Shown here piece by piece: positions 1 through 64,000 of a DNA stretch of 64,000 bases. Each line of letters opens with the position of its first letter. Positions within the stretch are counted from its first letter, which is position 1. The position numbers were made by a program, and so were the translations under genes. The notes beneath the pieces were generated by a model that ran no database searches, was not told the origin of the DNA, and saw nothing but the letters and a program-made list of their open reading frames with translations. The stretch is from Herbidospora daliensis (GTDB lineage: Bacteria > Actinomycetota > Actinomycetes > Streptosporangiales > Streptosporangiaceae), in the NCBI RefSeq assembly GCF_001570585.1, contig NZ_BBXF01000002.1, forward strand, positions 1,314,077-1,378,076, read 5' to 3'.

Positions 1-12
1 TTCCCGCCGGTC

Positions 13-1689
13 GTGCTTTTCCACGGGCCGAGGTGGGGGGCGATCGTGATCTCCTTCGGGCACCGGACCCGCGTCGGGGTGTTCCTCTGGCGGGCCTGTC
101 ACGCCCAGCCGGGCCAGGTGCGGCGGTTCGTGGTCTGGTCGCTGGTCGAGGCCGCGCCGGCGTTCGTCATCGGGCTGGCCGTGGCGCGGGCGGTCGACGC
201 GTTCGCCGCCCATCAGGCCGTCGCCGGGCTCTCGTGGACGTTCCTGCTTGGCGTCTCCTGGGTCTTCGCCGCCGTCGGGGCGCGGCAGGTGGTCGTCACG
301 CTGGCGGGCATCGTCGAGCCAGTCCGCGAAGAGCTGCTGACCGCGACGATCCGGGGCGCGCTGGAGGCGGGAGAAGACGACCCCGCCGCCGTGACCCGGG
401 CCAACCTGCAGGTCGAGGTGGCGCGCGACGCGCTGACCGGGGTGATCGGGTCGGTGAAGGCGTTCGTGTTCGCCTTCCTCGGGGTCGTCGCGGGGGTGGC
501 GGCGCTGATGCCCGAGCTGCTCCTGCTGGTGCTGCCGCCGCTGCTGCTCGGGCTGGGGGCCTTCCTCTTCTCGCTGCCCGCGCTGGCCAGGCGGCAGCAC
601 GCCTATCTGCTCGCCGACGAGGCCACCGCCGAGAGCCTGGTCACGGTCACCGCCGCGCTGGGCGACATCGCCGCGTCGGGCGACGAAGACCACGCCGCCC
701 GCTACGCCGGGGCGCGCTTCGACGGCCAGCGCCGCGCGGCCGGAAAGCTGGCGGTCGTCACCACGCTCCGGACCGTCGTGCTCGGGACGGGCGCCTGGGC
801 GCCGATCCTGCTGGTGCTCGCCTACGCGCCCCGCCTGGGGGCCACCCCGGGGGTGGTGCTCGGCACCCTCGCCTACGTGATGCAGTCGCTCACGCCCGCG
901 CTGTTCAACCTGGCCAGTGGGCTGGGGGAGAGCGGGGTGCGGCTGTGGGTCACGCTGTCGCGGTTGCGGGCCGCGCTGCCGCCGCCCCGGCAGGAGACCC
1001 GCAGGGCCGACGGGGTGCACACCGAGCTGAAGGGCGTCACCTTCGCCTACGGGCCCCGGGCGCTGCCGGTCGTCGACCGCCTCGACCTGGTCATCCCCGA
1101 AGGGGAGCACCTGGCGGTCGTCGGGCCGAGCGGGATCGGGAAGTCCACCCTCGCCGCGCTGATCGCCGGGCTGATCGTGCCCGGTCAGGGGCGGGTCACG
1201 GTCGGCGGGGTGCCGGCCGCCCGGCTCGACCGGGGGCAGCGGACGCTGATCCCGCAGGAGGCGTACGTCTTCCGGGGCACCGTCGCGGAGAACCTCGGCG
1301 ACCGCGACCTCCGGCTGATGCGGCAGGCGCTCGACGCCATCGGTGCCGCCCACGTGAAACTCCAGGCCACCGAGCTCGACCCGGCCGAGCGGCAGCTCGT
1401 GGCGCTGGCCAGGGCCTATCTCGCCGAGGCCCCGCTGGTCGTCCTCGACGAGGCGACCTCCCGCCTCGACCCGGCGGCCGAGGCCCGCGTCGAGCAGGCG
1501 TTCGCCGAGCGCGGCGGCACCCTGATCGTGGTCGCCCACCGCATCAGCTCGGCTCTGCGGGCCCGCAGGGTGCTGGTCATGGACGGCACCCGGGTCGTCG
1601 CCGGCACCCACCAGGAACTCCTCGCCGCCTCCCCCCTGTACGCGGATCTGGCCGGGCATTGGGACCCCCGACTCAGGCAGGTGTCATGA
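13..1689 (+). CDS. ABC exporter, fused membrane and ATPase domains (possibly 5'-truncated)
   Basis: About 558 residues: an N-terminal membrane domain of roughly 300 residues with several hydrophobic helices, then an ATPase domain with Walker A GPSGIGKST, Walker B LVVLDEAT and a switch His in VVAHRIS. The signature motif is degenerate (LDPAERQ in place of LSGGQ), as I recall for exporters of the RamA/RamB and AmfA/AmfB kind found with class III lanthipeptides. The frame is open to the window edge, so the true start may lie outside. Inside, GTG at 13 or GTG at 46 (preceded by AGGTGGGGGG) are candidates. It overlaps the next gene through ATGA, so the two are translationally coupled. Substrate unknown; peptide export is inference. 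Confidence 0.85.
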   Translation: MLFHGPRWGAIVISFGHRTRVGVFLWRACHAQPGQVRRFVVWSLVEAAPAFVIGLAVARAVDAFAAHQAVAGLSWTFLLGVSWVFAAVGARQVVVTLAGIVEPVREELLTATIRGALEAGEDDPAAVTRANLQVEVARDALTGVIGSVKAFVFAFLGVVAGVAALMPELLLLVLPPLLLGLGAFLFSLPALARRQHAYLLADEATAESLVTVTAALGDIAASGDEDHAARYAGARFDGQRRAAGKLAVVTTLRTVVLGTGAWAPILLVLAYAPRLGATPGVVLGTLAYVMQSLTPALFNLASGLGESGVRLWVTLSRLRAALPPPRQETRRADGVHTELKGVTFAYGPRALPVVDRLDLVIPEGEHLAVVGPSGIGKSTLAALIAGLIVPGQGRVTVGGVPAARLDRGQRTLIPQEAYVFRGTVAENLGDRDLRLMRQALDAIGAAHVKLQATELDPAERQLVALARAYLAEAPLVVLDEATSRLDPAAEARVEQAFAERGGTLIVVAHRISSALRARRVLVMDGTRVVAGTHQELLAASPLYADLAGHWDPRLRQVS

Positions 1690-3578
1690 TCGAGATCATT
1701 CACGGGCACGTCGTCTCCGACCCCTACCGCTGGCTGGAAGACCCCGACTCCGACGAGACGCGGGCCTGGCAGGCGCAGCAGGAGGTGGTCTGGGGCAGCC
1801 AGCTCCTCCCCGGCCGCGACCGGTTCCGGGCCAGGATCGACGAACTGAGCGACACCGGCGTCGTGGGCGCCCCGGTCTGGCGGGCGGGCACCGCCTTCCG
1901 CGTGCGCCGCGATCCGGGCCGCCGCCTGCCGGTCCTCTACGCCGGCGACCGGGTCGTGCTCGACCCCGAGGCGATCGACCCCGGCGCGACCACCCTGCTC
2001 GACGCCTGGCACCCCTCGCCCGACGGGCGGCTCGTCGCCTGCCAGCTCTCGCGGGGCGGCGACGAACGGTCGGAGCTCTACGTCCTCGACGCGCAGACCG
2101 GGGCCCTCGTCGACGGTCCGATCGGGGGGTTGCGCCACTCGCCGGTGGCCTGGTTGCCGGGCGGCGACGGCTTCTACTACGTGCGCGACCGGCGGGCCCG
2201 CGTCCATCGGCTCGGCGGCGACGACCTCGACGTGGCCGCCGCCGACGGCATCGCGCTGAGCGCCGACGGCCGCTGGCTGACCCTGTCGGTCAACCGAGGG
2301 CCGGGCAACGACGTGTGGTTGTGCGACCTGGTGACCCCCGCCCGGCGGGTGGTCCAGCACGACGTCGCGGCCCGGTCGGCCGTGGCCGTGGGGGGCGACG
2401 GGAGGGCGTACATGATCACGACCCTCGACGCCCCCCGGGGGCGGCTGCTGGTCGGCGACCCGGCCGCGCCCGGCGACTTCCGCGAGCTGGTGGCCGAGGA
2501 TCCCGAGGCCGTGATCGCCGACTTCGCCCTGCTCGACGGGGTTCTCCTGGTGGCGTGGGTGCGCCACGCCATCGCGGAGGTCTCCGTCCACGATCCCGAG
2601 ACCGGGGAGCGTCAAGGAGCGGTCCCGCTCCCCGGTCTCGGCTCCATCGGGCGGATGTCCGCCCGCGACCACGAGGTCTGGTTCACCTACTCCGACTACG
2701 TCACCCCCGAGAGCGTCTACCGCTACGACGCCCGCACCGGCGAGACCACCCTGTGGGAGGCGGCGCCGGGCCGGGCCGAGCTGCCCGAGATCGAGTCGCA
2801 CCAGGTGGTCTACCAGTCGGCCGACGGCACGCCGGTCCGGATGGTCGTGCTCGGCAGGGGGCTGCCGGGCCCCCGGCCGTGCATCCTCTACGGCTACGGC
2901 GGGTTCGGGGTGCCGCTCACACCCTCCTACTCCTCCTACGTGCTCCCATGGCTGGAGGCGGGCGGGGTCTTCGCGTTCGCCCAGGTCAGAGGCGGCGGCG
3001 AAGAAGGGGAGGGGTGGCATCGGGCGGGCATGCGGGGGCGGAAGCAGAACTCGTTCGACGACTTCGCCGCCGCCGCCGAGACCCTGATCGCGGCGGGTTG
3101 GACCACCCCCGGCCTGCTCGGGGTGACCGGCGAGTCGGGCGGCGGGCTGCTCGTCGGCGCGCTCGTCACCCAGCGGCCCGAGCTGGTGTCCGCCGCCGTG
3201 TGCTCGGCGCCGGTGCTCGACATGATCAGGTTCGGCAGGTCGGGGCTCGGGAGCTCGTGGGTGCCCGAATACGGGTCGGTCGACGATCCCGAGCAGTTCG
3301 CCTGGTTGCTGGCCTACTCGCCCTATCACCACGTCAAGGAGGGCGTCGACTACCCCGCGACCCTCTTCACGGTCTTCGACGGCGACAGCCGCGTCGACCC
3401 CCTCCACGCCCGCAAGATGTGCGCCGCCCTGCAGGGCGCGACCTCGGGGGTGCGCCCGATCCTGTTCCGCCACGAGACCGGGGTCGGCCACGCGGGCCGC
3501 TCGGCCGACCGGGCGGCGGGCCTGGCCGCCGACATGCTGGCCTTCCTGGCCCGGGAGCTCGGCGGCCTCGACGGTTAG
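1686..3578 (+). CDS. Prolyl oligopeptidase family serine peptidase (S9)
   Basis: 630 residues, starting at the ATG that overlaps the stop of the ABC gene. The open frame continues far upstream but that part is a shadow of the transporter. The N-terminus DPYRWLEDPDSDETRAW is the standard opening of S9A peptidases, followed by a beta-propeller and a C-terminal alpha/beta hydrolase domain. The catalytic Ser is S484 in GESGGG; D567 (in DSRVDP) and H602 (in GVGHAGR) complete the likely triad. These enzymes cut small peptides after proline. No signal peptide, so cytoplasmic. Coupling to an exporter resembles class III lanthipeptide loci in which such a peptidase removes the leader, but no precursor or LanKC gene is visible here. 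Confidence 0.9.
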   Translation: MIEIIHGHVVSDPYRWLEDPDSDETRAWQAQQEVVWGSQLLPGRDRFRARIDELSDTGVVGAPVWRAGTAFRVRRDPGRRLPVLYAGDRVVLDPEAIDPGATTLLDAWHPSPDGRLVACQLSRGGDERSELYVLDAQTGALVDGPIGGLRHSPVAWLPGGDGFYYVRDRRARVHRLGGDDLDVAAADGIALSADGRWLTLSVNRGPGNDVWLCDLVTPARRVVQHDVAARSAVAVGGDGRAYMITTLDAPRGRLLVGDPAAPGDFRELVAEDPEAVIADFALLDGVLLVAWVRHAIAEVSVHDPETGERQGAVPLPGLGSIGRMSARDHEVWFTYSDYVTPESVYRYDARTGETTLWEAAPGRAELPEIESHQVVYQSADGTPVRMVVLGRGLPGPRPCILYGYGGFGVPLTPSYSSYVLPWLEAGGVFAFAQVRGGGEEGEGWHRAGMRGRKQNSFDDFAAAAETLIAAGWTTPGLLGVTGESGGGLLVGALVTQRPELVSAAVCSAPVLDMIRFGRSGLGSSWVPEYGSVDDPEQFAWLLAYSPYHHVKEGVDYPATLFTVFDGDSRVDPLHARKMCAALQGATSGVRPILFRHETGVGHAGRSADRAAGLAADMLAFLARELGGLDG

Positions 3579-3581
3579 GGC

Positions 3582-4046
3582 TCAGGCCGACCGGGGCAGC
3601 GGGAGGGCCAGGGCCGACGGCGGGGTGGTGGTCAGCGAGATCTCGAACCAGACCTTGTTGCGGCCGCCCTCCCTGACCACGCCCCACCGGTCGGCCAGGG
3701 CGTCGAGCAGCGGGAGGCCGCGCCCGTTCGTGGCAGACGGGTTCGCGTAGCGGGCGCACGGGGGTTCGGGCGAGCCGTCGTCCTGGACGCACACCCGCAC
3801 CTCGGCGGCCGAGAACCAGACCGTCACGGTGAACACGCCGCCGTCGCCCGATCTGGAGTGCACGACCGCGTTCGTGGCGATCTCGCTGGTGAGCAGCACG
3901 GAGTCGTCGTGCAGCGGGTGGTCGCGGCCGATGGTGGCCGAGACCAGGCGGCGGGCCAGGACGACCTGGTCGCGGCCGCCCGCGAGCCGCGCGATCTTCG
4001 TCGTGTCGATGGAGTCGAGTGTGGTGACGTTCCCCGAACCGTTCAT
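3582..4046 (-). CDS. Anti-sigma-type ATP-binding protein (RsbW/HATPase_c)
   Basis: 154 residues from an ATG preceded by GAGGAGGA; a longer reading from 4070 is possible but has no such site. It has a GHKL ATPase core: the N box EIATNAVVHS, then QDDGSPEPP and NGRGLPLLDALADRWGV with the glycine-rich lid. Proteins of this type bind sigma factors or STAS antagonists in partner-switching cascades and are numerous in Streptomyces-like genomes. It stands alone, convergent with the peptidase (3 bp apart) and divergent from the PIG-L gene. Its sigma factor or antagonist cannot be assigned from context. Confidence 0.85.
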   Translation of the reverse strand: MNGSGNVTTLDSIDTTKIARLAGGRDQVVLARRLVSATIGRDHPLHDDSVLLTSEIATNAVVHSRSGDGGVFTVTVWFSAAEVRVCVQDDGSPEPPCARYANPSATNGRGLPLLDALADRWGVVREGGRNKVWFEISLTTTPPSALALPLPRSA

Positions 4047-4122
4047 GCGTCCTCCTCGATGACTGCGCAAAGAAGACGCGCCGGTACGTGATCCGAGATG
4101 TCACGCGAAGGTGCGACTGTGC

Positions 4123-4135
4123 TTCCCTGAGGGAA
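4123..4135. promoter_or_regulatory. 13-bp palindrome in divergent promoter region
   Basis: TTCCCT-G-AGGGAA lies 24 bp before the PIG-L start, between two divergent genes. It is a perfect inverted repeat and could be an operator; no regulator is adjacent, so this is only a candidate. Confidence 0.3.
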
Positions 4136-4159
4136 CCGGCCCTGCCGTAGCGTTGGACC

Positions 4160-4963
4160 ATGCTGACGCTGATGGCGGTGCACGCCCACCCTGACGACGA
4201 GGTCATGGGCACCGGGGGGAGCTTCGCGAAATACGCCGCCGAAGGGGTGCGTACGGTCCTGGTGACCTGCACGAACGGGGAGCAGGGCGACGGTCCCGGC
4301 GGGGTCAAGCCGGGGGAGCCGGGCCACTCGGAAGACCAGGTGGCCAAGCAGCGGCTCGCCGAGCTGGCCGAGTCTGCCGGGCACCTGAACATCACCCACG
4401 TCGAACTGCTCGGATATCACGATTCGGGCATGGACGGCTGGGCCGGCAACCACAGCCCCGACGCCTTCGCCAACACCGACTTCGACCAGGCCGTGGCGAA
4501 GGTGGCGGCGCTGATGGAGAAGTACCGGCCGCAGGTCGTGGTGACCTACGACGAGAACGGCAACTACGGCCACCCCGACCACATCCAGGCCCACCGGGTC
4601 GCGGTGGCGGCGGCCGAGGCGACCGAGATCCCGGCCAAGTTCTACTACACGGCCGTGCCGCGCCGGATCATCCAGGCGTCGTACGCCGCCATGAAGGCGC
4701 AGGGCATGGACCCCGGATGGGACCTCCCCGACGACTTCGGCACCCCCGACGAGCTGATCACCACGGTGGTCGACACCCACGAGCAGGCCGACGTGAAGCT
4801 GGCCGCGCTGCGGGCGCACGGCAGCCAGGGCGACAGCATCTCCCTGCTCTCGATGCCGCCCGAGACGCAGCGGCTGGCCATGTCGGCCGAGCACTTCATC
4901 CGGGTGGTCAGCAAGGTCGAGGGGCCCGACCACGAGGACGACCTGTTCGCCGGGCTGCGATGA
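4160..4963 (+). CDS. PIG-L family deacetylase (LmbE/MshB/Mca-like)
   Basis: 267 residues. The metal site is visible as AHPDDE at residues 9-14 and HPDH near residue 139, the family's zinc ligands. These enzymes deacetylate N-acetylglucosaminyl compounds; in actinobacteria the family includes MshB and Mca of mycothiol metabolism. The second-half motifs diverge from the mycothiol enzymes as I remember them, so the substrate is left open. ATGA overlap with the epoxide hydrolase gene shows co-translation, which hints at a shared detoxification role (inference). Confidence 0.85.
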   Translation: MLTLMAVHAHPDDEVMGTGGSFAKYAAEGVRTVLVTCTNGEQGDGPGGVKPGEPGHSEDQVAKQRLAELAESAGHLNITHVELLGYHDSGMDGWAGNHSPDAFANTDFDQAVAKVAALMEKYRPQVVVTYDENGNYGHPDHIQAHRVAVAAAEATEIPAKFYYTAVPRRIIQASYAAMKAQGMDPGWDLPDDFGTPDELITTVVDTHEQADVKLAALRAHGSQGDSISLLSMPPETQRLAMSAEHFIRVVSKVEGPDHEDDLFAGLR

Positions 4964-6144
4964 AGATCCACGTCCCCGACGAGGTGCTCGACGACCTGCG
5001 GCGGCGGCTCGAACTGACCCGGCTGCCCGCCGACGAGGGCAACGACGACGGGTTCTACGGGGTGCCCGTCGCCCGGGTGCGGGAGCTGGTCGGCTACTGG
5101 CTCGACGGCTACGACTGGCGCGCGGCCGAGGCCGCCATCAACGCCTACGACCACGAACTGGTCGAGGTCGACGGCGTGCCCGTCCACTACCTGCGCCGCC
5201 CCGGCGTCGGGCCCGACCCGACCCCGTTGATCCTCACCCACGGCTGGCCCTGGACGTTCTGGCACTGGTCGAAGGTGATCGACGCCCTCGCCGACCCGGC
5301 CGCACACGGGGGCGACCCGGCCGACGCGTTCGACGTCGTGGTGCCGTCGCTGCCCGGCTTCGGCTTCCCCGGCCCGCTGCACGACCGGCCCGACCTGAAC
5401 TTCTGGATGGTCGCCGACCTCTGGCACACGCTGATGACCGACGTGCTCGGCCACGAGCGCTACGCCGCCGCCGGCTGCGACATCGGCGCGCTGATCAGCG
5501 GCCAGCTCGGCCACAAGTACGCCGGCAGCCTCCACGGCATCCACATCGGCTCGGGCCAGAAGCTCACCCTGTTCAACGGCGACCGGGGCTGGGACCTGGC
5601 CCAGGGCCAGGTGCTGCCCGACGACCTGCCGCCGGAGATCAGAGACCGGATCGTCGCGCTCGACCGGCGGTTCGCCTCCCACCTGGCCGTGCACGTGCTG
5701 GACTCCTCGACGCTCGCGCACGCGCTGTCCGACTCCCCGGCGGGCCTGCTGGCCTGGCTGCTCAAACGCTGGGACGGCTGGAGCGACGGCGCCGCGTTCA
5801 CCCCCGACGACCTGCTCACCCACACGATGATCTACTGGGTGAACAACTCGATCGGCACGTCGATGCGCTACTACGCCAACGCCAACCGCCACCCCTGGAC
5901 GCCCTCCCACGACCGCGTGCCGCAGATCGAGGCCCCGACGGGCATCACGTTCGTCGGCTACGAGAACCCGCCCGGCGTCACCACCGACCAGCGGGTGGCC
6001 GCCTTCGCGGCGAGTGACCGGGGCGGCTGGTACCACCACGTGAACCTGACCGCCCACGACCGGGGCGGCCACTTCATCCCGTGGGAGATCCCGGAGGAGT
6101 GGGTCGACGACCTGCGGCGCACGTTCAGGAAGATCCGGGGTTAG
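4960..6144 (+). CDS. Epoxide hydrolase with N-terminal EHN domain
   Basis: 394 residues beginning at the ATG overlapping the previous stop. The first 100 residues (IHVPDEVLDDLRRRLELTRLP) match the EHN cap typical of microsomal-type epoxide hydrolases. The alpha/beta hydrolase core shows the oxyanion motif HGWPW and nucleophile D174 in GCDIG (HGGDWG in most relatives). It hydrolyses epoxides to diols through an ester intermediate. Its last 20 bp overlap the 3' end of the convergent sigma factor gene. Confidence 0.85.
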   Translation: MKIHVPDEVLDDLRRRLELTRLPADEGNDDGFYGVPVARVRELVGYWLDGYDWRAAEAAINAYDHELVEVDGVPVHYLRRPGVGPDPTPLILTHGWPWTFWHWSKVIDALADPAAHGGDPADAFDVVVPSLPGFGFPGPLHDRPDLNFWMVADLWHTLMTDVLGHERYAAAGCDIGALISGQLGHKYAGSLHGIHIGSGQKLTLFNGDRGWDLAQGQVLPDDLPPEIRDRIVALDRRFASHLAVHVLDSSTLAHALSDSPAGLLAWLLKRWDGWSDGAAFTPDDLLTHTMIYWVNNSIGTSMRYYANANRHPWTPSHDRVPQIEAPTGITFVGYENPPGVTTDQRVAAFAASDRGGWYHHVNLTAHDRGGHFIPWEIPEEWVDDLRRTFRKIRG

Positions 6145-7321
6145 CGCGGCGCTCGTAGAGGGCCTTCTCGCGGGCGTTCCGGGTGAGCCCGGCCGCCTCG
6201 CGGAAGGCCGCCCTGGCCTCCTCCGCCCGGCCGCCGCGGTCGAGCAGGTCGCCGCGGACGGCCGCGAGGTGCGGGTTGCCGGTGAGGGGCAGGCCGTCGA
6301 GGATCGCCAGCCCGGCCTCCGGCCCTTCGGCCATGCCCACGGCCACGGCGCGGTTGAGCTCGACGATCGGCGAGGGGGCCACGTGGGCGAGCAGCCGGTA
6401 GAGGTCGGCCATCCGGGCCCAGTCGGTGTCGGCGAAGGTCAGGGCCCTGGCGTGGACGGCGGCGATGGCGGCCTGGAGGCCGTAGGGGCCGAGGACCCCG
6501 GTCGACTCGGCGCGGGCCAGCGCGTCGAGTCCCCGCCGGATCAGGAGCCGGTCCCACCGCGAGCGGTCCTGGTCGGCGAGCAGCACCGGCTCCCCGTCGG
6601 GCCCGACGCGGGCGGCCAGCCGGGACGACTGGATCTCCAGCAGCGCCTGCAGGCCCGCCGCCTCGGAGGACGCGGGCATCAGCGCCGCCAGCACCCGGGC
6701 CAGCCGCAGCGCCTCGAAGCACAGGTCCGAACGGGTCCACGACTCGCCGGAGGTCGCCGCGTAGCCCTCGTTGAAGATCAGATAGATCACTTCGAGGACG
6801 GAGGCCAGGCGGGCGGGCAGCTCCTCGGCGGGGGGCAGCTCGATCGGCACCTTCCGCAGCGCCGTCTTGGCCCGGTAGACGCGCTGCCCGATGGTCGGTT
6901 CGGGCACCAGGAACGCGCGGGCGATCTCGGCCGTGGTCAGGCCGCCGAGCAGCCGCAGGGTCAGCGCCAGCCGCCCCTCGACGGCCACCTCGGGATGGCA
7001 GGCCGTGAAGATCAGGGTCAGCAGCTCGGGTTCGGGGCCGGGCTGCGGCCGCAGCGCGAGTTCGCGGAGTTTCTCCTCGTAGACGCCCTGCCGCCGCAGC
7101 TGGTCGATCGCCTTCCGCTTGGCCGTCGTGGTCAGCCAGCCGCCCGGGTTCGCGGGCACGCCCTCGGCCGGCCAGACCTCCAGGGCCAGCACGAACGCGT
7201 CCTGGGCCGACTCCTCGGCCAGGCCGAGGTCGCCGGTCATCCGGGCCACGGTCGCGATGACCTTGGCCGACTCGATGCGCCAGACGGCCTCTACGGTGCG
7301 GATCGGATCGACGGAGCCCAC
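6125..7321 (-). CDS. ECF sigma factor, group ECF42 with C-terminal TPR-like extension
   Basis: 398 residues. Sigma region 2 occupies about residues 10-75 (AEESAQDAFVLALEVWP, then GGWLTTTAKRKAIDQLRR) and region 4 about residues 110-165, followed by a roughly 230-residue helical extension. That layout and the DGPF partner gene just upstream are the hallmarks of group ECF42. Known members control DGPF genes and need the extension for activity. The GTG start at 7321 is weak: a GAGGGA sequence abuts it with no spacer, and it follows the DGPF stop by 4 bp, so translation is probably coupled. Confidence 0.85.
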   Translation of the reverse strand: MGSVDPIRTVEAVWRIESAKVIATVARMTGDLGLAEESAQDAFVLALEVWPAEGVPANPGGWLTTTAKRKAIDQLRRQGVYEEKLRELALRPQPGPEPELLTLIFTACHPEVAVEGRLALTLRLLGGLTTAEIARAFLVPEPTIGQRVYRAKTALRKVPIELPPAEELPARLASVLEVIYLIFNEGYAATSGESWTRSDLCFEALRLARVLAALMPASSEAAGLQALLEIQSSRLAARVGPDGEPVLLADQDRSRWDRLLIRRGLDALARAESTGVLGPYGLQAAIAAVHARALTFADTDWARMADLYRLLAHVAPSPIVELNRAVAVGMAEGPEAGLAILDGLPLTGNPHLAAVRGDLLDRGGRAEEARAAFREAAGLTRNAREKALYERRANPGSS

Positions 7322-7325
7322 TCCC

Positions 7326-7673
7326 TCAGAATGTCATCAGCGGGAAGACGCGCGACACGCCCTCCCAGCCGGGCCACATGTCGCGGTGCAGTTTCATGAA
7401 CCGGTTGGCCCACTCGACCGCCTCGGCCTCGTCGCGGACCTCGTAGATCGCGTAGCTGATCAGCTCCTTGGCCTCGGCGAAGGGGCCGTCGGAGACGGTC
7501 AGCTTGCCGCCGACGACCTCGACCTCGGCGGCCAGGCCGCGCAGTCCGCTCTGGTCGACCAGGGCGCCGGCCTCGGTGGCCTCCTGGCCGAGCCGCATGA
7601 TCGCCGACATGAGCTCGGCGGGCGGCGGGGTCTCGGGCTGGGCGATGCGGGTCAGCGTGATCAGGTAGCGCAT
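7326..7673 (-). CDS. DGPF (YCII-related) domain protein, ECF42 partner
   Basis: 115 residues with the diagnostic DGPFAEAKE motif near residue 62 and a ferredoxin-like YCII fold. ATG at 7673 follows GGAGAAC at good spacing. Members are small soluble proteins of unknown enzymatic function that form the conserved regulon of ECF42 sigma factors. It is the first gene of the two-gene operon with the sigma factor. The upstream region carries GTCGAAA (7734-7740) that may belong to an ECF42 promoter, but I could not find a well-spaced -10. Confidence 0.85.
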   Translation of the reverse strand: MRYLITLTRIAQPETPPPAELMSAIMRLGQEATEAGALVDQSGLRGLAAEVEVVGGKLTVSDGPFAEAKELISYAIYEVRDEAEAVEWANRFMKLHRDMWPGWEGVSRVFPLMTF

Positions 7674-7783
7674 GGGTGTTCTCCATTCGTTCTCGTGTGA
7701 ACCTACGACCCCTCCACGAACGGCCGGCGCGTGTTTCGACGGCCGCCGGTTACTTTTTTCGGATTTCCGGCCATGCTGGTGAG

Positions 7784-10700
7784 GTGAGCAGCAGGGCTCC
7801 CTATCCGGGGCTGGCGGCGTTCGGCGCGGCGGACGCCGACGTGTTCTTCGGCCGCGACGACCTCCTCGCCGACCTGCGGCGGCGTACCGGGACCGAGAGG
7901 CTGGTCGTCGTCACGGGGGCCTCGGGGGCCGGGAAGAGCTCGCTGGTCGGCGTCGGGCTCGGCGGGCTGCGCGTGCGGCCCGGCGGTGATCCGGTCGGCG
8001 CGCTGCTGGCCGCGTTCGGGGCCACGATGGACCACGACCGGCTGGCCGCCGCGCCCCACCACCTCGACGAGCTCGGCGACCCGGGGCTGATCGTGGTCGA
8101 CCGGTTCGAGGAGGTCTTCGCGGCCTGCCGCGACCTCGACGCGCGGCAGACCTTCATCGGGGCGCTGGCCGCCACCCGGGCCCGGGTGGTGCTGGTGCTG
8201 CGGGCCGACTTCACCGGCGACGCCGCCGTCCACCCCGAGCTGGTCGCGGCCCTTTCCCGGCCGCTGCTCGTCTCTCCTCTTTCTCCGGACGACCTCCGCA
8301 CGGCCGTCGAGCGGCCCGCGCTGACCCGCGGGGTCGTCTTCGAGGAGGGCCTGGTCGACGAGATGCTCGCCGACCACAACGGCGACCTGCCCCTGCTGGC
8401 CCACACGCTGCGGGTGATGTGGGACCGGCGCGCGGGCGGCCCGATGACGTTCGAGGGCTACCGGGCCACCGGCCGGGTGACCGGGGCGATCCCGCGCAGC
8501 GCCGAACGGGCGCTGGCCGGCACCGACGCCAGGGCGGCGCTGTCGGCGCTGGCCGGCCCCCACGGCACGTCGCGGCCGGGCCCGATGACGCCCGAGCTCG
8601 AACGGTTCGTGGCGGCCGGGCTGGTCGAGACCGACGGTGAAATCGCCGAACTGGCCCACGAGGCGGTGATCCGGGCCTGGCCCCGGTTCACCGCCTGGAC
8701 GGAGGCCGATCGGGCGGCCGGTCAGGTGCGGCGGGAGTTCGCCGCCGACGCCGACCGCTGGGTGCTCAGCGGGTTCGCCGCGCCCCACCTCTACACCGGC
8801 GCCCGGCTCGCGGCGGCGCGGGCGGCGGTGCGGCGCGTCCGGCGGGAGCTGACCCCGGCCGAGGTGGCCTTCCTGGAGGCGAGCGCGGCCCAGGAGTTCG
8901 AGGGCCGACGGGCCGACGAGAAGCGCACCTTCGTGCGGGGCCTGGTCTCGATCGCGGCCGTGGCGCTGCTCGTGCTCAGCTTCGGGGCCACCGGCGCGCT
9001 CGCGCTGTTGGTCAACGGGGCCACCCGCGACCGTGACGCCGCCGTGGACCGGGGCACGGTCGCGGTGGCCCGCCACCTGCTCGCCCAGGGCGACGCGCTG
9101 GCCGCCGACCAGCCGGTGCTGGCCCGGCTGCTCCGGCTGGCCGGGGCCGAGATCGCGCCCGCGCTGCCCGAGGCGGCGGCCGGGCTGCGGGCCTCGGCGG
9201 CGCACCCCGCGCTCGACGTGCTGCGCCCGCAGGGCGTGGAGACCATGGTCGTCAGCGCCGCCGGGACGCCGGCCACCACCTCGGGCGGCGACGTCACGTT
9301 GTGGCGGGGCGGCGCCCCGCTCGCGGTCGTGCACGCCCACGACGACCCGATCAGCGCGCTCGCCTTCACCCGCGACGGCCGCCGGTTCGCCACCGCGGCC
9401 TCCGACGGCTCGGTGCGGATCTGGGACACCGCCGCCCGCGACCTGCTGGCCGCCGTCGACGACGGCGGCCTCGGGCGCAAGGCCATCGCGTTCGCCCCCG
9501 ATGGACGCACCATCGCCGTGGCCGCGGCCGGGCGGCCGGTCACGATCTGGAGCACCACCACGGCCCAGCCGGTGGCGGAGTTCCCGGCGGCGGGCGCGCG
9601 CCCGCTGGTGCTGTTCAGCAACGACGGCGACACCTTCTACGCCGCGACCACCCGCGGCCTGGAGGTCTTCGACGTGCCGAGCCGGAAGCGGCTGCGCCTG
9701 CTGCCCTCCAAGGGGGTCACCTCGGCCGCGCTCACCCCCAACACGCGCACCCTGGCCGTCGGCCGGGCCGACGGCGGCGTCGAGATCTGGGGCGTGGGGG
9801 AGCGCGAGTTCGTGTTGCGGGGCGAGGTGGCCGCGCACGACCGCGCGGTCGAGGCCGTCGCGTTCAGCCCCGACGGCAGCACGTTCGCCACCGGGGGAGG
9901 AGACGAGGCGGTGCGGATCTGGGAGACGGTCGCCCGCCGCCGGATCGGCGACACGATCACCGGCCACACCGGCACGGTCGTCGCCGTCGCCTTCACGCCC
10001 GACGGGCACACCCTGCTCAGCGCGGCCGCCGACCGGACCGTCCGGATCTGGAACATGGCGGCGTACGACTCCGTGCTCGACCTGACCACCCGGGTGGCCG
10101 ACCCCAAGAACGGCCGGTTCGCCACGGTCGAGGCGATCACCTTCAGCCAGGACGGCTCGATCTTCGCCACCGGCGACGCTGAGGGCACCGTACGCCTCTG
10201 GCGGACCGCCTCGCGGACCCCGCTCGGCATGCCCATCACGACCGGGGCCTCCGGGGTCCACTCGATGGTGTTCGACCCCACGACCGGCGGGCTCGTGGTG
10301 CTGAGCGCCGACAACGTGATCAGCTTGCTCGACGTCGACAGCCGCACCAGCCAGCCCCTGTGGGCCAACCCGCCGCAGGAGGTCACCAACCACGGCGTCC
10401 TCGGCCCCGACGGCCGCACGGTCGCGCTGGCCTACGGGCCGGGCGTGGAACTGTGGGACAACCAGACCCGGCGGCTGACCGGGCGGCTCGGCGGCCACGA
10501 CGGCGACGTGCGGGCGGTGGCGTTCAGCCCCGACGGGCGGCTGCTGGCGACCGGGGGAGCCGACCGGGTGATCCGGTTGTGGGATCCGGTCAGGGCCGTC
10601 GCCGCCGGTCCGGCCCTGCTGGGGCACACCGGGGACGTCTTGTCGGTCGCGTTCAGCCCCGACGGGAGCGTGCTGGCCAGCGGCGACGTCAGCGGGGCGG

Positions 10701-10993
10701 TCCGCTTCTGGGACGTCGCGACCGGCCGGCCGCTCGGCGCCTACCACGGCCGCACCCCGGCCGACGGGGCCCCGGCGTTCGCGGCGAGCGCGCTGGCGTT
10801 CAGCCCCGACGGCGGCACCCTCGTGGGCGGCGGCCGGTTCAGCGCGCCGGGCCAGCCCGCGCTGGAGATCTGGGACTCGACCCTCTACGGCGCGGACGCC
10901 CGCGACCTCGTCTGCGACCAGGCCGGGCGCACCCTCACACCCGAAGAGTGGCGCGTGCACGCACCCGGTCAGCCCTACCGGCGGCTCTGCTGA
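7784..10993 (+). CDS. STAND NTPase with membrane segment and WD40 repeats
   Basis: About 1069 residues from GTG 7784. The opening SSRAPYPGLAAFGAADADVF followed by GRDDLL is typical of the nSTAND1 NTPase; Walker A is GASGAGKSSL near residue 48. A single hydrophobic segment lies near residues 385-415 (GLVSIAAVALLVLSFGATGA). The C-terminal half holds about a dozen WD40 blades (repeated AFSPDG and RIWD), ending in an LTPEEW...YRRLC tail common in this family. Likely a signalling or scaffold protein with a cytoplasmic NTPase switch and a propeller sensor. No effector domain is seen. Its end overlaps the convergent FUSC gene by 59 bp. Confidence 0.85.
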   Translation: MSSRAPYPGLAAFGAADADVFFGRDDLLADLRRRTGTERLVVVTGASGAGKSSLVGVGLGGLRVRPGGDPVGALLAAFGATMDHDRLAAAPHHLDELGDPGLIVVDRFEEVFAACRDLDARQTFIGALAATRARVVLVLRADFTGDAAVHPELVAALSRPLLVSPLSPDDLRTAVERPALTRGVVFEEGLVDEMLADHNGDLPLLAHTLRVMWDRRAGGPMTFEGYRATGRVTGAIPRSAERALAGTDARAALSALAGPHGTSRPGPMTPELERFVAAGLVETDGEIAELAHEAVIRAWPRFTAWTEADRAAGQVRREFAADADRWVLSGFAAPHLYTGARLAAARAAVRRVRRELTPAEVAFLEASAAQEFEGRRADEKRTFVRGLVSIAAVALLVLSFGATGALALLVNGATRDRDAAVDRGTVAVARHLLAQGDALAADQPVLARLLRLAGAEIAPALPEAAAGLRASAAHPALDVLRPQGVETMVVSAAGTPATTSGGDVTLWRGGAPLAVVHAHDDPISALAFTRDGRRFATAASDGSVRIWDTAARDLLAAVDDGGLGRKAIAFAPDGRTIAVAAAGRPVTIWSTTTAQPVAEFPAAGARPLVLFSNDGDTFYAATTRGLEVFDVPSRKRLRLLPSKGVTSAALTPNTRTLAVGRADGGVEIWGVGEREFVLRGEVAAHDRAVEAVAFSPDGSTFATGGGDEAVRIWETVARRRIGDTITGHTGTVVAVAFTPDGHTLLSAAADRTVRIWNMAAYDSVLDLTTRVADPKNGRFATVEAITFSQDGSIFATGDAEGTVRLWRTASRTPLGMPITTGASGVHSMVFDPTTGGLVVLSADNVISLLDVDSRTSQPLWANPPQEVTNHGVLGPDGRTVALAYGPGVELWDNQTRRLTGRLGGHDGDVRAVAFSPDGRLLATGGADRVIRLWDPVRAVAAGPALLGHTGDVLSVAFSPDGSVLASGDVSGAVRFWDVATGRPLGAYHGRTPADGAPAFAASALAFSPDGGTLVGGGRFSAPGQPALEIWDSTLYGADARDLVCDQAGRTLTPEEWRVHAPGQPYRRLC

Positions 10994-12015
10994 CCACCGG
11001 GCCGTCGCGCAGGCCGTCGAGCAGCCGGTCGAGGTGGACGAGCAGCTCGCCGTGCAGCGGCCAGTGGCCGGGGTCGTTCCTGAGCACCGCGCCCAGCTCG
11101 TCGCGCAGGCGGCGGCCCTCGGCCAGCGAGCGGTCGAGTTCGCCGGTGAGGCGCTCGGCCTCCTCGGGGCAGCAGGTGGTGGCCGCCTCGGCGTAGTTGC
11201 GGGTGGTCTGGGCCAGGTCGTGCAGCACCCCGGCCAGGCGTTCGCGGACCTCGGGCTCCCACATCCGCAGGCCGGTGCGGTCGCTGATGCACCGGGCCAG
11301 GCCGCGTACGGTCGGGATCGCGCGTTCCAGCGTGTCGAGGGCCTCCCGCAGGGCGCGGCTGTGGCCGGTTCCCGTGCGGCCGCGCAGGCGGGCGGTCTCG
11401 TCGGCGGTGTCGACCTCGGCCTCGACCCGGAGGATCTCGGCGGTGAGCCGCCTGGCCCGGTCGGTCCAGCGGGCGACGGCCTCGGGGGCGGGTTCGGCGG
11501 CCAGTCCGGCGGCCATGTCGTCGAGGAGGGCGGCCACCCGGCCGCCGAAGGCGGCGATGGCCTGCTCGGCCGGGCGCAGCCGTGCCGGCGTGGCCACGAA
11601 GACGGTGACCAGCCCGACGGCCGCGCCGATCAGGGTCTCCACGATCCGGTCGGCGGCGGCCGGACCGGTGCCGAACTGGAGGATCAGCATCGCGCTGATC
11701 GGCAACCTCCAGCAGGTGCTCCCGCAGTTTCAGCAGGTGGCCGAGGCCCAGGGCGACCGCGACGGACAACCCGAGGCTCCACCAGCTCAGCCCGAACAGC
11801 CCGCTCACGACCACCGACACCAGCACACCGGCCGCGACGCTGACGATCCGCCCTCCGGCGTGCTTCAGCGTCCGGAAGAACGAGACCTGGACGACGAGCA
11901 TCGCGGTCAGCGGGGCCAGCGTGGGCGCCCTGGTGTCGAGCAGCACGAGCGCGATCACGTACGCGGCCATCGCGGTGACGACCAGGCGGGCGATCGACGT
12001 CAGACGTTCCGGCAT
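10935..12015 (-). pseudogene. FUSC/aromatic acid exporter-like membrane protein, frameshifted
   Basis: Two open frames on the same strand join into one protein if a single base is removed at 11704-11705 (plus-strand AA). The N-terminal part (ATG 12015, after GGGGGAGGTGG) has about four membrane helices and runs in frame to REHLLEV. The C-terminal part continues as PISAMLIL...ADRIVETLIGAAVG, the usual next segment in FUSC-type proteins, then a soluble helical domain. With the base removed the protein would be about 359 residues. Either a real inactivation, a sequencing error or, less likely, programmed slippage. Such proteins are proposed efflux carriers. Located just downstream of clpC. Confidence 0.75.
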
Positions 12016-12099
12016 GCGGGTATCCACCTCCCCCGAATAAGACATTTCTTGACAAACGGCATGCCTGGGGGTGGATATTTCCTGGTCGGAGCAAAACCG

Positions 12100-12126
12100 A
12101 AGGGCCGGGTGGATCACCCGGCCCTT
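12100..12126 (-). terminator. Rho-independent terminator of clpC
   Basis: A perfect 12-bp stem (AAGGGCCGGGTG and its complement) with a 3-nt loop lies 12 bp past the clpC stop. On the minus strand it is followed by CGGTTTTGC, giving the U-run. Confidence 0.85.
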
Positions 12127-12138
12127 GGTCTGCGGCGG

Positions 12139-14640
<2,502 letters not shown>

Positions 14641-14716
14641 CTCTCGCCGCTCCATGGAGTCCGGGGGGCCCTGTTACTCCATAGAACGCGGTAATTGGAG
14701 TGATGGGTACCGAATA

Positions 14717-14727
14717 CGCGATAGGCG
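14717..14727 (-). promoter_or_regulatory. ClgR-like box upstream of clpC
   Basis: On the minus strand the sequence reads GTTCGCCTATCGCGTA, a CGC-N5-GCG core with most flanking positions of the published ClgR consensus. ClgR activates clp genes in Streptomyces and Corynebacterium. It is 77-87 bp before the clpC start, a suitable place for an activator. Confidence 0.6.
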
Positions 14728-14731
14728 AACT

Positions 14732-15922
14732 TCACTCTGGGCGTACGGTCAGCCAGGTTAGAGCGGGCGGGAAGTGCTGCGACCACCAGTAGATGTCGTG
14801 GCCGCCGGCCCACTCGACGTGGCGGACCTTCGCGCCGGCGGCGGCCAGCTTGGTGGCCCAGTCGTCGGCCGACCACCGGAAGCCCGACTCCAGGGTGCCG
14901 CCGCCGACGTAGTTGCGGGTCAGGGCGTGCAGCTCGGTCTCCGGGGGGATGCCGGGGCTGAGCCCGAGCGCGCCGGAGAAGACGTCGGGACGCCGCTGGG
15001 CCGCGTTCAGGGCCCACACCGCGCCGCTCGACGCCCCGGCGGCCAGCCAGACGCCCGAGGCGGGGAACCGCTCGTCGGCCCACGGGATCACCTCGTCGGT
15101 GACGAAGGCCAGGTGGGCGGCGTACCGCTCGGGGTCGTGGGCCGGGAGGTACTCGTGCGACCTCGGGTCGCCGTCGTCCGACTCGGCGCAGAAGACGCCC
15201 ACCACGGCCACCGGCGGGCAGGTGCCGGCCGTGATCGCCGCCTCGATGACCGGGGCGAAGGCGTCGAGCATCTGGCCGTCGGCCAGGCAGACCGCCGGGA
15301 TCAGGCCGTCGGTTTCGGGTGGGACGTAAAGGGCGATGGTGCGGGGCTCGCCGAGGAAGGTGAGCCGGTGCTCCTCCAGGGTGCCCCGGAGCTCGGCGAC
15401 CTCGGGCAGCGGTGGCGGGGCCAGCTTCCCGCGCCACTCGCGCTCGGCCACCATCGTGGGGACGTCGGGGCAGACGTACACGCTGATGACCGACTCGTCG
15501 AGGCGGCGGATGCGCAGCGACGCCTCCCAGAGGTCGTCGGCGCCGTCGACCGGCCACATGAGGAACTGCACGCCGCCGGAGATCCGGGGGTGTTCGCAGG
15601 TCCCGCGCCAGACGACGTGCAGCACGTCGTCCTCCGACCAGACGGCCAGGTCGTCGTCGTCGAGCCGGGCGCGCAGGGCGGCCGGGTCGCGCGGGGTCCA
15701 GACCCGCCTGATCTCGGCGTCGGGCGGCAGTTTCTCCGTCCAGTTCTCGGCCGCTCTGATCTTGTTGGCGGTGACGAGCGACCGCAGATGCTGGGCGACT
15801 GTCTCACGGCCTGCGGCGGCGCGCTCATCGTCAGTGACGGCATGGTCGTAGGCGGCCTCTAATTCGCCATCTATTTCATATGTCCATACATCCAGACGAT
15901 CTGCCACGTTGCGAACGTACAC
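14732..15922 (-). CDS. Fes/EstD-type alpha/beta hydrolase (putative esterase)
   Basis: About 396 residues. The N-terminal half is a beta-rich domain like that of enterochelin esterases; the C-terminal half has RTIALYVPPETDG, the Ser nucleophile in AAGASSGA and a His in WAGGHDIYWW. Members hydrolyse ferric-siderophore esters or other acyl esters. No signal peptide, so cytoplasmic; no siderophore genes are near, so the substrate is open. The GTG start at 15922 leaves only 9 bp to the divergent methyltransferase; GTG 15907 is an alternative. Confidence 0.75.
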   Translation of the reverse strand: MYVRNVADRLDVWTYEIDGELEAAYDHAVTDDERAAAGRETVAQHLRSLVTANKIRAAENWTEKLPPDAEIRRVWTPRDPAALRARLDDDDLAVWSEDDVLHVVWRGTCEHPRISGGVQFLMWPVDGADDLWEASLRIRRLDESVISVYVCPDVPTMVAEREWRGKLAPPPLPEVAELRGTLEEHRLTFLGEPRTIALYVPPETDGLIPAVCLADGQMLDAFAPVIEAAITAGTCPPVAVVGVFCAESDDGDPRSHEYLPAHDPERYAAHLAFVTDEVIPWADERFPASGVWLAAGASSGAVWALNAAQRRPDVFSGALGLSPGIPPETELHALTRNYVGGGTLESGFRWSADDWATKLAAAGAKVRHVEWAGGHDIYWWSQHFPPALTWLTVRPE

Positions 15923-15931
15923 AATGGAGTA

Positions 15932-16753
15932 ATGGACCGCGAGAAAATCTCACTCGCCGGCGCCCAGGAGACGATGCTCGCCACCCTGTGGAGCCGAGCT
16001 CTCGACAGTCGCTCCCCCCGCTCGATCCTGAAGGACGAGACCGCGCAGCAGGCCGTCGAGCGGATCGACTACGACTTCACGAAGACCGGCATCACCCCCA
16101 TGACCGCGGCCGGGGTCGCCCTCCGGGCCCTGCGCATCGACGAGTGGACCCAGGACTTCCTCCGGCGGCACCCCACCGCGACCGTCTTACATCTCGCCTG
16201 CGGGCTCGACACCCGGGCCCAGCGCATCGACCCCGGTCCGCTGGTGCGCTGGATCGACCTCGACTACCCGGAGGTGCTGGAGCTGCGCGACCGGGTGATC
16301 GACCGGCCCGACGGCGACTACCACACCATCGCCTCGTCGGTCACGAGCGAGAAGTGGCTGACCGCGGTGCCCGACGACCGGCCGACGGCGGTTGTGTTCG
16401 AGGGGTTGTCGATGTACCTGCGCGAGGACGACGGCCGCCGCCTGATCGAGCGGCTGACCGCCAGGTTCGCGACGGGCGAGCTCGTCTTCGACTGCCAGAA
16501 CTCGACCGGGATCCGGCTCCAGAAGTTCAACCGGCCGGTCCGGCAGGCCGGCGCGACCCTCTACTGGGCGATCGACGACCCGCTGGTGCTGGAGTCGTGG
16601 CATCCCGGGCTGACGCTGCGGGAGGCCCAGCGGGTGGTCGACATGCCGGGCGTCGAGGACTATCCGCTGGGCGGCCGCGTGGCGATGTGGATCATGGCGC
16701 ATCTGCCCGGGTTCCGGAACATCGGCCAGATCCTGCGCTACTCCTGGGGCTGA
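15932..16753 (+). CDS. SAM-dependent methyltransferase, LCM/TcmP type
   Basis: 273 residues. The motif VLHLACGLDTRAQRI matches the SAM-binding loop of the leucine carboxyl methyltransferase-like family (PF04072), and VVFEGLSMYL is the usual downstream motif. Relatives methylate carboxyl or hydroxyl groups of secondary metabolites (TcmP, PPM types). ATG follows GGAG by 3 bases. It overlaps the convergent membrane protein gene by 16 bp. Substrate unknown. Confidence 0.85.
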   Translation: MDREKISLAGAQETMLATLWSRALDSRSPRSILKDETAQQAVERIDYDFTKTGITPMTAAGVALRALRIDEWTQDFLRRHPTATVLHLACGLDTRAQRIDPGPLVRWIDLDYPEVLELRDRVIDRPDGDYHTIASSVTSEKWLTAVPDDRPTAVVFEGLSMYLREDDGRRLIERLTARFATGELVFDCQNSTGIRLQKFNRPVRQAGATLYWAIDDPLVLESWHPGLTLREAQRVVDMPGVEDYPLGGRVAMWIMAHLPGFRNIGQILRYSWG

Positions 16754-17142
16754 CGCCTGAACCGCCCGGAGAGCCACGCGACGAAGACGAAGCAGAGGGC
16801 GGCGGCCAGGACGTAGACGAGGAAATGGCTCTCCGGGGTGACGCCCGTGATCGTCAGGAAGAGCACCACCGTCGCCGCCGAGCCGCCGAGGGCCACGATC
16901 CAGGCGGGCCGCACCCCCAGGAGCACGAGGGCGCCCCAGGCGAGCGCGGTCGCGACCGCGTAGGCGGTGCCGATCAGCGGGATGAGGCACTCCAGGCCGC
17001 CCGAGCAGATGGCGTCGCCGATCCCGGTATCGGACATGAACCGGCCGAGGACGGCGACGACGGGCAGCAGAACGGCGCCGACGACCCCGGCTTTCACCAG
17101 TTCGGAGGTCTCGCGCGTACTTTTAGGCAATTCGACACCCAT
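16738..17142 (-). CDS. Small four-helix membrane protein, unknown function
   Basis: 134 residues from ATG 17142 (MGVELPKST); a TTG at 17193 in the same frame is less convincing. Four hydrophobic segments are visible: VKAGVVGAVLLPVVAVLG, then IPLIGTAYAVATALAWGALV, AWIVALGGSAATVVLFLTI and FLVYVLAAALCFVFVAWL. Two Cys lie in the first loop (ICSGGLECL). The tail is basic. I do not recognise a family. It is convergent with the methyltransferase. Confidence 0.6.
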   Translation of the reverse strand: MGVELPKSTRETSELVKAGVVGAVLLPVVAVLGRFMSDTGIGDAICSGGLECLIPLIGTAYAVATALAWGALVLLGVRPAWIVALGGSAATVVLFLTITGVTPESHFLVYVLAAALCFVFVAWLSGRFRRQPQE

Positions 17143-17276
17143 GTCGTAAATATCCGGAAATTGGGGGCTGGGGGAATGAGTACGCCTACTCAATATGGGC
17201 CGTTCCCGCCACTCGTCGGGAATCGCCCACCGCTTGGCGCTTGGGACTCACGTCACCCCTGATCAGGATGTGAGAC

Positions 17277-18221
17277 ATGACAGCCGTACCGTTCGACCCC
17301 GAGCTCGCCGCCGCGCTCACGGTCATCTCGCAGAACATGCCGTCGTCGCTCACCCCCGAAATGATCCCATTGCTCCGCCAGGGCATGGCCGGTCTCGGGC
17401 CGGCCGAGGACCTCACTCTCGGCGGCATCGTCGACCTGACCGAGGTCGACCTGGGCGAGGGGGTGTCGGTGGTCGTCTGCCGTCCGGTCGCCGCGCCGAC
17501 GCCCGCGCCGGTCGTGTACTGGATCCACGGCGGCGGCATGATCATGGGCGACCACCGGGTCGGGCTGGCCGACCCGCTGGCCTGGGCGGTCGAACTCGGC
17601 CTGGTCGTCGTCAGCGTCGACTACCGGCTCGCCCCCGAGCACCCCGACCCGGCGCCCGTCGAAGACTGCTACCGGGGCCTGGTCTGGCTCGCCGACAACG
17701 CCGCCGAGCTGGGCGTCGACCCGGCCAGGATCGTCGTCGCGGGCGGCAGCGCCGGCGGCGGCCTGGCGGCCGGCACCGCCCTGCTGGCCCGCGACCGGGG
17801 CGGCCCCGCCCTGCTCGGCCAGCTGCTCATCTACCCGATGCTCGACGAGCGCAACGACACCGTCTCCAGCCACCAGATGTCCGGCCGCGGCATCTGGGAC
17901 CACACCTCCAACGAGACCGGCTGGTCGGCCCTGCTCGGCGACCGCCGCGGCGGCCCCGACGTGTCGATCTACGCCTCGCCGTCGCGGGCGACCGACCTGT
18001 CGGGCCTGCCGCCCGCGTTCGTGGACGTCGGCTCGGCCGAGACCTTCCGCGACGAGGACGTCGCCTACGCCACCGCGATCTGGCAGTCGGGCGGCCAGGC
18101 CGAACTCCACGTGTGGCCGGGAGGTTTCCACGGCTTCGACGTGATGGTGCCGCAGGCGGCGTTGTCGCAGCGGGCCAAGCAGGCCCGGCTCGACTGGCTG
18201 CGCCGCCTGCTGGGCCACTGA
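17277..18221 (+). CDS. Alpha/beta hydrolase, hormone-sensitive-lipase family
   Basis: 314 residues with the HSL-family oxyanion motif HGGGMIMG near residue 83, nucleophile Ser in GGSAGGG near residue 160, Asp in DVGSAETFRDED and His in GGFHGFD near the end. Expected to hydrolyse short-chain esters in the cytoplasm. First gene of a tight set with the PucR-type regulator (22 bp gap) and the Mop-type regulator, suggesting that the regulator responds to a compound it acts on (inference). Confidence 0.85.
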   Translation: MTAVPFDPELAAALTVISQNMPSSLTPEMIPLLRQGMAGLGPAEDLTLGGIVDLTEVDLGEGVSVVVCRPVAAPTPAPVVYWIHGGGMIMGDHRVGLADPLAWAVELGLVVVSVDYRLAPEHPDPAPVEDCYRGLVWLADNAAELGVDPARIVVAGGSAGGGLAAGTALLARDRGGPALLGQLLIYPMLDERNDTVSSHQMSGRGIWDHTSNETGWSALLGDRRGGPDVSIYASPSRATDLSGLPPAFVDVGSAETFRDEDVAYATAIWQSGGQAELHVWPGGFHGFDVMVPQAALSQRAKQARLDWLRRLLGH

Positions 18222-18243
18222 CCCGCTGAGGGAGACTGAGGGG

Positions 18244-19197
18244 ATGCGGGAGCTCGTCGGACGATTGGCCGCGCTCGACCCTGACGCCAGCGCCGCCGTG
18301 CAGGTCATCGCCTACTTCGACCGGCTCGCCGAAGGGCGGGCGGGCCTGGAGGCGACGGTGCGCGGGGTCGCGGTGCTGGCGGGCTGCGCCGCCCGCCTGG
18401 TCGACGAGGAACGCGCCGTCTTCCTGCGGGTGCTGGCCGACGGCCGCCGCGACGACCACCCCTCCGAAGACGACCCCGGCTGGCCGAGGGCCCGGTCGGG
18501 GGAGGTCGAGCTCGTGCTGGAGAAACCCGGCCCGCCGTCTCCCGTCGACCTGATGGTGCTCGAACGCGGCGTGGCGCTGGCCCGCGACGTGCTCGACCGC
18601 ACCCGGGGGCGGGCCCCCGATCCGGCGCTGGTGGAACTGGTCGTGGACGCCACCGCGGGCGAGACCGCCCGGCTCCACGCCGCCAGGAGGCTGCGCCTGG
18701 GCGACCGGGCCCGCGCGATCGTGCTGCCCGACGGGGTCGTGCTGGTCGAACCCGACGGACCGGCCCGCCACCCGCTGGGCGAGGTCCGCGCCGGGGTGGG
18801 GCCGGTCGTGCCGGTAGCGCGGCTGCCGAGGTCGTACGCCGACGCGAAGGTCGCGCTCAGGTTCGCCGACGACGTGCTCGGCCCCCGGGTGGTGCGCTTC
18901 GACGACCTGGGCGGTCTGGCCGCCGTCGCGGCGGCGATCGGCCCGGCGACGGCGCCCTCGCCCGACGTGGTCACCCTGGGCGGGCTGCCCGCCTGGGCGC
19001 TGGAGACGCTGCACGCGGTCGTCACCTCGACCAGCCTGCGGACCGCCGCCACGCACCTCACCCTCCACCACTCGACGCTCGTCGACCGGCTCGGCCGGGC
19101 CGAGCAGCTGCTCGGCTGGGAGGTGCGCGGCCCCGACGGGCGGTTCCGGCTCCAGCTGGCGTTCGCGCTGAGGCGGCTGCACGCCCACCCCCAATAG
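18244..19197 (+). CDS. PucR-type helix-turn-helix regulator
   Basis: 317 residues. The C-terminal segment LETLHAVVTSTSLRTAATHL, then HHSTLVDRLGRAEQLLGWEV, is the PucR/CdaR HTH that sits at the very C-terminus. The remainder is a diverged sensory region without a recognisable ligand motif. Preceded by GAGGGAGACTGAGGGGATG. Family members activate catabolic genes. Sits between an esterase and a small Mop-domain regulator in one operon. Confidence 0.75.
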   Translation: MRELVGRLAALDPDASAAVQVIAYFDRLAEGRAGLEATVRGVAVLAGCAARLVDEERAVFLRVLADGRRDDHPSEDDPGWPRARSGEVELVLEKPGPPSPVDLMVLERGVALARDVLDRTRGRAPDPALVELVVDATAGETARLHAARRLRLGDRARAIVLPDGVVLVEPDGPARHPLGEVRAGVGPVVPVARLPRSYADAKVALRFADDVLGPRVVRFDDLGGLAAVAAAIGPATAPSPDVVTLGGLPAWALETLHAVVTSTSLRTAATHLTLHHSTLVDRLGRAEQLLGWEVRGPDGRFRLQLAFALRRLHAHPQ

Positions 19198-19207
19198 GCT
19201 GTCGCGC

Positions 19208-19594
19208 GTGGCCACGTTCAGGATCAGTGAGGCCGCGGCGATCCTCGGCGTGAGCGCCGACACCGTACGCCGCTGGGTCGACTCGGGGCGGCTCGCCGCC
19301 AGCCGTGACGAGCACGGCAGACGGCTGATCGACGGGCCCGACCTGGCCGCCTTCGCCCGCACCCAGATCGCCGGGGAACCGGGCGGGGCCACCTCGTCGG
19401 CCCGCAACCGGTTCAGGGGCATCGTCACCGAGGTCGTGCGCGACACCGTGATGGCCCAGGTGGAGATCGCCGCCGGGCCGTTCAGGGTGGTGTCGCTGAT
19501 GAGCCGTCAGGCCGCCGACGAGCTCGGGCTGGAGCCGGGGGCGGTCGCGGTGGCGGTGGTCAAGTCGACCAACGTGGTGGTCGAGCTCTCCTAG
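19208..19594 (+). CDS. Excisionase-type HTH plus TOBE/Mop domain regulator
   Basis: 128 residues: an N-terminal MerR/excisionase HTH (FRISEAAAILGVSADTVRRW) and a C-terminal Mop/TOBE domain of about 65 residues (FRGIVTEVVRDTVMAQVEI to AVVKSTNVVVEL) that in relatives binds molybdate or tungstate. Actinobacterial proteins of this build are usually described as molybdenum-pterin binding regulators. No mod transporter or molybdenum enzyme lies nearby. GTG start, 10 bp after the PucR gene. Confidence 0.85.
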   Translation: MATFRISEAAAILGVSADTVRRWVDSGRLAASRDEHGRRLIDGPDLAAFARTQIAGEPGGATSSARNRFRGIVTEVVRDTVMAQVEIAAGPFRVVSLMSRQAADELGLEPGAVAVAVVKSTNVVVELS

Positions 19595-19962
19595 GCGCGG
19601 TGGGTGCGATGGGGGCGGCGCGGGTGGCGTACGCCGAGGGCTTCGGAGACCGAGCCGCTGACCCGCAGCCCCTCGGCGGCGAGCAGCCCGTTGATGCGCA
19701 GGACCTGGCGGGCCGGGGCGGCCAGGGTGAGGCTGCCGCCTCGGCCGCGTAACTCCTCGTCGGCGCGGCAGAGGGTGAGCAGGCCGCCGAGGTCGCTGAA
19801 GGTCAGGCCGGCCGCGGCGACGACGACGCGGGTGACCTTCCGGGCGTGCAGGCCGATGAGGGTGGCCTCGACGACCGGCTGGGTGAACATGTCGAGTTCT
19901 CCCACCAGTGACATGATCACGGTGTCTTGGCCGATGTCGGTGATGTCGACCGCCAGGTGCAT
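19591..19962 (-). CDS. STAS-domain anti-sigma factor antagonist, atypical
   Basis: 123 residues from ATG 19962 after AGGGGGC. A STAS fold is clear (VDITDIGQDTVIMSLVGELD, then VVVAAAGLTFSDLGGLLTL). In phosphorylatable antagonists the loop reads DSSG or DSTG; here it is DLGG, so the Ser target of an RsbW-type kinase is missing. It may be a constitutive antagonist or have another partner. Overlaps the convergent Mop-regulator gene by 4 bp. Confidence 0.8.
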   Translation of the reverse strand: MHLAVDITDIGQDTVIMSLVGELDMFTQPVVEATLIGLHARKVTRVVVAAAGLTFSDLGGLLTLCRADEELRGRGGSLTLAAPARQVLRINGLLAAEGLRVSGSVSEALGVRHPRRPHRTHRA

Positions 19963-20049
19963 TGTGCGCCCCCTTCGCTCGGTAGTCACCGTCTCAGCCC
20001 ATAGGCACCTTTGCGCGGCACTCTGACCAGTAACGTGGGGTCCCAGTCA

Positions 20050-20901
20050 TCAGAAGAGGACCGTCGCAAGCTCCCGCCACTGCGTCATCGGCAGTTCGCC
20101 GGCCGGGGTGCCCAGCACCTGGAGGCACACGTGGTCGGCGCCCGCGTCGCGGTGCTGGTTGAGGCGGGCGGCGCACTGCTCGGGCGTGCCCCACGCGAAC
20201 AGCGCGTCGATCAGCCGGTCGCTGCCCCGGCCGCTCACGTCGTCGTCGGTGAAGCCGCCGCGCCGCCAGTTGTTCACGTAGTTGGGCATGGCCAGATAGG
20301 GGTGCAGGGCCTCGCGGGCGAGCTGGCGGGCCCGCGCCGGGTCGGTCTCCAGGACCACGCCCTGCTCGCTGGCGACCAGGCGGCCGGGGCCGATCGCCGA
20401 CCTGATGGCGGCGGTCTGCTCGGGCGTCACCAGATAGGGGTGCGCGCCCGCCGCCCGGTTCTTGGCGACCTCGACCATCTTCGGGCCGAGGGCGGCCAGC
20501 ACGCGGCGGTCGGCGGTCACCCCCTCCTTGTCGAGCTCGTCGAGGTAGGCGGTCATGGCGGTGAGCGGTTTGCGGTAGGCGCCGGGGCGGAACCGGTCGA
20601 CCAGGCTCTCGTGGCTGACCCCGAGGCCGAGCAGGAAGCGGCCGCTGTGGGCGGAGCCGAGGGCGCGGGTGCGTTCGGCGGTCTCGCGGGCCGGGGTCGA
20701 CCAGATGTTGGTGATGCCGGTGGCGACGGTGACGTCGGTCGTGGCGGCGAGGATGTTCCCGGCGGTGTCGAGCCCGCTGTCGGTCCCGCCGGGAACCCAG
20801 AGCGCGCCGTATCCGAGCTTCTCCAGTTCGGCCGCCGCCTGCCCGACCTCGGCCGGGTTGTCGGTCCGGAACTCCCTTGCCCAAACGCCGTAGGGTTTCA
20901 T
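20050..20901 (-). CDS. F420-dependent LLM-class oxidoreductase
   Basis: 283 residues. Luciferase-like barrel with KLGYGALWVPGG, then ATGITNIWSTPARETAERTR and FLLGLGVSHE, matching the TIGR03620-like F420-dependent subfamily found in actinobacteria. Such enzymes use reduced F420 on varied, mostly unknown substrates. Single gene, divergent from the TetR gene across 287 bp. Confidence 0.85.
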   Translation of the reverse strand: MKPYGVWAREFRTDNPAEVGQAAAELEKLGYGALWVPGGTDSGLDTAGNILAATTDVTVATGITNIWSTPARETAERTRALGSAHSGRFLLGLGVSHESLVDRFRPGAYRKPLTAMTAYLDELDKEGVTADRRVLAALGPKMVEVAKNRAAGAHPYLVTPEQTAAIRSAIGPGRLVASEQGVVLETDPARARQLAREALHPYLAMPNYVNNWRRGGFTDDDVSGRGSDRLIDALFAWGTPEQCAARLNQHRDAGADHVCLQVLGTPAGELPMTQWRELATVLF

Positions 20902-21132
20902 GTCGCCTCTTTCGTAGTTCGCGCCGGGGTGAACGGCGTTACCTGGTGACGTACCGTGATCAACAGCTGCCTAACCCCGCTTCGGCGACCTCCGGTCGTG
21001 AATATCGGTGAATCCAACCCTGTCGCTTACCGAACGTGGCGATCCCCGTTGTTTTCCCAGGTGGCGGCGGATGAGAATTCGATTTCACCGCTGTTCTGCA
21101 ATTTGATCCGGGTAAACGGATGGGCCATTGTC

Positions 21133-21150
21133 TAACGGCGTTGGGCGTTA
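21133..21150. promoter_or_regulatory. Candidate TetR operator
   Basis: TAACG-N8-CGTTA is an inverted repeat 39-56 bp before the tetR start, where a self-regulating repressor would bind. The rest of the 20902-21188 gap shows no coding potential that I can see. Confidence 0.35.
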
Positions 21151-21188
21151 CCCTCTAAGGCAAAAGTACACAGAGTAGAAGAGGTGCC

Positions 21189-21851
21189 ATGGCCCGGCCC
21201 AAGGTTCCGCTGATCTCCCGGAGAAAGGTCCTGGAAACGGCGCTGGCGATCGTCGACGAGGAGGGACTCGACGCTCTCAGCATTCGCCGGCTGGGCGAGG
21301 CCCTGAACGTCAACGGGGCATCCCTCTACCACCACTTCCGGAACAAGGACGAGATCCTCGACGGGGTCGTCCAGCTCGCCCTGGACGGCGTCGAGTTCCC
21401 GGCCACCGACCATCCGAGCTGGCGGGTCTGGTTACCGCTGACGGCCTACCGCACCCGCGCCGCGCTGGTCGCGCATCCGGGGCTGATCCCGGTGATGCTG
21501 CGCCGCGCCTCGATGGGCGGGACCCCGGAGGCCGAGGCGCTCGTGGCGCGGCTGCACCGCGAAGGTGTGCCGATCGAGATCATCGCGCCGGTGACCGAGA
21601 GCCTCGAACTGCTCGCGGTGACCAGCGCCCTGCAGGAGGTGGGGGCCCGCGTCATGGAGGACGCGCCGGCCACCACCCGGCTGGAGGAGGCGCGCGGCGC
21701 GCGCGGGGTGTCGCCGGGGGAGTTGTTCGAGGTCATGGTGTCCTCGACGATCTCTCTGGTGGAGAGCGCGATCGCGCTGAAGGACTCGCGCGAGGCGCTC
21801 GACCGGGTGCCCGCCGCGCGGGCGAAAGGCGGCCGGGGGAAGCGGTCGTAA
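21189..21851 (+). CDS. TetR family transcriptional regulator
   Basis: 220 residues with the N-terminal HTH (ALAIVDEEGLDALSIRRLGE, then GASLYHHFRNKDEILDGVV). The C-terminal ligand domain resembles TetR_C_1 regulators (drug-efflux type) by the early LTAYRTRAALVAHPGLIPVML. RBS GAGGTG 4 bp before the ATG. The E1-like gene starts 10 bp after it, so it may control that gene or the divergent LLM oxidoreductase. Confidence 0.9.
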   Translation: MARPKVPLISRRKVLETALAIVDEEGLDALSIRRLGEALNVNGASLYHHFRNKDEILDGVVQLALDGVEFPATDHPSWRVWLPLTAYRTRAALVAHPGLIPVMLRRASMGGTPEAEALVARLHREGVPIEIIAPVTESLELLAVTSALQEVGARVMEDAPATTRLEEARGARGVSPGELFEVMVSSTISLVESAIALKDSREALDRVPAARAKGGRGKRS

Positions 21852-21861
21852 TTAGACGTTA

Positions 21862-24192
21862 GTGCTGGTTGATGCCATAGTTTCGCCCGTGCAGCGAGAA
21901 TTGTGGTCGAACGACACTGATGTCCTGAAAGCCGTCGAACGCCGGGTTCTCTGGCTCTCCATGGCGATCGTCCACCACGCCAACCGGGTGCGCCCCAACC
22001 GCACGGGCCTGAAGGTGGGCGGCCACCAGGCGTCGTCGGCGTCGATGGTCTCCATCATGACCGAGCTCTGGTTCCGCCACCTGCGTCCCGAAGACCGCGT
22101 GTCGGTCAAGCCGCACGCCTCGCCGGTCCTGCACGCCGTCAACTACCTGCTCGGCGACCTCGACAGGCGCTACCTCACGACGCTGCGCGAGTTCGGCGGC
22201 CTGCAGTCGTACCCCAGCCGCGCCAAGGACCCCGACCAGGTCGACTACTCGACCGGCTCGGTCGGCATCGGCGCCACCGCCCCCATCTGGGGCGCGCTGG
22301 CCCGCCGCTACGTCGACTCGATGACGTCGGGCGGCGGCGGGGGCCGCCAGTACTCCCTGGTCGGCGACGCCGAGCTCGACGAGGGTGCGGTCTGGGAGGC
22401 GATCGGCGACCCCATGGTGTCGGGCCTGGGGGAGATCGTCTGGATCGTCGACCTCAACCGCCAGTCGCTCGACCGGGTGGTCCCGGCGCTGGGCGCCCCG
22501 CGCCTCCAGGGCATGTTCGCCGCCGCGGGCTGGCAGGTCATCACCGTGAAGTACGGCGACCTGCTGGAGTCGCTGTTCCGCGAGAAGGGCGGCGAGGCGC
22601 TGCGCACCCGCATCGACGCCATGCCCAACCCCGAGTACCAGCGCCTGCTGCGCTGCACCCCCGGCCAGCTCCGCGAGCGGCTGCCCGCCGGCGACCCCGA
22701 GATCGAGGCGCTGCTGGCGACCCTGGACGACGACACGCTCACCCGCGCGATCAGGAACCTCGGCGGCCACGACTTCCCGGCCCTCAACCAGGCCTTCGCC
22801 GCGATCGACGACACCCGGCCGACGGTGATCTTCGCGTACACGATCAAGGGGCACGGCCTCGCGGTCGAGGGGCACCCGCAGAACCACAGCTCGCTGCTGA
22901 CCGCCGAGCAGCTGGCCGAGCTCGCCGACCGGGTCGGCGCCGACCCCGGCGACCCCTGGGCGGCCTTCCCCGCCGACTCGCCCGAGGCCCGGTTCTGCGC
23001 CGAGGTAGGCGCCGCGCTGAAGCGCCCGCCGGTCGCCACGATGCCGCCGCCCGACGTCCCGACCGACTTCGGCCGCATCCCGTCGGGCACCGCGACCACC
23101 CAGGCCGCGCTGGGCCGGACCCTGCTCGACCTCACCCGCTCGGCCCCCGAGGCGGCCCGCCGGGTCGTGACGCTCAGCCCCGACGTCAGTTCGTCGACCA
23201 ACCTCGGCGGCTGGGTCAACAAGGTCGGCGTCTGGTCGGCCACCGAGCAGGTCGACTGGTTCGCCGACGACCCCGAGACGATCCTGCACTGGCGCGAGCG
23301 GCCCACCGGCCAGCACATCGAGCTCGGCATCGCCGAGACCAACCTGGTCGGGCTGCTGGGCGAGCTCGGCGCGACCTGGTCGCGGTGGGGGCAGCCGCTG
23401 CTGCCGATCGGGGTGCTCTACGACCCGTTCGTCCAGCGCGCCCACGAGCCGTGGTCGTTCGGCATCTACGCCGGCGGCCAGTCGATCCTGGTCGGCACCC
23501 CGTCGGGGGTCACGCTGGCCCCGGAGGGCGGCGCGCACCAGTCGATCACCACGCCGTCGCTCGGCCTGGAACAGCCGGGCTGCGTCACGTACGAGCCCGC
23601 GTTCGCCATCGACGTCGAGTGGACCCTGCTGGCCTCCCTCGCCAAGCTCGGCCGCCCCGACGGCAGGTCGGCGTACCTGCGCCTCTCGACCCGCCCGGTC
23701 GACCAGTCGCTGGCCGACGTGCCCGCCGACCCGGCGGTGCGCGAGCGGCGGCGCCGGCAGGCGGTCGCGGGCGCGTACCTGCTGCGCAAGGCGCCCGACG
23801 GCCCGGCCGTCACGATCGTGGCGATGGGCGCGACCGTGCCCGAGGCGCTCTCGGCCGCCGAGCGGCTGCAGCGGCTCGGCATCCGCGCCGACGTCGTGTG
23901 CGTGACCAGCCCAGGGCTGCTGTTCACCGCCACGCAGGCCAAGGCCGGCCGGGAGGACGGCGCGACCTGGGTGCTGGACGCCGCCTTCCCCGCGCACCGC
24001 GCCGCGCCGATGGTCACCGTCCTCGACGGACACCCGCACACCCTGGCGTTCCTGGCCGGAATCAACAACGTCAAGGCGCGTCATCTCGGAGTGACCCGGT
24101 TCGGGCAGTCCGGCGATCTAGAGTCGGTCTACCGGTACCACGGGATCGACGCGGACGCCATCGTCGGGGCTGTCCTGGATGTGTCAGGTTGA
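21862..24192 (+). CDS. Pyruvate dehydrogenase E1 / transketolase-like thiamine enzyme
   Basis: 776 residues, three transketolase-type domains. The first shows HASPVLHAVNYLLG and a thiamine motif GDAELDE (168-174) with Asn in VDLNRQSLDR, matching AceE-type homodimeric E1 in order. The middle domain has HIELGIAETN, and the last one VTIVAMGATVPEAL. Expected cofactor is thiamine diphosphate and Mg. AceE itself is near 900 residues, so this is a shortened paralogue; no E2 or E3 gene is adjacent, and the true donor substrate is uncertain. GTG 21862 lacks a clear RBS; GTG 21889 is an alternative. Confidence 0.75.
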   Translation: MLVDAIVSPVQRELWSNDTDVLKAVERRVLWLSMAIVHHANRVRPNRTGLKVGGHQASSASMVSIMTELWFRHLRPEDRVSVKPHASPVLHAVNYLLGDLDRRYLTTLREFGGLQSYPSRAKDPDQVDYSTGSVGIGATAPIWGALARRYVDSMTSGGGGGRQYSLVGDAELDEGAVWEAIGDPMVSGLGEIVWIVDLNRQSLDRVVPALGAPRLQGMFAAAGWQVITVKYGDLLESLFREKGGEALRTRIDAMPNPEYQRLLRCTPGQLRERLPAGDPEIEALLATLDDDTLTRAIRNLGGHDFPALNQAFAAIDDTRPTVIFAYTIKGHGLAVEGHPQNHSSLLTAEQLAELADRVGADPGDPWAAFPADSPEARFCAEVGAALKRPPVATMPPPDVPTDFGRIPSGTATTQAALGRTLLDLTRSAPEAARRVVTLSPDVSSSTNLGGWVNKVGVWSATEQVDWFADDPETILHWRERPTGQHIELGIAETNLVGLLGELGATWSRWGQPLLPIGVLYDPFVQRAHEPWSFGIYAGGQSILVGTPSGVTLAPEGGAHQSITTPSLGLEQPGCVTYEPAFAIDVEWTLLASLAKLGRPDGRSAYLRLSTRPVDQSLADVPADPAVRERRRRQAVAGAYLLRKAPDGPAVTIVAMGATVPEALSAAERLQRLGIRADVVCVTSPGLLFTATQAKAGREDGATWVLDAAFPAHRAAPMVTVLDGHPHTLAFLAGINNVKARHLGVTRFGQSGDLESVYRYHGIDADAIVGAVLDVSG

Positions 24193-24240
24193 GGTGTTCG
24201 CAGGTTGGATCTAAGTCGTAAGCCCTACCATTTCGGACTC

Positions 24241-25014
24241 GTGACGAGAATTACTCGCTATTTCGTTGTCGCCGCCATGCTGATCACGGCGGGGGCCGTG
24301 CTGGCGTCTCCGGCTCAGGCCGAGGCCAAAGCGTTCGTGCCCAAGTCCGTGGCGACGGCGAATCCGCTGTACAAGACGAAGTTCGGCACGGTCAGCTGCG
24401 GTGCGGGGTCGCCGCGGGCCGGTAGCCGTGCTTCATATCGCACCTTCCTGATCAAGGTGCACAGCTGCCTGACGACCGCCTGGCGCAAGTCGTTCGCCCA
24501 GGCGGGCAAGAAGTTCCGGGCGCCCAAGATGGTGGTCGTCAACAAGCGCGGCAACACCTCGTGCGGCCGGTTCCCGGCCCGGTTCGTGGGCTACTACTGC
24601 TACAACACCGAGACGCTCTACATCTACCTGTGGAGCACGCCGGTCAAGAACGGCTACGGGTTGTGGGGCGCGGAACTGCTCGCGCACGAGTACGGCCACC
24701 ACATCCAGGGCCTGGCCGGAATCCGCGCCTACTCGCTGCAGGTGCCGGGGAACGAGACCTCGCGCCGCCTCGAACTCCAGGCCCAGTGCTTCTCGGGGGC
24801 CTTCCTGCGCAGCGTCAGCGGCTCGCTGCCGGGCATCGCGCAGAACATGGACTACGAGTTCGAGTGGTACGTCAAGAACGGCGGCGACAAGGCGGGCGCG
24901 CCGCCCGACCACGGCAACGGCCCGAACAACGCCTACTGGCTGAAGCGGGGCTGGAGCTCGGCGAGCCCGGGTTCGTGCAACACCTGGAGCGCCTCGCGCT
25001 CGCGGGTGGCCTGA
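24241..25014 (+). CDS. Secreted neutral zinc metallopeptidase (YpfJ-like)
   Basis: About 257 residues. A signal peptide (VTRITRYFVVAAMLITAGAV, cleavage near ASPAQA) directs export. The zinc site is LLAHEYGHHIQG, with a downstream RRLELQAQCFSG helix supplying the third ligand Glu, as in the putative neutral zinc metallopeptidase family (PF04228). Several Cys suggest disulfides outside the cell. GTG 24241 gives the best signal peptide; TTG 24205 is an upstream alternative. A strong terminator follows. Confidence 0.85.
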   Translation: MTRITRYFVVAAMLITAGAVLASPAQAEAKAFVPKSVATANPLYKTKFGTVSCGAGSPRAGSRASYRTFLIKVHSCLTTAWRKSFAQAGKKFRAPKMVVVNKRGNTSCGRFPARFVGYYCYNTETLYIYLWSTPVKNGYGLWGAELLAHEYGHHIQGLAGIRAYSLQVPGNETSRRLELQAQCFSGAFLRSVSGSLPGIAQNMDYEFEWYVKNGGDKAGAPPDHGNGPNNAYWLKRGWSSASPGSCNTWSASRSRVA

Positions 25015-25024
25015 TCGGAACCGC

Positions 25025-25060
25025 GTGAAGGCGGGCCGCTTCCCAGCGGCCCGCCTTCAC
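25025..25060 (+). terminator. Rho-independent terminator
   Basis: Perfect 16-bp inverted repeat (GTGAAGGCGGGCCGCT and complement) with TCCC loop, followed by TTGTTTCTC, 11 bp after the metallopeptidase stop. Confidence 0.9.
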
Positions 25061-25088
25061 TTGTTTCTCACGGCTGAGAGGAGCCGAC

Positions 25089-25880
25089 GTGATCGTCACC
25101 GGTGTCGCCGCCGGGGTGCCCTTCGCGGCGCTGAGCCCCGCCGAGCCCCGGCCGGACAGCCCGGTCGTGGTGGCCTGGCACCTGCTCGACGCGCCCCGCA
25201 CCGAGACCGCGTTCGCGGCGGCGATCCCGCTGCGCGGGCTCGGCCACGCCTGGCGGTTCTACCTGGGCCTGCCGCTGTCGGGCTCGCGCGCGCCCGAGGG
25301 CGGGCTGGAGGCGCTCATGGGCGGCGACGTCGTGCTCGACGTCCACTGGCCGGTCGTCTCCGGGGCCGCCTCGGAGTTCCCGGCGGCCTGGGCCGAGCTG
25401 CGGGAGCGCTTCGGCATCGGCCACGACCGCGTCGCCCTGATGGGCGGCTCGGCCGGCGCGGCCGCCGCCCAGCTGGTCTTGGCCGAGGGCGGCTTCGAGG
25501 TGCCGGCGATCGTGCTGCTCAGCCCGGTGACCCGGCTGCGCGCGGTCATCGACGGGCTGAGCGTCCACTACGGCATGACGTACGACTGGAGCCCGCCCGC
25601 GAGCGAGGTCGCCAGCCGGCTCGACTTCCCGGCGCGGGCCGACGACCTCGGCGACACGCCCATGCTGATCGTGGTCGGCGAGGACGACCTGCCCGGGGCC
25701 TTCCTGACCCCGGCCGAGGCGCTGGTGGCGATGCGGACCGCGCCGACCGAACTCGTCGTGGTCGCGGGTATGGGCCACGCCCTGGCCGACGAGCCGGGCG
25801 TCGAACCGGCCCCGCAGACCGAGCGGGCCCGCGAGGTCGACGCGCTCGCCTCCGCCTTCTTCGCCGCCCACCTGCCCTAA
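25089..25880 (+). CDS. Alpha/beta hydrolase, dienelactone-type small hydrolase
   Basis: 263 residues from a GTG preceded by GAGAGGAGCCGAC. Nucleophile Ser is in LMGGSAGAAAAQ, Asp probably in VVGEDDLPG and His in VVAGMGHALAD, the usual order for the fold. No signal peptide. Substrate unknown. It overlaps the convergent lipoprotein gene by 4 bp. Confidence 0.75.
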   Translation: MIVTGVAAGVPFAALSPAEPRPDSPVVVAWHLLDAPRTETAFAAAIPLRGLGHAWRFYLGLPLSGSRAPEGGLEALMGGDVVLDVHWPVVSGAASEFPAAWAELRERFGIGHDRVALMGGSAGAAAAQLVLAEGGFEVPAIVLLSPVTRLRAVIDGLSVHYGMTYDWSPPASEVASRLDFPARADDLGDTPMLIVVGEDDLPGAFLTPAEALVAMRTAPTELVVVAGMGHALADEPGVEPAPQTERAREVDALASAFFAAHLP

Positions 25881-26602
25881 GCCTGCCGGCAGGTGCGCAG
25901 GGCGTCGTCCACGAAGGCCATCGCCTCGGGATGGCTACGGAGCAGGCCCAGGCTGTGGTCGCCGACCGGGAGGATCTTGAGCTGTCCCGTCTTCACCTGG
26001 GGGACCTGCTCGAACAGCGCCGTCGCGTTGGCGCCGAAGGCGGTCTCGGCGACCGCCCACAGGCTCGCCACCGGCTTGCTCTCGGAGAGGGGCGCCACGC
26101 CGCCCTCGATGCCGGTCAGCGGGGAGACCGCGACGGCCACGCACATCGGCAGGCCGGTCGCCCGCTGGGCGGCCAGCACCGCGATCGGGCCGCCGAAGGA
26201 GCTGCCCAGCACGGCGATCTTGCGGGCGCCCTGGTCGTGCAGCCAGGTCAGCGCCTGGTTCAGGTCGGCGGCCAGCTCGCCGACCTCCCCGTCGCCCTCG
26301 CTGGAGCCGACGCCGCGGCGGTCGGGGACGATCACCCGGACCTTCAGCCGCTCGGCGAGCGCCGACATCTCGGGCAGCCAGTCGCAGAGCGTGTGCCCCG
26401 CGCCGTGGGCGACGGCCATCCCGACCGAGGCGTCGGACGGCCCGACCACCGCCGCGCCCAGCCGGACGCCGGACGCGGCCGTCAGGACGACCCGTTCGGC
26501 CCCGGGAGGCACGGTGTCGCACTGGTCGGCGAGCGGGCTGTCAGGGGCGGCGCCACACCCGGTGAGCAGGGCGAGCACGATCAGGACGACGAGTCGGGAC
26601 AT
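25877..26602 (-). CDS. Lipoprotein alpha/beta hydrolase
   Basis: 241 residues from MSRLVV (26602). The N-terminus ends in lipobox LLTGC, so the enzyme is probably anchored on the outer face of the membrane. Alpha/beta hydrolase core with HGAGHTLCDW, Ser in VLGSSFGG, and a C-terminal His in VGDHSLGL. Relatives are esterases or peptidase-like hydrolases; the true substrate is not known. Divergent from furA. Confidence 0.8.
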   Translation of the reverse strand: MSRLVVLIVLALLTGCGAAPDSPLADQCDTVPPGAERVVLTAASGVRLGAAVVGPSDASVGMAVAHGAGHTLCDWLPEMSALAERLKVRVIVPDRRGVGSSEGDGEVGELAADLNQALTWLHDQGARKIAVLGSSFGGPIAVLAAQRATGLPMCVAVAVSPLTGIEGGVAPLSESKPVASLWAVAETAFGANATALFEQVPQVKTGQLKILPVGDHSLGLLRSHPEAMAFVDDALRTCRQA

Positions 26603-26624
26603 GGCCACGGAGCTTAACAGTTGG

Positions 26625-26633
26625 ATGATTCAT
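26625..26633. promoter_or_regulatory. Candidate FurA box
   Basis: ATGA-T-TCAT palindrome within an AT-rich stretch (26617-26656) that is unusual in this DNA, 42-50 bp before furA. Autoregulation of furA-katG by FurA is known in mycobacteria and Streptomyces; the exact box here is inferred. Confidence 0.5.
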
Positions 26634-26674
26634 TAACTTGTATCGTTCGTGTTTAGGGCGGTAGGTTGGTCGTC

Positions 26675-27109
26675 ATGACGGCACCCAGGAGCCACACCAT
26701 CGCGGAGGAGTTGCGCGGGGCGGGACTGCGGGTGACGGCAGCCCGGGTCGCGCTGCTCGAGACGGTGCGGGGTGGCAACCACCTCGGCGTCGAAGACATC
26801 GCCTCGGGCGTCCGTGACCGGGTCGGTCACGTCTCCCTCCAAGCCGTATACGAGGCCCTGCACGCGTTGACCGCGGCGGGGCTGGTCCGCCGGATCGAGC
26901 CGGCCGGTAGCCCGGCCCGGTTCGAAGGACGCGTCGGAGACAACCATCACCATGTCGTCTGCAGGTCGTGCGGCGCCGTCGCCGACGTCGACTGCGCCGT
27001 GGGTGAGGTGCCCTGTCTGACCGCGTCCGAGACCCACGGTTTCACGATCGACGAGGCCGAGGTCATCTATTGGGGCCGCTGCCCCAGCTGTTCCGCCACT
27101 GCGAGCTGA
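26675..27109 (+). CDS. furA: Fur-family redox repressor of katG (FurA/CatR type)
   Basis: 144 residues from ATG 26675. Winged-helix DNA-binding half (LRVTAARVALLETVRGGNHL, then LQAVYEALHALTAAGLVRRI), metal ligands in DNHHHVVCRSCG and a second CPSC pair. Sits 20 bp before katG, the conserved furA-katG pairing of actinobacteria, where FurA represses both genes until oxidised by peroxide. Confidence 0.92.
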   Translation: MTAPRSHTIAEELRGAGLRVTAARVALLETVRGGNHLGVEDIASGVRDRVGHVSLQAVYEALHALTAAGLVRRIEPAGSPARFEGRVGDNHHHVVCRSCGAVADVDCAVGEVPCLTASETHGFTIDEAEVIYWGRCPSCSATAS

Positions 27110-27114
27110 GATAG

Positions 27115-29337
<2,223 letters not shown>

Positions 29338-29346
29338 CCTGAATAA

Positions 29347-29387
29347 CGAAAGGGCCGGTCCGCGATCGACGCGGGCCGGCCCTTTCG
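29347..29387. terminator. Terminator between katG and the toxin gene
   Basis: 18-bp stem with one G-U pair (CGAAAGGGCCGGTCCGCG with its complement) and ATCGA loop, starting 10 bp after katG. It lies between convergent units and can serve both strands. Confidence 0.9.
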
Positions 29388-29394
29388 GCTTCGG

Positions 29395-29649
29395 TCAGTA
29401 GTGGTAGCGGGCTTGGAGGATGACCAGTTCGTCGTCGAGCGGGAGATAGACGAGGCGGTGCTCATCGGTGATCCGCCGCGACCAGGCCCCTTGCAGGGCG
29501 TGCTTCAGCGGTTCGGGCTTGCCGATGCCGGCGTAGGGATCACGCAGGGTGTCTTCGATGAGCTTGTTGATCCGTTTGAGGATCTGCCGGTCGGTCGACA
29601 ACCAGGAGGTGTAGTCCTCCCAGCCCTCAGGGGTGAAGGAGAGCTTCAT
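29395..29649 (-). CDS. Txe/YoeB family mRNA-interferase toxin
   Basis: 84 residues, the family's usual length. Conserved RelE-fold features are present: WEDYTSWLSTDRQILKRINK at the N-terminus, GKPEPLKH with the catalytic Glu, WSRRI with Arg, LVYLPLDD, and the terminal ARYHY with the catalytic His. Ribosome-dependent RNase that cuts mRNA. It overlaps the antitoxin stop by ATGA. Confidence 0.92.
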   Translation of the reverse strand: MKLSFTPEGWEDYTSWLSTDRQILKRINKLIEDTLRDPYAGIGKPEPLKHALQGAWSRRITDEHRLVYLPLDDELVILQARYHY

Positions 29650-29906
29650 TCGTGGTCGTCTGCGTCGATCAGCTCATGAATCTCGTGACGGCCTTCGAGG
29701 GCCTTCTGGTAGGAGGAGATGAGCCGCCGCATGTTGGCGGGGGAGCGCAACAGGTAGGCCGTCTCCCTCAGCGCTTCGTATTCGGCCGCCGGAACCAGGT
29801 AGGCGCGGTTGCTCTTGGAGACGATCTCCACGGCCGCGCTGTCCTCGTTCACCTCGTCGATCAGGGGAAACAGCCGGCGCCGTGCCTCACTTGCGGTAAT
29901 CGACAT
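29646..29906 (-). CDS. YefM/Phd family antitoxin
   Basis: 86 residues from ATG 29906 with GGAGGT 6 bp upstream. N-terminal Phd fold [20 protein letters not shown] and [19 protein letters not shown] are family landmarks; the acidic C-terminus ([13 protein letters not shown]) would wrap the toxin. Its start lies inside the last 20 bp of the hxlR-type gene upstream, so it may be read both from that operon and from its own promoter at the palindrome 29924-29945. Confidence 0.92.
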
Positions 29907-30432
29907 CGGGAACCTCCGCCTCGGTGGTACCAAATACGGTACCACTCGGGCTCGTTGCTTCGTAGCGGCGGCGCATGATCGGCCCCGCCGCCGGGCCCGC
30001 GGTGAAGACGTGGTCGTCGCCGTCGGCTCGGGCGCCCGTGGTGGCGTCGACCACGACCGGGTCGGCCTCCCGGCCCGTGCGGCGGTCGACGAGGATCATC
30101 GCGCGGTCGTCGGGGGCGAGCTGGGAGTTGCGCCAGGCGGCCATCGCGACCAGGACCGGGCGCAACGAGCGGCCCAGATCGGTCAGGACGTACTCGTGGC
30201 GGACCGGGCGGTCCTGGTAGGGGCGGCGGGCCAGGATGCCCCTGTCGACCAGGGTCTTCAGGCGGCTGGTCAGCATGCTCGACGACAGGCCGATGTTGGC
30301 CTGGAAGTCGTCGAAGCGGGTGTAGCCGTCGAAGCAGTCGTGCAGGATCAGCACCGTCCACCACTCGCCGACGATGCTCATCGTGGCCGACAGCGGGCAC
30401 TCGCGGTCTTCCAGCCGGATCTTGCTGACCAT
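29887..30432 (-). CDS. HxlR family transcriptional regulator
   Basis: 181 residues from ATG 30432 after GAGGAG. Winged HTH typical of Hxl[21 protein letters not shown] with the N-terminal Cys, then [20 protein letters not shown] and [22 protein letters not shown]-terminal extension of about 60 residues carries the antitoxin operator in its coding sequence. Divergent from an SDR gene that it probably controls. Confidence 0.9.
29924..29945 (-). promoter_or_regulatory. Palindrome, likely toxin-antitoxin operator
   Basis: GTGGTACC-N6-GGTACCAC, a perfect 8-bp inverted repeat 18-39 bp upstream of the antitoxin start, inside the 3' end of the hxlR-type gene. Position and symmetry fit autorepression by a Phd/YefM dimer. 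Confidence 0.65.
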
Positions 30433-30454
30433 GGGGGACTCCTCGCGACGAATC

Positions 30455-30493
30455 ACTGCTATGTTAGCACTCACCTAGTAACTGCTAAGTTAG
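30455..30493. promoter_or_regulatory. Direct repeat, candidate HxlR operator
   Basis: ACTGCTATGTTAG (30455-30467) and ACTGCTAAGTTAG (30481-30493) agree at 12 of 13 bases, 26 bp apart, within the 69-bp gap between the hxlR-type gene and the SDR gene. Confidence 0.6.
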
Positions 30494-30501
30494 AAGTAAC
30501 C

Positions 30502-31275
30502 GTGACACACCTGCCCAGCTTCTCCCTCGACGGACGTCTCGCCCTGGTCGCCGGGGGCACCAAGGGCGCCGGGGCCGCCGTCGTCGAACGGCTGAAGGCC
30601 GCCGGCGCCGAAGTGGTCGCCGTCGCCCGGTCCGCCGCCCCCGGCAGTGCGGCCGACCGGGTCGTCACCGCCGACCTGGCCTCGCCCGGCGCGGCGGCCG
30701 AGATCGCGGCCCAGGTGCCGGCGCCCGACATCCTGGTCCACGTCGCCGGCGGGTCCCACGCGCCCAGCGGCGGGTTCGCGGTGCTCGACGACGACACCTG
30801 GCAGTCGGAGCTCGACCTCAACCTGCTGTCGGCGGTCCGGCTCGACCGCGCCGTCGTGCCCGGCATGCTCGCGAAGGGGCGGGGCGCGATCGTGCATGTC
30901 TCGTCGATCCAGGCGCGCATGCCGCTCTGGAACGGCACCCTCGGCTACGCCGCCGCCAAGGCCGCCCTGCGGGCCTACAGCCTCGGCCTGGCCAACGAGC
31001 TGGCCCCGCGCGGCGTGCGGGTCAACACCGTCTCGCCCGGCGGCATCCACACCCCGGCGGCCGACCGCCTGGTCGAGCGGCTGTCGGCCCAGTTCGGCGG
31101 GGATCTCGACGCGGCCTGGGCCTCCCTGTACGACTCCCTCGGCGGCGTCCCCCTCGGCAGGTTCGCCGAGCCGCACGAAGTGGCCGAGGTCGTCGGCTTC
31201 CTCGTCTCCGACGCCGCCGCCAGCGTGATCGGCGCCGACTACCTGGTCGACGGCGGCACCGTCCCCACCTTCTGA
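30502..31275 (+). CDS. Short-chain dehydrogenase/reductase
   Basis: 257 residues from GTG 30502. Rossmann motif VAGGTKGAG, NxAG-type HVAGGSH, catalytic Ser in HVSSIQ, YAAAK (Tyr and Lys), and C-terminal [10 protein letters not shown]. Oxidoreductase using NAD(P). First gene of an operon with the SnoaL-like gene, divergent from HxlR, an arrangement common for electrophile- or quinone-responsive reductases (inference). Confidence 0.9.
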
Positions 31276-31287
31276 AAGGAACACGCC

Positions 31288-31602
31288 ATGCGTCCCGACG
31301 CCGTACGCGCCTACCTCATCCTCACCCGCAGCGACGACCCCACCTCGGCCGCGGCCCTCTTCGCCAATGACGCCCACGTGACCGACGACGGCCGCGACCA
31401 CCACGGCCGGGCGGCCGTCAGGGAGTGGCTCGGCCGCACCTCGGCCGAGTTCGACTACACCTCGACCCCGATCGGCGGCGACGGCACCACGGTCACCTGC
31501 CGGGTCGAGGGGAACTTCCCCGGCAGCCCCGTCGACCTCGACTACCGGTTCGGGCTCGACGGCTCGGGGCTGATCTCACGGCTGGAGATCGGCGTGCACT
31601 AG
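31288..31602 (+). CDS. SnoaL-like / NTF2-fold small protein
   Basis: 104 residues with AVRAYLILTRSDDPTSAAAL, then FANDAHVTDDGRDHHGRAAV and the terminal RLEIGVH, a pattern typical of SnoaL-like domain proteins. Twelve bases after the SDR gene with GAAAGGAA as RBS. May bind or isomerise a small ligand made by the SDR; the role is unknown. Overlaps the convergent GntR gene by 4 bp. Confidence 0.8.
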   Translation: MRPDAVRAYLILTRSDDPTSAAALFANDAHVTDDGRDHHGRAAVREWLGRTSAEFDYTSTPIGGDGTTVTCRVEGNFPGSPVDLDYRFGLDGSGLISRLEIGVH

Positions 31603-32336
31603 ACCGTGCCCCACACGACCGGCGCGGCCAGCACCTCGGGGAATTTGCGTTCGGCGTATTTCACGTACTCGTCGATGTGCGCGGCCATGGCCTGTGCCGA
31701 CTTCTCGGGGCACCGGTCGCGCAGCGCCTCGTAAATCCTCACATGGGCGCGGTGGACGGCCGATCGGCGCACTTCCGGATAGTCGATTCCGATCGCGGAA
31801 CCGTCGAGCATTCCCAGTAGCGCGTCGATCAGGTAGCCGAACATGGTGTTGCCCGAGCCGTGGGCGATGATGTCGTGGAATCGTTTGTTCTCGGCCAGGA
31901 ACACGCTCTGGTCGGAGAGGCCGGCGCGCATGTCGTCGACGCTCGACTTCAGCGCGGCGAGTTGTTCGTCGTCCATTCTCTCGGCCGCCAGCCGGGCCAT
32001 CATCGGCTCCAGCGCGGCGCGGGCCTCGGCGACCGTGCGGAACGGCGCGTTCTCGAACTGCAGGAGCAGGGTCAGCGCGGTGACGAGGCTGGTCGCGTCG
32101 GGCCGCTGGACGACCGGGCCGCCGCCGGGGCCCGGCTTCAGCGAAAGCACACCCTGGAGTTCGAGGAAACGCAACGATTCGCGGAGCGTGCCGCGGCCGA
32201 CTTCATAGGTGTCGAGCATGGCGCGTTCGGGCGGCAGCCGGTCGCCGATCGTGTTGCCCCGGCGGTTGATGTCGGCCACGATGCGCTGGGCGACCAGCAT
32301 GGCCGTCTTCTGCGGACGCAGTGACACCTGAGCCAT
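31599..32336 (-). CDS. GntR/FadR family regulator with FCD domain
   Basis: 245 residues: HTH (VAQRIVADINRRGNTIGDRL, then RGTLRESLRFLELQGVLSLK) and an FCD ligand domain with the metal-site residues in ENKRFHDIIAHGSGN and HRAHVRIYEAL. ATG preceded by GGAGG. No clear partner gene; it stands alone between convergent and same-strand neighbours. Confidence 0.9.
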   Translation of the reverse strand: MAQVSLRPQKTAMLVAQRIVADINRRGNTIGDRLPPERAMLDTYEVGRGTLRESLRFLELQGVLSLKPGPGGGPVVQRPDATSLVTALTLLLQFENAPFRTVAEARAALEPMMARLAAERMDDEQLAALKSSVDDMRAGLSDQSVFLAENKRFHDIIAHGSGNTMFGYLIDALLGMLDGSAIGIDYPEVRRSAVHRAHVRIYEALRDRCPEKSAQAMAAHIDEYVKYAERKFPEVLAAPVVWGTV

Positions 32337-32416
32337 TTCTCATGACCTCCGAGAGCGAAACGCGAAGACGCCCTTCGGGCCCCGTTAGTTTCTCACATAC
32401 GGGATGAGGCGGAGTA

Positions 32417-34153
32417 TCAACGTTTTATCTCGCGCATTTGAGAATGAATCGATGCGCATGATTGGTCGCGGTGCTGCCAGCGCGGCACCGGGCGGAGCCG
32501 GGTCAGCACCAGCGCCACCGCCGCGGCCATGACCGGCACGCACATCGCGGTGAGCCAGTTCGTCATCGCCAGGTGCCTGACCGTCTCGACCCGGCCGTGC
32601 ACGAGCACGACCACGGCGAACTGGGCCAGCGCGGCCAGCGGCAGGAAGACCGCCAGGCGGCCGAGCGTCTTCTCCGACGGGGTCAGCGAGCGGCGGCGCA
32701 CCACCAGCCACCCGGCCCCGGCCGTGGCGGCCCAGAGCACCAGCACCAGCAGCGGGCCCCGGCGGAAGACCTCCCAGATGGCCGAGTAGACGGCCACCCG
32801 GTACTCGCGCTCGCCCTCCGGCTTGCCCGCGCCCTCGGGATAGGAGCCCAGGTAGTGGGGGCGCAGCCCGGCCACGCCCTGGAAACCCCATCCGACGGTA
32901 CGGACGGCGTGCCACGGATGCGTCGCGTAGAACCCGGCGATCCGGAGCGGCGAGGGGTGGGCGGTGCGGTGGTAGCGGTCGGCGAACGTCACCCACGACG
33001 GGTCGTCGCGGGACAGGCCGGCGGCGGGGGCGAGCTCCGGGTCGAGGCCCAGCGAGGCCAGGTCGGCGGCGGCCGTCGGGTCGTCGTACAGGATGGTCTG
33101 GAAGACGGCCTGGTGGTCGTCGAACTTCGCCTCGGTGACGGCGTGGAAGACGCCGAGCCCGGCGATCCACGTGGCGACCATCAGCGCCACGACGCGGCGG
33201 CCGCGCATCCAGAGCAGCGCGAAGGCGAGCACGGGCACGAACGTCACGTACTCCGGCCGCGCGCCGACCACCAGCAGCGCCGGGACCGCCGTCGCCAGCG
33301 CCCTCGGCACCGTCGGCCGCTCCCAGAGCAGCAGCAGCGCCACCACGAGGAACCCGGCCGCCACGAGCGCGGTCGGCTCGGCGTAGGGCGAGACGAGGTA
33401 GCCGGCGAACCCGGCGTCGGCGTAGACGAGCCCGACCGCCGAGGCGAACCCCACCCGGACCAGCGGCCGCCCCGGCGTGACCGCCACCAGCAACCCGCAG
33501 ACCACGCCGACGAGCAGCCCGAACAGCACCCCGAGCGCCCGCAGGTCGAGCGCGCCGGGGAAGCCGAGCAGCGGCGTCAGCCACTTCCCGGCCGCCTGCG
33601 CGAACAGGGCCGTGGAGAACTCCGGCGGGCAGTTCTCACCCGTCCACGCGTGCGCGGTCCAGATCGGCTGTACGTGCTCCCATCCGGCCCGCGCGGGATC
33701 ACGGAAGTTGGCCAGCCCGAGCCGGCACGGCAGGTTCTCCCCGAACCCGGCAAGCCCGACATGCCCCCCGAGGAACAACCGCACCTGCATGACGGCCGCC
33801 CACACAACCCCGACCACCACCGCCACCAGCGGAAACCGCCGAACCCCGCCCCACCGGGAACCAGGTGCCATCCAGGTCCGCGAGGGCGGCCCCGCCTCAG
33901 AATGAGAACCGGGCCGAGCGTCGCGGCCGGAACCAAGTAGATCGCGTGTCCCGGAGCTGAGACCGGAGCCAAAGCCGGAGCCGGGACCCGAGCCGGAGCC
34001 GGGACCGGGCGGTGGTTTGCGGCGCGAGGTCTTCGCGCGGAGTCTCCGCAGGAGGCCCGTCCCGGCAGACCACTGCCACCAGCGGCGCTTCGGCTTCGGT
34101 TTCTCGGGGAACCGGTCGCCCCAGGACACGGGGTCCTTCTGGTCGAGGGTCAT
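32417..34153 (-). CDS. Polytopic membrane protein, GT-C-like, unknown
   Basis: 578 residues from ATG 34153 after GGGGAGAG. A cytoplasmic N-terminus of about 115 residues contains a Gly-Ser-Pro low-complexity linker, followed by roughly ten membrane helices and large loops (WTAHAWTGENCPPEFS is extracytoplasmic in the likely topology). The layout recalls GT-C glycosyltransferases, but I see no certain DD/DE site. Overlaps the septum-formation lipoprotein gene by ATGA, so they form an operon. Lies at the left flank of the exosortase locus. Function open. Confidence 0.65.
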   Translation of the reverse strand: MTLDQKDPVSWGDRFPEKPKPKRRWWQWSAGTGLLRRLRAKTSRRKPPPGPGSGSGPGSGFGSGLSSGTRDLLGSGRDARPGSHSEAGPPSRTWMAPGSRWGGVRRFPLVAVVVGVVWAAVMQVRLFLGGHVGLAGFGENLPCRLGLANFRDPARAGWEHVQPIWTAHAWTGENCPPEFSTALFAQAAGKWLTPLLGFPGALDLRALGVLFGLLVGVVCGLLVAVTPGRPLVRVGFASAVGLVYADAGFAGYLVSPYAEPTALVAAGFLVVALLLLWERPTVPRALATAVPALLVVGARPEYVTFVPVLAFALLWMRGRRVVALMVATWIAGLGVFHAVTEAKFDDHQAVFQTILYDDPTAAADLASLGLDPELAPAAGLSRDDPSWVTFADRYHRTAHPSPLRIAGFYATHPWHAVRTVGWGFQGVAGLRPHYLGSYPEGAGKPEGEREYRVAVYSAIWEVFRRGPLLVLVLWAATAGAGWLVVRRRSLTPSEKTLGRLAVFLPLAALAQFAVVVLVHGRVETVRHLAMTNWLTAMCVPVMAAAVALVLTRLRPVPRWQHRDQSCASIHSQMREIKR

Positions 34154-34866
34154 GCGGCTCTCCCCTCGCGCAGGGTGCCGACCGTGATGCGGTGGCGTTC
34201 CTGGCCGACCCAGCACGATCGGTCGGGGCCGAGGCGGATGCGCAGGCCCCTCAGGCGGCCCGCGAACATGGCCGCGTTGGCGCGGCAGCCGTTCCTGGTC
34301 AGGCCCTGGGGTTCGACCCACTCCCACTCGTGCGGGAGGGCGCACTGGACGTCGCGGCCTTCCAGGTTGCAGCGGCGGATGGCGGCCGACTCCGGGCGGT
34401 TCATGATGCCGCGCAGCGGGGCGGTCAGGACCGGGCCGTTGTTCGGGTGGGTGGTCGGGACCAGCAGGTCGCAGCGGAGGGTGCGGTCGCCGGCGGCCCA
34501 CTCGTCGGGGGTCGGGACCTTGCCCCAGACGGAGACGCCCCACTGGGCGTCGTGCGGGCCGGCCGCGAGGTAGGGGCGGATCGGGCGGTAGTCGCAGCCG
34601 GCCGTGACCATCGGGACCAGCAGTTCGTGCGGCGGGCGGACCGGGGTGTCGGTCATCGGGCCGGTCAGCTGGGTGACCAGGTAGGTCTCCGTCTGGTGCG
34701 GCTGGGTGCACGGGACGGGTGGCCGGACGTCGCTGAGGGCGTACAACTCCTCGGGCTGGGACATCACGTGGCAGCTGCCGACCGGCATGGCCGCGCTCGG
34801 GTGCGTGGTCGCCGGGGCGGCGCACGCCGTCGCCGAAAGGAGCAGTAGCGCCAGGGTCTTGCCCAC
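34150..34866 (-). CDS. Secreted/lipoprotein with septum-formation-like domain
   Basis: 238 residues from GTG 34866 after GAGGAGG. Signal region LALLLLSATACAAP has an imperfect lipobox. The mature part shows VGSCHVMSQPEELYAL, VPCTQPHQTE and several paired Cys, resembling the actinobacterial septum_form domain (PF13845). Extracytoplasmic, disulfide-containing. Cotranscribed with the membrane protein downstream; divergent from the exosortase gene. Confidence 0.7.
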   Translation of the reverse strand: MGKTLALLLLSATACAAPATTHPSAAMPVGSCHVMSQPEELYALSDVRPPVPCTQPHQTETYLVTQLTGPMTDTPVRPPHELLVPMVTAGCDYRPIRPYLAAGPHDAQWGVSVWGKVPTPDEWAAGDRTLRCDLLVPTTHPNNGPVLTAPLRGIMNRPESAAIRRCNLEGRDVQCALPHEWEWVEPQGLTRNGCRANAAMFAGRLRGLRIRLGPDRSCWVGQERHRITVGTLREGRAA

Positions 34867-35036
34867 GGGACCTCCTCGGGGGCGTCAGAGAAAACTCGCG
34901 GCACCGTAACAAGCCGACCAGGTCGAAGGCGCGCAGGGCGCGCGGTGACTGACCCTGCCGAGTGAGCCGCCACGCGCGGCTGAGCCGGCCGGAGGAGAGC
35001 GGCGGCTAGGTTGCAGGTCGTTCTAGAGGGGGGAAC

Positions 35037-35540
35037 ATGGCCGTTCGGGTGGCCCTTTCGGGGGTGCTGGGGGCGCTGCTCCTGGCGGTGCTGCTGGTGG
35101 ACGACCGGGTGCGCGGCTGGGAGGCGGTGCTGGCCTCCCACGTGGTCGCGCTGGTGGCGCGGACCGAGACGGCGGTCAACTCGGTGATGGCGATCATGTC
35201 GTTCAACGAGGAGACCGGGGACGCGGTCGGGTTGCGGATCTCGCCCGAGTGCACGTCGGGGTTCCTCATCGTGCCGCTGCTCGGGATCACGATCCTGATC
35301 CTCTGGTTGTCGCGCCGGGCCAGCCTGTGGCCGCTGGTCGCGCTGGCCGTCGCCGTCACGGTGCTGTTCGCGAGCAACCAGGTGCGCATCCTCGCCGTCG
35401 TGGTGCTGATCAAGGGGCTGGGCTTCGAGCCCGGCTACTACTGGGGGCACACCATGGTCGGCTCGGTGATCAGCGTGTTCGGCATCGGGGCGGCGCTGGT
35501 GGCGTACACGCTGCTGACGATGCGGGGGGTGCGGCGCTGA
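35037..35540 (+). CDS. Exosortase/archaeosortase-family transpeptidase, compact form
   Basis: 167 residues, about four to five membrane helices. The three family residues line up: Cys72 in SPECTSGF, Arg117 in NQVRI and His138 in YWGHTMVG. Exosortases cut C-terminal sorting signals of secreted proteins at the membrane. RBS AGAGGGGGGAAC, start ATG 35037. The next gene, a GT2 synthase, overlaps its stop by one base, as in exosortase G-type systems of Gram-positives. The nearby choice-of-anchor P protein is the likely substrate. I do not assign a subtype letter. Confidence 0.85.
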   Translation: MAVRVALSGVLGALLLAVLLVDDRVRGWEAVLASHVVALVARTETAVNSVMAIMSFNEETGDAVGLRISPECTSGFLIVPLLGITILILWLSRRASLWPLVALAVAVTVLFASNQVRILAVVVLIKGLGFEPGYYWGHTMVGSVISVFGIGAALVAYTLLTMRGVRR

Positions 35541-36907
35541 TGGGTTACCTGCTCGGGCTGACCCAGGCGTTCGCGCTCTTCCTCAGTGTCACCTTCCTCA
35601 CCTACGTGCTGACGATCGTGCGGCCGTATCTGCGGCAGCGGCCCGACCCGGCCGGGAACCCGGCGGCGTTCGAGTGGCACCTGTTCATCCCGTGCCGCGA
35701 CGAGGCGGCCGTCATCGGGCCGACCCTGCATTACCTGCGCGAACGGTTCTCGCACGTCAACGTGTGGGTGGTCGACGACGCCTCCGACGACGACACGGCC
35801 CGCATCGTGGCCGGGACAGCCCGCGACGACGCCCGGATCCACCTGGTGACGCGCGTGCGCCCGGAGGCGCGGACCGGCAAGGGCGACGCCCTGAACGCCG
35901 CCTACCGCGCGCTCGACGACTTCCTCCCGCCCGACGCCGACCGGACCCGGCACGTGGTCTGCGTCCTGGACGCCGACGGGCGGCCCGCCCCGAACATGCT
36001 GAGCGTGTGCGCGGGCGAGAAGCTGTTCGCCGACCCGGCGATCGGGGCGGTCCAGATCGACGTGTGGATGATCAACCGCGACGACCGCGATCCGTGCCCG
36101 GAGCGGGGCCGGTTCCGCAACGCGTTCGGGCGGCTGCTGGTCCGCATGCAGGACCTGGAGTTCCGCGGCCCGATCTCGGCGATCCAGCTGGGCCGCAGGC
36201 GCAGCGGCACGGTCGCGATGGGCGGCAACGGCCAGCTCACCCGGCTGAGCGCGCTCGACAAGATCGCGGGCGCGGAGAAGCGGCCGTGGGGCGGCTCGCT
36301 GCTGGAGGACTTCGAGCTCGGCGTGCAGCTGCTGCTGGCGGGGGAGCGCAACGAGTACACCCCCGACACGTGGGTCGAGCAGGAGGGCCTCTGGTCGTTC
36401 CGGCGGCTCATCACCCAGCGCACCCGCTGGGGGCAGGGCACCATGCAGTGCGCCAAGTACCTGCCGGAGATCTGGCGGTCGGCCCGGTTCAGCAGCCTCG
36501 GCGCGCTGGAGGTGCTCTACTACCTGTCGCAACCGTGGATGCAGCTGCTCGGCACGCTCATCTACCCGATCCCGATGATCTATCTGGGCGGCCGGCTGAT
36601 CGCCGACCCGGCCGGGATGACGTGGTGGCTGGTCGAGGGCGGCTGGATCCTCTTCGCCATCTACGCCACCTTCGGCCTGCTGCCCTTTCTCATCTGGGGG
36701 CCGCTTTACTGGTGGCGCTGCGAACCTCGGGTCGGGCTCGGCAGAAGCCTGCTCTACGGGTTCGCCTACGCGTTCTACATTTACAATTTCTATCTCACGT
36801 CGTGGCGCGCCTTCGGGCGGATCATTCGCGGCCGGAGCGGCTGGGCGAAAACCCGGAGAAACGCCGAGACCCATGTCGCGGGCACGCCCGTGGCCCGGGA
36901 AATGTGA
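35540..36907 (+). CDS. GT2 processive-type glycosyltransferase of the exosortase locus
   Basis: 455 residues. N-terminal helix, then a GT-A domain with DDASDDDTA (79-86), DxD at D144-D146 in LDADGRP, E256-D257 in LLEDFELG and QRTRW at 293-297, the QxxRW motif of processive beta-glycan synthases. Three to four C-terminal helices follow. It should transfer sugars from a nucleotide donor at the inner face of the membrane. Coupled to the exosortase (TGATG). Its acceptor may be a lipid, a growing polymer or a sorted protein (inference). The donor could come from the epimerase opposite. Confidence 0.85.
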   Translation: MGYLLGLTQAFALFLSVTFLTYVLTIVRPYLRQRPDPAGNPAAFEWHLFIPCRDEAAVIGPTLHYLRERFSHVNVWVVDDASDDDTARIVAGTARDDARIHLVTRVRPEARTGKGDALNAAYRALDDFLPPDADRTRHVVCVLDADGRPAPNMLSVCAGEKLFADPAIGAVQIDVWMINRDDRDPCPERGRFRNAFGRLLVRMQDLEFRGPISAIQLGRRRSGTVAMGGNGQLTRLSALDKIAGAEKRPWGGSLLEDFELGVQLLLAGERNEYTPDTWVEQEGLWSFRRLITQRTRWGQGTMQCAKYLPEIWRSARFSSLGALEVLYYLSQPWMQLLGTLIYPIPMIYLGGRLIADPAGMTWWLVEGGWILFAIYATFGLLPFLIWGPLYWWRCEPRVGLGRSLLYGFAYAFYIYNFYLTSWRAFGRIIRGRSGWAKTRRNAETHVAGTPVAREM

Positions 36908-36918
36908 ATCCCGGGCCA
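36891..36918. terminator. Hairpin between convergent operons
   Basis: TGGCCCGGGA and its exact complement flank an 8-nt loop that contains the GT2 stop codon; TTTC follows. It can end transcription from both sides of the exosortase locus. Confidence 0.6.
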
Positions 36919-36927
36919 TTTCGGCGG

Positions 36928-37083
36928 CTATCGCACCTTGTGCATTCTGAACAGCAGCGCGCCGCCCACGATGAGCACGGCGGCCAGCGCGATGATCACG
37001 GCCAGGGGAATTCCGGTAAACGGCAGGACGGCCAACGGGACGCCGGTCTGCCAGCGGGGGCCGTGCCCCCAGGATCCGTACAC
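36928..37083 (-). CDS. 51-residue LPFTG mini-protein (stand-alone sorting signal)
   Basis: Start GTG 37083, with GAGGTG that overlaps the epimerase stop as its ribosome site. 51 residues: a 19-residue head (VYGSWGHGPRWQTGVPLAV), LPFTG at 20-24, a membrane helix at about 26-45 and a basic tail RMHKVR. This is a complete LPxTG-type cell-wall sorting signal with almost no cargo and no N-terminal signal peptide. Third gene of the response regulator-epimerase operon. No sortase gene is in the window, so the processing enzyme could be a housekeeping sortase or the exosortase opposite. Function unknown. Confidence 0.75.
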   Translation of the reverse strand: MYGSWGHGPRWQTGVPLAVLPFTGIPLAVIIALAAVLIVGGALLFRMHKVR

Positions 37084-37092
37084 AATGACACC

Positions 37093-38169
37093 TCAGTTCT
37101 CGGAATGGATGAGTTCGGCGCATGCCCTGGCCACGCGGGCGGCGGCGTGGCCGTCGCCGTAGTGGCAGGGGGCGACGTGTCTGACCCGGCCGGCCACGGC
37201 CGACTGGAGGAACAGGCCGGCGGTCTTGGCGACCAGCTCTTCGTCGGTGCCGACCAGGTGGGCCCCGCCGTCGTCGAGGGCCTCGACGCGTTCGGTCGAC
37301 TCGCGCATGACCAGCACCGGCAGGCCGAGCGCGGCGGCCTCCTCCTGGATGCCGCCCGAGTCGGTGATCGCCAGCGCGCTCACGGCCAGCAGGCAGGCGA
37401 ACTCCCGGTAGGGCAGCGGCGGCACGCACCGGATGTTCGGCCGGGGTTGCACGACCTGGTCGAACACCTGGCGTACCGCCGGGTTGAGATGGGTGGCGAC
37501 GACGAAGTCGACGCCCGGGTGGTCGGTGGCGAGCCGGTCGGCGACGCGGGCGACGCGGCGCATCGGCTCACCCCACGACTCGCGCCGGTGCGCGGTGATC
37601 ACCACCAGCGGCCGGTCGCGGGGCGCGGGCCGGTCGGCCAGCACGGCGGCCAGCGCGTCGACCACCGTGTTCCCGGTGACCAGCACCCGGTCGGCCGGGA
37701 TGCGCTCGGCCAGCAGGTTGGCGCGGGCCGAGGCGGTCGGCGCGAGGTGCAGGTCGGCCAGCGGCGCGATCAGCCGCCGGTTGGCCTCCTCGGGGAACGG
37801 GGTGGCCCGGTGGCTGCGCAGCCCGGCCTCGACGTGGGCGACCGGAACCTGCCGCAGATACGCCGCCAGCGCGCCACCGAACGCCGACGCCGTGTCGCCC
37901 TGGACGACCACCAGATCGGGCCTGAGCTGCCCGAACACCTCGTCGAGCCCGAGCACCACCGCCGCGGTCAGCCCGGCCAGCGTGGCCCCCGACCGGGCCA
38001 GCACCCGGTCGGCGCGGGCGCCGAACAGCGCCAGCACCTCGGCCACGACCTCGCCGTGCTGCCCGGTGCACACCACGTCGACCTCGGCGAAGGCCCGCAG
38101 CGCCGGGATCACCGGCCCGAGCTTGATCGCCTCGGGGCGGGTGCCGACCACCACGCAGACCCGCTTCAC
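37093..38169 (-). CDS. wecB: UDP-N-acetylglucosamine 2-epimerase, non-hydrolysing
   Basis: 358 residues. GTRPEAIKLGPVIPAL at the N-terminus, HVEAGLRSH, VTGNTVVDAL and SGGIQEEAAALGLPVLVMR are the conserved family blocks. It interconverts UDP-GlcNAc and UDP-ManNAc in the cytoplasm. ATGA overlap with the response regulator gene and coupling to the LPFTG mini-protein put it in one operon, which suggests that UDP-ManNAc feeds glycan made by the facing GT2 enzyme (inference). Confidence 0.93.
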   Translation of the reverse strand: MKRVCVVVGTRPEAIKLGPVIPALRAFAEVDVVCTGQHGEVVAEVLALFGARADRVLARSGATLAGLTAAVVLGLDEVFGQLRPDLVVVQGDTASAFGGALAAYLRQVPVAHVEAGLRSHRATPFPEEANRRLIAPLADLHLAPTASARANLLAERIPADRVLVTGNTVVDALAAVLADRPAPRDRPLVVITAHRRESWGEPMRRVARVADRLATDHPGVDFVVATHLNPAVRQVFDQVVQPRPNIRCVPPLPYREFACLLAVSALAITDSGGIQEEAAALGLPVLVMRESTERVEALDDGGAHLVGTDEELVAKTAGLFLQSAVAGRVRHVAPCHYGDGHAAARVARACAELIHSEN

Positions 38170-38825
38170 CAGCCGCTGCCGGTCCGCGCGTCGCCGAGCA
38201 CGACCGCGATGGCGTGCGCCCGGTCACGCGCGCCGATCTTGCGCAGGATCGACTTGACGTGGGTCTTCACGGTCTCGTGGGCGATGCACAACCGCCTGGC
38301 GATGGCCCGGTTGTCGAGGCCCAGGATGATCTCCTCCAGCACCTCGTGCTCGCGCGGGCTGAGGTCGAACCGGGTGCGGTGGCCCGCGCGCCCGGCGGCC
38401 GACCGGCCGAGCCGGTCGTCGGCGATGACCTGGCCCTCGGCCACCCGTTCGAGGTGGAACAGCAGGTCCTCCAGCGGCGAGGACTTCAGCAGGTACGCAT
38501 GGGCGCCCGCGTCGAGCGCCGCGCGGGCCAGGTTGACGTCGTCGACCGAGGTGAGCACGACCGGGATCACGCCCGGATGCTCCAGGCTGATCCAGCGGCA
38601 CAATTCGAGGCCGCAGTCGTCGCCGATCCGGGTCTCGCACATCACGATTTCCGGCATAAGCCGTGAAATCATCCGGCGGCCTTCCGCTCCCGTCGTGGCG
38701 GAACCGGCGACCGTGAATGCGGGGGCCTGCCGGAAAAGGGCGCGCAATGCGAGATGCGCGAGCGGGCCTTCGTCGACCACGACGATCTGGCACGTTTCCC
38801 GGCGGACGGCTCCGCGTGTCAGCAT
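38166..38825 (-). CDS. NarL/LuxR-type response regulator with atypical receiver
   Basis: 219 residues, ATG after AGGAG. Receiver domain at 12-130 and C-terminal LuxR HTH (LSPREHEVLEEIILGLDNRA, then HETVKTHVKSILRKIGA). The usual phospho-acceptor Asp (in DVRMPGMDG of relatives) is Glu64 in MCETRIGDDCG, and the conserved Pro is Gly. The Thr and Lys of the receiver remain. No sensor kinase is adjacent. Likely phosphorylation-independent or constitutively active regulator of the locus, with the anchor P gene diverging from it. Confidence 0.85.
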   Translation of the reverse strand: MLTRGAVRRETCQIVVVDEGPLAHLALRALFRQAPAFTVAGSATTGAEGRRMISRLMPEIVMCETRIGDDCGLELCRWISLEHPGVIPVVLTSVDDVNLARAALDAGAHAYLLKSSPLEDLLFHLERVAEGQVIADDRLGRSAAGRAGHRTRFDLSPREHEVLEEIILGLDNRAIARRLCIAHETVKTHVKSILRKIGARDRAHAIAVVLGDARTGSGW

Positions 38826-38994
38826 TTCGGCTCCTGTTCTTCGACGCTCAATGTAACGAGCGAATCGAGCCGTTTAGGGGCCGCAACACTAACTCTCTGG
38901 AGTGAACTGACAGGTCCCTTACCGTTTCCCACTCGGCGCACGCCTAACTTGGAGCGACATCGACTTATATAGGAAGCCCGCGGAGGGCCTGCAT
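38826..38994. promoter_or_regulatory. Divergent promoter region of the exosortase locus
   Basis: 169 bp between the response regulator and the anchor P gene, clearly richer in A and T than its surroundings. TATATA at 38966-38971 may be a -10 for the anchor P gene; no -35 at a standard distance is obvious. A good RBS (GGAGGG) precedes ATG 38995. Confidence 0.5.
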
Positions 38995-39711
38995 ATGTTT
39001 CTCGGACGTACTTTCGCCGTTTCCCTGGCAGCGATGACCACGCTGCTCATGGGGATGGTGAGCACCTCCCACGCGCGAAGCGACGGCGTCAACGCCTACG
39101 GCGCGTCGATCAGCCTGCCGCTGGGCATCGGCTTCGGCCCCGCGCCGGTCGCCGACCTCGGCAACCCGACCGCGACGCTGGCCTCGATCACCGTCGGGAC
39201 CGTGTCGACCGGCGCGGTCAGCGCCGAGGTCGAGCAGAACACCACCGTCGGCACCGAGGCGGCGCGCGCGTCGGTCGACGGCCTGAGCGCGACCCTGCTC
39301 GGCATCGGCTTCAGCGCGGGCACCATCCAGTCGGAGTGCACCGCGACCACCGGCCTGCCCACGACCGGTTCGACGCTGCTGGCCAACGCCCAGGTCCTCG
39401 GCACCACGCTGACGAACAACCCGGCCCCGAACACCACGCTCCTGTTCCCGCCGCTGCTGCCGCTCATCGAGGTCCGCCTCAACGAGCAGATCAGCAACCC
39501 CGACGGGAGCCTGACCGTGCACGGCATGCGCGTGCGCGCGCTGGCGGGGGTCGGCGACGTCATCCTGAGCTCGTCGACCTGCGGCCCGGCCACCCTCGAC
39601 CCGCCGAACCCGGTGCCGCTGGCCTCGGGCGCCGGCCTCTACCTGGCCCTCGGCCTCGCCGCCGCCGGCGGCGGCACGCTGCTGATGCGCCGCCGCCGTC
39701 AGTTCGGCTGA
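38995..39711 (+). CDS. Secreted choice-of-anchor P family protein, probable exosortase substrate
   Basis: 238 residues. Signal peptide with cleavage near TSHA-RS (about residue 27). The mature part is Thr/Ser/Ala-rich beta-type sequence with two Cys (SECTATTG and SSTCGPAT) that may pair. The end is a three-part sorting signal: PVPLASG (206-212), membrane helix (about 213-230) and RRRR (232-235). This matches the choice-of-anchor P family of actinobacteria. Position beside the exosortase supports cleavage at the PVPLASG motif. Confidence 0.85.
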   Translation: MFLGRTFAVSLAAMTTLLMGMVSTSHARSDGVNAYGASISLPLGIGFGPAPVADLGNPTATLASITVGTVSTGAVSAEVEQNTTVGTEAARASVDGLSATLLGIGFSAGTIQSECTATTGLPTTGSTLLANAQVLGTTLTNNPAPNTTLLFPPLLPLIEVRLNEQISNPDGSLTVHGMRVRALAGVGDVILSSSTCGPATLDPPNPVPLASGAGLYLALGLAAAGGGTLLMRRRRQFG

Positions 39712-39718
39712 TCGAACG

Positions 39719-39749
39719 GAAGGGGCGCCCTGACCGGGCGCCCCTTTTT
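39719..39749. terminator. Bidirectional terminator
   Basis: AGGGGCGCCC and its perfect complement around loop TGACC, followed by TTTTTC on the plus strand and led by AAGG on the other; it separates the anchor P gene from the convergent glycosyltransferase gene. Confidence 0.9.
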
Positions 39750-41065
39750 CATTTCCGCACGTAGAGGGCGAACCAGGAGTAGCCGAAGTCCTTGAAGTAG
39801 CGGGCCCGGTAGTGCTTCTGCAGGTCGAGGTAGGCCGGGTCGGTCTCGACGAAGGCGCTGTTCTGGTGCTTGCGCCCGCCGGACACCACCCAGACCCGCT
39901 CGTCGTCGCCGGTCGGCGGGCTCAGTCTCCGGTACGGCTCCGCGTACACCCCCGCGAACCACTCATACGTGGGATCCACGTACAGCACCCGGTCGCCCGG
40001 CTTCACCCGTTCGAGCAGGGCGGCGGCCATCGACCGCAGGTCGTCGGGCCGGTGGTCGGGCGCCCTGAGCCATAGGTGCTTGGGCACCGTCAGCGCCACC
40101 AGCAGCGCCAGCGCGATCCAGGTCAGCGGCCTCGGCCGCAGCCGGTCGAGCCCGGCCCCCGCCAGCAGCGCCAGCCCGGGAAGCGCGAACAGCACGTAGC
40201 GGGGGCTGTAGATCGGATAGACCAGCGAGACCAGCATCGACAGCGGGATCAGCAGCGCCCACGCGCCGGCGACCCGGCCCAGCGCGCCGCGCGCCCCGAA
40301 CGCGGCCAGCCCCAGCAGCGGCACGATCGCCCACCTGCTGCCCATCACCTCCTGGGCCAGCGTCGGCAGCGCCGCCCACGTAGGCGGATTCAGCCACCCG
40401 AGCTGCACGCCCCGCTGCCCCGCCGCCAGCACCGCCAGCGGCGCCAATCCCGCGGCCGCGATCAGCATCGCCTGGACGAACCGCCGCCGGTCGGGCGCGA
40501 CGAACACGTGCGCCACCACCAGCAGCAGCCCGTAGACGTGCGACCACCCCAGCAGCACGATCACGACCGCGTAGAGCACGTGGTGCCGCCGGGTCACCAG
40601 CAACCAGGTCGCCAGCACCGCCAGCGCGGTCACGATGGCGTACGACCGGACCTCCTGCGCGTAGCGGCTCACCATCGGCAGCGCCGCGAAGACCAGCCCG
40701 GCCAGCAGGCCGACCCGGGCCGTGGCGAGGTGGCGGCCGATCGCGGCGATCCCGTAGGCCGCGGCGGCCATGGCCAGCACCGAGGGCAGCCGGAGGGCGA
40801 GCTCCGACGTGGAGAGCCACGCCACCGGCCGCAGCAGCAGGTAGTAGAGGGCGTGCACGCGGTCCATGTGGCCGAGCAGGTCCCACAGTTCGCCGATCGG
40901 GCGGGAGGCGGCCAGCGCGGAGACCGACTCGTCGCGCCAGAACGACGGCACCCAGACGTTCCACAGTCCGGCGAGCAGGGCGACGACGCCGGCCGTCGCC
41001 TCGGCGCGCCGCCTGGTCAGCGGCGTGACCGGCGTGTCGGTCAGGGCCATCGTCATGGCGCCCAT
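39749..41065 (-). CDS. GT-C membrane mannosyltransferase-like protein (GT39/PMT-like)
   Basis: 438 residues with about eleven membrane helices. The first outside loop has SFWRDESVSALAA, the Asp-Glu active-site pattern of GT-C enzymes that use polyprenyl-phosphate sugars, then MDRVHALYYLLL and RLPSVLA, typical of ArnT/PMT-like families. The C-terminus is a soluble tail. Acts outside the membrane, transferring a sugar to protein or glycan. Right flank of the exosortase locus; divergent from the methyltransferase. Confidence 0.8.
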   Translation of the reverse strand: MGAMTMALTDTPVTPLTRRRAEATAGVVALLAGLWNVWVPSFWRDESVSALAASRPIGELWDLLGHMDRVHALYYLLLRPVAWLSTSELALRLPSVLAMAAAAYGIAAIGRHLATARVGLLAGLVFAALPMVSRYAQEVRSYAIVTALAVLATWLLVTRRHHVLYAVVIVLLGWSHVYGLLLVVAHVFVAPDRRRFVQAMLIAAAGLAPLAVLAAGQRGVQLGWLNPPTWAALPTLAQEVMGSRWAIVPLLGLAAFGARGALGRVAGAWALLIPLSMLVSLVYPIYSPRYVLFALPGLALLAGAGLDRLRPRPLTWIALALLVALTVPKHLWLRAPDHRPDDLRSMAAALLERVKPGDRVLYVDPTYEWFAGVYAEPYRRLSPPTGDDERVWVVSGGRKHQNSAFVETDPAYLDLQKHYRARYFKDFGYSWFALYVRK

Positions 41066-41090
41066 TCATACCACTTGACCGGAAATCACT

Positions 41091-41120
41091 ATGAACGTAC
41101 GTTCATGAACATGCGTTCAT
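41091..41120. promoter_or_regulatory. Two overlapping TetR-type operators across the start codon
   Basis: ATGAACGTACGTTCAT (41091-41106) is a perfect 16-bp palindrome. A second copy, ATGAACATGCGTTCAT (41105-41120), is palindromic except at its centre. They overlap by 2 bp, and the methyltransferase ATG at 41105 lies in the overlap. Confidence 0.75.
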
Positions 41121-41890
41121 CTATCGCGAACACCCACCAGGCCGAGGCGTGGAACGGCTACGAGGGCGCGCACTGGGCCGCCCACCCCGACCGCTACAAC
41201 GCCGTCAACGACGCCTTCAACCCGTTCCTGCTCGACGCCGTCAGGCCCGGCGACCGGGTGCTCGACATCGGGTGCGGCACCGGGCGGACCACCCGGCTGG
41301 CCGCCCGCACGGCCGCCTCCGCCCTGGGCGTCGACCTGTCGGGCCCGATGCTCGCCACCGCCCGCGAGCTCACGGAGGAGGGCGACGTCGCCTTCGTCCA
41401 GGGCGACGCCCAGGTCCACCCGTTCCCCGATTCGTCGTTCGACCTGGCCCTCAGTAGATTCGGGATCATGTTCTTCGGCGATCCCGTCGCCGCCTTCGCC
41501 AACATCGGCCGGGCGCTCGCGCCGGGCGGGCGGCTCACGTTCCTGTCGATGCGCGGCTACGGCGACCTGGCCCAGGTCGTCGCGGCCCTCGGCCTCCCCG
41601 TTCCGCAAGGGCACACCGGGCCGCTGTCCCTGGGCGACCCCGAGACGGCCGCGCGGGTGCTCACCGAGGCGGGGTTCACCGGCGTCGTCAGCCGGCCGGT
41701 CGACGCGCCGCAGAACTGGGGCGCCGACGCCGTAGACGCGGCCGCGTTCCTGGGGGACTGGGGGCCGATCCGGCACCAGGCCGGAGAGGGCGCCGCCGAG
41801 AGACTGCTCCCGGCGCTGCGCCCCTTCGAGACCCCCGAGGGCGTGCTGCTCAACGGCGAGGCGCTGCTGGTCGGGGCGGTGCGGCCGTGA
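41105..41890 (+). CDS. SAM-dependent methyltransferase (class I)
   Basis: 261 residues from ATG 41105 (or 41111). SAM site VLDIGCGTGRTTRLAA, VDLSGPML, FVQGDAQVHPFPDSSFDLAL, and RALAPGGRL are standard UbiE/Methyltransf_11 motifs. There is no Shine-Dalgarno; the start sits inside operator palindromes, so the mRNA may be leaderless. It overlaps the tetR start, forming a two-gene self-regulated unit. Substrate unknown. Confidence 0.88.
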   Translation: MNMRSSIANTHQAEAWNGYEGAHWAAHPDRYNAVNDAFNPFLLDAVRPGDRVLDIGCGTGRTTRLAARTAASALGVDLSGPMLATARELTEEGDVAFVQGDAQVHPFPDSSFDLALSRFGIMFFGDPVAAFANIGRALAPGGRLTFLSMRGYGDLAQVVAALGLPVPQGHTGPLSLGDPETAARVLTEAGFTGVVSRPVDAPQNWGADAVDAAAFLGDWGPIRHQAGEGAAERLLPALRPFETPEGVLLNGEALLVGAVRP

Positions 41891-42483
41891 TGGCGCCGCG
41901 CCGGGCACGGGCCGTCGACGCCGGGGTCGGGTTGCGCGATCACCTGATCGACGCCGCCGCCCGGCTCATCGCCCGGCGCGGCGCCGGCGGCCTGACCGTA
42001 CGCGAGATCGCCCGGGAGGCCGAGGTCGCCACCGGGGTGCTCTACAACCACTTCGCCGACAAGGAGGAGCTGCTCGCCCTCGGCCTGCACGGCCACGTCA
42101 AGGAGGCCGAACGGAACCTGCCGCCGCTGCCCGCCGAGGGCGAGGAGGTGGGGCGGGCGCTGCTGGCGTACACGAGAAGGGCTCTTGACCTGCACCTGGT
42201 GATCGTGCCGGCGTTCGCGAACGTGCCGCCCGAGGTGCTCGAACGGTTCACCGGGCTCGGCAACCCCGCGGCCGGCGGGCTGGGGCTGCGCGACCAGCTC
42301 GCCGCCTATCTGCGGCGGCGGCAGGAGGCGGGCGACCTCGCGGCGGACGCGCCGGTCGGAGCCGCCGCGACCATGATCATCGGGGCCTGTCACGAGGTCA
42401 CCCTGCGCGCGCCGGCGGTCGTGCCCGAGGGGTTCGCGGAGGATCTGGTCACCATCGTCCTCGATGGGATCCGGGTGCGGTAA
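41890..42483 (+). CDS. TetR family regulator, autoregulatory
   Basis: 197 residues from ATG 41890 overlapping the methyltransferase stop (GTG 41887 also possible). HTH: DAAARLIARRGAGGLTVREI, then ATGVLYNHFADKEELL. Ligand domain is generic. It most likely binds the tandem ATGAAC palindromes at 41091-41120 and represses the methyltransferase-tetR unit and perhaps the divergent GT-C gene. Confidence 0.9.
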   Translation: MAPRRARAVDAGVGLRDHLIDAAARLIARRGAGGLTVREIAREAEVATGVLYNHFADKEELLALGLHGHVKEAERNLPPLPAEGEEVGRALLAYTRRALDLHLVIVPAFANVPPEVLERFTGLGNPAAGGLGLRDQLAAYLRRRQEAGDLAADAPVGAAATMIIGACHEVTLRAPAVVPEGFAEDLVTIVLDGIRVR

Positions 42484-42533
42484 CGAAGCCCGCGATACAG
42501 TCGTGTAATGGTGCGAAGCTCGTTGAGGTGCCC

Positions 42534-43307
42534 GTGAACCTGCCCGGGGCCTGGCCGATCACCGACGACGTCGGGTCGATGCGTGACCGCATCGACGCGT
42601 TCGCCTCGGGTGCCGGGCTCGCCGGAGCCCGCCTCCATGACCTCGTGTTCGCCGCCAACGAGGCGGTGGTCAACGTGCTGGAGCACGGCGACGGGCACGG
42701 CACCGTCCGGATCTGGCTCGAAGAAGGCCAGGTCGTCGTGGAGGTGACCGACCTCGCGGGCCGGCTCACCCCCGCCCACCTCAGCCCTGCCCGGCCCTCG
42801 CTCGACGGCCGCCGCGGCTTCGGCCTGTGGCTCATGAGCGAGGTCTGCGACCAGCTGACGATCGAGCAGGGCGACGGCGGCTCCCGGGTGGAGATGCGCA
42901 TGAACGTCAACGACGACGACTCGATCAAACCCCGCGGCGGCGTGCAGCAGCGCCTCGGCGTGGCCGTGACCCACCGGGCGGCCGGGCCGCTGGTGACCGT
43001 CTCGGGCGACCTCGACGTGATCACCTCGCCCCAGCTGCACGCGGTGGTCAACGACCTGCTCACCTCCGGCCGCACCCACATCGCGGCAGACCTGTCCGGG
43101 GTCGGGTTCTGCGACTCCAGCGGGCTGCGGGTACTCCTCGTCTCGACGGTCGCGGCCCGCGAACTGGGCGGGCTGATGGTGCTGGCCGGCGTGACCGGCC
43201 CCCTGGAGCGGCTGCTCAAACTGACCGGGAGCCTCAACGTGCTGGCCGTCCGCGACAACGCTGAGGAGGCGTTGAACCTCCTCTCCGAGCACCGGGCCGG
43301 CTCATGA
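42534..43307 (+). CDS. Fusion of anti-sigma-type ATPase and STAS antagonist
   Basis: 257 residues from GTG 42534 with GAGGTG upstream (GTG 42528 is possible). Residues 1-125: HATPase_c with AANEAVVNVLEHGDG (N box) and VTDLAG, GRRGFGLWLMSEVCDQL. Residues 140-250: STAS domain with a complete phospho-site FCDSSGLRVLL. Kinase and its usual substrate are thus in one chain, a compact partner-switching unit. Coupled by ATGA to the SpoIIE phosphatase gene. Confidence 0.88.
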   Translation: MNLPGAWPITDDVGSMRDRIDAFASGAGLAGARLHDLVFAANEAVVNVLEHGDGHGTVRIWLEEGQVVVEVTDLAGRLTPAHLSPARPSLDGRRGFGLWLMSEVCDQLTIEQGDGGSRVEMRMNVNDDDSIKPRGGVQQRLGVAVTHRAAGPLVTVSGDLDVITSPQLHAVVNDLLTSGRTHIAADLSGVGFCDSSGLRVLLVSTVAARELGGLMVLAGVTGPLERLLKLTGSLNVLAVRDNAEEALNLLSEHRAGS

Positions 43308-44569
43308 CCCACGAACTCGACGACCTGATCGGGCGGTTGCAGGAGGAGACGCGCCTCGTCGAGACCCTCCACGAGGTGGGCCGCGCGCTGGCCGCCGACC
43401 TCGACCTGCCCCGGATCGTGCGCACCGCCTGCGACGCCGCGACCTCGCTGACCGGGGCCGCCTTCGGCTCGTTCTTCTACAACGTCTACGACATGAACGG
43501 CGAGAGCTACTTCCTGTACGTGCTCTCCGGCGTCCCCCGCAGCGCGTTCGAGGGTTTCCCGATGCCGCGCAACACCAAGGTCTTCGACCCCACGTTCCAG
43601 GGCGAGGGCGTCATCCGCATGCACGACGTGCGCGCCGACCCCCGCTACGGGCAGAACCCGCCCTACAACGGCATGCCCAAGGGCCACCTCGACGTGCGCA
43701 GCTACCTCGCGGTGCCGGTGATCTCACCGTCGGGCGAGGTGCTCGGCGGGTTCTTCTTCGGCCACCCCGAGGTGGGCATGTTCACCGCCCGCCACGAGCA
43801 GCTCGCCTCCGGCGTGGCCGCGCAGGCCGCCGTCGCCATGGACAACGCCCGCCTCTACCAGAGGCACCGCGACGCCGCCGTGGAGCTCCAGCGCAGCCTG
43901 CTCTCCCCGTTGCCGCAGGTCGACGGCGTGCGGCACGCCTGGCGCTACTACCCGGCGCGCGGCATCGACGTCGGCGGCGACTGGGTCGACCTGATCCCGA
44001 TCGACGAGGGCCGGGTCGCGCTCGTGGTCGGCGACGTCATGGGCAAGGGCATCCAGGCCGCCGCCGTGATGGGCCAGATGCGCACGGCCGTGCGCGCCCT
44101 GGCGGTCAGCCACATGTCGCCCGGCGAGATCCTGCGCCAGTCGGCCGTGGTGCTGCGGGCCGCCGACCGGGCCCGCCTGGTGACCTGCTGCCTGGCCGTC
44201 TACGACGCCCACGCCGAGACCCTGACCTGGGCCAACGCGGGCCAGTTGCCGATGCTGCTCGACGTGCCCGGCGGGCCCTACCGGTTCCTCGACGACGGCG
44301 CCGGGCCGCCGCTGGGCGTGGTCGACTACAACTACGTCGAGCACAAGGTGCACTTCCCGGCGGGCACCCGGCTGCTCCTCTACACCGACGGCCTGGTCGA
44401 GCGGCGCGACCGGGCGATCGACGCCGGCATGGGCGTGCTCAAGGCGCTCTGGCAGGGCACCCGCGACCTCGGCGACCTCGACGCGGTCGCCGACCGGCTC
44501 GTCGAGGAGCTGGTCGACGTCCGCGCCCACGAAGACGACATCGCCCTGCTGGTCGTCACGACCAGTTGA
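43304..44569 (+). CDS. GAF-domain SpoIIE/RsbU-type PP2C phosphatase
   Basis: 421 residues. N-terminal GAF domain about 20-190 (TLHEVGRALAADLDLPRIVR at its start), then an RsbU-type phosphatase with GGDWVDLIPID, VGDVMGKGIQAA, LTWANAGQLP, LLLYTDGLVERRD and HEDDIALLVV, the Asp metal ligands all present. It would dephosphorylate a STAS antagonist, here the upstream fusion, in response to a GAF-bound signal. Confidence 0.9.
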   Translation: MTHELDDLIGRLQEETRLVETLHEVGRALAADLDLPRIVRTACDAATSLTGAAFGSFFYNVYDMNGESYFLYVLSGVPRSAFEGFPMPRNTKVFDPTFQGEGVIRMHDVRADPRYGQNPPYNGMPKGHLDVRSYLAVPVISPSGEVLGGFFFGHPEVGMFTARHEQLASGVAAQAAVAMDNARLYQRHRDAAVELQRSLLSPLPQVDGVRHAWRYYPARGIDVGGDWVDLIPIDEGRVALVVGDVMGKGIQAAAVMGQMRTAVRALAVSHMSPGEILRQSAVVLRAADRARLVTCCLAVYDAHAETLTWANAGQLPMLLDVPGGPYRFLDDGAGPPLGVVDYNYVEHKVHFPAGTRLLLYTDGLVERRDRAIDAGMGVLKALWQGTRDLGDLDAVADRLVEELVDVRAHEDDIALLVVTTS

Positions 44570-45671
44570 AGGTGGTCGTGAGCTCCAGGGCCTGACCGGT
44601 CCGGGCCGACTCGTGCGCCTTCAGCATGATCTCCAGCGCGTGGCGGGCGACCTCGCCGCCCATGACCGCCTCGGCCGTGCCGTTCACGACGTCGGCGAGG
44701 TGGTCGACGAGCAGCGCCCGGCGCAGCTTGTCGACGCGCTGCTGGGCCGGTTCCAGATGGGCGAGGTCGAGGTCGACCCAGCCGCTCAGCCCGGCGGCGG
44801 CCTCCAGCAGGAACAGGTCGATGCCCCGGCCGCCGTTCACCGGCAGGTTGTTGGGCAGGTTCAGGGTGCCCTTGCGGCCGAAGACCTCCAGGCGGGGGCC
44901 CTTGGCGGCGTTCACGTTGAAGGTGCCGTCGACGACCGCGAAGGTGCCGCCGCCGAAGTCGAGCATGATCAGGGTGTTGTCGTCGGTGGTGACGGTGATC
45001 TCCTTGCCGGCGTACGGGCCCGAGCGCACCACCCGGGTCGGCTCGGTGATGCCGGAGAACGCCGACACCCGCTTGGCCGGGCCGAGCAGGCCGAGCATCT
45101 CGTGGATGCCGTAGACGCCGACGTCGAACAGCGGCCCGGAACCCTCCTGGTAGAACCAGGTCGGGTCGGTCGGCCAGTTCATCATCGAGGCCGGGCCGCC
45201 GTGGCTGGCCCTGACCTTGGCGAACGCGACCTTGCCGATGATCCCCTCGCGGATCAGCCGAGCCGCCTCGATGCGGCTCGGGTAGAGCATGTTGGGCGGC
45301 GAGCAGACGATCGTGAGGCCGCTCGCGGCGGCCAGCTCGATCAGCGCGTCGGCCTCCTCCATCGTGGTGGCCAGCGGCTTCTCGGTCGCCAGGTGCTTGC
45401 CCGCCTCCAGGATCTTCAGCGAGGTCGCCCCGTGGGCCGGGATGGGCGTCAGGTTGAGCACCAGGTCGACGTCCGACTCGTCGAGCATCTCGTCGAGCGT
45501 GGCGTAGGTCTCCCGCGCGCCGAACTTCTTCGCGGCGGCGGCCGTGCGCTCCTCGACCGGGTCGCAGAGCGCGACCAGCTCCACCTTGTCGGCGATGTGG
45601 TGCAGGTTGGGCAGCACCCCGTAGTCGACCGTGGCGATCGCCCCGACCCCGAGGACCCCGAGCTTCAACAT
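44556..45671 (-). CDS. Gfo/Idh/MocA family oxidoreductase
   Basis: 371 residues. Rossmann motif LGVGAIATV, the EKP motif in ATEKPLATT, and FDVGVYGIHEMLGLLG in the substrate half. Oxidises or epimerises sugar carbons with NAD(P). Last gene of the catabolic island, 16 bp after the ABC permease, so it acts on the imported sugar or its first product (inference). Confidence 0.9.
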   Translation of the reverse strand: MLKLGVLGVGAIATVDYGVLPNLHHIADKVELVALCDPVEERTAAAAKKFGARETYATLDEMLDESDVDLVLNLTPIPAHGATSLKILEAGKHLATEKPLATTMEEADALIELAAASGLTIVCSPPNMLYPSRIEAARLIREGIIGKVAFAKVRASHGGPASMMNWPTDPTWFYQEGSGPLFDVGVYGIHEMLGLLGPAKRVSAFSGITEPTRVVRSGPYAGKEITVTTDDNTLIMLDFGGGTFAVVDGTFNVNAAKGPRLEVFGRKGTLNLPNNLPVNGGRGIDLFLLEAAAGLSGWVDLDLAHLEPAQQRVDKLRRALLVDHLADVVNGTAEAVMGGEVARHALEIMLKAHESARTGQALELTTTFNWS

Positions 45672-45687
45672 CAGACAGAACCCTTTC

Positions 45688-46503
45688 TCAACCCTTGACC
45701 GCGCCCGCGACCATGCCCTGCATGAGGCGCTTCTGGACCAGCAGGAAGAACACGACGACCGGGATCGTGAAGATCACGCTGGCCGCCATGACGCCGCCCC
45801 AGTCGGAGTAGTAGCTGGAGAAGAACTGCTGCAGCGCGACCGGGAGCGTCTCCCGCGACGACTGCTGCATGTACGTCGCCGAGAACATCAGCTCGTTCCA
45901 CGACGTGATGAACCCGTAGATCGAACTGGCCGCCAGCCCCGGCCAGACGAGCGGGAACACGACGAGCCGCACGGCCTTCATCCGCGAGGCGCCGTCGACC
46001 ATCGCCGACTCCTCCAGGGAGACCGGGATGTCCATGAAGAAACTGCGCAGCATGTACGTCGCCAGCCCCACCGTCAGCGCCAGGTGCGACAACACGAGCC
46101 CCTGGTAGGTGCCGAGCAGGTCGGTGTTGCGCAGCACCACGAACAGCGGGATGACCAGCACCGTCTGCGGCAGCATCTGGATCGACAGGATCACGATCAG
46201 CAGGTACTTCTTCATGGGGATCTTGAACCGCGCCAGCGCGTAGCCCGCCAGCAGCGCGATCAGCCCGGTGATGACCGTGGTGGCCCCGGCGACCAGCAGC
46301 GAGTTGAGGAACTGGCGCGGGATCGCGCCGGAGAACAACTCGGTGTAGCGCGACAGGATCGGCTCGTGCGGGATGAACTGCGGGCTCACCGTGAAGATCT
46401 CGGTGTCCGGCTTGAGCGAGGTGACGATCATCCAGAAGAACGGGAACAGGCTCGCCACGCAGATGAGCACCATCGCCGGATAGACGATCAGCCTCCGGGT
46501 CAT
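45688..46503 (-). CDS. Carbohydrate ABC transporter permease (CUT1, MalG-like)
   Basis: 271 residues, six helices, and the EAA loop as EESAMVDGASRMKAVRLVVFP for ATPase contact. Overlaps the other permease by ATGA. No ATPase gene is encoded with it, as usual for CUT1 systems that share a MsiK-type ATPase in actinobacteria. Confidence 0.93.
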   Translation of the reverse strand: MTRRLIVYPAMVLICVASLFPFFWMIVTSLKPDTEIFTVSPQFIPHEPILSRYTELFSGAIPRQFLNSLLVAGATTVITGLIALLAGYALARFKIPMKKYLLIVILSIQMLPQTVLVIPLFVVLRNTDLLGTYQGLVLSHLALTVGLATYMLRSFFMDIPVSLEESAMVDGASRMKAVRLVVFPLVWPGLAASSIYGFITSWNELMFSATYMQQSSRETLPVALQQFFSSYYSDWGGVMAASVIFTIPVVVFFLLVQKRLMQGMVAGAVKG

Positions 46504-47444
46504 GTCCCCTCCTTCGACAACTTCACGTAGACGGCGGTGATCCCGGCCAGCAGCACGAACGTGACGACGGCCATCGCCGCCGCGACCCCCTGGTCGAGCA
46601 CGGTGAACGCCTGCAGCCAGGTCAGCAGCGACAGCACCTCGGTGCTGTGGCTCGGCCCGCCGGGCGGGGTGGTCATCACCAGGAAGTGGTCGAACGACTG
46701 GTACGCGAAGATCGTCGACATCACGCCGAGGATCGTCAGCAGCGGCTTCATCATCGGCAGCCGCACCCTGATGAGCTGCTGGTAGAAGCCCGCGCCGTCG
46801 ACCCGGGCCGCCTCCAGCACCTCACCGCGCGTCGCGCGCAGCCCGGCCAGCATCGAGATCGCGATGAACGGCACCGAGTGCCAGACCACGGCGATCGTGA
46901 TGGCGACCAGCGAGGCGAACCCGTCGTTGAACCAGGCGTAGCCCTTGAACGAGTCGAACCCGAGGGAGACCAGCAGCCAGTTGGCGATGCCGTACTGGTC
47001 GTTGAACATCCACTTCCAGATGATGCCGCTGGCCACCCGGGGCATCGCCCAGGGCAGCAGCACGACCACGGTGACGATCCTGGCCGCCCACGACCCGGCG
47101 TCCAGGACCAGCGCGATGGCCAGGCTGATCAGCAGGGTGGTGACCACGCAGACGACCGCGAAGATCGTCGTACGGAGCAGCGCCGCCAGGAAGTAGGGGT
47201 CGCCGAAGATCTCCGTGTAGTTGTCGACGCCGTTGAAGGCCCCGGTCATGAGGTATTCGCCCTCGTGGAAGGAGAGCCAGACGGTCCGCACGATGGGGTA
47301 GCCGACCACTCCCAGGATCACCGCCAGGAGGGGGGCGAGCAGGAGGCTCGGCAGGCCGAACCGGTCCCATCGGGACCGGGTCCGGCTTCCCGCGCGGGCG
47401 GGCGCGGCCGTGGGCCGTGCCCGCCTGCTGGTGGTAGAGGTCAT
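46500..47444 (-). CDS. Carbohydrate ABC transporter permease (CUT1, MalF-like)
   Basis: 314 residues with an Arg-rich N-terminus, six helices and the EAA loop LEAARVDGAGFYQQLIRVRLP. Overlaps the solute-binding protein gene by 4 bp (ATGA) and the second permease the same way, giving a tightly coupled transporter operon. Confidence 0.93.
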   Translation of the reverse strand: MTSTTSRRARPTAAPARAGSRTRSRWDRFGLPSLLLAPLLAVILGVVGYPIVRTVWLSFHEGEYLMTGAFNGVDNYTEIFGDPYFLAALLRTTIFAVVCVVTTLLISLAIALVLDAGSWAARIVTVVVLLPWAMPRVASGIIWKWMFNDQYGIANWLLVSLGFDSFKGYAWFNDGFASLVAITIAVVWHSVPFIAISMLAGLRATRGEVLEAARVDGAGFYQQLIRVRLPMMKPLLTILGVMSTIFAYQSFDHFLVMTTPPGGPSHSTEVLSLLTWLQAFTVLDQGVAAAMAVVTFVLLAGITAVYVKLSKEGT

Positions 47445-48748
47445 TGCTGTCCGATCGCGGCGTCAATCTGCGAGGCCAGTTCCTTCATGGCCGCGTCGGG
47501 CGTCTTCTGCCCGTTCATGATCGCCTGCATCGCGTTGACGATGGCCCCGGTGCCCTCGACCTTGCCCCACGTGGACACCGGCGGGATCGACCGCGTGTTC
47601 GGCGCCTGCTCGGCGTAGGCCTTCAGCAGCGGGGTGGAGAACGAGCCGCTGGTGCGCTCCTTCTCCAGGGCGTCGACGGTCGCCGGGAGGAGACCGATCT
47701 TGGTGGTGACCGGGACGAGGTTGTCGGTCTTCATCAGGAAGTCGACGAAGCTCTTGGCGGTCGCCTTGTTGTCACACCCCTTGAAGATGGCCAGGTTGCT
47801 GCCGCCCGCGAAGGTGTCGTTGTTGCCGCCGGGACCGGCGGGCAGCGGCGCGGTGGCGAGCTGCTGCTCCATCCCGGGGTTCTGCGCGAGGATCGTCTTC
47901 AGGTCCCACGAGCCGCCGACCATCATGCCGACCTGCCCGAGCGCGAACGCCTTCGACGCGTCGGCGCCCTGCCAGGTGGCCGCCCCTTCAGGAGCCAGCT
48001 TGTGCTTGGTCAGCAGGTCGGCGTAGAAGGTGAAGGCCGCGACCGCCTCGGGCGAGTCGACCTTGGCCTTCCACGCGCCGCCCTCCTGGGTGGCGATCTC
48101 GCCGCCCCAGTTCCAGATCATCGGCAGCCAGTACCACTGGTTGCCGCCGACGATGCCGAAGCCGTTGACGCCCGGGTTGTCCTGCTGCACCCTGGTCGCC
48201 GAGCTGAGCACGTCATCCCAGGTCTTGGGGGCCGCCAGGCCGGCCTTGTCGAAGAGGTCCTTGCGGTAGATGAGCGCCCGCACCCCGGTGTCGTAGGGCA
48301 CCGCGTAGGAGACGCCGTCGAGCACGGTCGAGTCGATCATGCTCTGGGTGTAGACGCCCTTCATCGACGCCGGGTCCTGCGCGATCGGCTCCAGGGCCTG
48401 GAGACCGGCGAACTCCGGGCTCCACGTGTTGCCGATGAGCGCGACGCACGGTACGGTCCCGCCGGCGATGCTGGTCAGGTAGGTCTTGTGCGCGTCGGCG
48501 CCGAGGAACCGGAGGTTCACCTTGGTGCCGGGGTGGGCGGTCTCGTAGTCCTTGGCGAGCTGGACGATCGTCGGCTGCTGGGCGGCGCCGATCGGGTCGC
48601 CCATCCACACGTCGATGGCGCCGGTGACCTCACCGGTGGCGTTGCCCTCCGCGGCGTCGTCCGAGCCGCAGGCCGAGGCGAGCATGAGTGCGGCCGCCGC
48701 CGACGTGGCGGTGATGACCTTGAGTGCGCTGTTCCACGGTCGTTGCAT
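47441..48748 (-). CDS. Extracellular sugar-binding lipoprotein of ABC transporter
   Basis: 435 residues from ATG 48748 after AGGAGAAG. Signal peptide ends in lipobox LASAC. Cluster-1 binding protein features: VWMGDPIGAAQQPTIVQLAK, VALIGNTWSPEFA, PYDTGVRALIYRKDLFDKAG and GGSWDL. Captures the sugar outside the membrane and hands it to the two permeases downstream. The ligand cannot be told from sequence. Confidence 0.93.
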   Translation of the reverse strand: MQRPWNSALKVITATSAAAALMLASACGSDDAAEGNATGEVTGAIDVWMGDPIGAAQQPTIVQLAKDYETAHPGTKVNLRFLGADAHKTYLTSIAGGTVPCVALIGNTWSPEFAGLQALEPIAQDPASMKGVYTQSMIDSTVLDGVSYAVPYDTGVRALIYRKDLFDKAGLAAPKTWDDVLSSATRVQQDNPGVNGFGIVGGNQWYWLPMIWNWGGEIATQEGGAWKAKVDSPEAVAAFTFYADLLTKHKLAPEGAATWQGADASKAFALGQVGMMVGGSWDLKTILAQNPGMEQQLATAPLPAGPGGNNDTFAGGSNLAIFKGCDNKATAKSFVDFLMKTDNLVPVTTKIGLLPATVDALEKERTSGSFSTPLLKAYAEQAPNTRSIPPVSTWGKVEGTGAIVNAMQAIMNGQKTPDAAMKELASQIDAAIGQQ

Positions 48749-48829
48749 TTCTTCTCCTGGCAATGGCGGTCGCGAAAGCGGTGTATGAGCGCCCCCGTGC
48801 GCATCGGTTCTGGGTCGGGCAGCCCGTGG

Positions 48830-50140
48830 CTACCGGTGGCGTTCCTCCAGGTGGAGGAACTCCTCGAAGAGCGGTTCGTACACGTTCGCCAGGTTCGGAT
48901 CGGCGGGCACGGTCCTGGCGACCCGTGTCCACCGCTCATGGGTCGCCTGTCCGGTGAGGGCCCGGTGGGCGAGCATGGCCGTGCCGAGGAGTCCGGCCTC
49001 GGTCGTCTCGGGGACCGTCAGGTCCCGCTTCAGCACGGCCGCGATGACGCGCAGCCAGAGGTCGCCGCGGGCGCCGCCGCCGACCGCGACCAGCTCCGCC
49101 GGGTCGCGGCCGTCGAGCGCGGCCCCGGCGATGGCGCGCAGCCAGAAGGCGGTTCCCTCGATGACGGCTCTCGCCAGATCCCCGGCGCCGTGGGCGAGGG
49201 TCAGGCCGTGCACGGACCCCCGCGCGGAAGGGTCGTGGCCCTGGCCGCGCTCGCCCATCAGGTGGGGCAGGAAGACCACCCCCCGGGAGCCGGGCGGGAC
49301 CGACTCCGCCGCCGCGACCGCGTCGGGGGCTCCTCTGCCGGTCAGCTCGGCGATCCAGTCGAGCGCCGACCCCGTCGAGGTCGCGGCGGCGAAACACAGG
49401 GGCTCGGTCAGCGTCCGGGCGGCCTCGGCGGAGGCGAACCCGCCGACCGCGCCGGCCGTGCCGAGGTAGACGCAGGCCCGCCGGGGCAGGACCGCGCCGG
49501 CGCCGAGCAGGGTGGCCATCCAGTCGCCGGTGCCCATGACGACGGGGGTGCCCTCGGGCAGCCCGGTCGCGGCGGCGGCCTCCCTGGTGACCGATCCGGC
49601 GATGTCCAGCGGTTCGCCGATGGGCGGGAGCCGGTCGACCGAGACGCCCGCGTCGGTGGCGACCGCCGGAGACCACGCGCCGTCGCGGAGGAAGCCGGTG
49701 CCGCTCGCCTCGTAGCGGTCGGTGGCGACCTCGCCGGTGAGCCGCATCCGCAGGAAGTCCTTGACCGGCAGATACCAGCGGGCCAGCGCGGCCAGCGGGT
49801 CGTGGCCGGCCCACCACGCCACCCGGTCGGCCGCGCTCGGCCCGGCCGGGCGCTGGTCGGGCCAGAGCAGCGCGGGCCCGAGGACCTTGCCCTCGTCGGT
49901 GACCGGCACGACCGTGTGCATGAAGCCGGAGACCGCGACCGCCCGCACGTCGTGCACGGGCAGCCGGGACACGCACGAGACCAGCGCCCGCCACCACATC
50001 TCCGGGTCGGCCTGCACGGCGGTCGTCTCGGGGTGGTCGACCGGCGTGCGCCGCGAGGTCATCGCGACGATGCGGCCCTCGCCGTCGACGACGGCGGCCT
50101 TCGCGCCGCTCGACCCCTGGTCGATCGCCAGGACGTGCAT
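48830..50140 (-). CDS. FGGY family carbohydrate kinase
   Basis: 436 residues from ATG 50140 with GGGAGGTGA upstream. N-terminal AIDQGSSGAKAAVVD phosphate loop, QADPEMWW, GTGDWMATLLGAG and the C-terminal AVGGGARGDLWLRVIAAVL block match xylulokinase/gluconokinase-type FGGY enzymes. Phosphorylates a keto-sugar or polyol after import. Lies between the transporter and dehydrogenase genes. Confidence 0.9.
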   Translation of the reverse strand: MHVLAIDQGSSGAKAAVVDGEGRIVAMTSRRTPVDHPETTAVQADPEMWWRALVSCVSRLPVHDVRAVAVSGFMHTVVPVTDEGKVLGPALLWPDQRPAGPSAADRVAWWAGHDPLAALARWYLPVKDFLRMRLTGEVATDRYEASGTGFLRDGAWSPAVATDAGVSVDRLPPIGEPLDIAGSVTREAAAATGLPEGTPVVMGTGDWMATLLGAGAVLPRRACVYLGTAGAVGGFASAEAARTLTEPLCFAAATSTGSALDWIAELTGRGAPDAVAAAESVPPGSRGVVFLPHLMGERGQGHDPSARGSVHGLTLAHGAGDLARAVIEGTAFWLRAIAGAALDGRDPAELVAVGGGARGDLWLRVIAAVLKRDLTVPETTEAGLLGTAMLAHRALTGQATHERWTRVARTVPADPNLANVYEPLFEEFLHLEERHR

Positions 50141-50156
50141 GCCGGTCACCTCCCTT

Positions 50157-51200
50157 CTAGGGCTCGATCAGGACCTTCATGGCCAGGGACCGCTCCTTCT
50201 CGTCGGCGGCGGTGAACGCCTCGACGATCCGGTCGAGCGGGAACCGGTGGGTGATCAGCGGGTCTGCCGCGACCCGGCCCTCGGCCACCAGCCGCAGCGC
50301 CTCGGCGTACGCGCCGGGGCCGTAGCTGTTGGACCAGTGGATCGACACCTCCCGCACGTACGCGGCGTGCGGTTCGACGCGCGGCGGGGTCGGGTAGACG
50401 CCCAGCACGCAGATCGGGGAGCCTTCGGCCACCGACTCGACCGCCTGCTGGAGCGTCACGTCCGGGATGGCGACGGCGTCGACGACCAGGTCGGCGCCCC
50501 TGCCCTCGGTGAACGTCTCGACGTGCTCGCGGGCGTCCCGCGCGAAGGCCACCTCGTCGGCGGCGCCCGCGTCGAGCGCCAGGTCGAGGAACTCCTTCGC
50601 GGTGCCGGTGAGCAGCACCTTCACCCCGTGGGCGCGCAGCACCTGGCCCATGGTCAGGCCCATCGTGCCGCTGCCCAGGACGACCGCCCTGCTCCCGGCG
50701 GGCGTCCTGACCAGGTTGTAGGTGTGCACGCCGCAGGCGTAGCAGTCGAGGACGGCCCCCGCCGCGAGGGAGACCGAGTCCGGCAGCACGTGGACGCGCT
50801 CGGCGGGGGCCAGGTCGTATTCGGCGAAGCCCTCGCTGGTCACGTGGACGTCGCCGACGTAGCCCCGCCTGCGGCACAGGTGCGACCGGCCGTTGCGGCA
50901 GGGCGGGCACTGGCCGCAGGCGATGAGGTGCTTCGGCTCGACGGCGACCCGCTGACCCACGCGCAGGCCGGTCACCTCGGCGCCGAGCGCGGCGATCTCG
51001 CCGGCCAGCTCGTGGCCGTCGCGGCCGGGCTTGTCGGGGCTGTGCTGCCACGGGCCCTGGCCGCGGAAGGCCAGCACGTCGCTGCCGCAGACCCCGGCCG
51101 CGCCCACCCGAACCAGCACCTCACGGGGGCCGGGCAGCGGGATCGCCATCTCCTCGATCCGGATGTCCCGGCCGCCGTGGAAGACGGCGGCACGCATCAT
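50157..51200 (-). CDS. Zinc-dependent polyol/alcohol dehydrogenase
   Basis: 347 residues. Catalytic zinc site with GVCGSD and GHELAGE; structural zinc Cys in CGQCPPCRNGRSHLC; cofactor loop GSGTMGLTMG. Medium-chain dehydrogenase of the sorbitol/threonine dehydrogenase group; oxidises a secondary alcohol of a sugar or polyol with NAD(P). Starts 19 bp after the aldolase gene. Confidence 0.9.
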   Translation of the reverse strand: MMRAAVFHGGRDIRIEEMAIPLPGPREVLVRVGAAGVCGSDVLAFRGQGPWQHSPDKPGRDGHELAGEIAALGAEVTGLRVGQRVAVEPKHLIACGQCPPCRNGRSHLCRRRGYVGDVHVTSEGFAEYDLAPAERVHVLPDSVSLAAGAVLDCYACGVHTYNLVRTPAGSRAVVLGSGTMGLTMGQVLRAHGVKVLLTGTAKEFLDLALDAGAADEVAFARDAREHVETFTEGRGADLVVDAVAIPDVTLQQAVESVAEGSPICVLGVYPTPPRVEPHAAYVREVSIHWSNSYGPGAYAEALRLVAEGRVAADPLITHRFPLDRIVEAFTAADEKERSLAMKVLIEP

Positions 51201-51219
51201 CTCTCAGGCTCCTTCTCGG

Positions 51220-51993
51220 TTACAGCGGGATGTTGAGGTGCTTGGCGGCGACGTCGACGCTCGCGCCGCCGTGGACGATCTCGACCAGGGCCGCGACCAT
51301 GCGGTCGGGCCGTTCGGCCTCGACGATGTTGCGGCCGTAGACGATTCCGCTCGCTCCGGCCTGGATCGCGTCGTACGCCATCTGCAGGGCGTGCAGCGGG
51401 GTCGGCTTCATCGGGCCGCCGAGCGCGAGCACCGGGACCAGGCAACCCTCGACGACCTCGCGGTAGTCCTCGGGCGTGCCGGTGTACTGGGCCTTCACGA
51501 AGTCGGCGCCCGCCTCGGCGGACACCCGCGCGCCGTGGGCGATGTTGGCCAGCGTGTGGGCCTCCAGCGCCTTGAAGCCGACGGGGATCGGCTCGGCCAT
51601 CACCGGCATGCCCCACTTGTCGCCTTCGGCGCAGAGCTCGCGCAGCTCGCCCATCTTGGTGACCTCGGGGTTGCCCGGGAACACCTTGAGCTCCAGCGCG
51701 TCGGCGCCCCAGCGCACGGCCTGCTCGACGCCGTACTTCGCCGAGGGGATCTCGCTGTCGAGGGCCAGGATGAGGCCGGTGCCGCCGAGCTCGTCGGCGG
51801 CCGCGCGGGCCAGGCCGATGGTGGCCAGGATCGCGTCGACGCCGCCGTCGACGATGCGCTTGACCGCCGCGCGGCCCCGCTCCAGGCCGGGGGCGACGCC
51901 CTTGGTGATCCCGGCGTCCATGGCGGCGATCACGGCCCGCCCGTCGGGGGCGAAGACGTGGTGCATGCGACGGCGGGGCCAGTGGGTGCTCAT
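51220..51993 (-). CDS. Class I aldolase, DeoC/LsrF/DhnA-like
   Basis: 257 residues from ATG 51993 after AGGAGAG; the much longer open frame upstream is a shadow. The barrel has ALELKVFPGNP, the Schiff-base Lys in ADFVKAQYTG, VLALGGP and GASGIVYGRNI, as in DhnA-type and LsrF-type aldolases. Cleaves or makes a C-C bond in a phosphorylated sugar, probably the product of the FGGY kinase. ATGA overlap with the dehydrogenase upstream. Confidence 0.88.
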   Translation of the reverse strand: MSTHWPRRRMHHVFAPDGRAVIAAMDAGITKGVAPGLERGRAAVKRIVDGGVDAILATIGLARAAADELGGTGLILALDSEIPSAKYGVEQAVRWGADALELKVFPGNPEVTKMGELRELCAEGDKWGMPVMAEPIPVGFKALEAHTLANIAHGARVSAEAGADFVKAQYTGTPEDYREVVEGCLVPVLALGGPMKPTPLHALQMAYDAIQAGASGIVYGRNIVEAERPDRMVAALVEIVHGGASVDVAAKHLNIPL

Positions 51994-53006
51994 TTCTCTC
52001 CTTCTGCGACGACCAGCGACTTCAGGCCGAGTTGCCGCTTGGTGGTTTCGAACGCCTCGGCGACCGCGTCGAGCGGGAACCGGTGGCTGATCAGCGGGGC
52101 GACGTCGACCTGGCCGAACCGGAGCAGGCGCAGGGCGGTCGCGAAGTCGTTGGGGATGAAGTCGTGGCTGCCGTTGACGGAGACCTGGTCGTAGTGGGGC
52201 ACGTCGGGGTTGAGGGCGATGGCGCCCTTCGGGTGGGTGCCGGCGAACAGGTTGACGAAGCCGTTCTTCGCCACCAGGCCGAACGCGGCCTCGATGACCG
52301 CCGGGACGCCGACGGTGACGATCACCACGTCGGCGCCGCGCCCGTCGGTGAGGTCGAGGACCGCCTCCCGCTGGTTCGCGGCGTCGGCGACGTCGTGGGC
52401 GCCGAGCTCCTGGGCGACCTTCAGCCGCTCGGCCTTCAGGTCGGTGACGATGACCCGGCCGCCCCGGGCCCGCGCCACTTGGGTGTGCAGCAGGCCGATC
52501 GGGCCGGCGCCGACGACCAGCACGTTCTCGGTCAGCGGCAGCGGCAGCGCGCGGTGGGCGTTGACGACGCAGGCCAGCGGCTCGGCGAAGCTCGCCGACT
52601 CGAAGGTCACGCCGTCGGGCAGCTTGCTGAGCTGCTCCACCGGCATGACGGTCGACTCGGCGAACCCGGCGATCGGGTACTTGATCAGGTTCTCGCAGAA
52701 GTTGGCCGCGCCCCTGGCGCACTGGCGGCAGCGGCCGCAGACGCCACGCCAGTCGACCGCGACCCGGTCGCCGACCTGGAGGTCGCCGGTGTCGCCGCTC
52801 CCGAGTTCGGTCACGACACCGGCGATCTCGTGGCCGGGGGTCCACGGGTCGCGCTTGGCGGCCGTCGCGGCGGTGTAGCTGCGGATGTCGCTGGGGCAGA
52901 CGCCCGAGGCGTGAATCCTGATGACGGCCTGGCCCTTGCCCGCCTTCGGGTCGGGCCGGTTCTCTACACGCAGGTCGTTGTGGCCGTACAGCAGAGCTGA
53001 TTTCAC
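51990..53006 (-). CDS. Zinc-dependent dehydrogenase (second paralogue)
   Basis: 338 residues. GVCPSD and GHEIAGV for the catalytic zinc, CGRCRQCARGAANFC for the structural zinc, GAGPIGLLHTQVA for the cofactor. Same family as the product of 50157-51200 but clearly diverged, so the two probably oxidise different positions or substrates. First gene after the operator-bearing gap 53007-53114. Confidence 0.9.
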   Translation of the reverse strand: MKSALLYGHNDLRVENRPDPKAGKGQAVIRIHASGVCPSDIRSYTAATAAKRDPWTPGHEIAGVVTELGSGDTGDLQVGDRVAVDWRGVCGRCRQCARGAANFCENLIKYPIAGFAESTVMPVEQLSKLPDGVTFESASFAEPLACVVNAHRALPLPLTENVLVVGAGPIGLLHTQVARARGGRVIVTDLKAERLKVAQELGAHDVADAANQREAVLDLTDGRGADVVIVTVGVPAVIEAAFGLVAKNGFVNLFAGTHPKGAIALNPDVPHYDQVSVNGSHDFIPNDFATALRLLRFGQVDVAPLISHRFPLDAVAEAFETTKRQLGLKSLVVAEGEK

Positions 53007-53031
53007 GCCGACCCCTTTCCCAGCAGCCGGT

Positions 53032-53053
53032 CAGGCTGCCTGCTTGTCTGGCA
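53032..53053. promoter_or_regulatory. Candidate FadR-type operator upstream of the dehydrogenase-aldolase genes
   Basis: CAGGC-T-GCCTG palindrome (53032-53042) followed by TGTCTGGCA (53045-53053). The second element recurs at 58512-58520 (reverse) and 58611-58619 next to the regulator gene. Confidence 0.5.
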
Positions 53054-53114
53054 GGTTTGAAATGTTGCCTCGTGTTACAGAGCCGAACAAGGCTCCGTTT
53101 GTCACGATTTGGTG

Positions 53115-54068
53115 TTATTGGAAGAGTTCGCGAAGTACGCGGACGGTTCTGAGCTGGTCCTCGGGGCCGCCGCCCTCGTGGTTGTTGTACGGCCACACCG
53201 TGATGTCCTTCGGGCCCTGATAGGCGTTGAAGGCGGCGTACACGGTCGAGGGCGGGCAGACGCCGTCCATCAGCGCGACCGAGAACGAACCGCGGCAGGT
53301 CGCCCGCGCGGCGAAGGCGGTGGCGTCGAAGTAGGCGAGCGTGGCGAACGCCCGTTCCCACTTCGTGCGGTGGATCGAGCACCAGCGCACGATCTCGGCG
53401 TAGGGCTCCCGTTCGGTGATCGCGGTGCCCCGGCGGAACGCCGACAGGAACGGCACGTGCGGGATCGCCCCCGCTATGTCGTCGCGCAGACCGGCCACGA
53501 CCAGCGACAACGCGCCGCCCTGGGATCTGCCGGTGACGGCGATCTCGGCCACGCCGGGATGTCGCCGCACGGCGTCGACGGCTCTCACGGCGTCGGTGTA
53601 GAGGCGGCGGTAGTAGTAGTCGTCCGGGTCGAGGATGCCCCGCGTCAGGTATCCGGGCACGGCCGGGCCGGTCGCCGACGGGTCGCCGGTGTCGCCGGCC
53701 CGCCACGAGCTGCCCTGGCCCCGGGTGTCCATGACGAAGTGGCCGAAGCCCGACGACACGTAGGCCAGGGACTCGATCGGGATGCCGCGCCCCGAGCCGT
53801 ACCCGAGGTATTCGACCACCGTCGGAACGGGACCCGGGCGGTTCGCGGGCAGCAGCAGCCACCCCTTGATCGGGTCGCCGCCGTAGCCGCTGAACGTGAC
53901 GTCCCAGGTGTCGACCGTGGTCAGGCCGGCGTCGTAGGGGTCGAAGACGACGTCCGTCTCCGGCTGTTCCTTGAGCGTGCGGGCCCAGAAGGCGTCGAAG
54001 TCGGCCGGTTCCGGTTCCGGGTAGCGGTATTCGCGCAGCTGCGGGAGCGGGAGGTCGAACTGCGGCAC
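53115..54068 (-). CDS. Acetylxylan esterase / cephalosporin-C deacetylase family
   Basis: 317 residues. N-terminus MPQFDLPLPQLREYRYPEPE and DFDAFWARTL are typical of AXE1 (CE7) enzymes; the Ser is in VTGRSQGGALSLV, with Asp in VALMDGVCPP and His in YNNHEGGG. No signal peptide, so it deacetylates imported sugars or oligosaccharides in the cytoplasm, in keeping with the ABC importer. Confidence 0.9.
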   Translation of the reverse strand: MPQFDLPLPQLREYRYPEPEPADFDAFWARTLKEQPETDVVFDPYDAGLTTVDTWDVTFSGYGGDPIKGWLLLPANRPGPVPTVVEYLGYGSGRGIPIESLAYVSSGFGHFVMDTRGQGSSWRAGDTGDPSATGPAVPGYLTRGILDPDDYYYRRLYTDAVRAVDAVRRHPGVAEIAVTGRSQGGALSLVVAGLRDDIAGAIPHVPFLSAFRRGTAITEREPYAEIVRWCSIHRTKWERAFATLAYFDATAFAARATCRGSFSVALMDGVCPPSTVYAAFNAYQGPKDITVWPYNNHEGGGPEDQLRTVRVLRELFQ

Positions 54069-54072
54069 TGTC

Positions 54073-55014
54073 TCACCCCTTCAGGTGCGGGAAGAGCCGG
54101 GCGGGATTGTGCTCGGCGACGGCGGCCATGTCGGGGCCCAGGAGGCCGGCCGCTTCGCGCAGGCAGGCCGCGACCGTCTTCTCGTCGACGAACGGGAAGT
54201 CCGAGCCGATCAGGAACCGTTCCGGACCGGCCAGCTTCAACGCCGAGCCGAGCGAGTAGGGGGTGGTGGCCAGGGCGAAGTCGTAGTGGAAGCGGCGCAG
54301 CGCCCGGAGGATCCCGCCGTCGCCGACCTGCTCCAGCTCCGGCAGCGGTTCGGCGATGGCGAGACGTCCGGCCAGGTAGGGGGCGGTGCCGCCGCAGTGG
54401 GAGAAGATCCAGGTGATGCCGGGATAGCGGTCGTGGGCGCCGTTGAGGGTCAGGTTGACGATGGCCCGGGTGGTGTCGAAGACGTACTCGATCAGCGACG
54501 GCCGCAGATTGATCTCGGCGGCCGGGTAGTGCACCGGCAGCTGCGGGTGGACGTGCACCACCGCCTGCCGCCGGTCGAGCTCGGCCAGCACCGGCTCGAA
54601 GGCCGGGTCGCCCAGATACCGTCCCGCGTAGTTGGTCAGCAGGCCGACGCCGACGAACGCGTCGTGTTCGGCCCACCGCTCGATCATGTGCAGCGCGTCG
54701 CCGACCGACGGCAGCGGCACCGCGACGAACGCCCGGAACCGATCGCGGTGCGCGGCGACCGTCGCCGCCAGGTCGGCGTTGGTGCTCTCGCAGAGCTCCC
54801 GGGCGAGCGCCTGGTCGCCGTCGAAGAAGAACCCGGGCGACCCGGCGGACAACACCGCCAGGTCGATGCCCAGGTCGTCCATCATCGAGAGCGACGCGCC
54901 GACCGACCACCCGGGCAGGCCGACGCCCGGCTGGGCCCCGATCCCGAGACCCCGCAGCACCTCGGCGTACGCCGGGAAGATCGCGTGGTGATGGACGTCG
55001 ACGCGCATGGTCAC
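54073..55014 (-). CDS. Amidohydrolase family 2 metal-dependent hydrolase
   Basis: 313 residues. Metal-binding VDVHHHAIFP at the N-terminus, HVHPQLPVHY in the middle, WIFSHCGGTAPYL and LIGSDFPFVDEK toward the end, as in ACMSD/lactonase-type amidohydrolases. Could decarboxylate or open a lactone in the sugar pathway. Overlaps the DJ-1 gene by 4 bp. Confidence 0.88.
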   Translation of the reverse strand: MTMRVDVHHHAIFPAYAEVLRGLGIGAQPGVGLPGWSVGASLSMMDDLGIDLAVLSAGSPGFFFDGDQALARELCESTNADLAATVAAHRDRFRAFVAVPLPSVGDALHMIERWAEHDAFVGVGLLTNYAGRYLGDPAFEPVLAELDRRQAVVHVHPQLPVHYPAAEINLRPSLIEYVFDTTRAIVNLTLNGAHDRYPGITWIFSHCGGTAPYLAGRLAIAEPLPELEQVGDGGILRALRRFHYDFALATTPYSLGSALKLAGPERFLIGSDFPFVDEKTVAACLREAAGLLGPDMAAVAEHNPARLFPHLKG

Positions 55015-55676
55015 GCGTCGAGGACCGCGTAGGCCCGGTAGTTGGACGAGCCGGGGCCCGCCGCGCGGTTCTTCATGATCGCGGTCGCCGTGTAGGCGGG
55101 CGAGGAGTTCGGCGGCTCGTTGAGGGCCGGGAGCGGGCCGCCCTTGGCCGGCTCCCGCGCGTCGAGCGCGTCCTTGATGGCGGCGCAGAACTCCGGCAGG
55201 TCGTTGGGCAGCCGGGAGGTGATCAGGTTGCCGTCGACCACGACCGGTTCGTCCCTGAACAGCGCGCCGGCGTTGATGACGTCGTCCTTGATGGTCGCCA
55301 CGCAGGTCGCCTGCCGCCCCGACACGATCCCGGCGGTGGCCAGCATCCAGCCGGCGTGGCAGATGGCCGCCACGACCAGGTTGCGGGCGTCGGCGTCCCT
55401 GACCAGCTTCACCATGTCGGGGTTGCGCCGCAGGTACTCGGGCGAGAAGCCGCCCGGGATGATCACGGCGTCGACCGAGTCGAGATCGACGTCGTGCACG
55501 GTCAGGTCGGCGCGGGCGGGATAGCCGATCTTGCTGGCGTACACCTCCTCCGTGGAGGGGCCCACCACCCGCACCTGCGCGCCGTCCTCGCGGAAACGCA
55601 GGACCGGATACCAGAGCTCCAGCTCCTGGTAGAGGTTCTCGACCAGCACGACGATCCGTGCCTGTGACAGTTCCAC
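55011..55676 (-). CDS. DJ-1/PfpI family protein with active-site Cys
   Basis: 221 residues from GTG 55676, whose GAGGGA overlaps the preceding stop. PfpI-type core with VLVENLYQELELWYPVLRFR, VIIPGG and the nucleophile Cys in AAICHAGW. About 35 C-terminal residues beyond the usual core are Pro-rich and unassigned. Relatives are glyoxalase/deglycase or hydratase-like. Coupled to the phosphotriesterase-like gene. Confidence 0.88.
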   Translation of the reverse strand: MELSQARIVVLVENLYQELELWYPVLRFREDGAQVRVVGPSTEEVYASKIGYPARADLTVHDVDLDSVDAVIIPGGFSPEYLRRNPDMVKLVRDADARNLVVAAICHAGWMLATAGIVSGRQATCVATIKDDVINAGALFRDEPVVVDGNLITSRLPNDLPEFCAAIKDALDAREPAKGGPLPALNEPPNSSPAYTATAIMKNRAAGPGSSNYRAYAVLDA

Positions 55677-55684
55677 GTTGTCCC

Positions 55685-56725
55685 TCAGACCTTGATGGAG
55701 AAGATACGGGCGGCGTTGTCGCGGGTGATCGCGTCGATCTGCTCGTCGGTCACGCCCTTGCTCTTCAGGCGCGGGATGAACGAGGTCCACATGTAACCGA
55801 GGTCGACGCGCTCGTTGGCGAGCTGCGGGTCGGACTCCGTGACGTCGGAGCGCGGGTTGTAGAACCAGCGGTCGTAGGAGAGCACGAGCTGGCTGGTGAA
55901 ACCCTCGTTGATCAGGCCCACGAACGCGTTCGCCATACGCTCGTCGAGCTCCTCGACGGTGTCGACGCGCCACGGGATGCCGATGTGGTCGAGCTGGAGG
56001 TTGGCCCCCCGGTTGAGGATCTCGTGCAGCTGGCCCTCGTCCGGCTCGACGAACGCGTGCCCGATGATCACCTTCGCCGGGTCGGCGCCCTCCTCCTCGA
56101 GGATGTCGAGCTGCTCGATGCCGGGGTTGGTGACGCGGTAGTCCATCGGGTCGGTGTGCGTGTTGATCGCGCAGCCGACGATGCGGGAGGCCCGCCCGGC
56201 GGCCCGGATGACCTTGTCCTCGACCTCGTGGATGCGGCGGCCGTTGGGCCCGATCGGGCTCGGCTGCGGCGTGACGCTCTCCTGCCCGGTCGCGATCTTG
56301 ATGGCGCCCGCCTTGTACGGCGTCTGCTGCCAGGCGAAGACCATGCCCTCGGTCAGGTCCTTCACGAAGAAGTCGGTCAGCTCCTCGACCGTCTGCCGCC
56401 GCCAGTAGTAGGGCACGCCCATACGCTCGGGGAAGAAGCCGGTGATCGCGATGACGTTCATGCCGGTCCGGCGGGCGACCTCGGCCATCAGCTCGGGGTG
56501 GCGGCCGACCTCCGGCGGGGTCATGTCGACGAGCGTGCCGAAACCCCAGTCCTTCATGCCGTCGGCGACCTGCTTGGCGATGAACGCGACGTTGTTCTCG
56601 TAGTCGAGCACGGTCCGGTGGTCGAGCTCCGCGCCCGGGTAGCCGTAGAGGAGGTGCTCGTGGGTGAGGAACCGGCCCGACGTCTCGGGTGAGACGTCGC
56701 CCAGAACGGTCCTGAAGACTTCCAT
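55685..56725 (-). CDS. Phosphotriesterase-family metal hydrolase (lactonase-like)
   Basis: 346 residues from ATG 56725. Binuclear metal site: HxH in LTHEHLL, carboxylated Lys in GAIKIATGQ, INTHTDP and IGHAF for the two later His, and LVLSYDRWF with the Asp (usually D-R). Family members open lactones or phosphotriesters; in a sugar pathway a lactonase is the simplest reading. Lies between two DJ-1 genes. Confidence 0.88.
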   Translation of the reverse strand: MEVFRTVLGDVSPETSGRFLTHEHLLYGYPGAELDHRTVLDYENNVAFIAKQVADGMKDWGFGTLVDMTPPEVGRHPELMAEVARRTGMNVIAITGFFPERMGVPYYWRRQTVEELTDFFVKDLTEGMVFAWQQTPYKAGAIKIATGQESVTPQPSPIGPNGRRIHEVEDKVIRAAGRASRIVGCAINTHTDPMDYRVTNPGIEQLDILEEEGADPAKVIIGHAFVEPDEGQLHEILNRGANLQLDHIGIPWRVDTVEELDERMANAFVGLINEGFTSQLVLSYDRWFYNPRSDVTESDPQLANERVDLGYMWTSFIPRLKSKGVTDEQIDAITRDNAARIFSIKV

Positions 56726-56730
56726 CGGAT

Positions 56731-57159
56731 TCAGACTCCTCTGCGGATGGTGGCGAACAACTCGGCGAGCTCGTTGGTGCCGTCGGCGGACACGACCCGT
56801 TCCGCCTGGTCGCCGATGGCCTGGGCGACGACGGACGCGCCGTTGCCGACCGAGGCGACCCGCCCGCCGGCCGTGTGCACGGCGGTGATCAGGGCGACCT
56901 GCGCGCCGCTCGGCTGGGGGAGGTCCCACGGCGCGACGCCGGGGGCGATGATCACGTCGACCGAGGCGGGGTCGAGGTCGGCGGCGTCGGTGTCGGGGAT
57001 GACGGGGTAGCCGAGGATGCTCTCCGCCCCCGTGGTGGCGGCGGCCACGATGTGGACGGTCGCGCCCTCCTCGCGGCCGCGCAGCACCGGATACCAGAAG
57101 TCGAGCTCCTGGTATCCGGGGTACGCGAGGACCACGACCTTCTGCTGGGCCAGCGACAT
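56731..57159 (-). CDS. DJ-1/PfpI-like protein lacking the nucleophile Cys
   Basis: 142 residues. Strongly similar opening to the other DJ-1 gene here (VVVLAYPGYQELDFWYPVLRGREEG), but the nucleophile elbow reads ASVGNGASVVAQ, so the Cys found in the partner (AICHAGW) is gone, and the protein is shorter. Possibly a regulatory or structural partner of the active paralogue (inference). Starts next to the glcG stop. Confidence 0.85.
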   Translation of the reverse strand: MSLAQQKVVVLAYPGYQELDFWYPVLRGREEGATVHIVAAATTGAESILGYPVIPDTDAADLDPASVDVIIAPGVAPWDLPQPSGAQVALITAVHTAGGRVASVGNGASVVAQAIGDQAERVVSADGTNELAELFATIRRGV

Positions 57160-57618
57160 TTACGCTCCAAGGTTTTCGGCGGGATGGGACGCGGCGAAGG
57201 GGTCGACGACCTCGGCGCACGACCGCAGCGCGTGCAGGGCGACCGCGTTGTCGACAGGCGGGGCGGCCCCGCTCACCCCGATCGCGCCGATGAGCTCGCC
57301 GTCCGACCGCAGCGGGAAACCGCCGGCCAGGATGACGATGCGCCCGGCGAGCGCCGAGGTCAGGCCCCAGTCGGCCGCGCCGGGCTTGGTGACCTCGCCC
57401 CACGCGTCGGTGGGCGCGTTGAACGCGGCGGCGGTGAACGCCTTGTCGATCGCGAGGGTGAGGGCGACGTGCGAGGCCCCGTCCATGCGGGCGGCGGCGA
57501 CGAGGTCGCCGTGGCGGTCGGTGACGGCGATGGCCATCGGCTTGCCCGCGCCGTCCCGGGCGGCCCTGATGAGACGGTCGGCGAGTTCGAGAGTCACGAC
57601 GGATTCGGTGCGGATCAT
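57160..57618 (-). CDS. GlcG/HbpS family protein
   Basis: 152 residues. AIAVTDRHGDLVAAARMDGA, SHVALTLAIDKAFTAAAF, FPLRSDGELIGAIGVSGA and the C-terminal DNAVALHAL are the family landmarks. Members bind haem or cobalamin or act as dehydratase-type accessory proteins in polyol operons (PduO/GlcG). The start region is repeated twice more upstream (57650-57735). Confidence 0.88.
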   Translation of the reverse strand: MIRTESVVTLELADRLIRAARDGAGKPMAIAVTDRHGDLVAAARMDGASHVALTLAIDKAFTAAAFNAPTDAWGEVTKPGAADWGLTSALAGRIVILAGGFPLRSDGELIGAIGVSGAAPPVDNAVALHALRSCAEVVDPFAASHPAENLGA

Positions 57619-57735
57619 CGGAGCGGCCTCACGGGTGAGCGTGGCGGTACGGATTCGGCGCGGGTCATCGCGCGGGTTTCACGAGGAGGGCATGGCCTTC
57701 GACGAAGGCGCGGGTCATCGGGTGGTTTCACGAGG
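57599..57735 (-). repeat. Threefold 50-bp repeat of the glcG start region, with two mini-ORFs
   Basis: ATG codons at 57718, 57668 and 57618 (minus strand) share the context CGATGA-C/T-CCGC-G/A-CC and lie exactly 50 bp apart. The first two open 17-codon frames (MTRAFVEGHALLVKPAR and MTRAESVPPRSPVRPLR), each ending in a TGA that overlaps the next ATG. The third ATG is glcG. Looks like a tandem duplication that made two coupled leader peptides. Confidence 0.65.
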
Positions 57736-57737
57736 CT

Positions 57738-58493
57738 TCACGAGGCCAGGAGGCCGCCGTCGACGACGACGGCCTGGCCGGTCAGATAGCGGGAGCCGGG
57801 GGAGACGAGGAACTCGACGACGGCGGCGACGTCGTCCGGAACACCCTGGCCGCCGAGGGGGATGCGCGACTCCAGCGCGGCGACGGTCCCGCCGTCCTTG
57901 CCGCCGACCCGCTTCCAGTAGGGGTCGTTGAACGGGGTGTCGATCCAGCCGGGGCAGACACAGGTGACGCAGATGCCGTCGGGGCCCATCGCGACCGCGA
58001 GTGACCTGGTCAGCGCGACGAGTCCGCCCTTGGAGGCGGCGTAGGCGAAGCTCCCGCCGCCGCCGCGGAAGGCGGCGGTCGAGCCGGTGAGCACCACCCG
58101 GCCGTGCGGCGAGGCCGCGAGGTGGGGGGCGGCGGCCTGGGTCATGAAGAAGGGCGCCCGGAGGTTGAGAGCCATGGTCCGGTCCCATTCGGACGCGGAG
58201 AAATTTGCCAATTCGGTCTCGACGAGAAGGCCCGCGCAGAAGACGATGGCATCCAGGCGGCCGTGCGCCTCGACGGCGTCGGCGACCGCCTGGGCGGGTC
58301 CGTCGGCGTCGGCCAGGTCGACGTGGCTCGCCGTCCCCGAACCGGGGTGGGCGTCGAGGGCCTTGACCACCTCGGCGGCGCCGGCCGCGTCGATGTCGGC
58401 CACGTGCACGTCGGCACCCGCCGCGCGCAGCCGGGCCGCCGTGGCGGCCCCGATGCCGCTCGCGCCGCCGGCTATCAGCACAGATGTCACCAC
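57738..58493 (-). CDS. Short-chain dehydrogenase/reductase
   Basis: 251 residues. LIAGGASGIGAATAARL for the cofactor, VFCAGLL, Ser in LTGSTAAF, YAASKGG and the terminal GQAVVVDGG. First gene of the minus-strand catabolic operon and so the one nearest the operators at 58512 and 58611. Probably oxidises a sugar or lactol. Confidence 0.9.
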   Translation of the reverse strand: MVTSVLIAGGASGIGAATAARLRAAGADVHVADIDAAGAAEVVKALDAHPGSGTASHVDLADADGPAQAVADAVEAHGRLDAIVFCAGLLVETELANFSASEWDRTMALNLRAPFFMTQAAAPHLAASPHGRVVLTGSTAAFRGGGGSFAYAASKGGLVALTRSLAVAMGPDGICVTCVCPGWIDTPFNDPYWKRVGGKDGGTVAALESRIPLGGQGVPDDVAAVVEFLVSPGSRYLTGQAVVVDGGLLAS

Positions 58494-58511
58494 AACTCCA
58501 ACCTGTAGGGC

Positions 58512-58520
58512 TGCCTGACA
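58512..58520. promoter_or_regulatory. Candidate FadR-type operator, copy 2
   Basis: TGCCTGACA (reverse complement TGTCAGGCA), 19 bp upstream of the SDR start, in the 178-bp divergent gap to the C45 gene. Confidence 0.5.
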
Positions 58521-58610
58521 TCATGAACCTGTGTTTTGAGTTCTGGCAAGGCGTTATGCCCGAAAAAACGGCGAGTTGACACTTTTGGGCCGAGGCTCCC
58601 ACAATCAACA

Positions 58611-58619
58611 TGTCTGACA
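58611..58619. promoter_or_regulatory. Candidate FadR-type operator, copy 3
   Basis: TGTC-T-GACA, a perfect palindrome 53 bp upstream of the C45 gene. With the copies at 58512 and 53045 it defines TGTC-N-GRCA. Confidence 0.55.
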
Positions 58620-58671
58620 GCCAGGCACCCTGGACGGTTGTCCAGCCTCACGTGAGGGAGCGGCCTGTTCC

Positions 58672-59769
58672 ATGCACTTTCCTGGGGAGTTCCCTGTGGT
58701 CCGCGTGGCCGGACCTCCCGCCGAGCGCGGCAGGCGGTACGGCGCGCTGGCCCGCACCCGGATCCACCGGTCGATAACCGCCTACCAGCGGGTCTTCGAG
58801 CACTACGCGGGCTGGGACTGGGCCACCGTGCGCGCCCACGCCGCGCAGTACCGCGACGTCATCGGCGACTTCGCGCCGTCGTCCCTCACCGAGATGCGGG
58901 GCATCGCCGAGGGCGCCGGCCTCGACGTGGACGAGATCATCGCGCTCAACACCCGCAGCGAGATCATGTTCCACGCCGGCGACCGGGAGATGCCCCATGA
59001 GTGCACGTCGCTGACGCTGCTGCCCGACCGCTCGGCGACCGGCACCACGCTCATCGCGCAGAACTGGGACTGGCTGCTCCACTCGATGGAGACCGCGATG
59101 ATCCTGGAGGTCACCCGCGACGACGGCCCCTCGTTCGTCACGCTGGTCGAGGCCGGGCTGCTCGCCAAGGTCGGCATGAACGAGGCGGGCGTCGGGCTCT
59201 GCACCAACACCCTGATCAGCGACGGCGACGAAGGCCGGATCGGGGTGCCCTACCACGTCCTGCTGCGCGCGGCCCTCGACAGCGGGTCGGGCCGCGAGGC
59301 GGCCGAGACGATCGCCGGCGCCGAACGCGCCCTGTCGGCCAACTTCCTGCTGGCCGACGACACCGGCTTCGCCGCCGACCTCGAGACGGCCCCCCGCTCC
59401 GACGGTGTGCGCATTCTCACCCCAGAAGACGGCCAGATCACGCACGCCAACCACTTCCGATCTCCCGACCTGACAGGCGAGGATCTGTACGCGCGCCGCA
59501 AGCCCCACACGTTCGCGCGGCTGCGCAACGTCACCGAGAGCCTGGGCGAACGGCCCAGCCTGTCGGTCGACGACCTCAAGAAGGTGCTCGCCGACCACCA
59601 GGACAGCCCGTCGAGCGTCTGCCAGCACCCCGACGAGAATGTGCACGAACGTGAGCGCACCGCGACGATCGCCGGTGTGATCATGGACGTGTCCGGCCGT
59701 ACGATGCATCTCGCCGCGGGGCGACCCTGCGTGGCACGGTGGGAGACGAGAACCCTGGCCCCGAGATGA
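58672..59769 (+). CDS. C45 family autoproteolytic acyltransferase/hydrolase
   Basis: 365 residues. Likely self-cleaves before C111 in PHECTSLTLLPD; the downstream LIAQNWDW motif with Asn and Asp is the family mark (penicillin acyl-CoA transferase type, Ntn fold). GRRYGALARTRIHRSI at the start is the alpha-chain beginning. Acts on acyl amides or esters. Cotranscribed with the FadR-type regulator (ATGA), divergent from the catabolic operon. Confidence 0.88.
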   Translation: MHFPGEFPVVRVAGPPAERGRRYGALARTRIHRSITAYQRVFEHYAGWDWATVRAHAAQYRDVIGDFAPSSLTEMRGIAEGAGLDVDEIIALNTRSEIMFHAGDREMPHECTSLTLLPDRSATGTTLIAQNWDWLLHSMETAMILEVTRDDGPSFVTLVEAGLLAKVGMNEAGVGLCTNTLISDGDEGRIGVPYHVLLRAALDSGSGREAAETIAGAERALSANFLLADDTGFAADLETAPRSDGVRILTPEDGQITHANHFRSPDLTGEDLYARRKPHTFARLRNVTESLGERPSLSVDDLKKVLADHQDSPSSVCQHPDENVHERERTATIAGVIMDVSGRTMHLAAGRPCVARWETRTLAPR

Positions 59770-60461
59770 AGAAGGACCTACCCGGAATGAAGGTCGTCCC
59801 TGTCGAGCAGAAGAGCGCGGCGGAGCACGTGCGCACGCAGCTCATCGAACTGATCGAGTCGCGTCACTTCGCGGTCGACGACCGCCTGCCCTCCGAGGCC
59901 GAGCTCGCGGCGTCGTTCGGGGTCAGCCGCTCGGTCATCAGGGAGGCCCTGCACAGCCTGAACGCCCTGGGCCTGACCAAGTCCTACGCCGGCAAGGGCA
60001 CCTTCGTGGCCGCCACCCGCGTGCAGTCGCACCTGCTCAGCGGGCAGTACCTGCCGTCGCAGCTCAACGAGGTGCGCCGCTACCTGGAGGTGCCGGCGGC
60101 CCGGCTCGCGGCCGAACGGCGCACCCAGGAGGACCTCGACGGGCTGGCCGAACTGGTCGCCGCGTTCGAGGACAACGACGACCCGGCCGAGCGCAACAAG
60201 ATCGACGCCCGCTTCCACATCGCCATCGCCCAGGCCACCGGCAACCCGCTGTTCTCCCGCCTGGTCGAAGACCTGCGCGCGGTCCTGCAGGACCAGGCGC
60301 TCGCCGTGTCGGCCTCGCCGGGCCGGGCCGCGCAGGCCCGCGCCGAGCACCGGGCCATCTACGAGGCCATCAAGGACGGCGACGCCGAGATGGCCGCCCT
60401 GGCCATGCGCCGCCACCTCCAGGCGGTCGTCGCGACCTCGGCCGCGCTCACCGACTCCTGA
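59766..60461 (+). CDS. FadR/GntR family regulator of the catabolic island
   Basis: 231 residues from ATG 59766 overlapping the C45 stop; ATG 59787 is a later option. HTH: AEHVRTQLIELIESRHFAVD, then ASFGVSRSVIREALHSLNALG. FCD domain with DARFHIAIAQATGN and HRAIYEAI metal-type residues. Probably binds the TGTC-N-GRCA sites at 58512, 58611 and 53045 and is relieved by a pathway sugar acid. Its end overlaps the convergent kinase gene by 14 bp. Confidence 0.88.
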   Translation: MKKDLPGMKVVPVEQKSAAEHVRTQLIELIESRHFAVDDRLPSEAELAASFGVSRSVIREALHSLNALGLTKSYAGKGTFVAATRVQSHLLSGQYLPSQLNEVRRYLEVPAARLAAERRTQEDLDGLAELVAAFEDNDDPAERNKIDARFHIAIAQATGNPLFSRLVEDLRAVLQDQALAVSASPGRAAQARAEHRAIYEAIKDGDAEMAALAMRRHLQAVVATSAALTDS

Positions 60462-61977
60462 AATCGGTGTACGTCGACCGGAAGGTCGACGTGAACAACC
60501 CCGCGTCCCCGAGCGGCCGGCCGACGTCGAGCACGAACGAGACCGGCCGGTCGGCCTCGTCGATCGTCAGCGTGTAGGTGACCAGCGAGCGGTCGAGGGC
60601 GTCTCCGGCGTACTCGACGAGCAGCAGTTTCAGCGCGTCGCCCGTCAGGTTGGCCGGTACGATGCCCCGGTAGACCCGGCCGTCGCGCTCGAAGGTCACG
60701 TTGCCCTGCACGACCAGCGACCGGATCACGGTGAGCCCCGCCGTCGCCGTCAGCAGGATCGGCGGCTCGTTGCTCCCGTCGCCGAACTCGCCGAGCGTGG
60801 CCCCGGTCTCCGCCACCCGCCGGTCTTCGATCGTGTAGCGGCGGCTCTCCTCGCTGCCGTACACGATGTCGGCGACGAAGTCGTCGTGGGGCAGGGCCGG
60901 GTCTCCGGCGATCGTGACGGTGCCCCGCGACCGGGCGTGGTTGTCGCCCTGGCCCATGCCGCCCTCGCTGGTGAAGGTGGCGGTCGGGGTCTTCCGGTAG
61001 ACCTCCGACAACGCCGCCGCGAGCTCGGCCTGCGTCTCGGGCGGCCGGTCGGGGCTCGGCCAGAGCGCCACCGTCGTCGCGATCACCGCCGCGCCGGTCA
61101 GCGCCGCGAGCCCGGCCCGCCACGGGAACGGCCGGCCCGCGACCGGGCGGGTGGCCTCGATCCGGCCCGACTCCAGCGCGTCGAGGTCGTCTTCCTCATC
61201 GTGGCCGAGCAGGCTGAGCAGCACCTCCTTCGAGGTGGGGCGCTCGGTGGGCGACTTGGCGAGGCAGCGGCGTACCAGAGGCAACAACGCGCGCGGCACC
61301 CCGGTCAGGTCGGGTTCGGCGTGCAGCACCCGGTAGGCGACGGCCGCGATGTTGCCGCCCTCGAACGGCACCCGCCCGGTCGCCGCGAACACCATGGTCG
61401 CGCCCCACGCGAACACGTCGGCCGCGGCCGTGACCCGCTCCCCGGAGTACTGCTCGGGGGCCATGTAGGGCGGGCTGCCGATGGCCCGCCCGGTGGTCTC
61501 GCTGTGGCTCAGCCGCGAGACGCCGAAGTCGATGACGCGCGGCCCGTCGGGCGCCAGCAGCACGTTGCCCGGCTTGAAGTCGCGGTGGATCACCCCCGCC
61601 CGGTGGATCGCCACCAGCGCCGTGGCGGTCCCGATGGCGATCCGCTGCAACTCGGCCCCCCGGCGGGGCGGCACCCGGTCGAGCGGGGTCCCGGCGACGT
61701 ACTCGCTGACGATGTAGGGGGGATCGTGGTCGAGCGCCACGTCGATGATGCGCGCGGTGCAGAAGCCCGCGACCTGCCGGGTGGAGTTCACCTCCCGGAC
61801 CGCCGCGTCGTCGGCGCCGTGGCGCAGCACCTTGACCGCGACCGGCTCCCCGTTCCATTCGCCCAGGTAGACGACGCCCTGACCACCCTCGCCCAGCCGG
61901 GAGAGCACCGTGTAGGGCCCGATCGACCGGGGATCGCCGGCCCGCAACGCCATGTCCACAATCCCATTGGACGCCAT
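60448..61977 (-). CDS. Transmembrane Ser/Thr protein kinase
   Basis: 509 residues from ATG 61977. Kinase domain at about 18-270: GEGGQGVVY, Lys in VAVKVLR, HRDFKPGNVLL, DFGVSRL, GSPPYMAPEQ. One helix near 315-335, then an outside domain of about 170 residues with LLTATAGLTVIRSLVVQGNV and SLVTYTLTIDEADRPVSFVL, which resembles LppX/LolA-like lipid-binding folds. HRDFKPGN and HRD with Phe are usual in this bacterial group. Starts 17 bp after the ClpR-domain gene. Confidence 0.9.
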   Translation of the reverse strand: MASNGIVDMALRAGDPRSIGPYTVLSRLGEGGQGVVYLGEWNGEPVAVKVLRHGADDAAVREVNSTRQVAGFCTARIIDVALDHDPPYIVSEYVAGTPLDRVPPRRGAELQRIAIGTATALVAIHRAGVIHRDFKPGNVLLAPDGPRVIDFGVSRLSHSETTGRAIGSPPYMAPEQYSGERVTAAADVFAWGATMVFAATGRVPFEGGNIAAVAYRVLHAEPDLTGVPRALLPLVRRCLAKSPTERPTSKEVLLSLLGHDEEDDLDALESGRIEATRPVAGRPFPWRAGLAALTGAAVIATTVALWPSPDRPPETQAELAAALSEVYRKTPTATFTSEGGMGQGDNHARSRGTVTIAGDPALPHDDFVADIVYGSEESRRYTIEDRRVAETGATLGEFGDGSNEPPILLTATAGLTVIRSLVVQGNVTFERDGRVYRGIVPANLTGDALKLLLVEYAGDALDRSLVTYTLTIDEADRPVSFVLDVGRPLGDAGLFTSTFRSTYTDFRSR

Positions 61978-61994
61978 CACCCCCCGCCGGGGTT

Positions 61995-62687
61995 CTACTT
62001 CGGCGTGAAGCCCTTGAGGAAGGCGACCACCGCCTCCTCGAACCGCTCCTTGGTCACCCCCAGCCGGGCGAGGACCGGGTTCCCCGCGCCGAGCAGGGCG
62101 AGCACCATGTGCTCGGTGCCGATGTAGTTGTGGCCGAGCCGCAGCGCCTCTTGGAAGGTGAGCTCCAGCAGGCGCTTGTTGTCCTCGCCGAGCTCGGCGT
62201 TGCCGGGCAGCGCCGCGCCGGTCTCGGGCAGCGCCCGCCGCGCCGTCTCGCGGGCCGCGTCGAGGTCGAGCCCGATCTCGACCAGGGCCTTCACGGCGAG
62301 GCCGTCGGCGTCGGCGAGCATCGCGACCAGCAGGTGGTCCTGCCCGGCCATGGGGTGGCCGAGCTCCTTGGCGAGCCGCTGCGCCTCGCCGATGGCCGTC
62401 TTCGCGCGCGGGGTGAACCGGGAGAACTGCTGCTGGTTGTCCTCCAGCTTGGGCACGAACCGTTTCTGCGCCGCCTGCTTGGTGACGCCCATGCTGCGGC
62501 CGATGTCGGTCCACGACGCGCCCGACTTGCGGGCCTGGTCGACGAAGTGGCCGATGAGGTGGTCGGCGACGTCGCTCAGGTGCTCGGCCATGAGCACGGC
62601 GCCGGAGAGTTGTTCGAGGACGTTGGGGTTGGCGGCCTTGATCCCGTTGATCAGATCGTCCAGCCGTACGACGGGAGAATCGCTCAT
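61995..62687 (-). CDS. HTH-ClpR domain protein (stand-alone Clp N-domain)
   Basis: 230 residues. Residues 1-85 contain an HTH (ASWTDIGRSMGVTKQAAQKR); residues 88-230 are two Clp-N repeats (FTPRAKTAIGEAQRLAKELG, then [19 protein letters not shown]). It lacks AAA modules, so it is not an unfoldase. The HTH plus operator-like palindromes directly at its start suggest a DNA-binding regulator that may sense ClpC substrates or adaptors. Likely cotranscribed with the kinase. Confidence 0.85.
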   Translation of the reverse strand: MSDSPVVRLDDLINGIKAANPNVLEQLSGAVLMAEHLSDVADHLIGHFVDQARKSGASWTDIGRSMGVTKQAAQKRFVPKLEDNQQQFSRFTPRAKTAIGEAQRLAKELGHPMAGQDHLLVAMLADADGLAVKALVEIGLDLDAARETARRALPETGAALPGNAELGEDNKRLLELTFQEALRLGHNYIGTEHMVLALLGAGNPVLARLGVTKERFEEAVVAFLKGFTPK

Positions 62688-62689
62688 GC

Positions 62690-62735
62690 GTCAACAGTAG
62701 GTTGACGGTTTGGAGACCGTCAACCCCTTGTTGAC
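62690..62735. promoter_or_regulatory. Doubled palindromic operator at the HTH-ClpR gene
   Basis: GTCAAC-N5-GTTGAC occurs twice, at 62690-62706 and 62719-62735, 29 bp apart. The first copy begins 3 bp upstream of the ATG and occupies the place of a ribosome site. Strong candidate for autoregulation by the HTH-ClpR protein. Confidence 0.7.
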
Positions 62736-62828
62736 GATGGGCTTGAGTCGGCCCCAAGTGACGTCCAATCGGGTCCCAAGGGTTGCTTGACATCGTCCGG
62801 GGTGATCGCCGATCACAGGGAGATTCTC

Positions 62829-64000
62829 GTGCGAAAGCCCTTTCTCGCCGGAGCGCTGGTGCTCAGCCTCGCCGTCCAGCTCGTGGCGGTGCCCCAGGCG
62901 GCGCAGGCGGCCGGAGCCGCCGACCCGCTGCCCAGGGCCTACCGGGTCGACCAGCGGGCCGAGGTGCCCGACCTCTCCGTCCAGGCCGGGCAGCTCGCGC
63001 TGTCGGCCGACGGGACCACGGCCTTACACCTGTCTCCACGGGGAGACGATCCGCCGGTTTTGGTCGCCACCGGCCTGGGCGGGGGTGACGAGGAGGTCGT
63101 CGGGCTCGGCCCGGAAGGGCGGCCCGTGCCGCAGGTGATCGACGCCGCGATCAGCGGCGACGGCCGGACGGTCGCGTTCACGGCCGCCGGGTCGAGCGCG
63201 GCCGACCTCGGGCTGCCGGCCTCGGCCGACCAGTACCTCCGGGAGGCGGTCTTCGTCCGCGACCGGCTCACCGACGCCACCGTCTGGATCCCGGTCCCCG
63301 ACCTCGGCGTCCCGGCCTCGCACCACCGGCTTCGCAACCTCACCCTGAGTGCGGACGGCCGGCGGCTGGCCGTGGGCCTGTCGCTGCCGCTGCCCGAGTA
63401 CGACGACCTCACCTCGCCCGAGGGCGTGCTGCTGGTGACCCTGCCGGCCGACGCCGCGCCGGTGCCGCACGTCGTCCGCCCCCAGGACCTCGTGGTGCCG
63501 GAGCCCGACGTGCGCGGCTTCACCCTGTCGGGTGACGGGAAGGTGCTCGCGGTCAACGTGGGCGACGGCGACGAGCGGCTGCTGCTGCGCTTCGACGCCG
63601 CGTCGGGCGACCGGCTGCCCGGGGAGCGCACGCTCACCCAGGCCCAGCACACGGCCTGGGCTCCCAACCTCGATCAGACCGGACGCCGGACCGCCTTCGG
63701 CGGCGTCGGCACCGGGGTGGTCGTCGCCGACCTCGTCACCGGCCCCTCGGCCGACGTGACGCTGGCCGCCTCGGCCACGGCCCCGTACGTCTCGGGTGAG
63801 GCCGCCTTCGCCGCCGACGACCTGCCCGTCGCCGCGCGGCTGAGCGCCGACGGCTCGACCGTCGTGTTCCGCCGCTCGGGCGCGGTCTGGACGCAGCCCG
63901 CCCAGCCCGACCGGGCCCCCGCGCTGGTCAGCTCGGGTCTCGACGGCCGGATCGCCGACCCCGTCCCCGGCGAGATGGTCATCCACCCCGACTTCGTGAA
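62829..64000 (+). CDS. Secreted PD40/TolB-like beta-propeller protein (3' end outside window)
   Basis: At least 390 residues from GTG 62829 after AGGGAG; open to the right edge. Signal peptide VRKPFLAGALVLSLAVQLVA ending near AQAA. Repeating ALSADGTT, AISGDGRTVAF, TLSADGRRLAVGL, TLSGDGKVLAV and RLSADGSTVVF blocks are PD40-type propeller blades. Exported protein of unknown binding function. The divergent gap to the HTH-ClpR gene contains that gene's operators. Confidence 0.8.
   Translation, partial: MRKPFLAGALVLSLAVQLVAVPQAAQAAGAADPLPRAYRVDQRAEVPDLSVQAGQLALSADGTTALHLSPRGDDPPVLVATGLGGGDEEVVGLGPEGRPVPQVIDAAISGDGRTVAFTAAGSSAADLGLPASADQYLREAVFVRDRLTDATVWIPVPDLGVPASHHRLRNLTLSADGRRLAVGLSLPLPEYDDLTSPEGVLLVTLPADAAPVPHVVRPQDLVVPEPDVRGFTLSGDGKVLAVNVGDGDERLLLRFDAASGDRLPGERTLTQAQHTAWAPNLDQTGRRTAFGGVGTGVVVADLVTGPSADVTLAASATAPYVSGEAAFAADDLPVAARLSADGSTVVFRRSGAVWTQPAQPDRAPALVSSGLDGRIADPVPGEMVIHPDFV

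Follow-up and report, generated by a model that had tools for sequence, protein, structure and literature searches.

In a 64,000-nucleotide stretch of the Herbidospora daliensis genome (hereafter the window) we describe a locus that reads as a dedicated system in which one exosortase serves one substrate and is tied to a polysaccharide synthase, a reading derived from sequence comparison to which we assign a probability of about 0.5. A membrane enzyme would here probably trim and re-attach one surface protein in a soil actinobacterium. Comparison of related loci establishes the parts and their linkage, a dedicated CoaP, a single instance of joint loss, and two gene fusions with one example each.

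Gene content of the locus

The original prediction had described six genes, for an exosortase, a GT2 synthase, an LPFTG protein, an epimerase, a response regulator and an anchor P protein; this description was confirmed (Table 1).

Table 1. Features of the exosortase locus, in coordinates of the window.
Feature	Position	Strand	Basis
WsfD-like hexose transferase (glycan biosynthesis)	32417..34153	-	NF051875, 274.3 bits, cut-off 80
Septum_form-domain protein, co-occurs with exosortase	34150..34866	-	
Exosortase, XrtP-like, below XrtP cut-off; C72/R117/H138	35037..35540	+	167 aa ORF, HMM, alignments
GT2 membrane polysaccharide synthase (XrtP-associated glycosyltransferase family); DxD, ED, QRTRW	35540..36907	+	NF053846
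51-aa single-TM small protein, MY...LPFTG-TM-R; conserved partner of GT2 and exosortase	36928..37083	-	
Non-hydrolysing UDP-GlcNAc 2-epimerase (WecB/MnaA type)	37093..38169	-	TIGR00236
NarL/LuxR-type response regulator; Glu in place of the usual phospho-acceptor Asp	38166..38825	-	
CoaP, secreted choice-of-anchor P protein, predicted substrate	38995..39711	+	choice_anch_P
CoaP C-terminal sorting signal, PVPLASG-TM-RRRR	39610..39708	+	CoaP_CTERM, 42.8 bits, residues 206-236

The exosortase reading frame has all three of the residues claimed for it, C72, R117 and H138, and passes the exosortase/archaeosortase superfamily model TIGR04178 (31.1 bits, cut-off 23). An HMM search had been proposed as a check: it succeeds at the level of the superfamily but not of the subtype, since the XrtP model NF012139, although the best-scoring exosortase model, is not reached (115.7 bits, cut-off 200). 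The Pfam PF09721 score of 22.8 is below the gathering score of 25.7. Six Streptosporangiaceae exosortases scanned with the XrtP model scored 108.0-126.5 bits, and the L030 exosortase is just below the TIGR04178 cut-off of 23 (22.9). XrtP members of at least 200 bits were found in 0 of 396 genomes of the phylum, 0 of 198 of the class of G501 and 0 of 394 of the window's class. The three residues are invariant in a 9-row and a 12-row exosortase alignment, and each of the 17 distinct synthase-linked exosortases that were aligned has the Cys/Arg/His set; the lone exosortase of G036, which has neither synthase nor tiny protein adjacent, carries Asn in place of His. Neither the predicted structure of the exosortase (mean pLDDT 68.5, 12 sequences; low confidence) nor that of CoaP (78.9, 11 sequences, beta-rich) matched a solved structure at E<=0.001, and we therefore make no claim on fold. 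The exosortase profile gave no match at E<=1 to sequences of solved structures.

The GT2 gene had been described as encoding QRTRW and as coupled to the exosortase gene: the motif is present, and the ATG overlaps the exosortase stop codon by one base, its last. The product passes NF053846 (692.6 bits, cut-off 520) and, at E<=0.01, has no match among sequences of solved structures. DxD, ED and Q-R-x-R-W are kept in 34 of 34 GT2s. The response regulator, epimerase and LPFTG protein lie on the minus strand (36928-38825), as had been stated, with the epimerase passing TIGR00236 (327 bits, cut-off 210.15). The predicted secreted protein ending in PVPLASG, a helix and RRRR was also found; CoaP passes both choice_anch_P (NF040603; 76.6 bits, cut-off 27) and the signal model CoaP_CTERM (NF053845; 42.8 bits, cut-off 35), and its C-terminal end reads NPVPLASGAGLYLALGLAAAGGGTLLMRRRRQFG.

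Two flanking genes on the minus strand (32417-34866), overlooked in the original prediction, are part of the set. The start of the WsfD-like gene overlaps the stop of the Septum_form gene by 4 bases, and the two are linked also in L127 and L164. A shared operator was sought in the two divergent intergenic stretches, and the longest common word, of 8 bases, was taken as chance.

Linkage across related loci

The exosortase loci number 21, being the window, 11 named loci, L098, L126-L132 and L117 (genome G036); eight of the named loci seem to be the same records as L026-L033 and were counted once. These loci come from searches with XrtP-like models only, and more distant exosortases without a GT2 could exist. 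Three GT2 matches at 77-85 bits were left out of the follow-up, as were L065 and L067 among the ten GT2 loci of the phylum.

GT2 and tiny protein adjoin the exosortase in the same 20 of the 21 loci, several families being represented, and a UDP-GlcNAc 2-epimerase lies within 2 kb in 17; it is not nearby in L098 and L127, which have genomic copies about 80 kb and 13 kb away, respectively. Co-occurrence of the six genes had been suggested as a check, and all six are kept in 10 of the 11 named related loci, with four kept in the eleventh. In Sinosporangium album (L030/L052) exosortase, GT2, tiny protein and regulator are retained; CoaP is absent and the epimerase is a remnant. Fisher values that were computed ignore relatedness, and we rest nothing on them.

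Strong exosortase matches (at least 281 bits) occur in 9 of 120 genomes of the family, all nine within the ten that have a GT2 over the cut-off. Eight of the nine have one CoaP signal over the cut-off per genome (at most 150 candidates scored in each), and in eight the locus epimerase comes on top of another wecB-type copy. Among 91 genomes the CoaP signal passes in 7 of 8 with a strong exosortase versus 1 of 83 others, at most 74 candidates being scored per genome; both searches may have missed further weak members. In the single exception (G027) CoaP is truncated, with no N-terminal half, and the 18 kb fetched around it contain no exosortase, GT2, tiny protein or epimerase. The surroundings of L127, L128 and L130 showed no convincing substrate. 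The CoaP distribution, the exosortase-GT2 linkage and the extra epimerase agree with the self-contained system first proposed, except that two more members, the Septum_form-like and WsfD-like genes, have to be counted in.

In two genomes, both fragmented assemblies and one of them 68% complete, partners are joined in a single open reading frame (one example each): tiny protein and exosortase in L132, GT2 and epimerase in L128. The latter fusion fits a synthase that would use UDP-ManNAc, and to this extent sustains the earlier suggestion that the GT2 makes a ManNAc-related glycan.

Proposed mechanism and alternatives

In the scheme that we propose, of which we infer the topology, cleavage, sugar identity and role of the tiny protein, CoaP would leave the cytoplasm through Sec and stay anchored in the membrane through its C-terminal helix and RRRR tail. 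Cutting near PLASG, the exosortase would form an acyl-enzyme on its Cys, C72, together with R117 and H138, and hand the new C-terminus to a nucleophile; cleavage of CoaP by this enzyme is likely. The locus epimerase would provide UDP-ManNAc, the GT2 would polymerise a glycan with ManNAc in it and pass it through the membrane, and the tiny MY...LxxTG protein would belong to the synthase as a membrane subunit and touch the exosortase as well, so that glycan and CoaP are placed side by side. CoaP would in this way end up attached to the glycan, or be made to hold it, at the surface of a bacterium with one membrane. We hold this whole scheme at even odds. As a precedent we count the cyanoexosortase mutant whose hormogonia are impaired in adherence to their polysaccharide, covalent linkage to polysaccharide being named only as a possibility in the excerpted text of that paper (PMC12188702). 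It is plausible, as a hypothesis, that CoaP becomes coupled to a glycan that contains ManNAc. An unlikely extension has the tiny protein docking a ManNAc-polymer synthase to the exosortase and CoaP being transferred directly onto the emerging polysaccharide, which would be covalent protein-exopolysaccharide coupling in a bacterium with a single membrane; it would have grown from a GT2/epimerase/tiny-protein module of broader distribution, found in several actinobacterial groups.

A glycan nucleophile is not a given, since archaeosortase A activity leads to lipid attachment (PMC9263693, in part). It is conceivable, though we do not favour it, that CoaP, once cut by the exosortase, is joined by it to a lipid or another small nucleophile, that the GT2 glycan is a neighbouring product which CoaP binds non-covalently, and that the linkage reflects shared regulation or location. 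Besides the archaeal case, this would suit the report, in the excerpt of the paper, that disruption of EpsH in Methylobacillus leaves polysaccharide production unaffected (PMC1569441), and the occurrence of GT2s with tiny protein or epimerase but without exosortase: an epimerase lies within about 2 kb of the GT2 in 13 of 17 such loci, and G073 has a GT2 over the cut-off with an adjacent epimerase, no exosortase being found. The adjacency of exosortase and GT2 in nearly every locus, over several families, and the tiny protein-exosortase fusion suggest a closer coupling.

The tiny protein had been introduced as an LPFTG mini-protein, and its reading frame, LPFTG motif, helix and basic tail are indeed present in the window; a role as ordinary sortase cargo, however, is unlikely, and the proline is not conserved in the family. 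As a sortase (or exosortase) substrate it would be cut between T and G, leaving a short peptide on the wall, perhaps as a glycan anchor. We regard this as doubtful, even though the tripartite architecture of motif, helix and basic tail fits it, most exosortase-linked copies have L[PA]xTG, and three copies (L102, L128, L130) just pass the TIGR01167 cut-off. The nearest NCBIfam family for several copies is LAXTG_small_WW (NF058583; L128 40.1 bits, L130 37.7 bits), but its 65-bit cut-off is reached by 0 of 13 copies scanned. For the window's own copy no LAXTG_small_WW match is listed, nor one to TIGR01167 at E<=1, and LPXTG_double gives 14.6 against a cut-off of 48. By eye this copy has no separate N-terminal signal peptide, that of L102 has only nine residues before the predicted cut, and that of L132 is fused to the exosortase. 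Moreover, a tiny protein adjoins 9 of the 17 GT2s without exosortase, and in 7 of these 9 the proline is lost, yet helix and neighbourhood are kept; it thus appears more like a synthase subunit than sortase cargo. In the other 8 loci it was not found by a motif scan, whose motif was written after copies had been seen and whose control was the same 36 loci reversed. A genome search with the tiny-protein alignment A3 gave matches in 57 of 120 genomes, the weaker ones mostly within long open frames; this search is partly circular, as its rows came from beside GT2 or exosortase, and we therefore relied on the motif scan and on seven loci found by exosortase alone. Three sequence matches to solved structures (E 0.2-0.94) were taken as chance.

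That the two opposite-strand groups merely stand side by side, kept so by a gene order that the family conserves in general, is disfavoured and highly improbable: they do form convergent and divergent units rather than one operon in the window, but the flanking genes tested within flanks of about 8 kb (14 queries, one read from a wrong start and containing stops) were confined to the six Herbidospora loci and missing from all five loci of other genera while the gene set is kept in related loci, which argues against chance, other families group exosortase, tiny protein, GT2 and epimerase in different orders, and G051 keeps Septum_form-like and WsfD-like genes even though unlinked.

Comparison with known systems

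According to the part of PMC11980579 that treats exosortase-type enzymes, any one of them may add a new moiety of some kind where it cuts. One enzyme, one substrate, one synthase and one sugar-supply gene lie together here, in an actinobacterial group with named strains, and could show what exosortases attach to their substrates. The tiny protein offers a way into the question of how an exosortase may be linked to a synthase. New here, on comparison of the loci, is that the Septum_form-like and WsfD-like genes belong to the gene set; so are the linkage counts over 21 loci, the two single-frame fusions, the tiny protein beside exosortase-less synthases and the distribution of one CoaP per genome.

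The original prediction knew of no characterised example, and our literature searches, which found no paper naming exosortase P, agree; the kind is nevertheless already annotated, for in NCBIfam the exosortase type, the GT2 and the CoaP signal each have a named family. Our locus resembles this XrtP set (NF012139, NF053846, NF053845, NF040603) in that GT2, CoaP domain and CoaP signal exceed the curated cut-offs and XrtP is the top exosortase model; it differs in the exosortase itself, at 115.7 against 200. The names of the models mention no tiny protein, epimerase, regulator, Septum_form-like or WsfD-like partner.

The Gram-negative PEP-CTERM/exosortase systems (EpsH, CrtB) share with our locus, as far as the excerpts describe them, an exosortase beside glycan-synthesis genes and a substrate with C-terminal helix and basic tail (PMC1569441, PMC12188702). 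In contrast, the host here is actinobacterial, the exosortase is short (167 aa, versus at least 8 predicted helices in EpsH), and there is one substrate where those systems usually have many. Archaeosortase A of Haloferax volcanii, which we count as a further precedent, is similar in its essential residues, Cys/Arg/Arg (PMC9263693, in part), to the conserved Cys/Arg/His here; it differs in that its activity ends in lipid attachment, and the excerpt names no synthase partner for it, whereas the exosortase of the window adjoins its GT2.

Gene content and family assignment

All six genes of the original prediction lie where it had placed them, and re-reading the sequence bore out exosortase residues C72, R117 and H138 and the QRTRW motif of the membrane polysaccharide synthase (GT2). 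The HMM search proposed for the exosortase was run, and the protein passes the superfamily signature (31.1 bits, cut-off 23); against the NCBIfam exosortase P model (XrtP) it reaches 115.7 bits, below the cut-off of 200. Five exosortases from other genera of the Streptosporangiaceae score 108.0-126.5, and since all six score low for XrtP they look like a divergent branch close to it. One of these, from Sinosporangium album (L030), stays just below the cut-off of TIGR04178 with 22.9 bits. Among named exosortases, those of Herbidospora species come closest to the window copy, with 88-98% identity.

Three other genes exceed their NCBIfam cut-offs: GT2 scores 692.6 bits for 'XrtP-associated glycosyltransferase' (cut-off 520), the epimerase 327 for wecB (cut-off 210.15), and the predicted substrate CoaP 76.6 for choice-of-anchor P (cut-off 27) and 42.8 for its C-terminal domain (cut-off 35). 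The reading frames of exosortase and GT2 share one base and those of regulator and epimerase share four, the kind of overlap that coupled genes would show.

Positions of the features discussed
Feature	Sequence	Position	Strand
YoeB-like toxin and Phd/YefM-type antitoxin	window	29395-29945	
WsfD-like hexose transferase	window	32417-34153	-
Septum_form-like	window	34150-34866	-
Exosortase	window	35037-35540	+
GT2	window	35540-36907	+
Tiny LPFTG protein	window	36928-37083	-
Epimerase	window	37093-38169	-
Regulator	window	38166-38825	-
CoaP	window	38995-39711	+
PMT-like	window	39749-41065	
Solitary exosortase-like	L117	1084-2046	
G027 locus	L163	7144-11026	
Second choice-of-anchor P protein	L045	9328-10995 (C2:807354-807884)	
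Secreted protein	L099	2206-4653	
Secreted protein	L102	9229-11652	
3-keto-disaccharide hydrolase domain protein	L035	5598-6302	

Conservation of the locus

A scan of named genomes gave 11 related loci, six from Herbidospora and five from other genera. The proposed co-occurrence of all six genes held for exosortase, GT2, tiny protein and regulator (11/11); epimerase and CoaP were each found in only 10. S. album (L030/L052) retains the former four, has lost CoaP and keeps a remnant of the epimerase. Septum_form-like and WsfD-like genes accompany 9 of the 11 and the PMT-like gene is confined to the six Herbidospora loci. In flanking stretches of about 8 kb, 12 of 14 flanking genes recur in at least one Herbidospora locus and two in none; none of the 14 was found in the five other-genus loci. 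The toxin-antitoxin pair occurs in only 2 of 6 Herbidospora loci compared.

Among 120 family genomes the A1 profile detected an exosortase in ten, nine at 281 bits or more (hereafter strong) and G036 at 62 bits. GT2 exceeds its cut-off in all nine strong genomes and in a tenth, G073, where no exosortase was found. The G036 gene is solitary, has Asn for the His and lies on a 4.7-kb contig without GT2. The Septum_form-like gene occurs in 9/120, namely eight strong genomes plus G027; in G051 it lies away from the locus, again paired with a WsfD-like gene.

Exosortases of the window type are rare. At E<=1e-8, XrtP-like proteins were found in 2/396 genomes of the phylum (the window's genome and G501 counted in), 1/198 of the class of G501 (itself counted in) and 9/394 of the window's class (the window's genome counted in). 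This gave eight loci outside the family, L098 of G501 and class loci L126-L132. GT2 adjoins the exosortase in all eight, as does the tiny protein, and the epimerase lies within 2 kb in six; in G501 and G888 (L127) one is located about 80 kb and about 13 kb off, respectively. Since the seven class loci were picked by exosortase alone, their neighbours are an independent result. A profile built beforehand recovered the tiny protein in six of these; that of L126 was detected by the anchor heuristic and motif scan. L127 has its exosortase, tiny protein, GT2, Septum_form-like and WsfD-like genes in a row on a single strand.

In the window's regulator, Glu stands where a phospho-acceptor Asp would normally be; 10 of 11 named relatives share the Glu and L053 retains Asp, the site being assigned by alignment to a hand-made yardstick; presumably the Glu-bearing protein may not need a kinase.

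CoaP as the predicted exosortase substrate

In a set of 14 chosen genomes the CoaP signal exceeded its cut-off once each in eight of nine strong genomes, always at this locus; the other five, among them G501 with its distant exosortase, gave no signal over the cut-off. In 91 family genomes it passed in eight: seven of the eight strong genomes present, plus G027. There regulator, Septum_form-like and WsfD-like genes are kept, CoaP is reduced to its C-terminal part, and exosortase, GT2, tiny protein and epimerase were not found in the 18 kb analysed. The window's genome encodes a second choice-of-anchor P protein that ends with no C-terminal signal at all.

Outside the family, a choice-of-anchor P protein adjoins GT2 in L098 (38.1 bits) and L126 (49.9 bits), and other secreted proteins with C-terminal helix and basic tail occur in L129 (three), L131 and L132. 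One flagged frame each in L127 and L128 was judged unconvincing, and none was flagged in L130.

We put the probability that the exosortase cleaves CoaP, as predicted, at about 0.8; covalent coupling of CoaP to a GT2 glycan is a putative step to which we give slightly less than an even chance.

Synthase, epimerase and fusions

DxD, ED and Q-R-x-R-W are retained in 34/34 GT2s. On the GT2 tree the exosortase label requires three changes (shuffled mean 11.7), with two groups of exosortase-linked GT2s and exosortase-less L034 inside the first; given long branches and a midpoint root, the history is uncertain.

For 13 of the 17 exosortase-less loci, an epimerase lies about 2 kb or less from GT2. A second wecB-type gene occurs elsewhere in 8 of 9 strong genomes; the only one of S. 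album sits outside the locus, and G704, G809 and G783 have the locus copy only. The position beside GT2 and this distribution point to UDP-ManNAc as the probable donor.

In exosortase-less L099 and L102, GT2 has a long additional N-terminal portion fused to it, and similar secreted proteins, that of L099 with a GH26 (mannanase family) domain, stand beside GT2, epimerase and tiny protein. L035 and relatives encode a 3-keto-disaccharide hydrolase domain near GT2 in eight exosortase-less loci.

L128 holds a single 930-aa frame joining GT2 at 48-437 (345.4 bits) to epimerase at 516-886 (474.7 bits); L132 a 233-aa frame joining tiny protein at 14-49 (18.3 bits) to exosortase at 67-221 (34.5 bits; nearest NCBIfam model XrtS, 75.6 bits). 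Both fusions were seen once only, in fragmented assemblies (G704 with 110 contigs; G783 with 180 contigs and 68% completeness), and are thus provisional.

The tiny protein

In an alignment of 17 copies at least 90% have a Tyr close to the N-terminus. L and G of L-x-x-T-G never vary and its T is kept in at least 90%; a Gly in the helix is conserved, and most copies have basic residues after the helix. The strict motif occurs exactly once in the 64-kb window and once each in 23 of 36 other loci (L026-L033, L035-L041, L098, L099, L102, L126-L128, L130, L131), every match less than 1 kb from a GT2 frame by coordinates; the same 36 loci reversed (560,765 bases) gave none. It is absent from L034, L042-L045, L100, L101, L103-L106, L129 (variant LLFNG) and L132 (fused copy).

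Sortase cargo is one reading of this motif, and the presence of L[PA]xTG in the majority of exosortase-linked copies suggests that it has some part in recognition. The protein also stands beside 9 of 17 GT2s without exosortase (L035-L041, L099, L102), where seven of nine copies miss the proline and that of L102 has only nine residues up to the predicted sortase cut. We therefore favour, with moderate confidence, a subunit over a sortase cargo.

Relation to known systems

Judged by listings, no paper describing this system was found in the literature on exosortases with actinobacteria, choice-of-anchor, glycosyltransferase, sorting signals or CTERM/NCBIfam, and nothing on 'exosortase P', Herbidospora with exosortase, or LAXTG with exosortase. 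The exosortase/GT2/CoaP system is real, and NCBIfam already annotates the partnership; new here are the wider module, two fusions, one case of shared loss and the revised view of the tiny protein.
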